From assembly GCA_011525665.1 (NCBI GenBank), contig WYAU01000074.1, forward strand, positions 1-52,357: a stretch of 52,357 nucleotides of DNA, in the 5' to 3' direction. The notes beneath the pieces were generated by a model. That model was not told the origin of the DNA. It saw only the letters and a program-made list of their open reading frames with translations, and searched no databases. Shown here piece after piece: positions 1 to 52,357 of the stretch (within the stretch, counting starts at the first letter, position 1; every line of letters begins with the position of its first letter). Origin of the DNA: Candidatus Brocadia sp. GTDB taxonomy: Bacteria > Planctomycetota > Brocadiia > Brocadiales > Brocadiaceae. The position numbers and the translations under genes were made by a program.

Positions 1-91
1 AAGGATACCATATAGTATGCTGTTCTCAACCCTTATTTTTCAGGCTATTCCGGTCACACCAACCTCACTTCCCTTACGGAGTGCTGGTTAG

Positions 92-190
92 CTGGTGTTT
101 GCTCTATTTTTCGCGCAACTTATGTGTGATTATATCAATTGGTATGAAGCAATCCTTAATGCAATTGATTCAGCCAAAATTAAACCTTGA
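92..190 (+). pseudogene. Possible 3' remnant of a protein gene
   Basis: A 32-codon open stretch, with a stop immediately upstream, ends in CDYINWYEAILNAIDSAKIKP-like text (from about 122 to the stop at 188-190). The composition looks like the C-terminus of a real protein, possibly a transposase, but there is no start codon with a ribosome site and the 5' part is missing. An overlapping 80-codon frame (81-323) has no better support. I cannot name the family. Confidence 0.2.
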
Positions 191-408
191 CCAAAATAAT
201 CTGTTCAAAAAAATAATAGTAGTGGTAAGTTGGGTAAAGCAAAACCCAACAATTAATTATAACAAGAAAATAATGCATACCGCAGATCACGTGCAAAAGG
301 TGCAACTTTCTTTTTCACAGTAGTAACGTATAAGAGAAATAATATACTATAACTAAAACAACGTGATCGAAGAATTGTGCGCGAACTTTTATCTTTGAAA
401 TTTATAGA

Positions 409-437
409 TTGACATAAAATTTTAAAGATGTTATTAA
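409..437 (+). promoter_or_regulatory. Sigma-70-type promoter for the riboswitch leader
   Basis: TTGACA at 409-414 is a perfect -35 box. It is separated by 17 bases from TATTAA at 432-437, which matches four of six -10 positions. Transcription would start near 444, about 30 bases before the riboswitch aptamer. Position and spacing are seen; promoter activity is inferred. Confidence 0.55.
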
Positions 438-471
438 TATCGATAATCAGCGATTCAGAAAAAAATAAATA

Positions 472-600
472 TTTCGATAAGGGCAAACCCTGAGTGATCA
501 GGGGGCGCAAAGCAAAGGGTCTTTAATTAAGTTCAGAGTCCGGGGTTCTGCGTTTAGAGTTTAAAGACGCGACTTATAAGACAGCCTTACTGCCGAAGGT
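472..600 (+). promoter_or_regulatory. Cyclic di-GMP-I (GEMM-I) riboswitch
   Basis: The conserved GEMM-I blocks occur in order. GGGCAAACC is at 481-489. The P2 hairpin CCCTGA / TCAGGG is closed by a GNRA tetraloop, GTGA (494-497). The GCAAAGC block follows at 507-513. P3 is formed by GGGTCTT (517-523) pairing with AAGACAGCC (578-586), with a long variable extension between. The aptamer ends in TGCCGAA at 591-597. The 5' strand GGGCAAACC is the same as in the c-di-GMP-binding Vc2 aptamer, which favours c-di-GMP over cGAMP, although I cannot place the specificity base with certainty. The 3' end overlaps a terminator, and the next gene is the AsmA-like protein at 810. Confidence 0.85.
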
Positions 601-640
601 GTTTTTCATGAACATTTTTGCAGTTAGGCTTTTTTGTTTT
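583..640 (+). terminator. Riboswitch expression-platform terminator
   Basis: AGCCTTACTGC (583-593) can pair with GCAGTTAGGCT (620-630) with one mismatch, followed by TTTTTTGTTTT-like sequence from 629 to 640. The 5' arm is the same sequence that completes the riboswitch P3/P1 region, so aptamer folding and terminator folding are mutually exclusive. Inference: ligand binding would prevent termination and turn the downstream gene on. Confidence 0.8.
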
Positions 641-809
641 AAAGTGATATCTGCCTGGTTGTATTGAGTTTCCCATCGGTGACCCCAAGGCATTCGACTA
701 CCAAACTGCCGTCAGGATTGATGCTGGTGTTCTGAGGCAGGAGAGAGGCAGATGAGATAAAGTATCGTCTAAAATAAATGAACTAATACGCTAGAAAGGG
801 AGCCATTAT

Positions 810-1601
810 ATGAGAAATATCATTAAAATTCCCCTCATTGCAATCCCTTCAATAATCCTTATCGTTTTTGTTTTTTTCTCAGTCTTTATCAATACCATCG
901 TTAAGAAAAGTGTTGCGTCCTTTGGACCAAAGATTACCCAAACTCCCATAAGTCTTCAAAAAGTTAAGATATCACTCCTTTCCGGACATAGCGAAATACA
1001 CGGACTTGTCATAGGCAATCCCGAAGGCTTTTATACTGATTCTGCATTAAAATTCGATACTGTTGTCATAGATATCAGACCCCTTTCCATTTTCTCTGAT
1101 AAAGTAATCATCCGAAACATCCTTATCGACAGCCCTGAGATAACGTATGAAACATCCGTTGAAGGAAGCAACATTGGCAAGATTAAAAAAAATGTTGAAT
1201 CATATTCCTCATCATCCCGTTCACAAACAACCGCGCCTGGTGAATCATCAAACGGACACAAGGAAACGAAACAAGTGCACATAGACACCTTTGTGCTTCA
1301 AAATGGGAAAATACGGCTGAGCACAAAGTTATTGCAGGGGAAAACGCTGGACATACCGCTTACGAAAGTGCAACTTCGTGATATTGGAAAAGAGTCCGGC
1401 AGTGCAAGCTTTCCCGTAGTCATTGAGAAGTTAGCTGATGCAATATACAAGGCAATTCTCGAAGCGGTCACGGGATCGGGCAAAACTATTGAAAAGGGTG
1501 TTGATGCCGTGACTGATTCGGCCAAAGAGATTGACGAAACAGCAAAGGAGGGCTTGTCGAAAGCAATAGAGGGAATGAAAAAACTGTTTGACAAAAAGTA
1601 A
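810..1601 (+). CDS. AsmA-like envelope protein, riboswitch-controlled
   Basis: A 263-residue protein with an uncleaved N-terminal membrane anchor (residues about 7-30, very rich in Ile, Val and Phe). A periplasmic region follows that resembles the N-terminal repeat of AsmA/DUF748 proteins (residues about 45-115: a GxSEIHGLVIGNPEGF-type turn, then a beta strand on associated 'IDSPEITYE' text). A Ser/Thr-rich linker lies at about 130-155, and the C-terminus is Lys/Glu-rich and amphipathic. AGAAAGGGAG lies just before the ATG and fixes the start. AsmA-family proteins act in the envelope, in outer-membrane lipid or protein homeostasis; the exact role here is unknown. It is the first gene after the c-di-GMP riboswitch and stands alone, with about 540 bases to the next gene. 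The protein is far shorter than E. coli AsmA, so it is a minimal member or a distant relative. Confidence 0.6.
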   Translation: MRNIIKIPLIAIPSIILIVFVFFSVFINTIVKKSVASFGPKITQTPISLQKVKISLLSGHSEIHGLVIGNPEGFYTDSALKFDTVVIDIRPLSIFSDKVIIRNILIDSPEITYETSVEGSNIGKIKKNVESYSSSSRSQTTAPGESSNGHKETKQVHIDTFVLQNGKIRLSTKLLQGKTLDIPLTKVQLRDIGKESGSASFPVVIEKLADAIYKAILEAVTGSGKTIEKGVDAVTDSAKEIDETAKEGLSKAIEGMKKLFDKK

Positions 1602-2138
1602 TACCTGCCGGAAAAACACTGCTTGTAGCCGGTATCGTCAACCGGCAAGAAGCCTCGCTCGCTATCAATTAAGAATCTTGGGGTTCTCTTCGTATGGCTG
1701 AGGATAACTTACCCTACACCAAACGTCTATATCCTATTACGGGTGGCGAGATTATCAGGCTGTGAGCCAACAATATCCACGAAACTCTCAGTATCAAGCT
1801 TCATTCCTGCAACATCCTTGCGTTTATCTTTAACACAGCGTCAAAACAAACTCACTTCCCCGTTTCGGACTTCAGATTTATCTTGAGAATATTTTCCGAA
1901 TCGCTTAAATATACAAGGAATTTCAATGCTGCGATTGTAGAGCGAAGAGGCTCTTCGCTCTACATTGAGAAAGTAGCCGAAGTAAAATCAGCAATTCGTT
2001 TTTTATAGGGATGAATTGATAGATAGGAATTGTTATGTAAACACATTAAGATGTGATAGAATTATTCAAGAAATTTATTGAATTTTAGTCCTTTTGATTC
2101 TTTACACATTGCCTGTGCGGAAAAAGGAGAAATAAGAT
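1602..2138. other. Intergenic region with a palindrome and a possible gene remnant
   Basis: No convincing gene was found. On the minus strand about 40 codons (roughly 1728-1850) read like protein, including DVAGMKLDTESFVDIVGSQP, but lack a ribosome site and look like a fragment. A 29-base palindrome lies at 1936-1964. An AT-rich stretch before 2139 probably carries the promoter of the next gene, but no clear boxes were seen. Confidence 0.4.
1936..1964. repeat. Palindromic repeat with TGTAGAG ends
   Basis: TGTAGAGCGAAGAG (1936-1949), one G, then the exact reverse complement (1951-1964). Its outer TGTAGAG/CTCTACA bases are shared with the 32-base palindrome at 44785-44816, which suggests one dispersed repeat family. 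There is no T-run, so it is not an obvious terminator. Confidence 0.7.
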
Positions 2139-2902
2139 ATGGGGACATTAAAAATACTTGCGGGTGGGAAATCTCCTCAAGCCCAGGCACAAGCTCGCGG
2201 CAAGTTATTCGAAGAATTAATGTCTAAGGTTTTACGTCACTGTGGTTATAGTATTGATCGCATTCCAAACGTTAATTATTCAGAAATGGAAATTGATAGA
2301 GAGGGAAAAGCTATTGCAACAGGTATCTCACTTTATGCTGAATGCAAGTGCTATGTGACACTGAAATTGATTCTCCAAAACTACAAGCATTCTATGGTAA
2401 ATATATGGCAATGTGGCTAAGAGATAAACGATATCAAGGTCTCTTTATAGCGCTGCCAGGCGTTAACAACCACGCGAAGGGATTCTATCGAGAGAACTGC
2501 GAGGGAAAATCAGAAATAACAGTTAGGCTATTACAGGAAGATGAGGTACTGGAAGCCGTCTTCCAAACCCAAACAGTTGTACAACCAGATGTAATTTCCA
2601 GAACCATTGAAAAACAGATGAGAACTCCAGGTGATTGGCTTCTACTGTATACCGACAAGGGCTTATTTTGGGTACAATGTATCATTCCTCAGGGAGGAGG
2701 AATCCCAAGTGAAATTGCACTTTTTGATGCAGTGGGAAACTCGCTTTCAGATAGGGCAACACGTGAGTATCTGACACATCTATACCCCGAACTTAATGAT
2801 TTAAAAAAAATCGTAATCGGAAGCTCTATTGTCTTACAGCCATCTAACATACCACAAGATGTAGAAGAAACAGCCCGTTTATCAATTCAGACTTTATTTT
2901 AA
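2139..2902 (+). pseudogene. Frameshifted PD-(D/E)XK restriction-endonuclease-like gene
   Basis: Two overlapping frames together make one protein of about 253 residues. Frame one (from ATG 2139, after AAAAAGGAG) gives RGKLFEELMSKVLRHCGYSID and then an acidic strand and a LYAECK motif, the usual Asp...Glu-x-Lys core of PD-(D/E)XK nucleases of Mrr-like type. The sense then passes at about 2355 into the other frame, which continues DSPKLQAFYGKYMAMWLRDK and a C-terminal region ending at 2902. One base is missing at 2355-2356. Nuclease folds of this kind often sit at the N-terminus of defence NTPases or in type IV restriction enzymes. The C-terminal part (GDWLLLYTDKGLFWVQC) is not one I can name. 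This is either a decayed defence gene or a sequencing error. The gene is isolated from others. Confidence 0.6.
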
Positions 2903-2910
2903 ACATAATT

Positions 2911-3045
2911 ATGGCCATAGTGAAATCAGAAAATCTCGAACTTGATATGTCTCTCCGGCGGGACAATCGTGAGGGTATTGTTTATGATCTCGTATTTCAA
3001 CGGCGGGGTATGCCGGTCGTTAATGATTCAATAATTAAACGATGA
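2911..3045 (+). CDS. Possible 44-residue small protein or fragment
   Basis: ATG at 2911 opens a 44-codon frame (begins MAIVKSENLELDMSLRRDN, ends at TGA 3043-3045), just 8 bases after the nuclease-like gene. The protein text is plausible and charged, but there is no clear ribosome site and no recognisable family. It could be a remnant from the same decayed locus. Confidence 0.2.
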   Translation: MAIVKSENLELDMSLRRDNREGIVYDLVFQRRGMPVVNDSIIKR

Positions 3046-3153
3046 TTTTAATACTCTCAAACAAAGGTCGCCTGAACAACCCCGGAAAAAATCAAACTTG
3101 CGAATACCTGAAGATTTTAAGCGGCATAATGGCTGTTACCGCAGGACAATCCC

Positions 3154-3840
3154 ATGACAAAAGAAAAAATCCTTATTGTAGATGACGAGCAGGACCTTGT
3201 AAAATTAATACGATACCACCTTGAAAAAGAGGGTTATAAAATAATCTCCACCTTCAATGGCGAAGACGCGTTGTTTCTGGCCAGAAAAGAACGGCCGGAA
3301 CTTATGATATTAGACCTCATGTTACCGGGGATTGATGGTCTGGAGGTATGCAAAAAATTAAAGGCGGACCAGGAGCTTGCCGGCACTGCCATTGTGATGT
3401 TAACCGCAAAAGGAGAGGAGGCCGATATAACGATGGGTTTGAAACTGGGCGCGGACGATTATATGACAAAGCCCTTCAGCCCAAAAGAACTCGTGGCGCG
3501 CGTGCAGGCAGTCCTCAGGCGAATAAAAAGCGCTTCAACGGCAAAAGATTATATTGCAATAGAGACCCTCACGATCGATTTGTATAAGCATGAGGTAATG
3601 ATAAAGAACGAACCCATTCCCCTGACCCTTACAGAATTCAAACTGCTCCACCACCTTGCCAGCAGGCCTGGACGTGTATTCACACGCGATCAATTACTCG
3701 ACGCAGTTTCCGGAGCTGAAACATGCGTCATTGACCGGACGATAGACGTACACATCGCTTCCCTGAGAAAGAAATTAAAGGCCTTCTCAAATAATTGTAT
3801 AATCACGATACGGGGAATCGGTTACAAATTCAGGGAGTAA
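3154..3840 (+). CDS. PhoB/OmpR-family response regulator
   Basis: A 228-residue protein with a receiver domain (residues about 5-118) and a winged-helix DNA-binding domain (about 130-227). The acidic pocket is DDE at 10-12, the phosphate acceptor is D54 in MILDLMLPG, and the conserved Lys is in the TKPFSPKE motif. The C-terminal domain has the usual TLTEFKLLHHLASRPGRVFT and RGIGYKF ends of the OmpR/PhoB family. It is a transcription factor activated by phosphorylation. It is followed six bases later by its cognate kinase, so the two form an operon. The closest type is PhoB (phosphate), but no pst or phosphatase genes are nearby to confirm the signal. Confidence 0.9.
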   Translation: MTKEKILIVDDEQDLVKLIRYHLEKEGYKIISTFNGEDALFLARKERPELMILDLMLPGIDGLEVCKKLKADQELAGTAIVMLTAKGEEADITMGLKLGADDYMTKPFSPKELVARVQAVLRRIKSASTAKDYIAIETLTIDLYKHEVMIKNEPIPLTLTEFKLLHHLASRPGRVFTRDQLLDAVSGAETCVIDRTIDVHIASLRKKLKAFSNNCIITIRGIGYKFRE

Positions 3841-3846
3841 ATCATT

Positions 3847-5274
3847 ATGGTTAAAAATAAATTATTCTGGAAGATTTTTACCAGTTTTGCCGCCCTTTTT
3901 TCCCTCAGCCTTGCATGCCTGGGATATCTTGTAAGCACGGTCATAAAAGGGTATTACTCAAATCCTCCCCTCGGAAATGACGGGTCAGATGGTAAGAGAA
4001 TCATTTTCTCCATACTTCTTATTTTCGCGATAACTATGGCTGCCGGTTTCGTCATTGTAAAAATACACACATCCCCGCTGGTAGCCATCACTCACATAGC
4101 GCAAAATTTTGCACAAGGCAATTTTACAAGAAAAGCAGAGCGCGCTTCCTCGGATGAGATGGGAGACCTGGCAAAGGCGATTAATACGATAGGCATCGAG
4201 CTTCAATCCAGAACGCAAACTATTTTGGATGATAAAAACAAACTGGACGCTATTATGGCTCACATGAGCGATGCCATTATTACCATAGACATGGAGGAAC
4301 GAATTACCCTCATCAACAATGCAGCAAAAACCATGTTTGGCATACAGAAGGTCGTTTTGGACAAGGACTATTTGTGGGAAAAGGTACGGAATGAAAAACT
4401 CTGCACTCTGGCCAGAGAAATCATAAAAACCCAGGCAACCAGGACATCCGAAATCGAGATTGCTTCTCCTGAAAAGAAATTACTGCAAATACACCTTTCC
4501 CCCATTCAGATCGATAAAAATACTTACGGAATACTCATGGTTTTCCATGACATTACCGAATTACGGAAATTGGAAAATACCCGCAAAGAATTCGTTGCCA
4601 ATGTATCCCACGAATTAAGGACCCCCCTCGCCTCCATTAAAGGATACGTTGAAACATTGCTCGGAAACAATGCGCTCCGGTACGAAGACACACAGGAATT
4701 TCTTGCCATTATTATGAAACATACCCGGCGGCTCGACAACCTGATCAAGGATATCCTGGAATTATCCAGGCTGGACTCCCATGATTTAAAGATAGAGCTT
4801 CACGCTTTGGACATACATCCCTGTATAAAAAACATTTTTTCACAGTATCAGGAACACTGTGCGGGAAAAAACCAAACTTTTGAGCTGGATATGCCCCATC
4901 ACATACCGGCGGTAGAGACAAATGAATACCTTTTGCGCCAGTTGCTGACCAACCTGCTCGACAATGCTATAAAGTATACCCCGAAAAACGGCAAAATAGG
5001 CCTGAAGGTTGAACCCATCAATAAGTCCGTCCGCTTTGAAGTATCAGACACCGGAATCGGTATTCCTCAAGAGCATATCCCCCGGATTTTCGAAAGGTTT
5101 TACCGTGTTGATCCTGCCCGCTCACGTGAAATGGGAGGAACGGGTCTGGGGCTTTCTATCGTGAAACATATCGTCGGCCTTCATCACGGACAAATAAAAG
5201 TTGAAAGCAAAGTAGGATCAGGAAGTAGATTTCTTATAACACTTCCGCAACAGCAGACAAAACAGCCGGTATGA
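3847..5274 (+). CDS. PhoR-type membrane sensor histidine kinase
   Basis: A 475-residue kinase. Two N-terminal membrane helices (about 8-32 and 50-72) flank a very short outer loop of about 17 residues, so it probably senses through the membrane or internally rather than with a large periplasmic domain. A HAMP linker follows (73-125), then a PAS domain (about 130-240), a HisKA domain with the phosphorylated histidine H255 in VSHELRTP, and a HATPase_c domain with the N box (LLTNLLDNAIKYTP, near 366-379), G1 (DTGIGIP, near 401) and G2 (GGTGLGLSIVKH). It autophosphorylates and transfers to the regulator encoded just upstream. The domain order is that of PhoR. Confidence 0.9.
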   Translation: MVKNKLFWKIFTSFAALFSLSLACLGYLVSTVIKGYYSNPPLGNDGSDGKRIIFSILLIFAITMAAGFVIVKIHTSPLVAITHIAQNFAQGNFTRKAERASSDEMGDLAKAINTIGIELQSRTQTILDDKNKLDAIMAHMSDAIITIDMEERITLINNAAKTMFGIQKVVLDKDYLWEKVRNEKLCTLAREIIKTQATRTSEIEIASPEKKLLQIHLSPIQIDKNTYGILMVFHDITELRKLENTRKEFVANVSHELRTPLASIKGYVETLLGNNALRYEDTQEFLAIIMKHTRRLDNLIKDILELSRLDSHDLKIELHALDIHPCIKNIFSQYQEHCAGKNQTFELDMPHHIPAVETNEYLLRQLLTNLLDNAIKYTPKNGKIGLKVEPINKSVRFEVSDTGIGIPQEHIPRIFERFYRVDPARSREMGGTGLGLSIVKHIVGLHHGQIKVESKVGSGSRFLITLPQQQTKQPV

Positions 5275-5546
5275 TTTCAACCGGCGGGTTAGTACACTTG
5301 TCCCCTTATGATAAGGTATTGGCCGTATCGAAGGGCTGAGGTTATGTTTATGAAGATGGTTGCCGTTGGGATGGCTGTGGTATCCGTAATGAGAAAATGC
5401 ATGAAATTACTGCATTAATTATGGAAAAATAAATTTTGTTATAGTATTAAAAGGAAAAAAACACTATAATTAGTGAATTCTCTTTTCCCCTGCTTTTTGT
5501 ATAATATTTATCTACATTATTTCTTAAATTATTATTATCACTGTAT

Positions 5547-6239
5547 ATGGCATTTATCATAGCCAGCTTCGAACGGCTTCTTTATATCTACGAACATATT
5601 TTCTGGCTTAAAGAACTTATTACACTATTAAAATCAACGCTTTTTTTCCTGCTGGTAGCCTGGAGTTTGAACAAAAAGCGCAAAACAGAACTTCTCTTCA
5701 TTCTTTCTGCCTGTATTGGCATGGCCTGTGTCTATTTCGGCGATAACGAATATTGGAGCGACAATGATATCCTTAAATTTATCGCCCCGTCTTCATTATA
5801 TATTTGCTTTAAGACAAAGGAGTACGAGAGAAACAGTGCCTTGTTTGCATTTCTTGGCCCTTATGCACTCGTATCGTATGAATTTTACCGTGGTTTTGAA
5901 TACATAATAATATCTTTGATTATCTATGCTTTGATTGTGATTGGCATTATTCTTGTAAAAAGCAACTTTTCCCTTTCTTTGTCTATTAGTATCATCGTAG
6001 GTCTTTGCTTTAACTATATCGGAATTGTCGCACCTCCGAGTACAAGTGAACTTCTTTTTAATCCGGCAATAACCGCATTAGCAACCATTGGGGTTGGATG
6101 GTATTACAAAAATCCTCTTTACGTAGTCTTTCTGAAAACTTTTTGGTTTACCCTTGTTTGCTTTGCCTATTTCGGTAGCTGGATGTTTCACCTGCTAAAG
6201 CTTTTAATTTCTTCTTTTCACCAGGAAAGCGTTCATTAG
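5547..6239 (+). CDS. Multi-pass membrane protein of unknown function
   Basis: A 230-residue, very hydrophobic protein with about six predicted membrane helices (clusters near 18-40, 48-63, 95-110, 118-137, 142-163 and 196-220). It has no motif I recognise. The start lacks a good ribosome site (ATG at 5547 after TATCACTGTAT), and the upstream 270 bases are AT-rich without genes. Codon use is richer in TTT, ATT and TAT than neighbouring genes, although this is also expected for a membrane protein. The gene stands alone. Its frame is long and consistent with coding, but the function is unknown. Confidence 0.55.
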   Translation: MAFIIASFERLLYIYEHIFWLKELITLLKSTLFFLLVAWSLNKKRKTELLFILSACIGMACVYFGDNEYWSDNDILKFIAPSSLYICFKTKEYERNSALFAFLGPYALVSYEFYRGFEYIIISLIIYALIVIGIILVKSNFSLSLSISIIVGLCFNYIGIVAPPSTSELLFNPAITALATIGVGWYYKNPLYVVFLKTFWFTLVCFAYFGSWMFHLLKLLISSFHQESVH

Positions 6240-6317
6240 ATAACGTAAGGCGTCGTTATTCACTCGTTAGTGTTTATTCTGACTTTGACGTTACCCTTGG
6301 CTTACCCTCCATTTGCC

Positions 6318-6346
6318 TTGACATGGCGTGACTCCTTGCCTATAAT
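6318..6346 (+). promoter_or_regulatory. Perfect consensus sigma-70 promoter
   Basis: TTGACA (6318-6323), a 17-base spacer and TATAAT (6341-6346): every position matches the consensus. Transcription would start near 6353, giving a leader of about 130 bases before the PH-domain gene at 6484. Confidence 0.75.
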
Positions 6347-6483
6347 TCACCTACATAACTCTCAACTTTTTTTGAATAAGGTCGACAGTGCATTAACGTA
6401 GATCGAATCGAAAAGTTGCCAGAACCACGCATTTGATGGAAAGTCTTATAGTGAATATTCGGTCTCTCTAACCTCCAAAAGCC

Positions 6484-6963
6484 ATGAAAATGGGAACTGT
6501 CTTTACCAAGAACACAGAAACTATCCAATCCTTCAGGCCATGTATTCAGCAACAGTGGTTAATCCTCCTTCTTTTAGCATCTTCTGTCTTTTTGGCTTTC
6601 ACCGCATTTGGGATACATACTTTTGTGGGCTTGATTATTGTGTCTGTGAGTGGCCTTATTCTTCTTTTTATCGTTCTTTCCTTCTGCACAACGAGATATA
6701 TTATCACAAATCAGGGAATTTTGATCAGAAAAGGCCCTTTTTCAAGAAAATTTAAGGAAATACCCTATTGCGATATCACCAATATCTCGATCAGACAGGG
6801 AAAGATACAAAAACGGTTAAGGATTGGTAATCTCACGATAAGCGCCGGTGACGTCAAGAGAGTCCTGAAGAGTATTAAAAATCCCCACAAAATAAAAGAA
6901 CTTATGACCAAGGAAAAGGCATCGGCGTATGAAAGACGCACCTTGTTGAGAAAGATACTCTAG
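6484..6963 (+). CDS. bPH2-domain membrane protein (YdbS/YdbT-like)
   Basis: A 159-residue protein with two adjacent membrane helices (about 24-45 and 48-70) followed by a bacterial PH domain of the bPH2 (PF03703) type. Key text is TTRYIITNQGILIRKGPFSR, then a beta strand with IPYCDITNISIRQG and RLRIGNLTIS. Such proteins are membrane-anchored with the PH fold in the cytoplasm; their ligand is usually unknown. The leader from 6353 to 6483 has no other gene. There is only a weak ribosome site before ATG 6484; the in-frame ATG at 6490 is an alternative start. The next gene, encoding the TPR protein, begins about 110 bases later and could be co-transcribed. Confidence 0.75.
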   Translation: MKMGTVFTKNTETIQSFRPCIQQQWLILLLLASSVFLAFTAFGIHTFVGLIIVSVSGLILLFIVLSFCTTRYIITNQGILIRKGPFSRKFKEIPYCDITNISIRQGKIQKRLRIGNLTISAGDVKRVLKSIKNPHKIKELMTKEKASAYERRTLLRKIL

Positions 6964-7072
6964 CTCCGCTCGGCATTTTACCATGCTCAGACATTTCAAA
7001 ACCGAACGTTGCCATCAACAAACGCATCTCCCGGCTTCTCACGGAAAGGGAGAAAAACCGGCGGGGAAGAAG

Positions 7073-8470
7073 ATGTTTTTCCCGGTCGGTACGATACGAT
7101 ACTTCTTTTTCGCCATGCTCGGTGTTTCATCCTTCTTATGCACGAGCCGTGCAATACCTGCATCTCCCGAAGAGGGCATCACCGACAAAGAAATAATCAG
7201 AAAATATCAGAAAATAATACTGCAGGAACCCTCCCATCTTAACGCTCACTTTAACCTTGGCATCCTGTACAGTCGAAACGGGCGTTTCGACGAAGCCGTT
7301 CGTGAATTCAATAAAGTCCTTGAAATAAATCCCAATGACGCCGAGGCGTATTACAACCTGGGAAATATTTTTAATAAAAAAGCCCTTTTCGATGAGGCTA
7401 TCATGTCCTATAAAAAAGCGCTTGCTATTAATCCGGACGATGCAGAGGTATTTCATAATTTAGGAAATGCCTATGCCAGAAAAGGGATGGCAGATGATGC
7501 TATTTCCTCTTACAAGAAGGCCGTTGAGATCAAGCCCAACCTCGCAGAAAGCCATAAAAGCATGGCATACCTCTACAAGCAAAAAGGGCAATTATCTGAC
7601 GCTGTTTCCTCTTTTGAAAAAGCCGTTAATTTCACCCCCAGGGATATCAGCCTGCTTTTTGACCTGGCCTCCTCGTATGAATTAAACGGGTCGCAGCACA
7701 ACGCCATTCTCACCTATGAAAGGGCGCTGGCCCTGGACCCTCACCACAAAGAGGCAAAAAACAGACTCGCTATGCTCTATAACAATAAAGGGGTATCCCT
7801 TGCATTACAGGGGAGAAAGGACGAAGCAATCGCTGCATATAAAGAAGCCCTGCAAAACAACGAGGCTTTTAAAGAGGTGTACAATAATCTCGGCGCCACC
7901 TACGTTGATAAAGGAATGATCGATGACGCAATTGCCACATACAAAAAGGCGATTGAAATCAGCCCGGATTTCGGAGAAGCCTATAATAACCTGGGCGTTG
8001 CCTATACAAAAAACCGGGCGTACGATGACGCCCTTTCCGCATTTAAGAAGGCTCTGGCTTTAAACAAAAATCATGCAGGTGCGCATTTTAACTTAGGAGT
8101 GATCTATGCGGACAAAGGAATGAATCCAGAAGCCATCGCGGAATATAATGAAGTTTTACGGCTTACTCCCAACGATCTCTCGGCTCTTTACAATCGCGGC
8201 GTACTTTTCCTGGAAACCGGCAGGCTGCATGACGCTTTGGCTGATATGAAAAAAATACTCGAGCATAATCCAAAGGTGGCCGCCGCCCATCATAAGCTGG
8301 GAGATATTTATCAAAAGCAGGGACGTATCGATGATGCAATTGCTGAATATAAGCGGGCACTAGAAATCTCTCCCGGCCTTCAGGAGGCATTTCAGAGTAT
8401 GGAGGAATCTTACCAGTTGAAGGAAAAAACGGACAAGCACAAAACTATCGGGAAGGTAAAGCAAAAGTAA
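7073..8470 (+). CDS. Secreted or membrane-anchored TPR-repeat protein
   Basis: About 465 residues from ATG 7073, which follows GGGGAAGAAG. The frame is open further upstream (to 6983), but the 7073 start yields a proper signal peptide (hydrophobic core about 8-22: RYFFFAMLGVSSFLCTS), so it is preferred. From about residue 45 there are eleven full tetratricopeptide repeats of 34 residues plus one partial one, with consensus text such as AEAYYNLGNIF and DEAIMSYKKALAINPDD. The sixth repeat carries an insertion (NNKGVSLALQGRKDEAI). TPR arrays are scaffolds for protein binding; the partner is unknown. The C-terminus is Lys-rich. The gene is convergent with the sugar transferase gene, with only about 60 bases between. 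Confidence 0.85.
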   Translation: MFFPVGTIRYFFFAMLGVSSFLCTSRAIPASPEEGITDKEIIRKYQKIILQEPSHLNAHFNLGILYSRNGRFDEAVREFNKVLEINPNDAEAYYNLGNIFNKKALFDEAIMSYKKALAINPDDAEVFHNLGNAYARKGMADDAISSYKKAVEIKPNLAESHKSMAYLYKQKGQLSDAVSSFEKAVNFTPRDISLLFDLASSYELNGSQHNAILTYERALALDPHHKEAKNRLAMLYNNKGVSLALQGRKDEAIAAYKEALQNNEAFKEVYNNLGATYVDKGMIDDAIATYKKAIEISPDFGEAYNNLGVAYTKNRAYDDALSAFKKALALNKNHAGAHFNLGVIYADKGMNPEAIAEYNEVLRLTPNDLSALYNRGVLFLETGRLHDALADMKKILEHNPKVAAAHHKLGDIYQKQGRIDDAIAEYKRALEISPGLQEAFQSMEESYQLKEKTDKHKTIGKVKQK

Positions 8471-8531
8471 ACTCCCGCATTAGGATGACATTTTTCCATG
8501 CTCTCCCATGGGCCTCCGGTCCCTGCATGCT

Positions 8532-9923
8532 TCATTTTCCACTTCCAAACACAACGACCTTTATCGTCTTCAACACTACCACGACGTCCAGAATAAAAGA
8601 CATATTTTTAATATAGTAGAGGTCGTATTGCAATTTTTCCTCTGTTTGTTCTATGGAAGACGCATAAGGATATTTCACCTGTGCCCAGCCCGTTAAACCC
8701 GGCCTGACTGCAAGCCTCTGGGCATAAAAAGGTATTTTTTCTTCAAACTCCCTGATAAAGACGTGTCTTTCCGGCCGCGGCCCCACCAGGCTCATTTCCC
8801 CCTTTACTACACTCAGCAATTGAGGAATCTCATCGAGCCTCCACTTTCTCAAAAACCTTCCAACCTTTGTAATCCTGGGATCGTTATCTGCCGCATACAC
8901 TGCGCCTGTGCCGGATTCCGCGTTTTCCACCATCGTACGGAATTTTATCATCGTAAATTCTTTACCATCTTTGCCGATACGCTCCTGTGCATAAAAAACG
9001 CCGCCCCGGGAGCCCATTTTCACCGCCACGGCGACTACCGCCATTGCCGGCATTAACAGAACCAATAACAGCAAAGCGAAAAATGCTTCAATAACGGGCT
9101 TAAACAGCCTGCCATACACTTTTGGCTTACTGATAACAACGTGTAGCATCCACATGTCATTGATATGCTTAAAAGGGATTTTCCCCGTGAGCTGTTCGTA
9201 AATCGTCGGCATGTCAACGATGTCTATACCATTCCAGGAACACTTAATCAGTGCCTTAATGAGGTCGGCATGTTTTTCATGGGTAATGGCATTTACGACC
9301 AGACCAATGTCGTTGCGCCGTATCACCGCATCCAAATTATATCGATTACCAAAGACGGGAAACCCGTCAACCAGTTTCCCTTGCTTTGCCGGATCGTCGT
9401 CGATAAAACCTGTCGCCAGCAACCCCGATTTCTTTGATCTGTTTATCTCGTGTAAGATAGTTTTTCCGGCCCATCCTGCTCCAACGATTAAAACATGTCT
9501 CTTAAAAATCGGCTGGTCCACCAGATAGCTGTATAAAAATCTCCATCCGATGATAAAAAGTGTAATTAACACACCATTGATAATAAACACCCCGCGCCCT
9601 ATCCGCAGAGACCAGCTTATATAAAATAAAAACGTTGTAATAATAAAGGCACTGGCAGATGCAAAAGCAATGGTTATGATATTCCCGACGGATTTAAAAT
9701 CCCTTCGGATATCGTAAAGTTCGGAAAAGAAAAAAGTAAAGATAAAAACTAAGCCCGTCAACGCAAATGATGCGGGATTGCTTCTGATGTATTCCCACCC
9801 GCCACTCAAACCCAGGCGAATTATCGCAGACAAAAAGATAGATCCATTGACAATCAGCAGATCGCCAATAATGAGCAAAATGAGCCTTTTTGCTACGGGA
9901 TAATTAAGAATCTTTATTATCAT
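8532..9923 (-). CDS. Polyprenyl-phosphate sugar-1-phosphate transferase (WcaJ/EpsB-like)
   Basis: A 463-residue membrane enzyme that would start a polysaccharide by moving a sugar phosphate from a nucleotide sugar to undecaprenyl phosphate on the inner membrane. The N-terminal half has four to five hydrophobic helices and a CoA-binding-like Rossmann region (VLIVGAGWAGKTIL, about 143-156). The C-terminal catalytic domain (about 270-463) has a membrane helix followed by FYAQERIGKDGKEFTMIKFR, DEIPQLLSVVKGEMSLVGPR and RPGLTGWAQV, all diagnostic of the bacterial sugar transferase family. Length matches the TIGR03025-type enzymes. It lies 63 bases after the radical SAM gene on the same strand. Capsule, exopolysaccharide or S-layer glycan synthesis is possible; the substrate sugar cannot be read. 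Confidence 0.88.
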   Translation of the reverse strand: MIIKILNYPVAKRLILLIIGDLLIVNGSIFLSAIIRLGLSGGWEYIRSNPASFALTGLVFIFTFFFSELYDIRRDFKSVGNIITIAFASASAFIITTFLFYISWSLRIGRGVFIINGVLITLFIIGWRFLYSYLVDQPIFKRHVLIVGAGWAGKTILHEINRSKKSGLLATGFIDDDPAKQGKLVDGFPVFGNRYNLDAVIRRNDIGLVVNAITHEKHADLIKALIKCSWNGIDIVDMPTIYEQLTGKIPFKHINDMWMLHVVISKPKVYGRLFKPVIEAFFALLLLVLLMPAMAVVAVAVKMGSRGGVFYAQERIGKDGKEFTMIKFRTMVENAESGTGAVYAADNDPRITKVGRFLRKWRLDEIPQLLSVVKGEMSLVGPRPERHVFIREFEEKIPFYAQRLAVRPGLTGWAQVKYPYASSIEQTEEKLQYDLYYIKNMSFILDVVVVLKTIKVVVFGSGK

Positions 9924-9986
9924 AAGAGGATTTTATGAGAGAAAAAACCTCGCTTCGTCCTTTGATATTTTTTTTCTCATTTACAG

Positions 9987-11477
9987 TTACCGTATCCACC
10001 CAAAAAATTTTTCAATATCGTTGAAAAAAATCCCGGGGTTGTGTAAGTAGACATTGCTTCGGGATCTGGCTCTTTCGAAGATCCGTATAATACCCTTGTT
10101 ATAATTATGAAAGGCTTCTTTTACCTCGTTTTCCAGGGTTATAAAATCCTCGCAGGCCATGGTATCAACCCTTCGGTTTATATCCTTCAGGTAATAATCA
10201 CTCGGTATGCGCGTGAAAAAATCTTCGTATGACATTTCTCTGTTTACGAGCCCGCGTTCAACGCCGACGTCAAAGAGTTTTGTTCCTGGAAATGGCTCAT
10301 AGACGCCAATCGAAGCAAAACTGGGCCTTATTGTGTACAATAAATCAAGGGTTTTCCTGACATCTTCTTTGGTCTCTGTAGGTATACCCATCATAAAATA
10401 GGCCGTCCAATGAATCCCCGCCTCCCGAAAAAGCCTCGCCGCGTGTTGTGTGCGCTCCAGGGTAATGCCTTTGTCCATCAGCCTTAATATCCTTTCACTC
10501 CCTGACTCGATGCCCACCTTTATACTATTACACCCCGCCCTCTTCATAGCCTTTAATAGTTCAGAATCCACTAAATCCACCCGTGTATTACAGTCCCAGT
10601 TAATCTTTATATCCATATCAATCACCCGATTGCAAAATTCCAGGACCCTTTTTCTGTTAACGGTAAAAGAGTCGTCCTTAAAGGTAAACTGGCGGGCGCC
10701 AAACCGCCGGTGTACATACTGGATTTCCTCCAAAATATTTGCCAAAGAACGATACCGTACCTTTCTCGTCCATATCTGTGTCGCGCAATAGGAACAGCTA
10801 TATGGGCAGCCACGGCTGCCCATGAGCAGACCCATATCCTCCGAAGTATATGTATCCTGGCCAAGGAACGTTTCTCTGTCCGGAAAGGGAAGACAATCCA
10901 AATCATCAATAAAATCTCCCGCACTGTTATGAACAATCTTATCGTCCTGCCGGTAAGAAAGTCCGCGTATCACACGGAAATCATTATTTTTCCTCTGCAC
11001 GGTGTTTGCCAGTTCAACCAGCGCAACCTCGCCTTCTCCGCGTACAACACAATCAACGTCTCTCGTATTTTTCAGGATCTCGTCGGCCTTTAACGTTGCG
11101 TGGGGACCGCCGAAGACAACGGAACAGTCTTTATTGTATTTTTTTGCCATTGATGCGATAGTGAAAGCGGAAGCCGCCTTTGGCGTCATAACCGTTACCC
11201 CGACGATATCGGGTTGATACCTTGCAAGGGTACGGGAAATCTCCTTTATGATGGGATTTTCCGGGTTTTTCAACTCCTTCAGGTAGATATGATACTTTTC
11301 AGGCAATCTCGTATAATCCATTCCCCTTGACTCTTTATTACAGTCGGCATCATAGACCGCCACCTGATGCCCTGCTTTTTTCAGAGCTGAAGACAGATAA
11401 CTCAGTCCCAAAGGAAAATATCGATTGTAATAATTGAAAAACCGATAAAAGGGCGGATCTATCAGCAGGATATTCAT
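9987..11477 (-). CDS. B12-binding-domain radical SAM protein
   Basis: An enzyme of 496 residues. The ATG at 11477 is preferred because it follows AGGAG at nine bases and overlaps the stop of the upstream ComM-like gene as ATGA, suggesting coupled translation; a GTG two codons earlier is also possible. The N-terminal cobalamin-binding fold (about 1-150) contains PDIVGVTVMTPK and VVFGGPHATLKADE. The radical SAM core has the cluster motif SRGCPYSCSYC (Cys 224, 228, 231), followed by a TIM-barrel region with FTFKDDSFTVN and GIESGSERIL. This is the cobalamin-dependent class that includes methylases and cyclases of lipids, sugars and tetrapyrroles. The exact substrate is unknown; the adjacent sugar transferase may hint at envelope chemistry. 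Confidence 0.88.
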   Translation of the reverse strand: MNILLIDPPFYRFFNYYNRYFPLGLSYLSSALKKAGHQVAVYDADCNKESRGMDYTRLPEKYHIYLKELKNPENPIIKEISRTLARYQPDIVGVTVMTPKAASAFTIASMAKKYNKDCSVVFGGPHATLKADEILKNTRDVDCVVRGEGEVALVELANTVQRKNNDFRVIRGLSYRQDDKIVHNSAGDFIDDLDCLPFPDRETFLGQDTYTSEDMGLLMGSRGCPYSCSYCATQIWTRKVRYRSLANILEEIQYVHRRFGARQFTFKDDSFTVNRKRVLEFCNRVIDMDIKINWDCNTRVDLVDSELLKAMKRAGCNSIKVGIESGSERILRLMDKGITLERTQHAARLFREAGIHWTAYFMMGIPTETKEDVRKTLDLLYTIRPSFASIGVYEPFPGTKLFDVGVERGLVNREMSYEDFFTRIPSDYYLKDINRRVDTMACEDFITLENEVKEAFHNYNKGIIRIFERARSRSNVYLHNPGIFFNDIEKFFGWIR

Positions 11478-13009
11478 TTCCACAAACTCCTGTCCAGGCT
11501 TCTGTATTGTATCGCCTCGGAAATATGTTCTGTTTTTATCACTTCATCCTCGTCAAGATCTGCGATCGTGCGTGCCACCTTTAGAATCTTACTGTGTCCG
11601 CGGGCGGAAAGTCCCCATTCCGTCATTGCCCGAAAGAGCAGTGCTTCCGCGGCTTTGTCCAGTTTACAATACTCTTTGACCTGTTTTGAGGACATATGGG
11701 CGTTTATCATCGCCGGCTGGTCTTTAAAACGTTCCTTTTGCAGAGAACGGGCGACCGACACCTTTTTCCTTATATCCGCAGACGACAGCGCCTCCCTGTC
11801 GGAAACAAGCTCCTTGTATCGCACCGAGGGCGCCTCTATTTGAATATCTATCCTGTCCAGCAACGGTCCTGAAATCTTCGACATGTAACTCTGAATTTGA
11901 TGCGGCGTACAATGACATTCCCTCGCCGTGTCGGTGAAATACCCGCAGGGACAGGGATTGATGGAAACGGCCATCATGAACCGTGCCGGGTAGGTAACGG
12001 AATGCACGGCTCGTGAAATTGTTACATAGCCCGTCTCCAGCGGCTGTCGAAGCACTTCTATCGTCTTTCGTTCAAATTCCGGAAGTTCGTCCAAAAAAAG
12101 CACTCCATTATGCGAAAGACTAATTTCCCCGGGTCTTGGAAACGAACCCCCGCCAATTAAACCGGCGGTGCTGATGGTATGATGAGGGGCGCGAAAGGGT
12201 CTCGTGGCAATGAGTGATTGTCCTGGAGCAAGAAGGCCTACGACGCTGTAAATCCTTGTCGTTTCCAAAGCCTCCTCCAAAGTAAGAGGGGGCATAATCG
12301 TGGGAATCCGTTGCGCAAGCATCGTCTTCCCTGATCCCGGAGGCCCTACCATAATTATATTGTGGTTTCCGGCAACGGCAACCGTTAGCGCCCTTTTGGC
12401 ATGCTCCTGACCCTTTACATCCGCATAATCAACATCATAACCAGAAGACTCCCTGAACAATTCATCCCGGTTGATTTTATGAGAAACAGCCGGCGCTGCC
12501 CCGCTAAGAATGCTTACGGTATCTTCAAGGGTTGTAATAGGAATGACATCAATTCCGTCAACAATAGCCGCTTCGGATGCGTTTTCAGAAGGAACCAGGA
12601 ATTTCTTTATCCCCAGATCTTTACATTTGAGCGCCATCGACAGGCATCCCCTTACAGGGCGTAACCTGCCATCCAGAGACAGTTCCCCCACAATAGCACA
12701 TTCCTGAATATCCGGCGCCTCGATTTGACCCGTTGCTATAAGTATGCCGACCGCTATGGGTAATTCGAAAACGGGGCCTTCTTTTTTGCGGTCTGCCGGA
12801 GCAAGATTTATTGTCATGGGTTTGTAAGGAAACCGGTAGCCGCTATTATTGACCGCCGCCTTTACCCTATCACGACTTTCCTTAACCGCTGCGTCCGGCA
12901 ACCCGACTATGGCAATATATGGCATATCGCCTGTGGCGATATAAACTTCTATATCCAACAGGTATGCATCTATGCCAAAAACGGCGACACTCCTGACCTT
13001 TGCCAGCAT
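11474..13009 (-). CDS. YifB/ComM-family Mg-chelatase-like AAA ATPase
   Basis: A 511-residue protein of typical length. The N-terminal Lon-like substrate domain (about 1-170) has GLPDAAVKESRDRVKAA. The Mg-chelatase-like AAA core has Walker A GPPGSGKT at 222-229, Walker B LFLDELPEF, and an arginine-rich C-terminal Mg_chelatase_C domain (RGHSKILKVARTIADL). ComM in Haemophilus and Vibrio is a branch-migration helicase in natural transformation. Many non-competent bacteria carry it, so a role in recombination here is inferred. The ATG at 13009 lacks a strong ribosome site. It overlaps the radical SAM gene by four bases. Confidence 0.93.
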   Translation of the reverse strand: MLAKVRSVAVFGIDAYLLDIEVYIATGDMPYIAIVGLPDAAVKESRDRVKAAVNNSGYRFPYKPMTINLAPADRKKEGPVFELPIAVGILIATGQIEAPDIQECAIVGELSLDGRLRPVRGCLSMALKCKDLGIKKFLVPSENASEAAIVDGIDVIPITTLEDTVSILSGAAPAVSHKINRDELFRESSGYDVDYADVKGQEHAKRALTVAVAGNHNIIMVGPPGSGKTMLAQRIPTIMPPLTLEEALETTRIYSVVGLLAPGQSLIATRPFRAPHHTISTAGLIGGGSFPRPGEISLSHNGVLFLDELPEFERKTIEVLRQPLETGYVTISRAVHSVTYPARFMMAVSINPCPCGYFTDTARECHCTPHQIQSYMSKISGPLLDRIDIQIEAPSVRYKELVSDREALSSADIRKKVSVARSLQKERFKDQPAMINAHMSSKQVKEYCKLDKAAEALLFRAMTEWGLSARGHSKILKVARTIADLDEDEVIKTEHISEAIQYRSLDRSLWK

Positions 13010-13095
13010 GAATTAATAATACCAATGATGGTGGATAACCATAAATCCACCCTTTGGTCTGGTTAAAATCACCCTAATAGGCAAACAGCTACCGT

Positions 13096-13305
13096 TTATT
13101 TGCCTTCTGCTACGGCAACTTTATTCAGTGCCTGAAGCAAGGAATCAATGTCCACGCCACTCATAGCCGCCGTTTTTTCAATGCTTCCCGCCCCGCCGCA
13201 ACAGGAATCTACCTTAAATTTGCTAAAAACAGTAATGGTTTTTGGATACTTCTTTATAACATCGTTAATGATCATATCCTTCGTAATGCTCATTTTCTCT
13301 CCCAT
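13096..13305 (-). CDS. DUF542/ScdA_N-domain small protein
   Basis: A 69-residue protein that is essentially only the ScdA N-terminal domain: an I-N-DVIKKYPKTITVFSKF helix, the characteristic DSCCGG motif (about residues 32-37) and a DIDSLLQALN ending. In larger proteins this domain precedes the di-iron hemerythrin domain of RIC/YtfE, which repairs iron-sulfur clusters damaged by nitric oxide. A stand-alone copy could be a cysteine-based NO or redox protein. AAGGAGGT eight bases before the ATG at 13305 sets the start. It is divergent from the anion channels at 13677, consistent with a nitrogen-oxide context, but co-regulation is inference. Confidence 0.8.
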   Translation of the reverse strand: MGEKMSITKDMIINDVIKKYPKTITVFSKFKVDSCCGGAGSIEKTAAMSGVDIDSLLQALNKVAVAEGK

Positions 13306-13676
13306 ATACGCTACCTCCTTACCGCCTCTTCGTTGGACTCCTGTGTGTTCCCGAAAATTATACCCATTTAAACTCGTTAATAATAATGCAGAATACCATC
13401 AAAAGCAATGTATTTTTATTCCTGATCCCGGAAATCACGATAAACCCCCCACACACAAAGTGAAATACCCATAACAGCCTTGAAATACAATACTGCTTCG
13501 CAACACACAGCCCTGGGGGAAGCAAATCCGGTCATTCAATAACACACTTTCTCACAAAGAGTTACACCAAAAAAATATCTATGCATAAATTATTTAATTT
13601 GGAATATTATTTGTTTCCTGTTATAAATTCAAGGGTCTTCTCATCAATCAACATTTTAGAAAAGGGTATTGATCAA
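13306..13676. other. Intergenic region between divergent genes
   Basis: About 370 bases separate the DUF542 gene (minus) from the TDT channel (plus). The frame of the latter opens at 13581 but no ribosome site supports that start. The region must hold both promoters. I see no confident sigma-70 pair and no Fnr-like TTGAT-N4-ATCAA site. Confidence 0.4.
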
Positions 13677-14771
13677 ATGAGTGTCATTCGGAATACAATA
13701 AAAACATTTCATCCTGCCTATTTTGCCATGGTGATGTCCACGGGGATTATTTCAATCGCATCCAGTCTTTTGGGTTTTCACGGTATTGCATATGCGCTCT
13801 TTTATATAAACATCCTGGCATACGCCGCCGTTTTGTCACTCCAGGCGCTCCGGCTGCGGATGTTCTGGAGCAATCTGTATAGCGATCTTTTAAACCCGAA
13901 ATTAAGCCTTGTTTTTTTTACTACCGTGGCAGGCACAAACGTGCTGGGAGCCCAATTTGTCACGGTGGTAAATCAGCCCGAAGTGGCCAAGATATTTTGG
14001 TATTTTGGCATCTTTCTCTGGACGGTCGTCTCCTTATCCACTTTCAGCATCCTCTTTATCAAGTGTGATCAGAGGATTGAAGTTGTTCTGCACGGCGGCT
14101 GGCTGATCGCTACGGTAGGAACGCAATCTGTGGCCGTCCTCGGCGGTCTGCTTGCGCCGAAATATGGAGATGCGAGCAGCTTTGTTATGTTTTCTTCCTT
14201 CGCGTGGTGGATGATTGGTTCCTTTCTGTACATGATTCTTATTACCCTTATTATTTACCGCCTCGTGTTTTTTAAAGTATCTCCTGATGCGCTTGTGCCT
14301 CCTTACTGGATTAATATGGGCGCACTCGCCATTACAACGCTGGCTGGATCCATTTTGTGCATAAATATTCCGAAAATCAACGGACCCTATGCCGACTTCC
14401 TGGGATTCACAAAGGGATTTACCCTGTTTTTCTGGTCGTTTGGCACATGGTGGATACCCTTTTTGATAATCATCGGCATATGGAAGTATATCTATAACAG
14501 AACACCGTTTAAATATTCCCCCCTTTACTGGGGTATGGTATTTCCATTAGGCATGTATACGGCCTGCACCGTGCGGCTTTCCCAGGCCATTCAAATTCCT
14601 TTTATCGCCCATATCTCTCAATACTTTATTTACGCAGCCTATATTGCATGGTGTTTTATCTTTATTGCCATGATGCATTCCATAATCAAAGCGATTGTGG
14701 CAAAAGAGGCGCCTGCAGCAAAGCCGGAAAAGGTCGTACACCCCCAGATGACAAGCGTGTCAAAAGGGTAA
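13677..14771 (+). CDS. TDT-family (TehA/SLAC1-like) anion channel or transporter
   Basis: About 364 residues from ATG 13677, which follows AAAAGGG; the frame is open for 32 more codons upstream but these look non-coding. There are ten hydrophobic helices, as expected of the TDT/SLAC1 fold. The signature of the first helix is FHPAYFAMVMSTGIISIAS, and similar text appears in TehA and plant SLAC1 channels (nitrate and chloride) and in SSU1/Mae1. The C-terminus is a short charged tail. The gene lies just upstream of two formate/nitrite channels, so the block is likely for small anions such as nitrite or nitrate. The ion cannot be read from sequence. Spacing to the next gene is about 190 bases. 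Confidence 0.85.
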   Translation: MSVIRNTIKTFHPAYFAMVMSTGIISIASSLLGFHGIAYALFYINILAYAAVLSLQALRLRMFWSNLYSDLLNPKLSLVFFTTVAGTNVLGAQFVTVVNQPEVAKIFWYFGIFLWTVVSLSTFSILFIKCDQRIEVVLHGGWLIATVGTQSVAVLGGLLAPKYGDASSFVMFSSFAWWMIGSFLYMILITLIIYRLVFFKVSPDALVPPYWINMGALAITTLAGSILCINIPKINGPYADFLGFTKGFTLFFWSFGTWWIPFLIIIGIWKYIYNRTPFKYSPLYWGMVFPLGMYTACTVRLSQAIQIPFIAHISQYFIYAAYIAWCFIFIAMMHSIIKAIVAKEAPAAKPEKVVHPQMTSVSKG

Positions 14772-14965
14772 GAGAAAGGAGGGTATTTTTTATCTTTATG
14801 TAATGGTATGTTTAAAGCGCGGAGATACATTTTCCCCGGTATGGATTTTTGTTTATTTTTTGTTTTTTGAATGTTCAGTAAAAGTGAACTAATTATAAAT
14901 AGTAATTGACCTCGTAAGGGAGACAGCCAAAATGTGTATCTTTGAAAGAAAGGAGGAAGTATTTT

Positions 14966-15862
14966 ATGCCTAATGAGCAGAACAATTCCACTCTTCCGGA
15001 GTATGCTATCCCGGTCATAGAAATCGATGCGTATGCACCAGCAAAAATGGCCGATCGTGTCGGGCAGGTCGGCATAGCGAAATCGAAGCTCAGCACCTTG
15101 ACTGTTTTTGCGCTCAGCATTCTCGCGGGTGTCTTTATCGCCCTTGGCGCACAACTTTCCCTGTTAGTAACACATACAGCCACCTCTAATTATGGTTTAA
15201 ATCAATTATTGGGCGGCGCGGCCTTTACATTAGCCCTGGTTTTAATTGTAATCGCAGGCGCAGAGCTTTTTACGGGAAATTGTCTTATTGCGATGTCTTA
15301 TATGGCGCGGAAAATCACCGGGAAAGACCTTGGCAAAAATCTGACAATTGCCTTTCTCGGCAATTTCATTGGCGCATTAACCCTTGTCCTCTGGATATAC
15401 AACTCCAAACAATGGACAATCAATAATCACTTGCTGGGTGCCAAGATTGTTATGGCAGCCAATGATAAAGTCAATCTATCCTTTGGTGTTGCCTTTTCCA
15501 GGGCCGTCCTTTGCAATGCCCTGGTGTGCCTCGCCATCTGGTTGTGCTACAGCGGCAGAAGCAACCTGGATAAAATACTGTCGCTGCTCTGGCCTATCTC
15601 CTGTCTGATAGCATGCGGATTCGAGCACTGCGTTGTGAACATGTGGCTCATCCCTATGGCTCTCGTGCTCAAGGGGAACAGTTCCGTGCTGGCAGCCATA
15701 GAAAAGTCTCATGGCGGGCAGCTGGATATCTCAAATCTTACCTTTTTTAAGGGATTTTTAATCGACAATCTGTTCCCCGTTGTGCTCGGAAATTTATTCG
15801 GCGGTATTGTTCTGGTCGCGGGCGTGTACTGGTTCATCTATTTACGCCCCTCAAAGAGTTAA
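14966..15862 (+). CDS. Formate/nitrite (FNT) channel, copy 1
   Basis: A 298-residue pentameric channel of the FocA/NirC family. ATG 14966 is preferred over the in-frame ATG at 14942 because AAAGGAGG lies about eight bases before it. Six membrane helices are visible, the inner three repeated with the outer three. Pore features of the family are retained: AGAELFTGNCLI, the Lys in NDKVNLSF, and the His in CGFEHCVVNM at the centre of the pore. The N-terminus has a long cytoplasmic tail (PVIEIDAYAPAKMADRV). In anammox bacteria such channels are proposed for nitrite uptake; in others they carry formate. It is followed after 17 bases by a close paralogue. Confidence 0.93.
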   Translation: MPNEQNNSTLPEYAIPVIEIDAYAPAKMADRVGQVGIAKSKLSTLTVFALSILAGVFIALGAQLSLLVTHTATSNYGLNQLLGGAAFTLALVLIVIAGAELFTGNCLIAMSYMARKITGKDLGKNLTIAFLGNFIGALTLVLWIYNSKQWTINNHLLGAKIVMAANDKVNLSFGVAFSRAVLCNALVCLAIWLCYSGRSNLDKILSLLWPISCLIACGFEHCVVNMWLIPMALVLKGNSSVLAAIEKSHGGQLDISNLTFFKGFLIDNLFPVVLGNLFGGIVLVAGVYWFIYLRPSKS

Positions 15863-15879
15863 TGATAAGGAGATAATCT

Positions 15880-16800
15880 ATGGCGGAAAATAACGTTCCA
15901 AAAACTATCCAGGTTGTCGATATCGATGCCTATTCGCCTCCACAAATAGCCAACAGGATCGATAAGGTGGCATTGGTAAAGGCGAAGTTAACCTTTGCGC
16001 AGACTTTTCTGCTGGGTATCTTAGCCGGAGCTTACATTGGTATCGGCGCGCAATTCGCCACTTTTGTCAGCAGTGACTCCACTTTGCACTTCGGCCTTAC
16101 CTCCCTCATAACAGGCATCGTATTCTCCCTGGGACTTATGCTGGTCGTCGTGGGGGGCGCCGAACTCTTTACGGGCAATTGTTTGATTATTATGGGTTAT
16201 GTTAGTAAAAGAGTCACAACGCGCCAGATGCTTAATAACTGGACGGTTTCCTACGCAGGGAATTTATTGGGCAGCCTTACAATGGTCTGCTGGATATCTC
16301 AGGCCCATCAGTGGGAATTTTTCCAGAATATGGTAGGCGCAAAGGCGCTCCTTGTTGCCCATACAAAAGTCAATCTCCCCTTTACCACCGCACTTGCACG
16401 GGGAGTCCTCTGCAACTCCATGGTGTGCCTGGCGGTATGGCTCTGTTTCAGCGGCAGGAGCGTTGCGGACAAAATACTTTCAATTGTCTTTCCCATTGGC
16501 GGATTTGTGGCCAGCGGATTCGAACACTGCGTCGCAAACATGTACTTCATTCCGATGGGGATAACATTGAAAAAACACCCTGAAGTCATTGCCGCTGCAG
16601 AAAAAATGGCGGGAAAAACGCTCGACCTTTCCCAGCTTACCTGGAAGGGATTTTTTATAAACAATCTGTTCCCTGTTACTTTGGGAAACATTGTCGGCGG
16701 CGTCATTCTCGTGGGGGTCGTATTCTGGTTTGTTTACTTACGGCCCAATATCAGCCTGTCTTTCAGCGTAAAACAAGACTATTTCCACGATAAAAAATAA
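15880..16800 (+). CDS. Formate/nitrite (FNT) channel, copy 2
   Basis: A 306-residue FNT protein that aligns with copy 1 over its entire length with clear but incomplete identity (both share DIDAY/EIDAY tails, GGAELFTGNCLI, TKVNLPF, CFSGRS and GFEHCVANMYFIP). The pore Lys and His are kept. AAGGAGATAATCT lies before the ATG. It has a C-terminal tail (after residue 290) absent in copy 1. The tandem copies share an operon; a strong terminator follows at 16831. A difference in substrate, direction or regulation between the copies is possible but cannot be told. Confidence 0.93.
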   Translation: MAENNVPKTIQVVDIDAYSPPQIANRIDKVALVKAKLTFAQTFLLGILAGAYIGIGAQFATFVSSDSTLHFGLTSLITGIVFSLGLMLVVVGGAELFTGNCLIIMGYVSKRVTTRQMLNNWTVSYAGNLLGSLTMVCWISQAHQWEFFQNMVGAKALLVAHTKVNLPFTTALARGVLCNSMVCLAVWLCFSGRSVADKILSIVFPIGGFVASGFEHCVANMYFIPMGITLKKHPEVIAAAEKMAGKTLDLSQLTWKGFFINNLFPVTLGNIVGGVILVGVVFWFVYLRPNISLSFSVKQDYFHDKK

Positions 16801-16830
16801 ATTTTTTACACCCGTAAAATAATTGTCTTG

Positions 16831-16879
16831 AAAAAATCCCGGCATGAAATAAACTATACCCATCATGCTGGGATTTTTT
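16831..16879 (+). terminator. Strong terminator after the FNT channels, overlapping the next start codon
   Basis: AAAAAATCCCGGCATG (16831-16846) pairs with CATGCTGGGATTTTTT (16864-16879) with a single mismatch (a G-U in RNA), loop 17 bases, T-run at the end. The A-run at the 5' side means it can also work on the minus strand. The ATG of the next gene (16865) lies inside the 3' arm. Confidence 0.85.
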
Positions 16880-17221
16880 TCTGCATCACTACTCATAGCA
16901 TTTGCATCCCTCACAGCGTCCGCTATCGCCTATTTTTTTTCCAGAATAAAGGCATTCTCGTTTGCGCTCCTCCTCTTTTACACCTGTAATACGATTCTCT
17001 CCTTCTTCCTGATACACAACCATCATGTCCTCTTTTTTTACCTGATAATCATCTTTCTCGTTCTTTTTCCCTTGCTCTGCCTTATCCTCTTTGCCCTTGA
17101 TGTACGCTACGGGCTGTTCTGTATAGACACGTCTTTCGCCGTAGTCTTTGTCTGGCTCTTGATGCCCCTGTTTTTTACCGTAAACCTTTTTTTGTATATC
17201 GTAAAGATATTCCATGCCTGA
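16865..17221 (+). CDS. Small very hydrophobic membrane protein before lpxB
   Basis: 118 residues with three or four membrane helices (about 5-26, 30-50, 57-80 and 88-115), no known motif. ATG 16865 lies within a terminator hairpin, and no other start codon is available downstream in its early part. It overlaps the lpxB start by eight bases, which suggests translation coupling. Position beside lpxB hints at an envelope lipid role, but nothing else supports it. Because very hydrophobic frames can arise by chance opposite charged reading frames, coding is not certain. Confidence 0.5.
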   Translation: MLGFFSASLLIAFASLTASAIAYFFSRIKAFSFALLLFYTCNTILSFFLIHNHHVLFFYLIIIFLVLFPLLCLILFALDVRYGLFCIDTSFAVVFVWLLMPLFFTVNLFLYIVKIFHA

Positions 17222-18371
17222 AATTTCCGGAAAGATATTTATTAGCGCAGGGGACCCGTCGGGAGACATTCATGGAGCAAATCTCATGCGTTGCCTCCTT
17301 GAAAAGAATCCCACCATAATATTTTACGGACTTGGCAGAGAAAACATGATAAAGGCAGGATTGCGCAGCCTTCACGATATGTCCCAAAAATCCCTAATGT
17401 GGCTTCACGCCTTGACGGAATTATCAACCTTTATAAAGATGAAAAGGGACTGTATCCGGTTTTTGAAACGGGAGGAACCCTGCGCGGTTGTTCTGATTGA
17501 TTATTGCGGCTTCAATTTTTATGTGGCCAGGGCAGGGAAAAAACTGGGTATCCCTGTCATTTACTACGTCAGTCCGCAGCTCTGGGCGCATGCCCCCTGG
17601 CGGGTAAAGAAGTTGAAAAAAATGGTAGACAGGCTGCTTGTTATTTACCCTTTTGAAAAACCCTTTTATGAAAAAGCAGGCATTCCCGTTACGTACGTAG
17701 GACACCCGTTATTTGACGAAATTTACAAAGGGGGCGTGGATGAAGGAATCGTTGCAGAATTAAAAAAGCAGGGAGAAACCATCATCTCTTTTCTCCCCGG
17801 CAGCCGCAGGCAGGAAATCGTCCGTCTATTGCCGTTGTTCCTGAAATCAGCGACACGGATACGCCAAACAATCCCCTCGGCACAATTTCTCATCTCCTGC
17901 AGCAACGATCATTATTTGAAACTCATACATGAAATTACAAAAGGATTCGACGCCCCCTGTAAAGTCATCGTAGGGAATGCACATGAAGTAATCAAGGCCT
18001 CCGATCTTTGTATCGCCGGCGCCGGAACGATCACATTACAAATCGCCTACTATCTGAAACCGATGATCATTGTTTACAAAATATCGCCATTTGCCTACTT
18101 CATAGCGAAACCTTTCCTGACGACTCCCTACATCGGCCTTGTAAATAAACTTGCCAACAAGGAGATTGTCCCCGAACTCCTCATGTGCAGGGCGAATTAC
18201 CCCTGGCTGGCCAGACAGGCAATACAATTACTCACCAATCCTCAAAAAAGACAGACCTGTATTCAGGAGGTATCCCTGCTCAAGGATACGATTGGAAAGC
18301 CCGGGGCATCTGCACATGCAGCGGAGGAGATACTAAAATTGCTGAAGCAGAGCAGCGCCTCTCTGCAGTAG
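17214..18371 (+). CDS. lpxB: Lipid-A-disaccharide synthase
   Basis: A 385-residue GT19-family glycosyltransferase. It condenses UDP-2,3-diacylglucosamine with lipid X to give the lipid A disaccharide, on the cytoplasmic face of the inner membrane. The N-terminal start motif is ISAGDPSGDIHGANLM, followed by a catalytic YYVSPQLWAHAPWR motif, ITFLPGSRRQEI-type text (FLPGSRRQEI), and a C-terminal NDP-sugar binding region with AGAGTITLQIAYYLKPM. Length is normal (E. coli LpxB is 382). Together with lpxK (46.8 kb) it shows a true outer membrane with lipid A. It starts inside the end of the upstream small membrane-protein gene. Confidence 0.95.
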   Translation: MPEISGKIFISAGDPSGDIHGANLMRCLLEKNPTIIFYGLGRENMIKAGLRSLHDMSQKSLMWLHALTELSTFIKMKRDCIRFLKREEPCAVVLIDYCGFNFYVARAGKKLGIPVIYYVSPQLWAHAPWRVKKLKKMVDRLLVIYPFEKPFYEKAGIPVTYVGHPLFDEIYKGGVDEGIVAELKKQGETIISFLPGSRRQEIVRLLPLFLKSATRIRQTIPSAQFLISCSNDHYLKLIHEITKGFDAPCKVIVGNAHEVIKASDLCIAGAGTITLQIAYYLKPMIIVYKISPFAYFIAKPFLTTPYIGLVNKLANKEIVPELLMCRANYPWLARQAIQLLTNPQKRQTCIQEVSLLKDTIGKPGASAHAAEEILKLLKQSSASLQ

Positions 18372-18541
18372 AGATCACAGCAAAACCAAGAGGCTAAACG
18401 GTTCGGAAGCAAAGTTCCTTATCTTCAAGCTTCTCATTTTCCGTATCTGTTGTGTCCGCTGCGATAGACCTTTATGTAGGGCACAGAGACAGCTCTGATA
18501 TGATTTGCACTATTTGTAATACAATAATAATGTATTTACTT

Positions 18542-18775
18542 TTAAGTACTTTGAATGCATCCCGTCGGTAAACTGATTTTTGAAAACCAGATTACGAAAA
18601 TCATCTTTTTGTTTTTCCGACTTTCTTTTGTTAAGAGCCTTAAGTCTATTCCCTGATTAAAATCAACATATCTGTTTTTACCGTTTAGCCTGGCTCCTTT
18701 GTGAAAACCACTATCTTTAATGTCATCGATTATATTATGGTAGTATTTTATTGTTTCATTTAAATGATTCCCCAT
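18542..18775 (-). pseudogene. Radical SAM-type gene fragment
   Basis: 77 codons from ATG 18775. The text KNRYVDFNQGIDLRLLTKES resembles the core of a radical SAM family whose members read VDFNQGIDARLLT. After this the similarity stops and the frame ends at a non-homologous tail, so only a piece is left. It overlaps the end of the upstream fragment. The family name is from pattern memory; treat it as likely, not proven. Confidence 0.35.
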
Positions 18776-19083
18776 AGTCTTGAAGAAATAAAATAGTACT
18801 CACCAATTCAAGAAGTGAAGGGTCTTGGTCTTTAACAGAGTTTATTACATTTTCGAGTTTCTCGTTTAATTCAAGTTTTTCTACGAACCTTTTTTTCTTC
18901 TAGCAGATTAATAAGCTCTTTTCCATCTTCAGTAAGGCTGTATTCATATCCTTGGGACGTTTGTGTTTCATTTAATAAGCCAAAGGATACCAACTCTGAG
19001 ATTGTGGCACTTAACTCTTGCGAGTAAGGTCCATAATGATAATAAATAAAATCTTGTGGAATTGGATAACCTTTGTCTTTCAT
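18756..19083 (-). pseudogene. Frameshifted YwgA-like / HTH protein fragment
   Basis: ATG 19083 starts a 70-codon frame (KGYPIPQDFIYYHYGPYSQE) that ends at 18871 in a run of seven A/T bases (18890-18896). In the other frame the sense continues to RFVEKLELNEKL and STILFLQDYG, stopping at 18756. The combined text resembles YwgA-like winged-helix proteins, which have a YGPYS motif and an STI-L ending. The N-terminal part expected before KGYPI is absent. It has therefore lost its N-terminus and a frame, or a sequencing error occurred at the A-run. Confidence 0.45.
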
Positions 19084-19322
19084 TATATAAGATAATTAAT
19101 GCCACCGTTACGTTCTATATGCTCTTTTAGTTTCTCATATTGGTCATTGCCCCCTGCGAGGGCAAATTTTATCTTTTCTTGCGTGATATTGTCATTTAAT
19201 CTGGTATCAAGGTAGTACTGGATGCATGGATTTTCTATGTCGAGGATAAGCTGTTTTAGGGGAATTTTTAGTCGTTTGATTTCTATTGGTATGCCATCAA
19301 GATTAACAACTATGTTGCTCAT
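19083..19322 (-). pseudogene. ParB-like N-terminal fragment
   Basis: 79 codons from ATG 19322: begins with a strand, then LKIPLKQLILDIENPCIQYY and QEKIKFALAGG, like the first part of ParB/Srx nuclease-like proteins (LKIPL..L.LD.ENPRI). The body of the domain and the rest of the protein are missing, since the frame ends by the TAATG joint with the next fragment. The joint and shared strand suggest an operon remnant: ParB-like, YwgA-like and radical SAM genes. Confidence 0.4.
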
Positions 19323-19446
19323 GATTTTTATCCTAAAAACGTCTATTTTAACGTTTCTCTAACGGACATCTATTGATCTTATGAGCAACTCTATATCATA
19401 CTTGCTTGTAAATGACTAGTAAATTGTTTTATTAGATACAAACCAT

Positions 19447-20439
19447 TTAACAAGCCACAGGAATCCTATAAAGACATTTATGAATCTGTTCCGGATGGAA
19501 GACCATATGGGAAGGGCGGTCATGATGCCACTCCCTGTCATTGGGAACGTGGTCATCTAGATAAGGCCACTTGCGAAAGGGGTCGATCCCCAAAGCACGG
19601 ATGAGTTTCCGGTTGCTCATCGTTACGTTTCCCGCCCTCGGAGGCATAGGGCCTGCTTCCTTCCGCATGCATCCTTTAAGCAGATGGGGGACATAACCGC
19701 CGACCTTATTTACAATTTGTCCGATCTGATAGAGGCTGAGATGCCGGTGAGAACCGAGATGATAAATACCCCGCATCGTATTTCCCAGGACAAGTTCCAT
19801 GACCTTATTAAAATCTTCACAATAGAAGGGCGACCGTACCTCATCGTAATATAATGTGGCGGGGTTATTCTTTGTGAACCGTGACAGTATCCAGTCAATG
19901 GCCCCCGCATGACCATTGACGCTGATACCCATGGGTAATGATATGCGGAAAATTGCTGCGGAAGGATACCTAAGCATAAGAACTTCTTCCGCTATTGCCA
20001 TGGTCTTGCCATACATCGTAACGGGGGATACCGGATCCTCTTCGGTATATAATCCTTCTGGTTTTCCGGGAAATACCAGATCCGTAGAAAGATGAATCAG
20101 CCGAACGTCACACACACCTATCATTTCCAGCACATTTAAGACCGATTGCACATTCACGCGATAGGACAGTACGGCGTTCATCTCGCAGGATTTTAGAGCG
20201 CAGGAACCCGCCCCGTGTAAAACAGACCTGAACCGCTTTCTTTTCATCAATCCGGCAAGTCCAGCACGGTCTTCCATATCCAGGGGAATAATACCTTCCC
20301 CTCTGAGGGGCCAATATCGGACGGGACGGATTGCGGTAACATGGTTTGGATATTTTGAGTGAAAATACTGAAAGGCGCTATAACCCGGAACCCCGGTTAC
20401 TCCGGTAATTAAAAGCGGCAAAAAAGAGGGGACAGACAT
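19447..20439 (-). CDS. RmlD-like SDR-family sugar nucleotide reductase
   Basis: A 330-residue extended short-chain dehydrogenase related to dTDP-4-dehydrorhamnose reductase (RmlD). The glycine motif is ITGVTGVPG (about residues 11-19), the catalytic residues are Ser/Thr in LIHLSTDLVF and Tyr-x3-Lys in YGKTMAIAE, and the family RISLPMG and SPFYCEDFNKVM strings are visible. It would reduce or oxidise a nucleotide sugar or related metabolite in envelope glycan synthesis. RBS-like GGGTAGAG precedes ATG. It is 24 bases after the acyl-CoA synthetase gene and probably co-transcribed with it. Confidence 0.75.
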   Translation of the reverse strand: MSVPSFLPLLITGVTGVPGYSAFQYFHSKYPNHVTAIRPVRYWPLRGEGIIPLDMEDRAGLAGLMKRKRFRSVLHGAGSCALKSCEMNAVLSYRVNVQSVLNVLEMIGVCDVRLIHLSTDLVFPGKPEGLYTEEDPVSPVTMYGKTMAIAEEVLMLRYPSAAIFRISLPMGISVNGHAGAIDWILSRFTKNNPATLYYDEVRSPFYCEDFNKVMELVLGNTMRGIYHLGSHRHLSLYQIGQIVNKVGGYVPHLLKGCMRKEAGPMPPRAGNVTMSNRKLIRALGIDPFRKWPYLDDHVPNDREWHHDRPSHMVFHPEQIHKCLYRIPVAC

Positions 20440-20463
20440 CGCTCTACCCAGTCCATATTAAAC

Positions 20464-21909
20464 TTATTTCAGCGCCCTCTTTAAAATCTTGCCGGTGGGC
20501 CCATGTGGCAACTCTTTGCAGAATTCAATGTATCGGGGAACTTTGTAGTGTGGCAATCGCTGCATGCAGTGGTTCTTTATTTCTTCTTCACTACACGTCG
20601 CCTGTTCACGCAACGCTATAAACGCCTTGGGAACTTCGCCGCGCACCTTGTCGGGGACGCCAATAACGGCAACTTCAAAGACCTTCTCGTGTCCGCTGAT
20701 GACGTGCTCAATCTCGTTCGGAGATACGTTTTCCCCGCTGATAATAATCAGCTCTTTTTTTCTGCCCGTAATCCAGAGAAACCCCTCCCCGTCCAATTTA
20801 CCGTAATCTCCTGTCTTCAACCATCCGTCAGACGTAATGGTCTCCGCGGTTTCCCGGGGCAGTTTATAGTATCCCTTCATGACATTCGGGCCCTTTACCC
20901 ATATCTCACCCTCTTTGTTTGCCGGCTGCTTTTCACCGTTATCGCTCACTATTTTCACCTCAAGGTTGTCCAACGGCGGTCCGATGCTGCCCGGCTTGCA
21001 TTTTTCAGGAAGATTTACAGAGACGATCGCCGTGGCCTCGGTCAGCCCGTAACCCTCAGTCAATGGAACCGGAAATGTTTTACGGAACGTCTCCAGAACG
21101 TCTCCCGGCAGGGGTTCTCCCCCCGACGTGCAGAGTTTCAATGTGCTCAGGTCGTGACTGGTTGATTCCGCCGTTCGCAAAAGCACCCGGTACATGGAGG
21201 GAATGGCGAATAGCGCCGTGACCCGGTATTTCTCGATCATCTCCAAAACTTTCGGCCCTGAAAACCGCGCAAGATAGACGATCGTCGCACCCACACAGAT
21301 AGGTAATATCAGGGTCGTGGTCAGTGCATACGTATGAAACAAGGGAAGGACTCCGAGCAATACGTCTTTCTCGGTAAAATGAAAGGCGTGTATACACCCA
21401 TCCAGGTTGCTCAGAAAATTCCGATGTGTCAACACTACCCCTTTTGGGTTGGCATTCGTACCTGAAGTATACAGCAACGCAGCCTGTTCATCCGCATCCG
21501 CCTGGCGGATTTTTCTTTCATCAAATGATGCGGGGGCATGTCTTTCCTTTCCGGCAATGATCTGTTTTATCCGACTCCCCAGCAGCGGTGCAAAGAGGTT
21601 GTTTGTGAAGACGGTGTCTATGCCTGCATCCTGGATTACATAAAGCAGTTGAGCCGGCGAAAGCAGGTAATTCAGCGGGACGGGCGTTTTCCCCGTCATG
21701 AGGATCCCATAAAATGCGGTCACAAACTCTTTCCCGTTGGGAAGCAGTATCCCGACATTTCTTCCGGTGTCCGCCGAGAGTATCTGCGCCGCACATTCCA
21801 GAGCCTCCTGCCGGAGGTCTCCGTATGTTACCGCTCCGTTTTGGTCTATGACGGCAGGCTTTCCGGCCTGTTTTCTGCAGGTATTTAAGAAGGTTTCAAC
21901 GAGTGTCAT
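20464..21909 (-). CDS. Acyl-CoA synthetase (AMP-binding family)
   Basis: A 481-residue ANL-family enzyme that activates a carboxylic acid as acyl-AMP and then as acyl-CoA or another thioester. It shows LLYTSGTNANPKGVVLTHRN (P-loop, near 145-164), the GYGLTEATAI motif, TGDYGKLDGEGFLWITGRKK and the C-terminal catalytic Lys region (PTGKILKRALK). Length is shorter than most long-chain FadD proteins (about 560), which points to a small or medium-chain or specialised member. Upstream is a TraR/DksA gene and downstream the RmlD-like gene. The substrate cannot be deduced. Confidence 0.87.
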   Translation of the reverse strand: MTLVETFLNTCRKQAGKPAVIDQNGAVTYGDLRQEALECAAQILSADTGRNVGILLPNGKEFVTAFYGILMTGKTPVPLNYLLSPAQLLYVIQDAGIDTVFTNNLFAPLLGSRIKQIIAGKERHAPASFDERKIRQADADEQAALLYTSGTNANPKGVVLTHRNFLSNLDGCIHAFHFTEKDVLLGVLPLFHTYALTTTLILPICVGATIVYLARFSGPKVLEMIEKYRVTALFAIPSMYRVLLRTAESTSHDLSTLKLCTSGGEPLPGDVLETFRKTFPVPLTEGYGLTEATAIVSVNLPEKCKPGSIGPPLDNLEVKIVSDNGEKQPANKEGEIWVKGPNVMKGYYKLPRETAETITSDGWLKTGDYGKLDGEGFLWITGRKKELIIISGENVSPNEIEHVISGHEKVFEVAVIGVPDKVRGEVPKAFIALREQATCSEEEIKNHCMQRLPHYKVPRYIEFCKELPHGPTGKILKRALK

Positions 21910-21931
21910 GGATCCGGCGTACTTTCAAAGA

Positions 21932-22417
21932 TTAATTTCTGCTGTCATCGTATTCAAGTTCAAAAATCTTCTTCCCCAGATATTTGCTGTCTATTTCTTC
22001 TGCTTCTCCATTCTCCGGTTTATCAATGAGATCTTCGACTTCGTATCGTATCTGCGGCGTTTTCTCGTCATATACCTTTTCTTCTTCTTCCTTGCAACTT
22101 ACACACAGAGTGGCAAACGGGATAGCTTTCAGCCTCGCCTTTTTTATCATCTGACCGCATTGTTCACAAATTCCATAATGACCAGCCCGAATCCTTGCCA
22201 GGGCGTCTTCTATTTGCTTCAGTTCCCGTGCATCTTCTTCCGCAACGATGATCTCCAGCTCGTCAGTTGAGGCGTTGGATGCGATCTCTGCGATGTCAGT
22301 CATCTTCCCGCTGTTGGCCTCCCGGTATTTTTTAACCCGTTCCTCGAGTTCCTGCAACAAGGTGTTCTTTCTCGCTAAAAGAACACTTTCCATCTGCTTT
22401 AATTCTTTCTTCTGCAT
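21932..22417 (-). CDS. TraR/DksA-family zinc-finger protein
   Basis: 161 residues. A coiled-coil N-terminus (about 1-70, QELEERVKKYREANSGKMTD...) and a C4 zinc finger with CEQCGQMIKKARLKAIPFAT and LCVSCK (four cysteines: Cys-x2-Cys ... Cys-x2-Cys, near residues 105-130). Proteins of this type bind the RNA polymerase secondary channel and affect transcription initiation, sometimes with ppGpp. The acidic DxxDA tip of DksA is not obvious here: the loop has NASTDELEI. A C-terminal extension of about 30 acidic residues is present. It lies 30 bases after gyrB and before the acyl-CoA synthetase. Confidence 0.88.
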   Translation of the reverse strand: MQKKELKQMESVLLARKNTLLQELEERVKKYREANSGKMTDIAEIASNASTDELEIIVAEEDARELKQIEDALARIRAGHYGICEQCGQMIKKARLKAIPFATLCVSCKEEEEKVYDEKTPQIRYEVEDLIDKPENGEAEEIDSKYLGKKIFELEYDDSRN

Positions 22418-22446
22418 GAAATCACTGTGACTCCCATTACAAAAAA

Positions 22447-25237
<2,791 letters not shown>

Positions 25238-25310
25238 GATTTAACAGTCTCCTTGTATGTCTGGTTATACGGTTCAAATATTATTAAAGAGAGGATTTCG
25301 CAAGCCAACA

Positions 25311-26411
25311 TTACATCGGCTCAATAGGCATAATAACGTCCATCTGCTCGCAACCGGTTTTAAACACCACGGCTCCTTCACCACCGCTAAACTTCATAAC
25401 CACCGTATCACTATCAGAAACCTTTATTGCATCCGCCACGTATTCAGGATTGAAATTTATCACAAAATCAGGTCCTTCATAACCAGCGGCAATCTCCATC
25501 TCGGCTTCACCAACGTCAGAGGCTCCCGCTGTTACCATCAGCTTTCCGCTCTTAATAATAAACTTCACTATCTGATATCCTTCATTTGTCATAAATGAAG
25601 CCATTCTCACTACGGACAACAACTCATCTTTATTTACCTCCACGATCCTGTCATTTCCTTCCGGAACCATATCTTCATACCGGGGGTACGGACCATCCAG
25701 GAGCTGAGACATAAGTTCGCCTCTCTCTCCTGCAAAGTATACCCTCGATTCCCCCACTCCTACCCTCAAAGGACCTTTGCATTCTGACACAAACCGCTGC
25801 AGAAACATCAAACACTTTACTGAAACCACTCCCTCTACCGGACTCCCCACGGGATTCTGCACCTTGCGTTTTATGAATGACATCCTGTTTCCATCTGTGG
25901 CAACCATTACAATATCATCTCCTGAAATTCTTACAAGAACACCGCTCAACACACTCTTCGTCTTTACCTTCGAAACAGCATGAACCACCTTCCCTGCCAT
26001 GTCGCCAATAACCGAGCCATCTATCTCGACAAAATCCTTCATCTCTGCCACGGTAATATCAGGAAACTGAACGGCATCTTCTCCTGCAATTTTAAAACGT
26101 CCGCCTCTGGACTTCAACGTACAACTACTCCCCTCCACCTGCATCGTCACTTCATCATTACTTGCCCACTCCCGCAGGATGTTATTAACACGAACCGCAG
26201 GTAATACAATACTGCCGTCTTCAGTACACTCTTTTACCGGCATCAAACACTTAATCAAAACCTCCAGATCGGTTGCGGTGAACCTTACGCGATGGTCCCG
26301 AACCTCCACCTTAACTCCTCTGAGTATGTTTTTAACCGTAGAGGAGGGGGCGACGCCAGCTGCCAGATTAAAACCCGTGTATAAATCGCTGCCAGAAAAT
26401 ATCAAATTCAT
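25311..26411 (-). CDS. dnaN: DNA polymerase III beta clamp
   Basis: 366 residues, the usual length. It holds the three beta-clamp domains: domain 1 at about 1-120 (TATDLEVLIKC), domain 2 about 125-245 (VLSGVLVRISGDDIVMVATDGN, with the conserved TDG), and domain 3 about 250-366 (YPRYEDMVPEG; PEYVADAIKVSDS; and PIEPM at the C-terminus). It works as a ring that keeps the replicative polymerase on DNA and recruits many partners by their clamp-binding motifs. It lies between dnaA (251 bases upstream) and dciA (74 bases downstream). Confidence 0.96.
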   Translation of the reverse strand: MNLIFSGSDLYTGFNLAAGVAPSSTVKNILRGVKVEVRDHRVRFTATDLEVLIKCLMPVKECTEDGSIVLPAVRVNNILREWASNDEVTMQVEGSSCTLKSRGGRFKIAGEDAVQFPDITVAEMKDFVEIDGSVIGDMAGKVVHAVSKVKTKSVLSGVLVRISGDDIVMVATDGNRMSFIKRKVQNPVGSPVEGVVSVKCLMFLQRFVSECKGPLRVGVGESRVYFAGERGELMSQLLDGPYPRYEDMVPEGNDRIVEVNKDELLSVVRMASFMTNEGYQIVKFIIKSGKLMVTAGASDVGEAEMEIAAGYEGPDFVINFNPEYVADAIKVSDSDTVVMKFSGGEGAVVFKTGCEQMDVIMPIEPM

Positions 26412-26662
26412 TTTGTTAATCCCTAAGTATTATATTTTTTTATAAAATGAAAACCGTATAACTATTAGAGAATGGTCAGAAACTGAATTAAATATTATAA
26501 CAAACCATAAAATAACAAGATAAATCATTTCATACCCTGTAGATTACCTGTAAACTATATGGTCTTTCATGGAACAGACATCATGCTCTGATATCTTTAA
26601 AACCCACCCCTTTGTATACAAACCGCAAAAACATCACAAACCGTCTCCATGTTATGAACGTG

Positions 26663-28042
26663 TTACTTTTGCAGTTCGCTTTCTAATTTTTGTAAAAGGA
26701 AGATGAGGTTTTTGTCCTTTTTCAGCATCTGTGTTATTTTCCCGTCCGCGTGGATTACCGTTGAATGATCCCTCCCGCCAATATAGCCCCCGATTTCTGT
26801 AAGTGACATATTTGTCAGCTTCCTCGAGAGATACATCGCTATTTGTCTCGGTAACGCAAGGTTTCTTGTCCTGCGTTTTGACTGGAGTTGCGATACGCTT
26901 ACATGAAACCTTCTGGAAACGGCCTCGATAATTGCCTCAATACTGACCGTTTTTTTGTTTCCCGAAAGCTCCTGAACTACCTTCTTGGCGGCATCTATTG
27001 TGATGCGGTTTCTCGTTATCTTTTCTTCCCTGCTTAGCCTTGCAATAGCCCCTTCAAGTTCACGGATGTTGCCGGGGAGATTTTCTGCCAGGTACGATGC
27101 AATTTCATGAGAAAGATCGATGCCCCATAGGGATGCCTTTTTTTCGGCAATCGCAATACGGGTCTCTATCGTTGCGCTGTCTACTCCACAGAGGAGGCCC
27201 CACTTAAAGCGGGAGACAAGTCTGTCTTCGAGGGAAGCTATGGATTCCGGAGGAAAATCACTGGTAATAACAATCTGCTTTTTTGCGTTGTAAAGGGTAT
27301 TGAAAGTGTGAAAGAATTCTTCCCTGCTTCCCTGAGAATTTTCAAAAAGCTGTATATCGTCTATGAGGAGCGCGTCAGTATTTCTGTATAATTCCCGGAA
27401 CGAATCCCAGCTGTTCGACCGTATGGTTGAAATATAATGATTTATAAAACGCTCAGATGACAAGAAGAGTGTCTTCATGGCATATTTGGAAGCCAGCACG
27501 TTGTTTATGGCATGAAGGAGATGCGTTTTTCCGAGACCCGAAGCGCCATGAATAAACAAGGGATTATATGCGTATCCCGGGGATTCAGAGACTGCGACTG
27601 CCGCTGCATGTGCCAGCCTGTTGCAGGGTCCAACGACGAAATTCTCAAAGCTGTAGTACTTGTTTAAAGGTGAAGAGTGATACCCTTCCGTGAGATTCTC
27701 CGGGACATGGGCGGAGCTATTCGTAAAAAAAGAGGAGATCGGAGGCTGTTCAAAAACCTCATCTTCTATGGAGATAATCACTTCCCGGGAAGAGTTCAAC
27801 ACCTTATAAACGGCGCTGGAAAAAAGGTCACAATAGTTGCTCTGAAGCCATTCCCGGATAAAATTATTCGGTGCAACAAGTATGATGCTGTTATCAGTAA
27901 TAGAAAATATCCTGAGACAGGAAAACCATATATCGAACTGTTGCGCAGTGACAACCTTTTTAATTACCGAAAGTACTCCCTTAAGTATAAAATTCTTTTC
28001 AATATCGGATACGGTTACTTTTTGTACTGATGTATCTAACAT
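26663..28042 (-). CDS. dnaA: Chromosomal replication initiator protein
   Basis: 459 residues, normal size. Domain I is about 1-90 (WFSCLRIFSITDN...; VAPNNFIREWLQSNY); domain II is a short linker; the AAA+ domain III holds Walker A GASGLGKTHL, Walker B ALLIDDIQLF and sensor regions; domain IV is the DNA-binding helix-turn-helix, with QIAMYLSRKLTNMSLTEIGG and GGRDHSTVIHA. It opens the replication origin. A near-consensus promoter lies at 28170-28198 on the minus strand, giving a leader of about 120 bases. No good Shine-Dalgarno site is seen before ATG 28042. Confidence 0.96.
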   Translation of the reverse strand: MLDTSVQKVTVSDIEKNFILKGVLSVIKKVVTAQQFDIWFSCLRIFSITDNSIILVAPNNFIREWLQSNYCDLFSSAVYKVLNSSREVIISIEDEVFEQPPISSFFTNSSAHVPENLTEGYHSSPLNKYYSFENFVVGPCNRLAHAAAVAVSESPGYAYNPLFIHGASGLGKTHLLHAINNVLASKYAMKTLFLSSERFINHYISTIRSNSWDSFRELYRNTDALLIDDIQLFENSQGSREEFFHTFNTLYNAKKQIVITSDFPPESIASLEDRLVSRFKWGLLCGVDSATIETRIAIAEKKASLWGIDLSHEIASYLAENLPGNIRELEGAIARLSREEKITRNRITIDAAKKVVQELSGNKKTVSIEAIIEAVSRRFHVSVSQLQSKRRTRNLALPRQIAMYLSRKLTNMSLTEIGGYIGGRDHSTVIHADGKITQMLKKDKNLIFLLQKLESELQK

Positions 28043-28169
28043 TGTACACGGTTACACAACGTTGTTCACAAAATACTTTAATGTACAATCTATCCTCATA
28101 AAGATTATAAAGCGGGGGAACCTCTCCGCTCTCTAGGAGAAAAATCAACTACCTCGAAAACTTTGGGGA

Positions 28170-28198
28170 ATAATATCAGGAAGGCATGAATAAGTCAA
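28170..28198 (-). promoter_or_regulatory. Sigma-70-type promoter of dnaA
   Basis: Read on the minus strand: TTGACT (28198-28193), 17 bases, TATTAT (28175-28170). Five of six match in both boxes. Transcription would start near 28163. The leader contains an ACAACGTTGT palindrome and two TGTACA copies near 28050-28085, which may allow autoregulation, but no canonical DnaA box (TTATCCACA). Confidence 0.65.
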
Positions 28199-28276
28199 AC
28201 TATAATATTTATAATAAATGCCAATAATAACAAGAAATGACTTAACCCATTACAACAGAAATTTTTAATTTTTTTG

Positions 28277-28305
28277 TTGACTGAAATAAATTTGCATGTT
28301 ATATT
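28277..28305 (+). promoter_or_regulatory. Sigma-70-type promoter of the S-layer-like gene
   Basis: TTGACT (28277-28282), 17-base spacer, TATATT (28300-28305), preceded by AT-rich sequence that could act as an UP element. Transcription would start near 28312, about 450 bases before the S-layer start. It is back-to-back with the dnaA promoter, the two -35 boxes being 78 bases apart. Confidence 0.65.
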
Positions 28306-28311
28306 TCCGTG

Positions 28312-28765
28312 ACCAATTATAGCCAATGTCAGGTAATAGGGAAGTTTTAATCTAAATTATCATAGGGACAACGTCAAAGAAAGGAGGTATTTATAGGAAA
28401 AACAACTCTTGATTCTCCTGCTAGGGCAGCTATAGGCAGGCGTGGGGGAGAAGGGCATGGCGAGTGCTTTATTTTTCTCTGCGTTGTGTAGTAAGCAGCG
28501 TCCTTTGCAGCAAGTCAACGCTTGGTTTTTCCCATCTCTTATTCTGTCATTATCCGCAAAAAGGAGGTGATAGAGAGGTGAATAGGGGTCGAAGTTGATT
28601 GGGAGATTTTAAAGAATAAGAAAATTCTACAAAGGTTTACTCGTGTTTCTCGCATGATATCGGTTAAGTTATTTAGATATCTGCGGGTAGCAAGGACACA
28701 CTCGCATGTCCGTGCTTAATTTAGGTCTTGATGGTCTTAATAGAGAAAAAGGAGATGTGACAGAT
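28312..28765 (+). other. Long 5' leader of the S-layer-like mRNA
   Basis: About 450 bases without a real gene. It has three strong Shine-Dalgarno-like sites: AAGGAGGT at 28381 with no start codon behind it; AAGGAGGTGA at 28561, followed by a six-codon frame GTG...TGA (28578-28598); and AAAGGAG near 28748 that serves the main ATG at 28766. The second matches the 16S rRNA 3' end over ten bases. Possible stem: CCTGC ... GCAGG in 28416-28440. Long leaders are common in S-layer genes and can affect mRNA stability. Confidence 0.55.
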
Positions 28766-31700
28766 ATGAAAAGACCGAAAACGATAAGTAACAAAAAGAG
28801 AGTTTGGTTTAGCATGACCAGCATTTTTCTGCTGGTATTTGCCTTTGCCCTGAGTGTTACTTCAAATTCAATGGCGGCAACAGGCAGTTTCGACAGGGAT
28901 AGTTATTTGCCGCCAAAAAACAACACAGATGATTTTGATCGTGCATTTATTTCTGTAATTGACTCTTCCGTTACTTCAGCGGACAGAGATACCATTACGG
29001 TTACAGTAAAAGCAGGCTCAAATTCGGTTCCATTCGTGTTAAGGGAAACAGGTACTGACACCACAGTATTCACCACTACGGGCAACGCCCAACCTTCACA
29101 AGCAGGAGTTGGCACAAATACTGGGTATGTGGAGGCTTATGAAGGTAACTACGTATTTCCAGCATTAGGTTTCCTTAGCAGTACTAGCGGCGTTACTGGT
29201 CTAAATCTAAAGAGCCTTGGCAATCAGGGTGGAAATGCAACGATCCCTGAAGATGGTACCATCCAGGTGTCTGAAAGTGATACGCTGGAGCTCCTTTATG
29301 GTGGAACCACCCTTGATACGGCCCCGATCCGATATCATGGCGCCAACAATTCTACAATAACGTTTACGACAGGTGCAGGCTGGGGTGACAATTGGCCTAG
29401 CAGTGGTAGTGTTCCTGAAAATCTTATAATAAGCGTTAATGATCCTGATAAAAGCTTAAACCCAAGGGTAAGAGATGTTATTGGTCTTAGTGATGGGTTC
29501 ACATTAGGTTTACACACAGGCACCGGTTCGTCTCGTGTCCAAATTGAAGCCATTGACCAATCTACCGGAGATACCCTCGATAATGTGCTCACCCAAAATA
29601 TTTTCCTTGTTGAGACGGGTTTAAATACGGGTATTTTCTCAGCTTCCGGTAAGGTCTATGGATCGACAACTGTAACGACTCAAGGTAATTTAACAGTGGG
29701 CTCCACTGCTGGTTATAGTGGTAGCACCATAACGCTAGGAACTTCGCCATTTGTTTCTTTTCGTGTTATTGAAACAAATGCCGCTTCAGGTAGATTGGGC
29801 CTTGTAAAATTGGGAACCTCTAGTACAAACAATGTCAGCGAAGCTCTGGCGTTTACAACGAGTAGCGATTTTACAGGTTTTGGAACCTCTTCTTTAGGAC
29901 CTACGAGGGTTGTTGCTATTGGAACAAACACCGCCGCTTTTGGTGACCCAGGTTCATCTTCTAACTTAGGGACAACTGTTGGAGGTCTGCATAAGTTAAT
30001 TGATGGTACTAACTTTTGCCTTGTTCAAATCAGTGGTTTAGGTACTTCGACGACAGGTGCTGCAGGTACTGAAGTTGCTGGCACATCTACCTCAGTTAGT
30101 AGCTTCGTTTTAACTGGTCCTCGTTCAGGTGATACTATCAAGGTCTCATATTTAGATGAGCTTAATAGTGGGGGTTCTGTAGGCACTATTACTAGTAGCA
30201 CGGTCTTTGGAATAACAGGTGAGACAGGAGTTGTTTCAGTAGATAAGACCACGGTGGATATCAACGACTTCTTTGTGATTACCGTTGTTGATGGAAACTT
30301 GAATTCCACATCTTCATCCAGGGAATCAATAGCGTCAGGAACATGGGGCGGAACAACGACTAATAGCAGGGGAGACCGTTTGTCCGTAAAAGCATATTCA
30401 AGGACAGGCCTCTCAATCATTGGAAGTAATACGGTTAGCCTGTCTCATCCTGATGGTTCGATGATCGGTACACAGACTATTAGAATTTCCAATAGTGATA
30501 ATTCCCTCGTGTGGATAATCCCAACGAGCGGGAGTGGGTTGACAGGCTCTGGATTTGGAAGTCCTTTAACTCTTGGGAGTTCCACGTTTAGCCTTGGTAC
30601 TGAGTCGGTGAGCGCAATACCGCTTGTGAGAGGACAATCGTCCGCTGCTGATAGTTTCCTTAGCACTGCATCGACTGCATCCTTTACTGCCACGGCTGAT
30701 GCTGTTGACAATACGGTGGAAATATCACCGGACGGCACATCCTGGATTGCCGTGCCCATAGTGGAGACAGGTGCAAATTCGAGCACGTTTGTAGGTACAA
30801 TAGGTTTTGATTGTACGGCCGCACGGGTAACAACGAACACATCGACTACGAATAGCACATCTATTTTTGCCGATTCTACGGGAACTTCAACCATAATTTT
30901 CCAGGGTACCGCAGGTACGGATTACCCAACATTGGGAAATGTATTTGGTACAGGTTCTGTTGTAAGAGTATCGGACGGCTCTTTTAGTGATATTCGAGAA
31001 ATTACTGGTGTAGGTGGTGATAGGCTAACGGTAACAAAGATGACTAACACCAGTTTTTACACTCCTTGGAAGACATTCGTTCAGGTACTCGGCAACGATA
31101 TGAGCACGGGACGCCTTGACACGGTATCAGGAGCAAAGGTGTTTAGGATTGGCGCGCATGCAGGCGCGATATTTCGTATCCGTTATAATGATGCTTTAAA
31201 TTCCCTTGGCGAATATAGTGGTGGCGCTACCTTGGCGACAACGGCATCTAATGTTGCTTTCCAGACACATACAGGAAGCTTGTCTGTGTCTCCATCGGGT
31301 ACGGTTGGGTTGAACAGCACGATCGAAGTCACATTGGTTGATAATGACTTGAATACCAGTGTTTCAACGCCGCAGACAACCTTCAATAATACGGCTAGTA
31401 TAACGAACGTAAATGAAGTTGGTTTAGGTTTGCCGGGAACTGGCACCACAGCGAACAATTCAACATTTAAGAACGGTTTCATCGCAAAGCAAATCTTTGC
31501 TAGCCGTGCCACCAGTGTTTCAAGCAGCGATTTTAGTAATACAGCGAACACTGTATCCCTCCAGTTTGTAGAAACAAGTGCGAATTCCGGCACGTTTAGG
31601 GGGACGTTTAAACTTACCAATGTTACAGGGTCATCGACAGATAATACCACGTCACCTCCTGTTCTAAAAGTCTCTAATGGAGATAATATCACAGTATTTT

Positions 31701-33496
31701 ACAATGACTCGCCAAATGCCACCACAGAGAATAATCTTTCTTCATACACAACGGTGTCAGTGGTAGGCGTCGGTGGTGTTGGTTCATTAAACCTCAGCAA
31801 GCAAGAGCTTTTCTTGAATGGCGATTCAGCAGTAGTCACACTCGAGGATAATGATCTAAATACTACTGGTGGGCTGGATGGCGCTCAGGTTAAAATCACA
31901 TCTTCGTCCGATACAACAGGATTTGATTTAAATTTAACTGAGACAACCGGGAATTCTGGTATATTCCAAGGGACATTCTCCACGGGGGCATCAACCAATT
32001 CAGGTGCCACACCTCCTGTAATAAGGGCGGTGGCTAATGGTACAGTAATGGTGACCTACAGTGATACATCGCCGTTGCAGGATGTTACGGTAGATGCAGA
32101 CACCAGGAACTTTGGCGCGGTTCTGGAATTTGCAGATGATAATGTTGTAGTCGGTGGTAATGCAGTTGTTTCGCTTTTTGATCCAGAAACAAATACATCA
32201 ATTACAACAGCGAATCTTGTTAATGTTAATATTAAATCTACAACGGATTCATCCGGAACTACTTTGCGATTAACAGAGACAGGTGTCGACACTGGATCGT
32301 TCTTGGGGACAATTGCTGTCAGTTCAGATAGCACCTTGGTCAATACGAGAATAAGGGCCGCAGCAGGTGATACACTGACAACTAGTTTCACTGATAATCC
32401 AGATGCAAACGGAGGCGTTTCTACGGTAACGGATACCTCTTCGGTAGTTGAGGCAGTGCCAACTCCAACACCAGGGGCTACGCCAACACCGGGAGTTACA
32501 CCATCACCGGTAGCTTCGCCAACGCCGACTCCAACAACGGGTTCCATCTCAGGTCAGGTAACTGACGCTGGAACAGGTGCTGGTATAGAAGGTGCTAACG
32601 TTGCGTACGGTACATCACCGCAGAATATCATTGCCAGCACGACAACGGATGCGGATGGCAATTACAGGTTTGATGGTGTGGTGCCTGGAACTTATGCTGT
32701 GGCAGTGCAGGCGACTGGTTTCCAAGTTCCTGTTCCTCAAGCAGCAGTGGTAATTGCAGGTCAGGAAACGACCGTTGACTTTGCCTTAACTGCAATTATA
32801 CCGGTAACGCCTACGCCGGTTACTTCACCAACACCAGTACCAACACCAATTCCGGGTATCATTCGTGGTGCGGTTACAGACTCCGTAACTGGCACAGGTA
32901 TAGAAGGTGCTAATGTTGCTTATGGTACGTCACCGCAGAATATCATTGCCAGCACGACAACGGATGCCGATGGTAACTATAGTTTTGAGGGTGTGGTGCC
33001 TGGAACCTATGCGATAGGTGCACAGGCTGCAGGATATCAATTGCAAGCACCACAAGCCGTTACGGTTGGTTCTGGGGAAACAGTAACAGTTGATATTGTA
33101 CTGACTCCTCTCGTATCACCAACACCGTCGCCAGTGGCTTCGCCGACACCGTCACCAGTGGCTTCGCCGACGCCGACACCTCCGCCTTGCGAACCAATAG
33201 AGTTAGATGCTGAACCAGAGCCTCTGAAACTGCTGAGAGAAGAGAGCGCAACGGAAACGGTAACGGTGACATGCAGTGATGGTACGGCGTCTCCAAATCG
33301 CTTGATTAAAGCTACGAAAACCAGCGGTAAGAAGCGGATAGTTGTTTCCCCGCCGAGTGCATTAACTGATTCTAACGGCCAGGCACAGTTTACAATTACT
33401 GCGACGAGGAAAACAGGAAATGCTAAGGTCAGATTCCAGGATTCAGTTAGGACAAATTTGAGGGACACTATCACTGTGAAGGTAAGAAAGAAGTAA
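28766..33496 (+). CDS. Large S-layer-like secreted protein
   Basis: A 1576-residue protein, start chosen at ATG 28766 because of AAAGGAG eleven bases upstream; an in-frame ATG at 28706 lacks a ribosome site. The N-terminus is a signal peptide (core FLLVFAFALSV, cleavage near Ala37 in SNSMA-A). The body is rich in Thr, Ser, Gly, Asn and Asp and poor in Cys. It repeats a strand motif of the type ETGxNTGxFxGT at about residues 92, 281, 665, 934, 1057 and 1169, and DNDLNT-like motifs. A Thr/Pro linker (about 1232-1257) leads to two carboxypeptidase-regulatory-like beta domains (about 1258-1345 and 1363-1447), a second Pro linker and a final Ig-like domain rich in Lys (about 1474-1576). The size and style resemble the known Kuenenia S-layer protein (Kustd1514, about 1590 residues); I infer orthology without alignment. 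Confidence 0.8.
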   Translation: MKRPKTISNKKRVWFSMTSIFLLVFAFALSVTSNSMAATGSFDRDSYLPPKNNTDDFDRAFISVIDSSVTSADRDTITVTVKAGSNSVPFVLRETGTDTTVFTTTGNAQPSQAGVGTNTGYVEAYEGNYVFPALGFLSSTSGVTGLNLKSLGNQGGNATIPEDGTIQVSESDTLELLYGGTTLDTAPIRYHGANNSTITFTTGAGWGDNWPSSGSVPENLIISVNDPDKSLNPRVRDVIGLSDGFTLGLHTGTGSSRVQIEAIDQSTGDTLDNVLTQNIFLVETGLNTGIFSASGKVYGSTTVTTQGNLTVGSTAGYSGSTITLGTSPFVSFRVIETNAASGRLGLVKLGTSSTNNVSEALAFTTSSDFTGFGTSSLGPTRVVAIGTNTAAFGDPGSSSNLGTTVGGLHKLIDGTNFCLVQISGLGTSTTGAAGTEVAGTSTSVSSFVLTGPRSGDTIKVSYLDELNSGGSVGTITSSTVFGITGETGVVSVDKTTVDINDFFVITVVDGNLNSTSSSRESIASGTWGGTTTNSRGDRLSVKAYSRTGLSIIGSNTVSLSHPDGSMIGTQTIRISNSDNSLVWIIPTSGSGLTGSGFGSPLTLGSSTFSLGTESVSAIPLVRGQSSAADSFLSTASTASFTATADAVDNTVEISPDGTSWIAVPIVETGANSSTFVGTIGFDCTAARVTTNTSTTNSTSIFADSTGTSTIIFQGTAGTDYPTLGNVFGTGSVVRVSDGSFSDIREITGVGGDRLTVTKMTNTSFYTPWKTFVQVLGNDMSTGRLDTVSGAKVFRIGAHAGAIFRIRYNDALNSLGEYSGGATLATTASNVAFQTHTGSLSVSPSGTVGLNSTIEVTLVDNDLNTSVSTPQTTFNNTASITNVNEVGLGLPGTGTTANNSTFKNGFIAKQIFASRATSVSSSDFSNTANTVSLQFVETSANSGTFRGTFKLTNVTGSSTDNTTSPPVLKVSNGDNITVFYNDSPNATTENNLSSYTTVSVVGVGGVGSLNLSKQELFLNGDSAVVTLEDNDLNTTGGLDGAQVKITSSSDTTGFDLNLTETTGNSGIFQGTFSTGASTNSGATPPVIRAVANGTVMVTYSDTSPLQDVTVDADTRNFGAVLEFADDNVVVGGNAVVSLFDPETNTSITTANLVNVNIKSTTDSSGTTLRLTETGVDTGSFLGTIAVSSDSTLVNTRIRAAAGDTLTTSFTDNPDANGGVSTVTDTSSVVEAVPTPTPGATPTPGVTPSPVASPTPTPTTGSISGQVTDAGTGAGIEGANVAYGTSPQNIIASTTTDADGNYRFDGVVPGTYAVAVQATGFQVPVPQAAVVIAGQETTVDFALTAIIPVTPTPVTSPTPVPTPIPGIIRGAVTDSVTGTGIEGANVAYGTSPQNIIASTTTDADGNYSFEGVVPGTYAIGAQAAGYQLQAPQAVTVGSGETVTVDIVLTPLVSPTPSPVASPTPSPVASPTPTPPPCEPIELDAEPEPLKLLREESATETVTVTCSDGTASPNRLIKATKTSGKKRIVVSPPSALTDSNGQAQFTITATRKTGNAKVRFQDSVRTNLRDTITVKVRKK
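32582..33017 (+). repeat. Tandem duplication inside the S-layer-like gene
   Basis: A block of about 118 bases at 32582-32700 is nearly repeated at 32899-33017 (offset 317). Both encode GIEGANVAYGTSPQNIIAST and VPGTYA. The nucleotide identity is high, so the duplication is recent or under gene conversion. Confidence 0.8.
33115..33180 (+). repeat. Short tandem repeat coding a Pro/Thr/Ser linker
   Basis: CCAGTGGCTTCGCCGACACC-type units of about 24 bases are present about two and a half times and encode SPVASPTPSPVASPTP-like text. Such arrays often vary in copy number between strains. Confidence 0.65.
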
Positions 33497-33541
33497 TGTA
33501 AATAGTCCTGCAGAAAAGTGCAGGGTACAAATGTAGTTTTG

Positions 33542-33578
33542 ATAGGGGCGGACAGTATTGTCCGCCCCTATTTTTTTT
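33542..33578 (+). terminator. Rho-independent terminator after the S-layer-like gene
   Basis: ATAGGGGCGGACA (33542-33554), loop GTAT, exact reverse complement (33559-33571), then a run of eight T. A 13-base perfect stem is unusually strong. It begins about 45 bases after the stop codon. Confidence 0.93.
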
Positions 33579-33654
33579 ATCACTTTTCTCCCGCCGCTGA
33601 CGCATGAGAAGAAGTTTTTTCTGCGTGTCCTTGTACCCATGAGTCTGCCAATTC

Positions 33655-33683
33655 TTGTAAACTGTCAGAAAATGTAGTAAAAT
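33655..33683 (+). promoter_or_regulatory. Possible promoter for the type II secretion genes
   Basis: TTGTAA (33655-33660), 17 bases, TAAAAT (33678-33683), each matching four or five of six positions. It lies between the S-layer terminator and the gspH-like gene. Other than this, the 33579-33842 gap has nothing that I can identify. Confidence 0.35.
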
Positions 33684-33842
33684 TATCACTTTGACTCCTA
33701 TCGGGAATATTAAATAAGGCTCTTTTTTCTTTTTACACCTCACGGGAATGAGCTGGCACTACCCCTCATGAACACCAGGTAAAGGGGAGAAAACGAGGTA
33801 AAGTCAGGCGAAGGACTAATTAATGGCAGGAGATCATTTTCA

Positions 33843-34505
33843 TTGCAAAGAGATAGAGATAAGGGCTTTACACTTATTGAGTTGATTATTGTTCTGGTTG
33901 TGATGGGAATTATTGGTGGTGTAACCGTACCCAGATACGTCGGTTCTTTTGATTCCGTCAGATTCAGGAAGGCAATGTCAGAAGTGGTATATTTTCTTCG
34001 GGAGGCGCGTATTAAGGCCATGTCAACTGCCCGACCGTCACAAGTGACCATAGATCTTTATAAGGGCTTTTGCTGGAATGACGACAAAAAAATCCTTAAA
34101 TTACCCGATACCATAGAAGTGTTTACTGACAGAATAGAGGCGCGGGACGATCAAACGAGGACATTTACGTTTTTTCCCAACGGGACCGCCCTGGCACAGA
34201 AACTCGGTTTTGTTTGTGATAAGATGGTGGCTGTGCTGCATGTGGAACCCCTGGGCGGGCTGGTCTCTTATAAAATCGGAGAAGAGATGGAACAGGTTGT
34301 TCGGTATGGAAGAGGGAGTGAGGGGCACGGGGAAGATATAGAAAAATATATTGATAAATTGAAAGATTCTGATACATTAGCAAAAGCTGCCCAGACGGGC
34401 AGGATGTATCTAAATAACGATGAAGACGATGATGATGAATCGGATGATGAAGCAGAATTTTTCGACGATGAGGAGGAAAGCGATGAAGATATGGAAGAGG
34501 AATAA
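33843..34505 (+). CDS. gspH: GspH-like type II pseudopilin with acidic tail
   Basis: 220 residues. It starts with TTG at 33843, after GCAGGAG; no ATG is available in frame nearby. The type IV prepilin-like signal KGFTLIELIIVLVVMGIIGG sits at residues 7-26, with cleavage before Phe9 (Gly8-Phe9) and the Glu at mature position 5. The body resembles a GspH/FimT pseudopilin domain (about 30-150). The C-terminus (about 190-220) is almost all Asp and Glu (for example DEDDDDESDDEAEFFDDEEE), which is not a usual feature of GspH. It lies 350 bases after the S-layer gene and before gspG. Confidence 0.8.
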   Translation: MQRDRDKGFTLIELIIVLVVMGIIGGVTVPRYVGSFDSVRFRKAMSEVVYFLREARIKAMSTARPSQVTIDLYKGFCWNDDKKILKLPDTIEVFTDRIEARDDQTRTFTFFPNGTALAQKLGFVCDKMVAVLHVEPLGGLVSYKIGEEMEQVVRYGRGSEGHGEDIEKYIDKLKDSDTLAKAAQTGRMYLNNDEDDDDESDDEAEFFDDEEESDEDMEEE

Positions 34506-34549
34506 TTCGTCAGCAAGGATAAAAGGGGATTTTACAAAGGGGATGTAGC

Positions 34550-34565
34550 GCGGGATTTCTCCCGC
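34550..34565 (+). other. Intergenic hairpin between gspH and gspG
   Basis: GCGGGA, TTTC loop, TCCCGC: a perfect 6-base GC-rich stem in the 147-base gap, with no T-run after it. It could stabilise or separate the message, so that the major pseudopilin gspG is expressed at a different level from gspH. Function is inferred. Confidence 0.4.
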
Positions 34566-34652
34566 ACAAGCGTAAAATAAAAAAAGCGGCGTGTCTATGC
34601 CGTTCGTAAATGAGTGTGTTGCCTTTATTAAATTAATAGGGAGTGATTGAAA

Positions 34653-35090
34653 ATGGGAAATAGGGTAAAAGTGAAATTGTTGAGGCAAGGTGGTTTCACC
34701 TTGCTGGAACTCTTAATTGTGATGATAATCATTGGGTTGCTTGCTGCTCTGATTGGTCCCAAGATGATCGGTCGCGTTGGAGAATCCCGGCAAACCGTTG
34801 CCAAGCAGCAGATCGAAGGGTTTTCAAGCGCTCTTGAAATGTATAAACTCGACACGACAAGATATCCCACACAGGAGCAGGGCCTGGAGGCATTGGTGGC
34901 AGAACCACAGGGATCTGTCAACTGGAAGGGGCCGTATTTAAAGAAGAAGATTATCCCCAAAGACCCCTGGGGGAATAATTATGTTTATGTCTACCCCGGT
35001 GAGCATGGAGATTACGATATCCTTTCCTATGGTGCAGACGGAAATGCCGGAGGAGATGGCGAGGATAAGGATGTAGTAAGCTGGGAATGA
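34653..35090 (+). CDS. gspG: Type II secretion major pseudopilin
   Basis: 145 residues from ATG 34653, preceded by AGGGAG; a TTG two codons earlier is possible. The prepilin signal GGFTLLELLIVMIIIGLLAA has cleavage between Gly and Phe, and the Glu at mature position 5. The mature part shows PTQEQGLEALVAEP, GPYLKKKIIPKDPWGN and the calcium-binding end GDYDILSYGADGN, all diagnostic of GspG. It polymerises into the periplasmic pseudopilus that pushes folded proteins through the outer membrane. Order gspH-gspG-gspE differs from the usual E-F-G-H, and gspC, D, F and the rest are not in this window. Confidence 0.93.
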   Translation: MGNRVKVKLLRQGGFTLLELLIVMIIIGLLAALIGPKMIGRVGESRQTVAKQQIEGFSSALEMYKLDTTRYPTQEQGLEALVAEPQGSVNWKGPYLKKKIIPKDPWGNNYVYVYPGEHGDYDILSYGADGNAGGDGEDKDVVSWE

Positions 35091-35189
35091 GGGGACTGTT
35101 CGAAATGTCAGGTTGGTGGGAGAAGATCCCTAACCTGTACTGGATTAAAATTTTAGATTTATGATTTTTTTCAATCTCACAGTGTAGAT

Positions 35190-35218
35190 CGTAATTCGTA
35201 ATTCGTAATTCGTAAATT
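35190..35218 (+). repeat. Heptamer tandem repeat before gspE
   Basis: CGTAATT is repeated three times, followed by CGTAAATT, in the gap between gspG and gspE. It is 16 bases before the gspE ATG, so a change in copy number would alter the leader but not the protein. Confidence 0.7.
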
Positions 35219-35234
35219 TCTTAAGTGTTAAATC

Positions 35235-36896
35235 ATGAATCAAACGGTGATTAACAATATTGGAGATGTGTTACTCGAGATGGGCAGGGTAACTCGCGCT
35301 GATCTGGAGCGTGCCATAGAGGTACAAAGGCAAACAGGGCAAAAGCTGGGCCGTATCTTGATAGATCTGGGAACTGTATCGGAGGAAGACCTCCGCCTTG
35401 CCTATGGCAAATTGCTGCAGATACCGGTCTGGGAAAAGAAGAAGGATGACCGGTACCCGCTGGTGGAAAATATACCGAAGGTATTCCTGGTGGCGAACCG
35501 TGTGCTTCCGCTCAGTTTGCGCGATGGGGAGCTGGACATTGCGCTTGCAGATCCGCAGGATTCTTTGCTGGCGGAGACTGTCGCATTAGCCACAAATAAA
35601 CACATCCGTATTTTTGCCGGCTGTGAAAAAGATATTTTGGCCTCTCTTGAAACAATTTATGAAGGAGAGGTTAAAGAGGAAGATACGGCGACGTCCAGCA
35701 TCGAAGTGATGGAAGACGTTGAACATTTGCGGGACATGGCTTCCGAGGCTCCCGTTATACGCCTGGTAAACAGCACACTGACGAAGGCGATTGAAATAGG
35801 GGCGAGCGACGTGCACCTGGAGGTTTTTGAGAGAAATGCCCGGCTGCGGTATCGTGTGGATGGGGTTTTGCGGGAGCTTGTTCCCCCTCCCCGCGAGCTT
35901 TACAATGGCATTATTTCCCGCATCAAGATTATGGCAAAGCTGAATATTGCCGAGAAAAGACTGCCTCAGGATGGCCGGATTAAGATGAAAGTGGCAGGCA
36001 AGGAGGTGGATTTGAGGGTCTCGATCATTCCCATGAGCCATGGCGAAGGGGTGGTAATGAGGATCTTGGATCGGACCGCCGTTACGCTTGATTTGGAAAA
36101 ACTGGGATTTAGCAGTGAATTTTTGGGCAAGTTCCGGCGTATGGTAAATAAACCGGAGGGCATGTTGCTTGTGACCGGCCCGACAGGGAGCGGAAAGACA
36201 ACCACGCTCTATGCCGTGCTGAAGGAGACCGTTTCGCCGGAGGTAAAGATTATAACGGTGGAAGACCCTGTGGAATATAGCATGGATGGCGTGAATCAAA
36301 TCCAGGTGAATCCGCAGATAGATTTGACCTTCGCTTCCGGACTGCGTTCCATTTTACGGCACGATCCCGATGTTATTCTTATTGGAGAAATCAGGGACCG
36401 GGAAACGGCGTCGATTGCCATACAGGCAGCCCTGACCGGACACCTTGTTTTGTCAACGCTCCATACAAATGACTCGGCGTCTGCATTTACCCGATTGATG
36501 GATATGGGAATGGAAGACTATCTGATCTCTTCGTGTGTCATTGGCGTTCTTGCTCAGCGTCTGGTGCGGAAGATGTGTGAAAAGTGTCGTGAATCCTATC
36601 TCCCCGGAGAGGATATACGCAAGACGGTAGGTTTGAAAGAGGGGGAATATTTATATAAGCCAAGGGGTTGCGATGAATGTAATAATGCGGGATTTAAAGG
36701 GCGAAAGTGTATTGCCGAGTTTTTGTATGTGGATGATGCCATACGACGGCTTATCCTTGCCCATAAAGATTCCAGCGAGATTATGAAAGAGGCGCAAAAG
36801 CGGGGAACGAAAAGCTTGTGGGAAGATGGGCTTGAATCGGTTCGCAGGGGAGAAACAACGCTGGAGGAATTATTGCGGGTATCGTCCGACATATGA
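35235..36896 (+). CDS. gspE: Type II secretion/type IV pilus assembly ATPase with MshEN domain
   Basis: 553 residues, start ATG 35235. Residues about 8-62 are an MshEN (T2SSE_N) domain: IGDVLLEMGRVTRADLERAI and Q31, a five-residue spacer RQTGQ, and KLGRILIDLGTVSEEDL. This doublet is the c-di-GMP-binding motif of MshE-type ATPases; the second copy lacks the final Gln. An N2 domain follows, then the ATPase core with Walker A GPTGSGKT (315-322), Asp boxes, Walker B ILIGEIRD (near 381-388) and the zinc-type cysteines (CEKC at 448-451 and CDEC at about 476-479). It powers pseudopilus assembly at the inner membrane. A PilB-like role is possible. Confidence 0.93.
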   Translation: MNQTVINNIGDVLLEMGRVTRADLERAIEVQRQTGQKLGRILIDLGTVSEEDLRLAYGKLLQIPVWEKKKDDRYPLVENIPKVFLVANRVLPLSLRDGELDIALADPQDSLLAETVALATNKHIRIFAGCEKDILASLETIYEGEVKEEDTATSSIEVMEDVEHLRDMASEAPVIRLVNSTLTKAIEIGASDVHLEVFERNARLRYRVDGVLRELVPPPRELYNGIISRIKIMAKLNIAEKRLPQDGRIKMKVAGKEVDLRVSIIPMSHGEGVVMRILDRTAVTLDLEKLGFSSEFLGKFRRMVNKPEGMLLVTGPTGSGKTTTLYAVLKETVSPEVKIITVEDPVEYSMDGVNQIQVNPQIDLTFASGLRSILRHDPDVILIGEIRDRETASIAIQAALTGHLVLSTLHTNDSASAFTRLMDMGMEDYLISSCVIGVLAQRLVRKMCEKCRESYLPGEDIRKTVGLKEGEYLYKPRGCDECNNAGFKGRKCIAEFLYVDDAIRRLILAHKDSSEIMKEAQKRGTKSLWEDGLESVRRGETTLEELLRVSSDI

Positions 36897-37038
36897 TCTT
36901 TCCTGATAAACAGTAAATTAATTATCCGTTGTGCCGATAATTATGGGTGTTAAGGTATTATCGTGAAAATGGCAGATGACAGCAGGTTAAGATCACAGTG
37001 ATGTTCCCGGCAGCGGCGAATCTAAGGAAGGAGTGGTT

Positions 37039-37266
37039 ATGAATCTTAAATTTCTCGAATCTATTGGCGTCAACGGAATCGATTTAAAAAAGTATCCGGT
37101 GGAACATCTCCCTCGCATACTTCACCTCAGCATGATAATCAAAAATACCTGCTTTTGGACCAAAGGAGCCGTTGTTCCTTACCGGTTGTTATCGACAGAA
37201 GAGCAAACAAAGATCCTGGAAGAATACGTGCAATACATCATTGCCTTTCAATGCAAAGAGGTTTAG
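37039..37266 (+). CDS. Small conserved-looking protein of unknown function
   Basis: 75 residues, start ATG 37039 with AAGGAG six bases before it, which strongly suggests real translation. The text (LKFLESIGVNGIDLKKYPVE, HLSMIIKNTCFWTKGAVVPY) has no membrane segment and no motif that I know. It lies between gspE (130 bases upstream) and pepA (about 450 bases downstream), so it might be in the secretion operon. One Cys early and one near the end are the only potential metal or redox residues. Confidence 0.55.
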   Translation: MNLKFLESIGVNGIDLKKYPVEHLPRILHLSMIIKNTCFWTKGAVVPYRLLSTEEQTKILEEYVQYIIAFQCKEV

Positions 37267-37713
37267 TCCGTCTCCCTGCTCGCGGTATTTCCCGAACGAT
37301 TCTCTCTGAAGCGTTTACTATTTTCCACTCCATTCGCAAACAATTCCGACCGTAAAAAGGCAAGAGAGGCGATTTAAATCGCAAATCATATGCCTTGCTT
37401 CATGGTCCCTTGTTGCCTCTTGCGGCTCAGGCTGCTTCTCAAAAAGAGATTCTTACAGAGCAACACCCTAAGGGAAATTATTCGTTTGACACATCCGACA
37501 GGTTAATGCTAAATTAAACGTTTAAAATCGCTCCCTGTTACCGGAGCAGGGTGATAACTGAACTTGCCCCATGGGGTTTCAATTACCCCCCCTAATCATC
37601 CTGAAAACGCAAGAAAGCGGGAGAGGAGCGTCGCGGGGCCCACCGTATACTGGGGTATAGCGAGGGAAAGAGTGCCGCCTTTGTCTGCTTGATTTATTTT
37701 AAAAAGGATATTT
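37267..37713. other. Intergenic region before pepA
   Basis: About 450 bases with no convincing gene. A likely promoter is at 37486-37515. The remaining sequence holds small inverted repeats (for example CCCCATGGGG near 37570) and no riboswitch I recognise. Confidence 0.45.
37486..37515 (+). promoter_or_regulatory. Likely promoter of pepA
   Basis: TTGACA (37486-37491), an 18-base spacer, TAAATT (37510-37515). The -35 is perfect and the -10 matches four of six. Start would be near 37522, giving a leader of about 190 bases. Confidence 0.45.
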
Positions 37714-39228
37714 ATGAACATTACCATCAAAGTAGGAACCGCCGAAAAAGAACCGGCAGAGGTTGTCGTTTTTTATTTATACGAAGACGCCAAAACCCTC
37801 TGTGAATCGCTTGCCAGGGCTGACAAGGCATTGAACAACATTGTTTCTGAATTAATAAGAGAAAAAAGGTTTGTTGCTAAAAGTAATAAGACAATCATCC
37901 TGCCCACCTATGGAAAGATTCGGGCAAAGCGCATTATGCTGGTTGGTATGGGAAAGAAAAAGGACGTGACGCCGGACAAAATACGGCAGGCGGCAGGCAC
38001 TACGGCCACGACGCTCCGTGACATGGGTATCTGTGGAGGCGCGAGCATGATGGACTCGATTGATATTCCTCAGCCGGCAGGTGAATGGTATCAGGCCTAT
38101 AGCGAGGGTGTCCTGCTTGCACTTTACCAGTACCGGAAATACAAGACCATTCCACCCGAAGACCAACAGGAATTTAAAGCGCTTACGCTTCTTGTGTCCG
38201 GCGAAGGGGAGCCTGGGATTGTCCGGGAGTCCGTTACACACGGACAAATTATTGCGGATGCCGTCTCTTTTGCCCGCGACCTTATCAACACACCCTCCCG
38301 CGACAAGACACCCGGCATTCTGGCGGATATTGCAAGAAAAATGAGCAGGGAGGTTGGTATTCAGTGTAAGATAGTATCCTTGCCGGAAATAAAAAAACTC
38401 GGGATGGGAGGCCTGCTGGGAGTTGCACAGGGGAGCGCCCAGCCGCCGAAATTTATCATCCTTGAGTACAATGCACATGCGAAAAACCAGGATACGGTTG
38501 TATTTGTTGGCAAGGGAATTACATTTGACTCAGGCGGAATCTGTCTGAAACAGGCAAAGGACATGGATATCATGAAGAGTGATATGTCCGGCGGCGCTGC
38601 CGTGATGGGGGCCATGAAGGCGATATCCCGAATGAAATTCCCCCGGCATGTTGTCGGTCTTATACCGTGCGCCGAAAATATGCCCGGCGGATCGGCGATC
38701 AAGCCCGGCGACATTATTACGTTTTACTCCGGTAAAACCGCCGAGGTTGCAAATACGGACGCGGAAGGGCGCTTGATATTGGCTGATGCCCTGGCGTACG
38801 CGGAGAAATATAAACCCGCGGCGGTAATTGATCTCGCCACACTGACAGGCTCATGTGTGGTGGCCCTGGGAACCGTCGTTACGGGGATGCTGGGAAACAG
38901 CGAAGAGTTGAAAAAAAGAGTGAAAAGTGCCGGTGAAAAAACGTGGGAAAGGGTCTGGGAGCTTCCGCTCTGGGAAGAATATCAGGAACAGATCAAGAGC
39001 GATATTGCCGATATCAAAAATGTGGGGGGGCCGTATGCAGGCGCTATAACTGCCGCCTGCTTTTTGAGCAGGTTTACGGAAAAGTATCCCTGGGTACACC
39101 TGGATATCGCAGGCACCTCCTGGTGTGAGAAAAACAACGCCTATGCGCAGAAGGGGGCGTCGGGCGTTGGGGTCCGATTGCTTGTACAATTAATCCGGAA
39201 TTGGGATAGGTTTTCAGAGGTTAAGTGA
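37714..39228 (+). CDS. pepA: Leucyl aminopeptidase (M17 family)
   Basis: 504 residues, typical size. It removes N-terminal residues from peptides using two metal ions in the cytoplasm. The C-terminal catalytic domain (about 190-504) has the metal ligands and signature [18 protein letters not shown], plus [20 protein letters not shown] and the [13 protein letters not shown] strand. Its N-terminal domain is the usual macro-like fold. In E. coli PepA also binds DNA (Xer recombination, carAB); whether this holds here is unknown. The gene follows a likely promoter and precedes uvrA by about 70 bases. Confidence 0.94.
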
Positions 39229-39300
39229 GAAACAAGACACAAAACACAATCAGCGACGATAAATAGACAAACTCCCTTCTCTTTGTGTCGTTGTGATTTT

Positions 39301-42087
39301 ATGGAGTTCATGAATAATAACGTCATTGCCGTTCGCGGTGCCAGGGAACACAACCTCAAGGGGATCAGTGTCAATATTCCCCGCGACCGCATTACGGTAA
39401 TTACGGGTATCAGCGGTTCAGGGAAGTCATCCCTTGCCTTTGACACGATCTATGCGGAAGGACAGCGCCGCTATATTGAAAGCCTTTCCTCGTATGCGCG
39501 GCAATTTTTGGATCAGATACAGAAACCGGACGTGGAACTTATCGAGGGCCTCCCTCCCACGATTGCCATTGAACAGCGCACCTGTCCGCCAAGTCCCCGT
39601 TCTACGGTGGCAACCGTTACGGAAATCTATGACTATTTACGCTTGTTGTATGCAAGGATCGGCGTTCCGTATTGCCACCGGTGTAAATGTGTCATTTTGC
39701 GCCAAACCATTGACCAGATGATGCAAAGAATCATGGGTATCCCGGAGGGAACCCGGATTATGCTTCTTGCGCCGCTCATTAAAGGGAAAAAGGGAGAACA
39801 CCGGGAGATATTTCAGTCGATAGTGCAAAAAGGCTATGTCCGCGTCCGTGTTGACAACGTTATTATGGACATCAAAACCATCCCAAAACTGGCGCGATAT
39901 AAGACCCATGAGATTGACGTGATTGTGGATCGGCTTGTCATAAAGGAAGACATTCACGCGCGCCTGTACAATTCCATTGAAACCTGTCTCAAGCTGGGGG
40001 AGGGTGTCATGCTGGTAAGCCAGGAACACGAAAAGGGTTGGACAGACCATATTCTCAGTGAACGATACGCCTGCCCGGAATGCGGGAGTGGCTATGAAGA
40101 ATTGACGCCGCGCATGTTTTCGTTTAACAGTCCTTATGGCGCATGTCCCGGCTGTAATGGACTGGGAAATACCCTTGATTTCGATCCTGACCTGATTATT
40201 CCCGACAAGCACGTCAGCATCAAGGACGGCGCTATCGATGCCTGGCGTGGCTGGGGTTCATTAACCCAGACGCACTATGATAACCAGGTCAAACTATTTT
40301 CAAAAACCTCTTGTGTCTCTCTGAGTACGCCTTTTATAAAATTACCGAAAGAGAGCGTGGATGCCCTGCTCTTCGGCACAAAGGATTTTGAAGGAGTGAT
40401 TCCCAACCTCAGGCGCATCTATGAAAAAACGGCCAGCGAACGCATTCTGAAGCGACTCTCCGGGTACATGAGTTACCGTACCTGTACCGTTTGCAGCGGT
40501 GCCAGGCTCCGGCCGGACTCCCTTTCGGTAAAAATCAATCATAGGTCGATTCATGACATCATGGGCATGACCATAGAGGAGACCCTGCGATTCTTTACAG
40601 TGCTGAAACCGGAAGGGCAACAGGCGGTTATTTCCAAACAAATCCTGAAGGAAATTCAAAACAGGCTGTGTTTCCTGATAGATGTCGGACTCCACTACCT
40701 GACCTTGGGACGCAGCAGCGATACACTCTCCGGCGGAGAGGCCCAGAGAACCCGGCTTGCCACACAGGTCGGATCGGGTCTTGTGGGGGTTTGTTATGTG
40801 CTGGACGAGCCCACCATAGGGCTTCACCCACGGGACAACGAAAGGCTTCTGCGGACTTTAAAGACGCTTCGCGACAACGGAAATACGGTTATCCTCGTGG
40901 AACATGATGAAGATACCATTCGTAATGCGGATTATGTCATCGATCTTGGCCCCGGGGCAGGAGAACGCGGAGGCAGCATTGTCACCCAGGGCACGGTGAA
41001 AGAAATCACGGATAATCCTGATTCGTTAACCGGACGGTATCTCAGCCACGTTCTGAGAATCGAACTTCCTGCCAGAAGAAGAGATATTAATCTGAAGAAC
41101 TCCCTCGAAATACGGGGCGCCCGCGCCCATAACCTGAAGTCCATCGACGTAAAAATTCCTTTAAAAACCTTTTGCTGTGTCACCGGCGTCTCCGGCTCCG
41201 GGAAGAGTACCCTCGTAAATGATATTCTGCATCGCGCCCTTGCCAGGTTGTTCTATGGCAGGTACGAGACGCCGGGGGAACATGCGAAAATCCTTGGTAC
41301 GAAATATATCGATAAGGTTATCGAGATCGATCAATCTCCCATCGGGCGCACCCCCCGTTCGAATCCTGTAACATACACCAAGGCTTTTGACCTGATCCGT
41401 TCTCTCTTCGCGCAGACGCAGGAGGCAAAGGTCCGGGGTTACACCGCGGGAAGGTACAGTTTCAATATCAGCGGCGGACGGTGTGAGGCCTGCAAGGGGC
41501 AGGGTATCAAAAAAGTAGAAATGCATTTTTTGCCCGATATGTATGTTGTTTGCGAAGAATGCAAGGGAAAAAGATATAACAAAGTAACGCTGGAAGTTAC
41601 CTACAGGGAGAAAAGTATCTCGGACGTGCTTGACATGCGTATCGAAGAGGCGCATCAGTTTTTCAAAAATATTCCGAAACTCGAACGTATTTTAAGCACG
41701 CTTAACGATGTCGGACTGGGATATATTAAATTAGGACAATCCAGCACCACGCTCTCCGGCGGAGAATCACAAAGGATCAAACTTGCCGCGGAACTCTCCC
41801 GCCAGTCTACGGGAAAGACGCTGTATATTCTGGATGAACCTACCACAGGCCTGCATTTTGCCGACATACAGCAACTATTAAAGATGTTGCACAGGCTGGT
41901 CGATCTGGGCAATACGGTACTGGTGATAGAGCACAACCTGGAGGTTGTCAAAACGGCGGATTACATAATCGACCTGGGCCCGGAAGGCGGTGTGAACGGC
42001 GGTGAAATCGTTGCAGCAGGCGTCCCTGAACAGATCGCAAAGGTGGAACGGTCCTATACGGGGCGCTTTTTACGGAACGTCCTTTAA
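39301..42087 (+). CDS. uvrA: Excinuclease ABC subunit A
   Basis: 928 residues from ATG 39301; a TTG at 39283 and an ATG at 39310 are alternatives, and no strong ribosome site decides. It is the damage-recognition ATPase of nucleotide excision repair. Two ABC cassettes are visible: Walker [15 protein letters not shown] near residue 40 and [15 protein letters not shown] in the second half, each with a signature ([26 protein letters not shown]) and Walker B ([22 protein letters not shown]). Zinc motifs [10 protein letters not shown]...CPGC and [11 protein letters not shown]...CEEC are complete. [20 protein letters not shown] replaces the more usual DQKTTSKNPRSTVGT, a family variant. Confidence 0.95.
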
Positions 42088-42174
42088 GAAAGTAAAACGA
42101 CAGGAGGCCGGGAAGTCTGGAAAGCTGCCCGGCCAGCGGTGTGTTGAACCATCACAGTATATTCAAAGTGTTCG

Positions 42175-43746
42175 ATGCTGAATTTCGGTAAATATCCTGC
42201 ACACTGTTTTTCGCCCGTCTATCAGATAATTGTAAACTCGTTATATACTGATGTGAGGGCAAGCGGCCATTTTCCCTTACAAGTCCTGGAGGGCACGGAA
42301 AGACTAGTTAAGGAAGAGCTCGTCCGGTGTATCTGGTTTGGACAACATATCAAAAAGGACGGTCTCTTCACCGACGACGGCTTGCGCCTGGAAGTCCTTT
42401 CTCCCGGATGGTGGAATTCGGAGGGAGGTCCTGATTTCAAACATGCCGAAGTTCTCCTTGAAGGCAAAGGTCTTATGAAGGGTAGTGTCGAAGTTCATGT
42501 GTTCTCATCCGATTGGATGCGGCATCAACACGGCAAACAAAGCGCCTACGACGCCGTGTGCCTGCACGTGGCCCTGTGGAACGACGGACAGGGGGAATCT
42601 CTGAAAAACCCGTACGGACAAGCCATCCCTCAATTAACCCTCTCCAAATATTTGGATGCTGAACTGGATGAACTGGTAGAGTTGATCGACGTCGAATCAT
42701 ATTTAAAAGGGGAAAAGGTGAATCCCGGCCATTGCCTGACTGAAAGGGAGAATAGGGGGATAGATGATCAATGGATCGGCCGTTTCCTTGATTACGCCGG
42801 AGACGAGCGCATCCTTCAAAAGGCAAAAAGGTATGAGCGATGGTTGGAAAAAGGCACCTTTGAGCAGACGCTTTATGCGGCCATCATGGAGTCGCTGGGA
42901 TATAAAAACAATAAGGAGCCGTTCCTGACGTTGGCCTCACGCGTCCCACTTGAGGAGATCCGGTATAGAATACCGGAAGATGCGCCGGTCCAAAAAAAGC
43001 AAAGAGAAATCCAGGCGCTACTTCTGGGTACGGCAGGATTATTACCCCGGCAAAGAAATGAAAAACCGACATATGACAGGGAAACGGCTGAATATGTCAA
43101 CGATATTGAACACGTGTGGAACGAGATACAAAAGAAGACAACGCGGTGCTCTTTGGCAAAAAATAACTGGAGCTATGCGGGGATCAGGCCTGCAAATTTC
43201 CCGGAAAGAAGGATTGCGGCTATTGCCAATATCCTTTCGGAATGTTCATCCCTCAGCATCTTCCGATACCTTTTGTCGGTACTTGAAAAAGTGGAAGGTT
43301 GCGAAGAAGGGCACAAAATCGCCAGGACCTTCGGAGAGGAGATACAATCCCTCTTTCTTAACAGGTATGACCCTTATTGGTCATACCATTATACCTGGTA
43401 TGGGAAAAAGCTGGCGAAACCCGTTAAATTGCTGGGAAAAGAACGGACTTCCCATATTTTCATCAATGTTATTATCCCCCTCTTGCTGATTTATGCCAGA
43501 AAACATGACAACGCGAAAATAGAAAAGATATTACATCTCACGTATGGAAACCATACACCTCTCCCCGGCACCAGCGTGACAAAATTCATGGGTAATCGTA
43601 TCTTTGGACAATCACAGGTATCAAAAAAAGTTATTAATTCCGTCAGGCGGCAACAAGGTTTGTATCAAATTTTTAAGGATTTTTGTGAAAACGACAATAT
43701 AAGCTGCAACAGATGTGCTTTGTATCTGTCTATGGTTAAAAAGTAA
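42175..43746 (+). CDS. DUF2851-family protein
   Basis: 523 residues. The N-terminal 200 residues have the DUF2851 pattern: GLRLEVLSPGWWNSEGGPDF, MKGSVEVHVFSSDWMRHQH and AYDAVCLHVALWND. The arrangement Gly-Asp...Glu-x-His (EVHV) recalls a PD-(D/E)XK-like nuclease fold, but this is a personal pattern reading and not proven. The C-terminal half is alpha-helical. There are several Cys near the end (SCNRCALY). Family members occur in Bacteroidetes and planctomycetes with unknown function. Upstream is uvrA; only 87 bases separate them. Confidence 0.75.
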   Translation: MLNFGKYPAHCFSPVYQIIVNSLYTDVRASGHFPLQVLEGTERLVKEELVRCIWFGQHIKKDGLFTDDGLRLEVLSPGWWNSEGGPDFKHAEVLLEGKGLMKGSVEVHVFSSDWMRHQHGKQSAYDAVCLHVALWNDGQGESLKNPYGQAIPQLTLSKYLDAELDELVELIDVESYLKGEKVNPGHCLTERENRGIDDQWIGRFLDYAGDERILQKAKRYERWLEKGTFEQTLYAAIMESLGYKNNKEPFLTLASRVPLEEIRYRIPEDAPVQKKQREIQALLLGTAGLLPRQRNEKPTYDRETAEYVNDIEHVWNEIQKKTTRCSLAKNNWSYAGIRPANFPERRIAAIANILSECSSLSIFRYLLSVLEKVEGCEEGHKIARTFGEEIQSLFLNRYDPYWSYHYTWYGKKLAKPVKLLGKERTSHIFINVIIPLLLIYARKHDNAKIEKILHLTYGNHTPLPGTSVTKFMGNRIFGQSQVSKKVINSVRRQQGLYQIFKDFCENDNISCNRCALYLSMVKK

Positions 43747-43782
43747 TATTTTGCCTCAGAGCACGCAGAGGTGAAAAGAATA

Positions 43783-44433
43783 ATGAAAAAAATAAAATTC
43801 TTTATGGTAGGAGTTCTTGGTTCCTGGCTCATAAGACTATTGGCCTTAACCATTCGTATTTATGATTCTCCCAGAGGTTTTAATGAAAAGATACAAACCG
43901 TGCAGGCCATTTACACCTTCTGGCATTGCCTGATACTCATCCCTGCGTATGTCGGCCGCAGGAAAAATATCCAGGTACTCATCAGCCAGCATTCTGACGG
44001 TGAATATATCGCCCAGGTAATAAAGAGACTCGGCTTCGGTGTCGTACGAGGGTCAACAACAAGAGGCGGCGCACGGGCAGTAAAGACACTGGTTGATAAG
44101 GTTCGCGAAGGGTATCCGGTTGCAATTACCCCCGATGGGCCGCGGGGACCCCGGTTCGTTGTCCAGCCCGGAAGCATCTATCTCAGCCAGAAGACAAGAC
44201 TACCTATAATTCCCACTACCGTTGGATTATCCCGTTACTGGAAGCTTCCCAGCTGGGACGAATTTCGGATCCCAAAACCATTTTCCCGGGCATTAATGAT
44301 GTATGGCGAACCGCTCCACATACCACCCAACCTTACCGAGGAGGAAACAGAATCCTACCGGCTTCAGGTGGAAAAAATTATGAAAGAGATGACAGAAAAA
44401 GCAGACGTCTTAGTCCGGGAAAGACTATGCTAA
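43783..44433 (+). CDS. DUF374 lysophospholipid acyltransferase-like protein
   Basis: 216 residues from ATG 43783 (GAGGTG about eight bases before it; a GTG four codons upstream is possible). It begins with a membrane helix (about 3-25). The DUF374/LPLAT features are IYTFWHCLILIPAY (block 1), SQHSDGEYIAQVIKRLGF, VVRGSTTRGGARAV and ITPDGPRGP (the glycerol-3-phosphate-acyltransferase-like block). Such enzymes are thought to acylate lipid A-type or phospholipid precursors. With lpxB and lpxK in the window, a lipid A acylation role is attractive but inferred. Confidence 0.85.
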   Translation: MKKIKFFMVGVLGSWLIRLLALTIRIYDSPRGFNEKIQTVQAIYTFWHCLILIPAYVGRRKNIQVLISQHSDGEYIAQVIKRLGFGVVRGSTTRGGARAVKTLVDKVREGYPVAITPDGPRGPRFVVQPGSIYLSQKTRLPIIPTTVGLSRYWKLPSWDEFRIPKPFSRALMMYGEPLHIPPNLTEEETESYRLQVEKIMKEMTEKADVLVRERLC

Positions 44434-44448
44434 ACTACTCAGTGTGTG

Positions 44449-44490
44449 GCGCGAACTTCAGTTCGCATGAGCGCGACTTCAATGTCGCGC
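44449..44490. repeat. REP-like double hairpin
   Basis: GCGAAC-TTCA-GTTCGC (44451-44466) is followed by GCGCGAC-TTCAAT-GTCGCGC (44471-44490). The outer GGCGCG / CGCGCC can also pair. It sits 16 bases after a stop codon and has no T-run. Confidence 0.65.
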
Positions 44491-44738
44491 CCAAGTGTCC
44501 GTGCGATATTGTTTTTGCCGAAAATATAAACGCGTGTTTATGAAGAAACCAAACGGGTGCTTCCTCAGCTCACGGCATGATTTGGGAACGGGCAGGGGGC
44601 GGTTTATTGATTCGATTTATTCTTTCTTTTGCGCCTGCTTATGTAAAAATACATTACCCACAGAACAACAAAGCCGGCTGCATAAATCGTTACAAAAACG
44701 GTATGATTCATTATTTCAACTCCCTTTTAATATTTAAA

Positions 44739-44872
44739 TTCACGCAACAGTCTAGTTTTTTGAAAATGCCTTTGCGTCATTTTCCTGTAGAGGCAATTCA
44801 TGAATTGCCTCTACAGAATAAAAACATTGTCTCGTTACAGGAATTTTTCAAAAAACTGGACTGTTGCGTGAA
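44739..44872. mobile_element. MITE-like nested inverted-repeat element
   Basis: 134 bases. The outer arms are 28 bases each (44739-44766 and 44845-44872): TTCACGCAACAGTCTAGTTT... against its reverse complement with a single mismatch. Centred inside is a perfect 32-base palindrome (44785-44816), CTGTAGAGGCAATTCA then its reverse complement. It has no protein. A target-site duplication is not obvious (ATTTA-like bases on both sides are weak). Confidence 0.6.
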
Positions 44873-45059
44873 GATTTATTTTGCTTCTTAAGTTAGCGCA
44901 TATGCCCCTGATCCCCCCTTGCAAAGGCTGGGAAAGCAAGGGTCGTTTGATTATGGCGGTGCTGCATTATGAAATACTAGCAATTTCATCTGGCAACATC
45001 AATAATTACTATAAAAGAAATTTATCCGGTGTTTTTAATCAGTAATTCGGTTGCTTTTG

Positions 45060-45080
45060 GCGCAACCGGGACGGTTGCGC
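45060..45080. repeat. Short palindrome before thiD
   Basis: GCGCAACCG, loop GGA, CGGTTGCGC: a perfect nine-base stem, 31 bases before thiD. It is one of several such units in this part of the window and may be a dispersed repeat. Confidence 0.6.
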
Positions 45081-45110
45081 TACCAGCTTGAAATTCTCTA
45101 ACGATATATT

Positions 45111-45944
45111 ATGAAAGACCAAAAACCGCTTCTATCGAAAGTCCTTTCCATTGCCGGCTCTGATACGGGAGGAGGGGCTGGCATACAGGCGGATATTAAG
45201 ACCATTACGGCATTGGGTGGATATGCAACAACAATCATTACTGCCCTGACCGCGCAGAATTCCCTCGGTGTCCATGCCATTTTTGAGGTACCCGCTTCCT
45301 TTGTCGGTCAGCAAATAGACGCCATAATGACGGACATCGGTACGGATGCCGTTAAGACGGGGATGCTGTGGTGCAGGGAAATCGTGGAAGTGGTAAGTTC
45401 GAAAATCAGGGAATTTAATATCAAACGTGTTGTCGTCGATCCCGTGATGCTGTCCAAGAATAACAGGAGATTGTTATCGGCGGATGCCGTAGATGCCCTT
45501 ACTTTTCGGCTGTTTCCTCTCTCTTTTATCGTGACACCGAATATTCCGGAAGCAGAATGTATTGCCGGTTTGCAGATACAAAATATATCCCATGCAGAAG
45601 AAGCCGCTAAATGTATTTATCAGTTAGGACCGTCATGCGTCCTTATTAAAGGCGGACATGCCGGAATATCCTGGAATACGAAAAACAAAGACAGGGTAAT
45701 CGATATTTTCTATGATGGGAAATCCTTTGAGTATATTGAGGGTGAATATATACCAACAAAAAATACCCACGGTACCGGTTGTACCTATGCCTCGGCGATA
45801 GCTACCCACCTGGCGAAGGGAAGCGGGCCGGGAGAGGCCGTTGTTCAGGCAAAGAGATTTGTGACTGCATCTATCCGGAGGTCATTTAGTCTGGGCAAGG
45901 GATATGGTACTCTTGACCAGTTCGGGGCAGCACAATTCCCTTGA
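45111..45944 (+). CDS. thiD: Hydroxymethylpyrimidine/phosphomethylpyrimidine kinase
   Basis: 277 residues, normal size for ThiD. It phosphorylates HMP to HMP-PP for thiamine synthesis. The ribokinase-like fold shows SIAGSDTGGGAGIQADIKTI at the N-terminus, VDPVMLSKN, TPNIPEAECIAG and the C-terminal anion-hole motif THGTGCTYASAIATHLAKG with its catalytic Asp region replaced by GTGCTYA typical for the family. No TPP riboswitch was found in the 677-base gap upstream. There are no other thi genes nearby. Confidence 0.92.
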   Translation: MKDQKPLLSKVLSIAGSDTGGGAGIQADIKTITALGGYATTIITALTAQNSLGVHAIFEVPASFVGQQIDAIMTDIGTDAVKTGMLWCREIVEVVSSKIREFNIKRVVVDPVMLSKNNRRLLSADAVDALTFRLFPLSFIVTPNIPEAECIAGLQIQNISHAEEAAKCIYQLGPSCVLIKGGHAGISWNTKNKDRVIDIFYDGKSFEYIEGEYIPTKNTHGTGCTYASAIATHLAKGSGPGEAVVQAKRFVTASIRRSFSLGKGYGTLDQFGAAQFP

Positions 45945-46095
45945 ATTGCTTAGGCTTTATTGGTATACTTTTGCTAGTATTGTTTTATTTTTTTTAAAAA
46001 TACCTTGAGATATTCCTGCTATGTGTCCCTGCGATAAATCATTTTAATTACGTCTTCCCGCAATAATACGGGTTTTACGTTGAGGGCGTACTAAT

Positions 46096-46731
46096 ATGCA
46101 GCAAATTGCTTCTTTGGAATCCAGCGTATTGGTATTAAATAAATTTTTCATGGCTCTTCATGTGATTTCAGCCAGGAGGGCATTTGTTTTATTGTGCAAG
46201 GAAGCCGCCGAGGTCGTTTCTGTCGATGACGGGAAATTCAATTCTTATGATTTTGAGAGCTGGAAGGATGTCTCCCTTTACAAGGTAAAATCAGGATTAC
46301 CCGACGAAGATGAGTCAAGTTGGGTCAGGACGGTCTCTTTTGAAATTGAAGTGCCAAAGATTATCCGTCTTTTGTTCTATGACAAGCACCCGCAATCCAA
46401 TGTAAAATTTAACAGACGAAACATATTTGCCCGGGATGAAAACAGATGCCAGTACTGTGGGTGTCGGTTTCCAACGTCTGAACTGAGTCTGGACCATATT
46501 ATACCGAAGGCATACAAGGGGAAGACCACGTGGACAAATATCGTATGCGCCTGCACGGAATGTAATAAATTAAAGGGCGGCAGAACCCCTGAAGAGGCGA
46601 GAATGAAGTTGATACGCAAGCCGGTCAAGCCAAAACATAGCCCCATCTTAAGCCTGAAACTTCGTTCAGACAGATATCGCTCCTGGAAGCAATTTTTAGA
46701 CGAGGCATACTGGTCTGTTCCGTTGAAATAA
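46096..46731 (+). CDS. HNH endonuclease-domain protein
   Basis: 211 residues. The HNH motif lies in residues about 113-160: RDENRCQYCGCRFPTSELSL, DHIIPKAYKGKTTWTNIVCA and CTECNKLKGG, with the two Cys pairs of a zinc finger and the His and Asn catalytic set. The N-terminal part (VLVLNKFFMALHVISARRAF) is the common 'five-residue' leader of a chromosomal HNH family found in many bacteria; these are not restriction partners. Function is unknown. The gene follows thiD by about 150 bases and precedes lpxK by 62 bases. Confidence 0.85.
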   Translation: MQQIASLESSVLVLNKFFMALHVISARRAFVLLCKEAAEVVSVDDGKFNSYDFESWKDVSLYKVKSGLPDEDESSWVRTVSFEIEVPKIIRLLFYDKHPQSNVKFNRRNIFARDENRCQYCGCRFPTSELSLDHIIPKAYKGKTTWTNIVCACTECNKLKGGRTPEEARMKLIRKPVKPKHSPILSLKLRSDRYRSWKQFLDEAYWSVPLK

Positions 46732-46793
46732 GAATTGTTCCCGGCAGGTTCATAAATCTGAAAACTTTTCCTTTTTCATAATTAACCATAACC

Positions 46794-47873
46794 ATTTTTA
46801 GGAAATATTATTTAAAAATTCTGGAAGAGGGACATTCAGATATACGTTCCCAGTCGATTCTGAAGGCGCTTTACCCTTTCTCAAAAATATACGGGTTTGT
46901 AGTTAAAACTCGTATTTTTTTTTATAAGAAGGGTATTCTGAAAAGCGCGCGCCTTCCCGCTCCTGTAATCAGTGTGGGAAATATCACGACGGGGGGGACG
47001 GGGAAGACGCCCGTAGTGGAATATATAGCAAGATATTTACAAAAGAAAGGGAAAAGGGTTGCTATCCTTAGCAGGGGATACGCAGCTACCATAGAGCAAA
47101 AAAACAGTCCTTTTGCTAAAAAAGTCTGCAATGATGAGTATCTCCTGTTTCGGGAAAACATCCCGGAAATTCCCAATCTATTAAATAAAGACAGGGTGAA
47201 AAGTGGATTAGAAGCAATCAGTCAGTTTCAGGCTGAATATTTATTGCTGGATGACGGATTTCAGCACCTTCGCCTTGCAAGGGATTTGAATATTGTAACT
47301 GTTGATGCACTGAATCCATTCGGATATGGGCATCTGGTCCCGCGGGGGATGTTGCGCGAACCTCCGGAAGAGCTCAGACGGGCCGACATGATCATGCTAA
47401 CCCACACAGACCAATGCAGCGATGATGAAATCACGGGTGTTATCGGCCGTTTGCGCGAGATTGCAGAATACGTTCCCATCGTAGAAACGGTTCACAAACC
47501 CCTATGTTTGGAATCATTAAATGGTGCTGAAGCGATGGATGTCACCGGGTTATATGGCAAAAGGGTCTTTGCATTTTGCGCCATAGGCAATCCTCTGTCA
47601 TTCAGGAAAAGCATCGAGCGTTTAGGGGGAGAATTGCTCGGCTTTCGTGTATTTCCGGACCATCATGTATATACCCCGTCTGAATTGAGGGAATTGAATA
47701 AAGAGATACAGCGTGAGAGGCCGGATGCAGTAATTATTACACAAAAAGACGGGGTAAAGATGGGCAATAACCCTGATCTGCGGGATTTTCCCTTGTGGAT
47801 ATTAAAGATGGAAATTTATATTGTAAAGGGTTATGAAATTTTTGAAAATAAGATCCATGCCATACTGAATTGA
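46794..47873 (+). CDS. lpxK: Tetraacyldisaccharide 4'-kinase, non-canonical start
   Basis: About 359 residues. It adds the 4'-phosphate to the lipid A disaccharide. The core is ISVGNITTGGTGKTPVVEYI (Walker A), LSRGYAA, YLLLDDGFQHLRLARDLNIV and the HHVYTPSEL motif. The first ATG-like codon in frame is GTG at 46974, but that would delete the N-terminal membrane region. The reading frame is open for about 64 codons before it and encodes a normal LpxK N-terminus (RKYYLKILEEG, then FSKIYGFVVKTRIFFYKKGI). No ATG, GTG or TTG exists between the stop at 46779 and 46974. I give ATT 46794 as a tentative start; ATA 46788 and CTG 46821 are possible. Confidence 0.9.
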   Translation: MFRKYYLKILEEGHSDIRSQSILKALYPFSKIYGFVVKTRIFFYKKGILKSARLPAPVISVGNITTGGTGKTPVVEYIARYLQKKGKRVAILSRGYAATIEQKNSPFAKKVCNDEYLLFRENIPEIPNLLNKDRVKSGLEAISQFQAEYLLLDDGFQHLRLARDLNIVTVDALNPFGYGHLVPRGMLREPPEELRRADMIMLTHTDQCSDDEITGVIGRLREIAEYVPIVETVHKPLCLESLNGAEAMDVTGLYGKRVFAFCAIGNPLSFRKSIERLGGELLGFRVFPDHHVYTPSELRELNKEIQRERPDAVIITQKDGVKMGNNPDLRDFPLWILKMEIYIVKGYEIFENKIHAILN

Positions 47874-47886
47874 AAGGAGAAATACA

Positions 47887-48057
47887 ATGGCTTATAAAAT
47901 CACGGATGATTGTATAAATTGTGGTGCGTGTGAGAGCGAATGTCCCGTTAATGCCATATCCGAGTCCGGGGATAAGAGGGTTATAAGCGCTGATACCTGT
48001 ACTGATTGCGGCAATTGCATGACTGTATGTCCGGTTGAGGCAATTCTTGCCCCGTAG
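47887..48057 (+). CDS. 2[4Fe-4S] ferredoxin
   Basis: 56 residues, too small for most ORF filters. Start ATG 47887 follows AAAGGAG. It has two clusters of the bacterial type: CINCGACESECP and CTDCGNCMTVCP (Cys-x2-Cys-x2-Cys-x3-Cys-Pro twice). It would carry electrons at low potential. It lies 13 bases after lpxK and 27 bases before the deoxyhypusine-synthase-like gene, so it is probably in their operon, but it has no clear functional link to either. Confidence 0.93.
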   Translation: MAYKITDDCINCGACESECPVNAISESGDKRVISADTCTDCGNCMTVCPVEAILAP

Positions 48058-48084
48058 GCATATTCCTTAAAGGAAGAAAATGGA

Positions 48085-49056
48085 ATGGTGAGACACAGTG
48101 AGGACGAGGCGAATTTTTTTCAGCCGCTAGACCTCAGCAAAATTAAGACGTACTCAATAAAAGAACGAAAAAATCTCTCGAATATCAACCTGTTCGCCAA
48201 ACCTGTCTTACCCGCGGATGGAATACATGCCTTTTTCGAATCCCTGCCGGATATCCTGGCTTCGGCTGATTTACGGAGGGTAATTGGTGCAATAGTTCAG
48301 GCGTATCAGAACAAGTGCCCCGTAGTAATGGCGCTTGGCGCACATGTCATAAAGTGTGGCCTGTCACCGTTAATTATAGACCTCGTGAACCGCCGCATAA
48401 TAACCGCCATCGCCATGAATGGCGCTGCTGCGATCCATGATTATGAAGTCTCGCTCATCGGAGCGACTTCTGAGGACGTGGCTGAAAGTTTAAAAGACGG
48501 CAGTTTTGGTATGGCAAAAGAGACGGCAGAGGCATTTCAGGCCGCCTCTGCTCACGGGATGAAAGGTGGGAGGGGCCTGGGACGGGCGCTGGGGTACAAA
48601 ATCATTGAAGAAAAGAATGCGTACAACGACCTGAGCCTGCTGGCCCTGGGTGTAAGGCGGAATATCCCAATTACAGTTCACGTTGCGCTGGGAACCGACA
48701 CCATACACATGCATCCGAACATTTCCGGGAAGGATTTAGGAGAAGCCAGCCATATTGACTTTAAAATCCTTGCTTCTGTGGTTTCACGGCTCGAAGGAGG
48801 GGTGTGGCTTAATGTGGGTTCCGCAGTCATTATGCCGGAGGTTTTCCTGAAGGCAATCAGTATTGCACGGAACCTCGGTCATAAGGTTGAAAATTTTGTA
48901 ACGGTAAACATGGACATGATTCAGCATTACAGGCCGCAGACCAATGTTGTAAAAAGGCCAACCCGGTACGGATATGCGATTACAGGCCATCATGAGATTA
49001 TGCTGCCTCTGCTGAGGATGGGTGTTCTCTCAAAGCTTGGTACAGGAGATGAATAA
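48085..49056 (+). CDS. Deoxyhypusine-synthase-like protein
   Basis: 323 residues. Text such as GAHVIKCGLSPLIIDLVNRR, AIAMNGAAAIHDYEVSLIG and GGVWLNVGSAVIMPEVFLKA is like the Rossmann-type NAD fold of the deoxyhypusine synthase family, as used in bacterial homologues that make homospermidine or act on unknown substrates. The key Lys and the DHS-specific end are not confirmed. Bacteria lack eIF5A, so a role in polyamine or other metabolism is more likely. AAAGGAAG lies before ATG 48085. The protein overlaps the start of the following gene by eight bases. Confidence 0.45.
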   Translation: MVRHSEDEANFFQPLDLSKIKTYSIKERKNLSNINLFAKPVLPADGIHAFFESLPDILASADLRRVIGAIVQAYQNKCPVVMALGAHVIKCGLSPLIIDLVNRRIITAIAMNGAAAIHDYEVSLIGATSEDVAESLKDGSFGMAKETAEAFQAASAHGMKGGRGLGRALGYKIIEEKNAYNDLSLLALGVRRNIPITVHVALGTDTIHMHPNISGKDLGEASHIDFKILASVVSRLEGGVWLNVGSAVIMPEVFLKAISIARNLGHKVENFVTVNMDMIQHYRPQTNVVKRPTRYGYAITGHHEIMLPLLRMGVLSKLGTGDE

Positions 49057-49693
49057 GGCCAAAACTATTATAAAAATATATCAAAAGATGTTTGATGCAC
49101 TGGGTCCACAGCAATGGTGGCCGGGAGAAACCCCTTTTGAGATTGTCATTGGCGCCATATTGACACAGAATACCAACTGGTCAAACGTTGAGAAGGCTAT
49201 CAAAAACCTTAAGACCGCCGGCAGGCTTTCTCCCGAAGGCATTTACGAAGTAAGTGTAGCAGAACTGGCGCAGCTTATTCGCCCGTCGGGTTTTTTTAAC
49301 GTTAAGGCAACGCGGATAAAGACGTTTATCACCTGGCTGTTTTCCCGATACGAAGGTAGTCTCCCCCGGATGTTTAACAGGGACTTGCAATCACTCCGGG
49401 ATGAACTGCTTTCCGTAAGGGGCATCGGGCCGGAAACAGCAGATTCTATTTTATTGTACGCAGGGAATCTGCCTACATTTGTTGTGGATGCTTATACCCA
49501 CAGGATTTTGTCACGGCATGGTTTTATTTCCGAAGAGAGCACCTATGATGAAATGAAGTCTTTCTTTGAAGAAAACCTTCCCAGAGATGTGAAGTTATTT
49601 AATGAATACCATGCCTTACTGGTAAACATCGGAAAGAGATTCTGTAAGCCTAAGAAGGTCTGTGAACCGTGTCCTTTAAGAGATTTCTTGTAA
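49049..49693 (+). CDS. MagIII-like HhH-GPD DNA glycosylase
   Basis: 214 residues from ATG 49049 (AGGAG directly before it; GTG 49022 is an alternative). It belongs to the endonuclease III superfamily: ETPFEIVIGAILTQNTNWSN, the helix-hairpin-helix LLSVRGIGPETADSILLYAG and the catalytic Asp in FVVDAYTHRI. The Lys of endonuclease III (GRKTAN) is replaced by Glu (GPETAD), as in MagIII-type 3-methyladenine glycosylases, so it is likely a monofunctional glycosylase. The C-terminal iron-sulfur loop, CKPKKVCEPCPL, has only three cysteines; the fourth is absent. It overlaps the upstream gene. Confidence 0.8.
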   Translation: MNKAKTIIKIYQKMFDALGPQQWWPGETPFEIVIGAILTQNTNWSNVEKAIKNLKTAGRLSPEGIYEVSVAELAQLIRPSGFFNVKATRIKTFITWLFSRYEGSLPRMFNRDLQSLRDELLSVRGIGPETADSILLYAGNLPTFVVDAYTHRILSRHGFISEESTYDEMKSFFEENLPRDVKLFNEYHALLVNIGKRFCKPKKVCEPCPLRDFL

Positions 49694-49810
49694 TTTTGTA
49701 ATAGTTCAGGCGCCAGGACATAAAGCAGATAGTTTTTTGTCTCGGCGCCTTTGTGACTTTGTGGTGAAACTACTGCGGCAAACTGCCGCGGTTATTTCTG
49801 GAGTAATACA

Positions 49811-51097
49811 ATGACAGATACTGAGGTATTAATAAAAGGCGGGCATGTTGTGGACCCTGTCGCCGGGCTTGATGGCCGTGCAGATATCTTTATTAAGGAT
49901 GGCAGGATACTAACAATTTCACATGATATTAAGGCAAGTAACAATACCAGGGTCATTGATGCAACCTCGAAATATGTAATCCCGGGCTTAATCGACTGCC
50001 ATGTGCATCTCCGGGAACCTGGCCTGGAATATAAAGAAACCATCGAGACGGGTTCCCGGGCAGCGGCAATGGGTGGTTATACGACCCTGATATGCGAACC
50101 GAACACCATTCCCCCCATTGACTCGCTGGAGATGGTGGAATCCTTCATGGAAAGGGTTTATCAGAAAAGCGTGGTCAATATCTATACAAAGGCATGTATC
50201 ACGAAGGGATTATTGGGTGAAGAATTAACGGATATCGGCAAACTGGCAACGGATAAACGGGTGCGCGCCCTCTCAGATGACGGCAATCCCGTATTTTACG
50301 AAGCATTAATAAAAAAGGCCTGTGAAATGGCCTCACGATACAAACTAATCATCAGTCCGCATTGTGAAGATTCTCAAATCTCTTTGGACAAGGCGAAAGA
50401 AAATGTCCATGTTGCCCGTTTTCCCGGAAAGCCATTTAGCCATGAAACAGACTTTGTCCTGAGAGAAATCAAATGTACGGAACAAGCCAGGGGATGGCTG
50501 CACGTTTCGCACGTGAGCCTGAAAAGCACCCTGGAGGTTATCCGGCAGGCAAAAGAAAGAGGTATTGCAAATATCACCTGTGAAGTTACACCGCACCATT
50601 TGCTGTTGGATGAAGGATTCAGGGATGCAAGCGGAAACGTGCCGAAGACCAATCCCCCCTTGCGTTCCCGGGAAGACAGGGAGGCGCTCCAGAAAAGCTT
50701 GTCCAATGGTTTAGTCGATGTCATAGCCACAGACCATGCCCCCCACACCCACGATGATATAAAGAAAGGGGCGTCGGGTTTTGTGGGACTTGAAAATGCA
50801 CTTGGCGTTATTCTCACCAAACTGGTCCATCCTGGCGTCCTGTCATTGAAAGAGGTCGTTCAAAAAATGTCTGCCAATCCTGCACGGATATTTAATGTCG
50901 CCGGAGGCAGTCTGGCAGTAGGCATGCCGGCAGATATTGCCGTTATTGATTTACATAAAGAATGGACGGTTGACGTAGAAAAATTTGAGTCAAAGGCCAG
51001 GAACTGCCCCTTTCATGGTTGGAAATTAAAGGGACAGGTCGTAACCACCCTTGTTGGTGGAAAGGTAATCGTTGAAAATGGCCGGATGGTATGTTAA
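49811..51097 (+). CDS. pyrC: Dihydroorotase
   Basis: 428 residues, typical of the class I enzyme. It closes carbamoyl-aspartate to dihydroorotate in pyrimidine synthesis. Metal-binding DCHVHLREPG is near residue 60, and ATDHAPHTHDD and PRTNPPLRSREDREALQ-like text (KTNPPLRSREDREAL) are present, as is SHVSLKSTLEVIRQAK. The metal-bridging Lys position is not clearly identified. TTCTGGAG precedes the ATG. It overlaps the next gene by seven bases (ATGTTAA), so translation is probably coupled. No other pyr genes are adjacent. Confidence 0.93.
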   Translation: MTDTEVLIKGGHVVDPVAGLDGRADIFIKDGRILTISHDIKASNNTRVIDATSKYVIPGLIDCHVHLREPGLEYKETIETGSRAAAMGGYTTLICEPNTIPPIDSLEMVESFMERVYQKSVVNIYTKACITKGLLGEELTDIGKLATDKRVRALSDDGNPVFYEALIKKACEMASRYKLIISPHCEDSQISLDKAKENVHVARFPGKPFSHETDFVLREIKCTEQARGWLHVSHVSLKSTLEVIRQAKERGIANITCEVTPHHLLLDEGFRDASGNVPKTNPPLRSREDREALQKSLSNGLVDVIATDHAPHTHDDIKKGASGFVGLENALGVILTKLVHPGVLSLKEVVQKMSANPARIFNVAGGSLAVGMPADIAVIDLHKEWTVDVEKFESKARNCPFHGWKLKGQVVTTLVGGKVIVENGRMVC

Positions 51098-51756
51098 TCA
51101 TCATCGACGGATATAACTTTATCTTTACTGTACCCGCCTTAGAAAAGCACGTGGGAATCAATCGTATTGAACCCGTACGCGACTACCTAATCTCCCTATT
51201 TTCAAAATACAAAGAAAAAACACACTACGATGTGATTGTTGTGTTTGATGGCAATTATACCCAGGCGGCCTTACCAAAAAAACAAACCCGCTCTGGTATT
51301 AGCGTTATTTATTCAAAATCGGGCATTAGTGCCGATACAGAGATCAAAAACATCACAAGCCTTTGCCAAAACCCCAGAGATGTTCACATTGTAACGTATG
51401 ACAATGATATAAAACGACATGTCAGAAAATGCGGGTGTCATATTATTGAGCCGAAGGCAATGTATAAAGAGATCCTGGAGATTTTACAGAAAGACGAAAA
51501 AAAAACATCAGATGAACCCGAGAGTAAACAGAAAGGGCCATCGGAAGAGGATGCACGATACTGGAAAGATGTTTTTAAAAACCTTCCCGATGAAGAGACA
51601 AAGCCGTGCATGATAAAGACACACACGCCACGAATACAGAAAAAAAAGAAAACACCACACACGGAAGATGAACCACAGTATAAATATCAAGGGCCTTCTG
51701 CCGATGAGACACTCTACTGGATCCGTATTTTTAAAGAAAACGGGGGGCATGAATAA
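51091..51756 (+). CDS. YacP/Rae1-like NYN-domain protein with C-terminal repeats
   Basis: 221 residues. The N-terminal NYN/PIN-like nuclease domain (about 1-130) shows MLIIIDGYNFIFTVPALEKH, VIVVFDGNYTQ and VTYDNDIKRHVRKCG, with the acidic residues of the fold. YacP/Rae1 in Bacillus is a ribosome-associated mRNA endonuclease. The C-terminus is a Lys/Glu-rich linker carrying two copies of a short motif, GPSEEDARYWKDVFKN (about 149-164) and GPSADETLYWIRIFKE (about 201-216). This tail is not part of the normal family. It is coupled to pyrC and to the VanZ-like gene. Confidence 0.8.
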   Translation: MLIIIDGYNFIFTVPALEKHVGINRIEPVRDYLISLFSKYKEKTHYDVIVVFDGNYTQAALPKKQTRSGISVIYSKSGISADTEIKNITSLCQNPRDVHIVTYDNDIKRHVRKCGCHIIEPKAMYKEILEILQKDEKKTSDEPESKQKGPSEEDARYWKDVFKNLPDEETKPCMIKTHTPRIQKKKKTPHTEDEPQYKYQGPSADETLYWIRIFKENGGHE

Positions 51757-52174
51757 AAAGATCGGAGTACACGGGATTTTCAAATCTATATTAACCGTAG
51801 CTTACGCCTCTTTCATATACTACGCATCCTCCCGGGACATCTCTTCTGTTTCCCTTCCGACATTCTCTGACAAACTTATACATTTCGGGGTTTTTGGCCT
51901 CCTGTGCCTCATGATCTGCTGGACGCTTTCTTCTGTCACCATAGGAAATAAATGGATATATAAAATTATCCTGGCGATAGGCATCACCTCCCTCTATGGC
52001 GCATCGGATGAGATCCACCAACTCTTTACCCCAAACCGTTCGGTAGAAATCCTCGACTGGCTGGCTGATACCCTTGGCGCCGTTACCGCCGGTTTTTTCT
52101 GGCATGTGATAGCGTATAAACGGCAAACAAAGAAAAAACTCCTTGCAATGGAAAAAAGGCCGGTCAAGGTGTAG
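51749..52174 (+). CDS. VanZ-like membrane protein
   Basis: 141 residues from ATG 51749, which overlaps the stop of the previous gene by eight bases; the frame is open 27 codons upstream but unsupported. Three or four membrane helices are present. The VanZ signature is SDKLIHFGVFGLLCLMICWT and YGASDEIHQLFTPNRSVEIL followed by DWLADTLGA. VanZ gives low teicoplanin resistance in enterococci, but most homologues have no known function. There is no vancomycin gene cluster nearby. Translation is coupled to the NYN gene. Confidence 0.85.
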   Translation: MNKKIGVHGIFKSILTVAYASFIYYASSRDISSVSLPTFSDKLIHFGVFGLLCLMICWTLSSVTIGNKWIYKIILAIGITSLYGASDEIHQLFTPNRSVEILDWLADTLGAVTAGFFWHVIAYKRQTKKKLLAMEKRPVKV

Positions 52175-52332
52175 GGAAAACCGACCCCTAAATTCTGCAA
52201 TTGTCTTAAAAGATGTGAATCAGAAATAACACCTAGCCCGGATTTTTCACCGAAGAGATAGAAATCCCCTGTTGTTTATGGTATAAGATGTTTGTAAAGA
52301 ACAGATTATACACAACAGGAGGAGGGTTGAAG

Positions 52333-52357
52333 GTGAAAACAGGGTGTAAAGATGCAA
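52333..52357 (+). CDS. Possible start of a gene cut off by the window end
   Basis: GTG at 52333 follows GGAGGAGGG (52319-52326) and opens a frame (MKTGCKDA...) to the end of the window. A CCTGTTGT / ACAACAGG inverted repeat (52268-52275 and 52312-52319) sits just before it. Nothing further can be said. Confidence 0.2.

Follow-up and report, generated by a model that had tools for sequence, protein, structure and literature searches.

A predicted class I c-di-GMP ON riboswitch upstream of an AsmA-like gene, one of many related RNAs in Candidatus Brocadia

In a 52,357-nucleotide contig from Candidatus Brocadia sp. (WYAU01000074.1, assembly GCA_011525665.1; hereafter the window, meaning this whole stretch of DNA), the leader of a gene for an AsmA-like protein resembles a cyclic di-GMP riboswitch. 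This resemblance raises the questions of whether the RNA is a true member of that class, which ligand it recognizes, in which direction it would switch the gene, and whether it is the only such sensor in the genome. From comparative sequence evidence, we conclude that the leader is very likely a class I c-di-GMP ON riboswitch that acts at transcription termination and is part of a regulon spread across the genome. The element belongs to a known riboswitch class, and its interest lies more in this regulon than in the AsmA-like target.

Promoter, aptamer and ligand

A predicted sigma-70 promoter can be read directly from the forward strand at positions 409–437, with TTGACA at 409–414, a 17-base spacer and TATTAA at 432–437. 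These elements are present as the original prediction had read them, but the −10 sequence is poor, and a consensus promoter scan of the window did not report TTGACA-17-TATTAA. Farther along the same strand, the Rfam model for c-di-GMP-I (GEMM-I) RNAs, RF01051, matches positions 472–597 over its complete length (model positions 1–87) with a score of 58.1 bits and an E value of 7e-9, compared with a gathering score of 35 bits. This match is the sole Rfam hit across the 52-kb window and was also found in a whole-genome search. A covariance-model search had been proposed as the check on the initial GEMM-I assignment, and its outcome establishes the identity of the aptamer.

The individual elements also lie where they were first placed, with GGGCAAACC at 481–489, GCAAAGC at 507–513 and TGCCGAA at 591–597, together with a hairpin (CCCTGA-GTGA-TCAGGG, 488–503) whose GNRA loop, GUGA, occupies 494–497 in the Rfam alignment. 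When the window copy is aligned to RF01051, the GGGCAAA, GCAAAG and UGCCGAA portions of the three-way core are all present. A GNRA loop is found in 95 of 98 related copies, a set drawn from six genomes plus that of a sister species (G010). Thus the RNA shares with RF01051 and Vibrio Vc2 a full-length model match, the GNRA loop, the GGCAAA, GCAAAG and NCCGAA core, and a G at the ligand-choosing position. It differs from them in that, like nearly all copies of the cassette, it has a continuous GUCUU/AAGAC-like stem in place of the tetraloop receptor, and in the long variable insertions of the second stem. By a crude pattern test, the canonical receptor (CUAA/UAUGG-type) occurs in 2 of the 98 copies and is lacking in the window copy; the second stem instead continues as GGUCUU/AAGA in 96 of the 98. 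The receptor is common in RF01051 but is no requirement for passing the Rfam cut-off, and we take its absence as a variant feature, one that could lower affinity. Other aptamers of the bacterial family, for example those of genome G017, keep the CCUAA/UAUGG form.

We take the ligand-contacting nucleotides of Vc2 to be G20, A47 and C92 (Vc2 numbering), and nucleotide 482 of the window (forward strand) is presumably the equivalent of G20. According to a rule that Kellenberger and Nelson are both said to have described in 2015, the base at position 20 separates c-di-GMP aptamers from cGAMP aptamers, with G being the c-di-GMP type and A suggesting cGAMP. The equivalent nucleotide is G at 482 and in 97 of the 98 copies, the remaining one being unscored because it failed the search pattern only. 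A key pocket nucleotide change has been described previously (PMC9481103). Many Geobacter GEMM-I RNAs sense 3',3'-cGAMP (PMC6456294), and the same behavior here would be in keeping with the shared Rfam family and with the cytochromes among the downstream genes, as in Geobacter. The discriminating G nonetheless makes this reading very improbable, and cGAMP was rejected as the ligand on that ground. The host genome contains 20 GGDEF and 9 EAL domain matches, and so c-di-GMP, the molecule that the aptamer is predicted to bind, can presumably be both made and degraded.

A strand shared by aptamer and terminator

The strand GCCTTACTGC at 584–593 is at once the 3' strand of the aptamer and the 5' arm of an intrinsic terminator, and it is nearly invariant across the genus. 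The terminator extends from 584 to 635 on the forward strand, with an inner stem around 596–619, a 3' arm at 620–629 and six T residues at 630–635. This sharing of sequence had been recognized in the original prediction, with the strand given as 583–593 rather than 584–593. Because the 5' arm of the terminator is a strand of the aptamer, the two folds are mutually exclusive, and bound ligand should give read-through.

The 3' arm of the window terminator, GCAGTTAGGC, carries one T-T mismatch, and most other copies have GCAGTAAGGC. Its hairpin folds at −20.9 kcal/mol, compared with a median of −24.0 kcal/mol for the copies, and ranks 69th of 81 when these are ordered from the most stable. When the full leader is folded in isolation by ViennaRNA, with the ligand unmodelled, it adopts the terminator fold at −53.3 kcal/mol, with a penalty of 13.5 kcal/mol if the 3' arm is blocked. 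All 34 assessable copies of the host genome have a T-tailed arm with complementarity to the 3' strand of the aptamer. Over six genomes, 83 of 96 scorable family copies have a downstream T-tailed complementary arm with a score of at least 19, versus 0.04% in shuffles. Compensated changes are also observed, such that GCCTTGCTGC pairs with ACAGCAAGGC in two copies on contig C17 and GCCTTACCGC pairs with GTGGTAAGGC in C18.

We propose that RNA polymerase would start near position 444 and transcribe the aptamer first. If c-di-GMP is bound, 584–593 would be kept paired within the aptamer, the terminator would be blocked, and the AsmA-like gene would be transcribed. At low c-di-GMP levels, 584–593 would pair with 620–629 instead, and the resulting hairpin and six Us would end transcription near 635. 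The same logic, in which bound ligand prevents the terminator and turns the gene on, was put forward originally, and it appears well supported by the covariance-model match, by 97 related copies, and by conservation before the orthologue of a sister species.

The opposite response, with c-di-GMP favoring termination, would not be without precedent. Class I OFF switches are common, some other Brocadiaceae platforms look OFF, and C. difficile 630 has 12 class I riboswitches, a group that in this species is OFF, with c-di-GMP favoring termination (PMC6366702). However, in the window leader the terminator 5' arm and the aptamer strand are one and the same, so that both structures cannot coexist, and an OFF response is extremely improbable. 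The predicted ON response can be set beside the description of Bc2 from Bacillus thuringiensis (cap gene), a class I c-di-GMP switch reported to turn its gene on via transcription read-through (PMC6366702, PMC4933901), from which the window leader differs in that Bc2 has a Firmicute host and a collagen-adhesion target.

The AsmA-like gene and its orthologue in a sister species

The gene itself (810–1601, forward strand) encodes a protein of 263 amino acids with one N-terminal hydrophobic helix. A ribosome-binding site, GAAAGGGAG (794–802, forward strand), lies 7 nucleotides before the ATG, and in sister species G010 the ATG has an identical GAAAGGGAG before it. The earlier call of an AsmA-like product was right but narrow: the protein scores 30.9 bits with PF05170 (AsmA), a marginal pass of the 29.8-bit cut-off, and its DUF748 score of 48.6 bits is below the cut-off of 50. 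These matches span the first 185–196 residues. The protein resembles AsmA/DUF748 proteins (PF05170, PF05359) in its membrane-anchored N-terminal region, but it is less than half the length of the AsmA model and has a lysine- and glutamate-rich helical C-terminal tail. An AlphaFold2 model built with four sequences has a mean pLDDT of 31 and suggests the N-terminal helix alone.

The gene occurs in 6 of 33 family genomes (E ≤ 1e-5), with homologues that are 89% identical in G010 (same genus), 59% in G018 and G019, 58% for a fragment in G024, and distant in G020. Use of the protein as a query against genome contigs for related loci found no relative. Comparison of the window gene with that of G010 gives a dN of 0.052, a dS of 0.33 and a dN/dS of about 0.16, and thus the protein is under purifying selection. 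In G010, an RF01051 match, likewise of 58.1 bits, ends 69 nucleotides before the gene, a promoter at the aligned place (TTGACA-18-TATAAT) agrees with the consensus at 12 of 12 positions, and the terminator arm is a perfect GCAGTAAGGC. Since promoter, aptamer and terminator are all kept before an 89% identical protein, the pairing of riboswitch and gene is conserved. In contrast, no aptamer was found at E ≤ 1 upstream of the homologues in G018, G019 and G024, which belong to another Brocadiaceae genus. The predicted control of AsmA by c-di-GMP is thus not ancient; either the riboswitch came to precede this gene inside the Ca. Brocadia genus, or the others have lost it.

Between the terminator and the gene, the window carries a 141-bp segment (643–783, forward strand) that alignment and blastn find to be absent from G010. 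An inverted repeat, ATCTGCCT (649–656) and AGGCAGAT (746–753), lies near its ends. The segment is present as a single copy in the host genome and is absent from the 32 other family genomes searched, and on these grounds we rejected the idea that it is a repeated mobile element.

Relative to G010, the window copy looks eroded, judging from its changed −10 sequence, its one terminator mismatch and these private 141 bp. Such changes may reduce the dynamic range of the switch, or transcription of the gene may begin at a different site. They could also mean that this is a decaying copy, in which the aptamer is recognizable yet the switch is irrelevant because a different promoter, such as one within the insert, drives the gene. 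The weak −10 beside the perfect one in G010, the T-T mismatch with its low stability rank, and the insert would all fit decay. However, the hairpin, with its T6 tail, is still inside the family range of stability, the aptamer score is fully kept, and the consensus scan likewise reports no promoter between 640 and 809. We therefore consider decay unlikely, and favor a working ON switch.

One cassette across the genus

The single leader from which the analysis started is one of 35 near-identical sensors in the host genome (G000; 3.63 Mb, 111 contigs, 99.9% complete), as counted by a whole-genome RF01051 search in which all 35 matches lie above the cut-off. Equivalent searches find at least one copy in all 33 family genomes, with 20–56 in the eleven of this genus and 1–28 in other genera; the highest count in the genus is 56, in G006 (4.1 Mb). 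Nearly all copies represent one aptamer-plus-terminator cassette of about 110–170 nucleotides set in unrelated flanks. Among the host copies, alignment columns are highly conserved over a span that opens about 8 bases ahead of GGCAAA and closes with the T-run; upstream of −20 and past the T-run they carry almost no information. Because conservation is confined to that span, the shared unit is the aptamer plus terminator, without a promoter or gene. A shared promoter within the cassette was rejected, as there is no common sequence upstream of about −20. The inner hairpin of the terminator, CGAAGATGTTT, is conserved though unneeded by the aptamer, suggesting that the copies share an ancestor and did not arise by convergence.

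An exact search of 84,980 species genomes for a 20-base piece of the cassette recovered at least 110 stretches, and the matches listed come mainly from Ca. Brocadia, Jettenia, Kuenenia, Scalindua and other Planctomycetota. One contig labelled Bacteroides sp. (JAUNJD010000001.1, L093) carries the Brocadia 20-mer, probably through a binning error. The host itself is a member of the anammox genus Ca. Brocadia. Hydrazine synthase alpha (PF18582) has no match in this 99.9% complete assembly and is present in 6 of 11 genomes of the genus; its absence probably reflects an assembly or binning gap. Anammox identity is accordingly taken from the genus and from the named Ca. Brocadia, Jettenia, Kuenenia and Scalindua records that contain the 20-mer, not from PF18582.

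Targets were assigned by a simple, uncurated first-ORF rule. The first genes after the host copies include those for cytochromes (P460, c' and c552), surface proteins with Kelch, RCC1 and Ig-like domains, a matrixin, an M23 peptidase, an amidase, a GDSL lipase and a sigma-54 response regulator. Envelope functions dominate this list, and the AsmA-like gene is in keeping with it. The 35 sensors, an unusually large set, probably place genes for the surface and for biofilms under a single signal, to which at least 34 further cassettes built alike would respond with the window leader. Rising c-di-GMP would then turn on the envelope gene alongside adhesin-like surface proteins, cytochromes, peptidases and a phage-sheath-like operon. 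A role in attached or aggregated growth seems plausible. In anammox sludge, c-di-GMP correlates with EPS or matrix production (review PMC11224092), and Guo et al. 2017, as cited in PMC8851195, concerns c-di-GMP in the aggregation of Ca. Jettenia caeni.

Large GEMM-I sets exist elsewhere, with a count of about 30 in G. uraniireducens. G. sulfurreducens has 17, some of them arranged in tandem, upstream of genes for cytochromes and surface proteins (PMC6456294), and the 12 class I riboswitches of C. difficile 630 (PMC6366702) give a further point of comparison. Ca. Brocadia resembles G. sulfurreducens in having many GEMM-I RNAs per genome before genes of these kinds, but its copies are of the c-di-GMP type by sequence, are commoner, and have an almost uniform expression platform. 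On balance, we lean toward the view that Ca. Brocadia holds the largest c-di-GMP-I regulon yet seen, with a portable cassette that is without the canonical tetraloop receptor and stands before dozens of unrelated genes. In the literature searched, with subscription papers mostly outside it, we found no description of c-di-GMP riboswitches of anammox bacteria, and novelty is unproven.

If this view is true, the anammox surface would have c-di-GMP as its master ON signal, and the AsmA-like gene would be a recent recruit. Growth of anammox bacteria takes the form of granules and biofilms, and we know of no pure cultures or routine genetics for them. A regulon that can be read from sequence names likely targets, the AsmA-like gene included, and its RNA parts can be tested outside the cell. 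The presence of dozens of copies of a single RNA switch within a genome is also an unusual natural case for asking how riboswitches spread.

Several individual loci merit mention. The cassette at L045:4165-4791 (contig C60 of the host genome) precedes a gene for a GGDEF protein, and positive feedback on c-di-GMP synthesis is possible there. Another (L046, contig C15) precedes an operon encoding phage-tail-sheath-like proteins (PF04984); this operon may specify a c-di-GMP-controlled contractile injection system. On the minus strand of L021 (positions 1–14000 of C17), aptamers occur in the pairs 10963–11056/10676–10769 and 9212–9309/8997–9096. The members of each pair are closely spaced, each aptamer has its own terminator, and they resemble reported tandem c-di-GMP-I arrangements.

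In other Brocadiaceae genera, the aptamers at L064, L078, L083 and L089 are followed by AAGACCC...GGGTCTTTTT terminators. The terminator 5' arm at these loci could pair with the GGGUCUU strand of the aptamer, from which an OFF response is predicted, the opposite of that of the Brocadia cassette. At L084 and L090 in G022, and at L257, L258 and L260 in G017, the aptamer 3' strand is repeated downstream (CCTTACTNC), where a separate terminator has it as its 5' arm; this strand duplication is predicted to invert the switch from ON to OFF.
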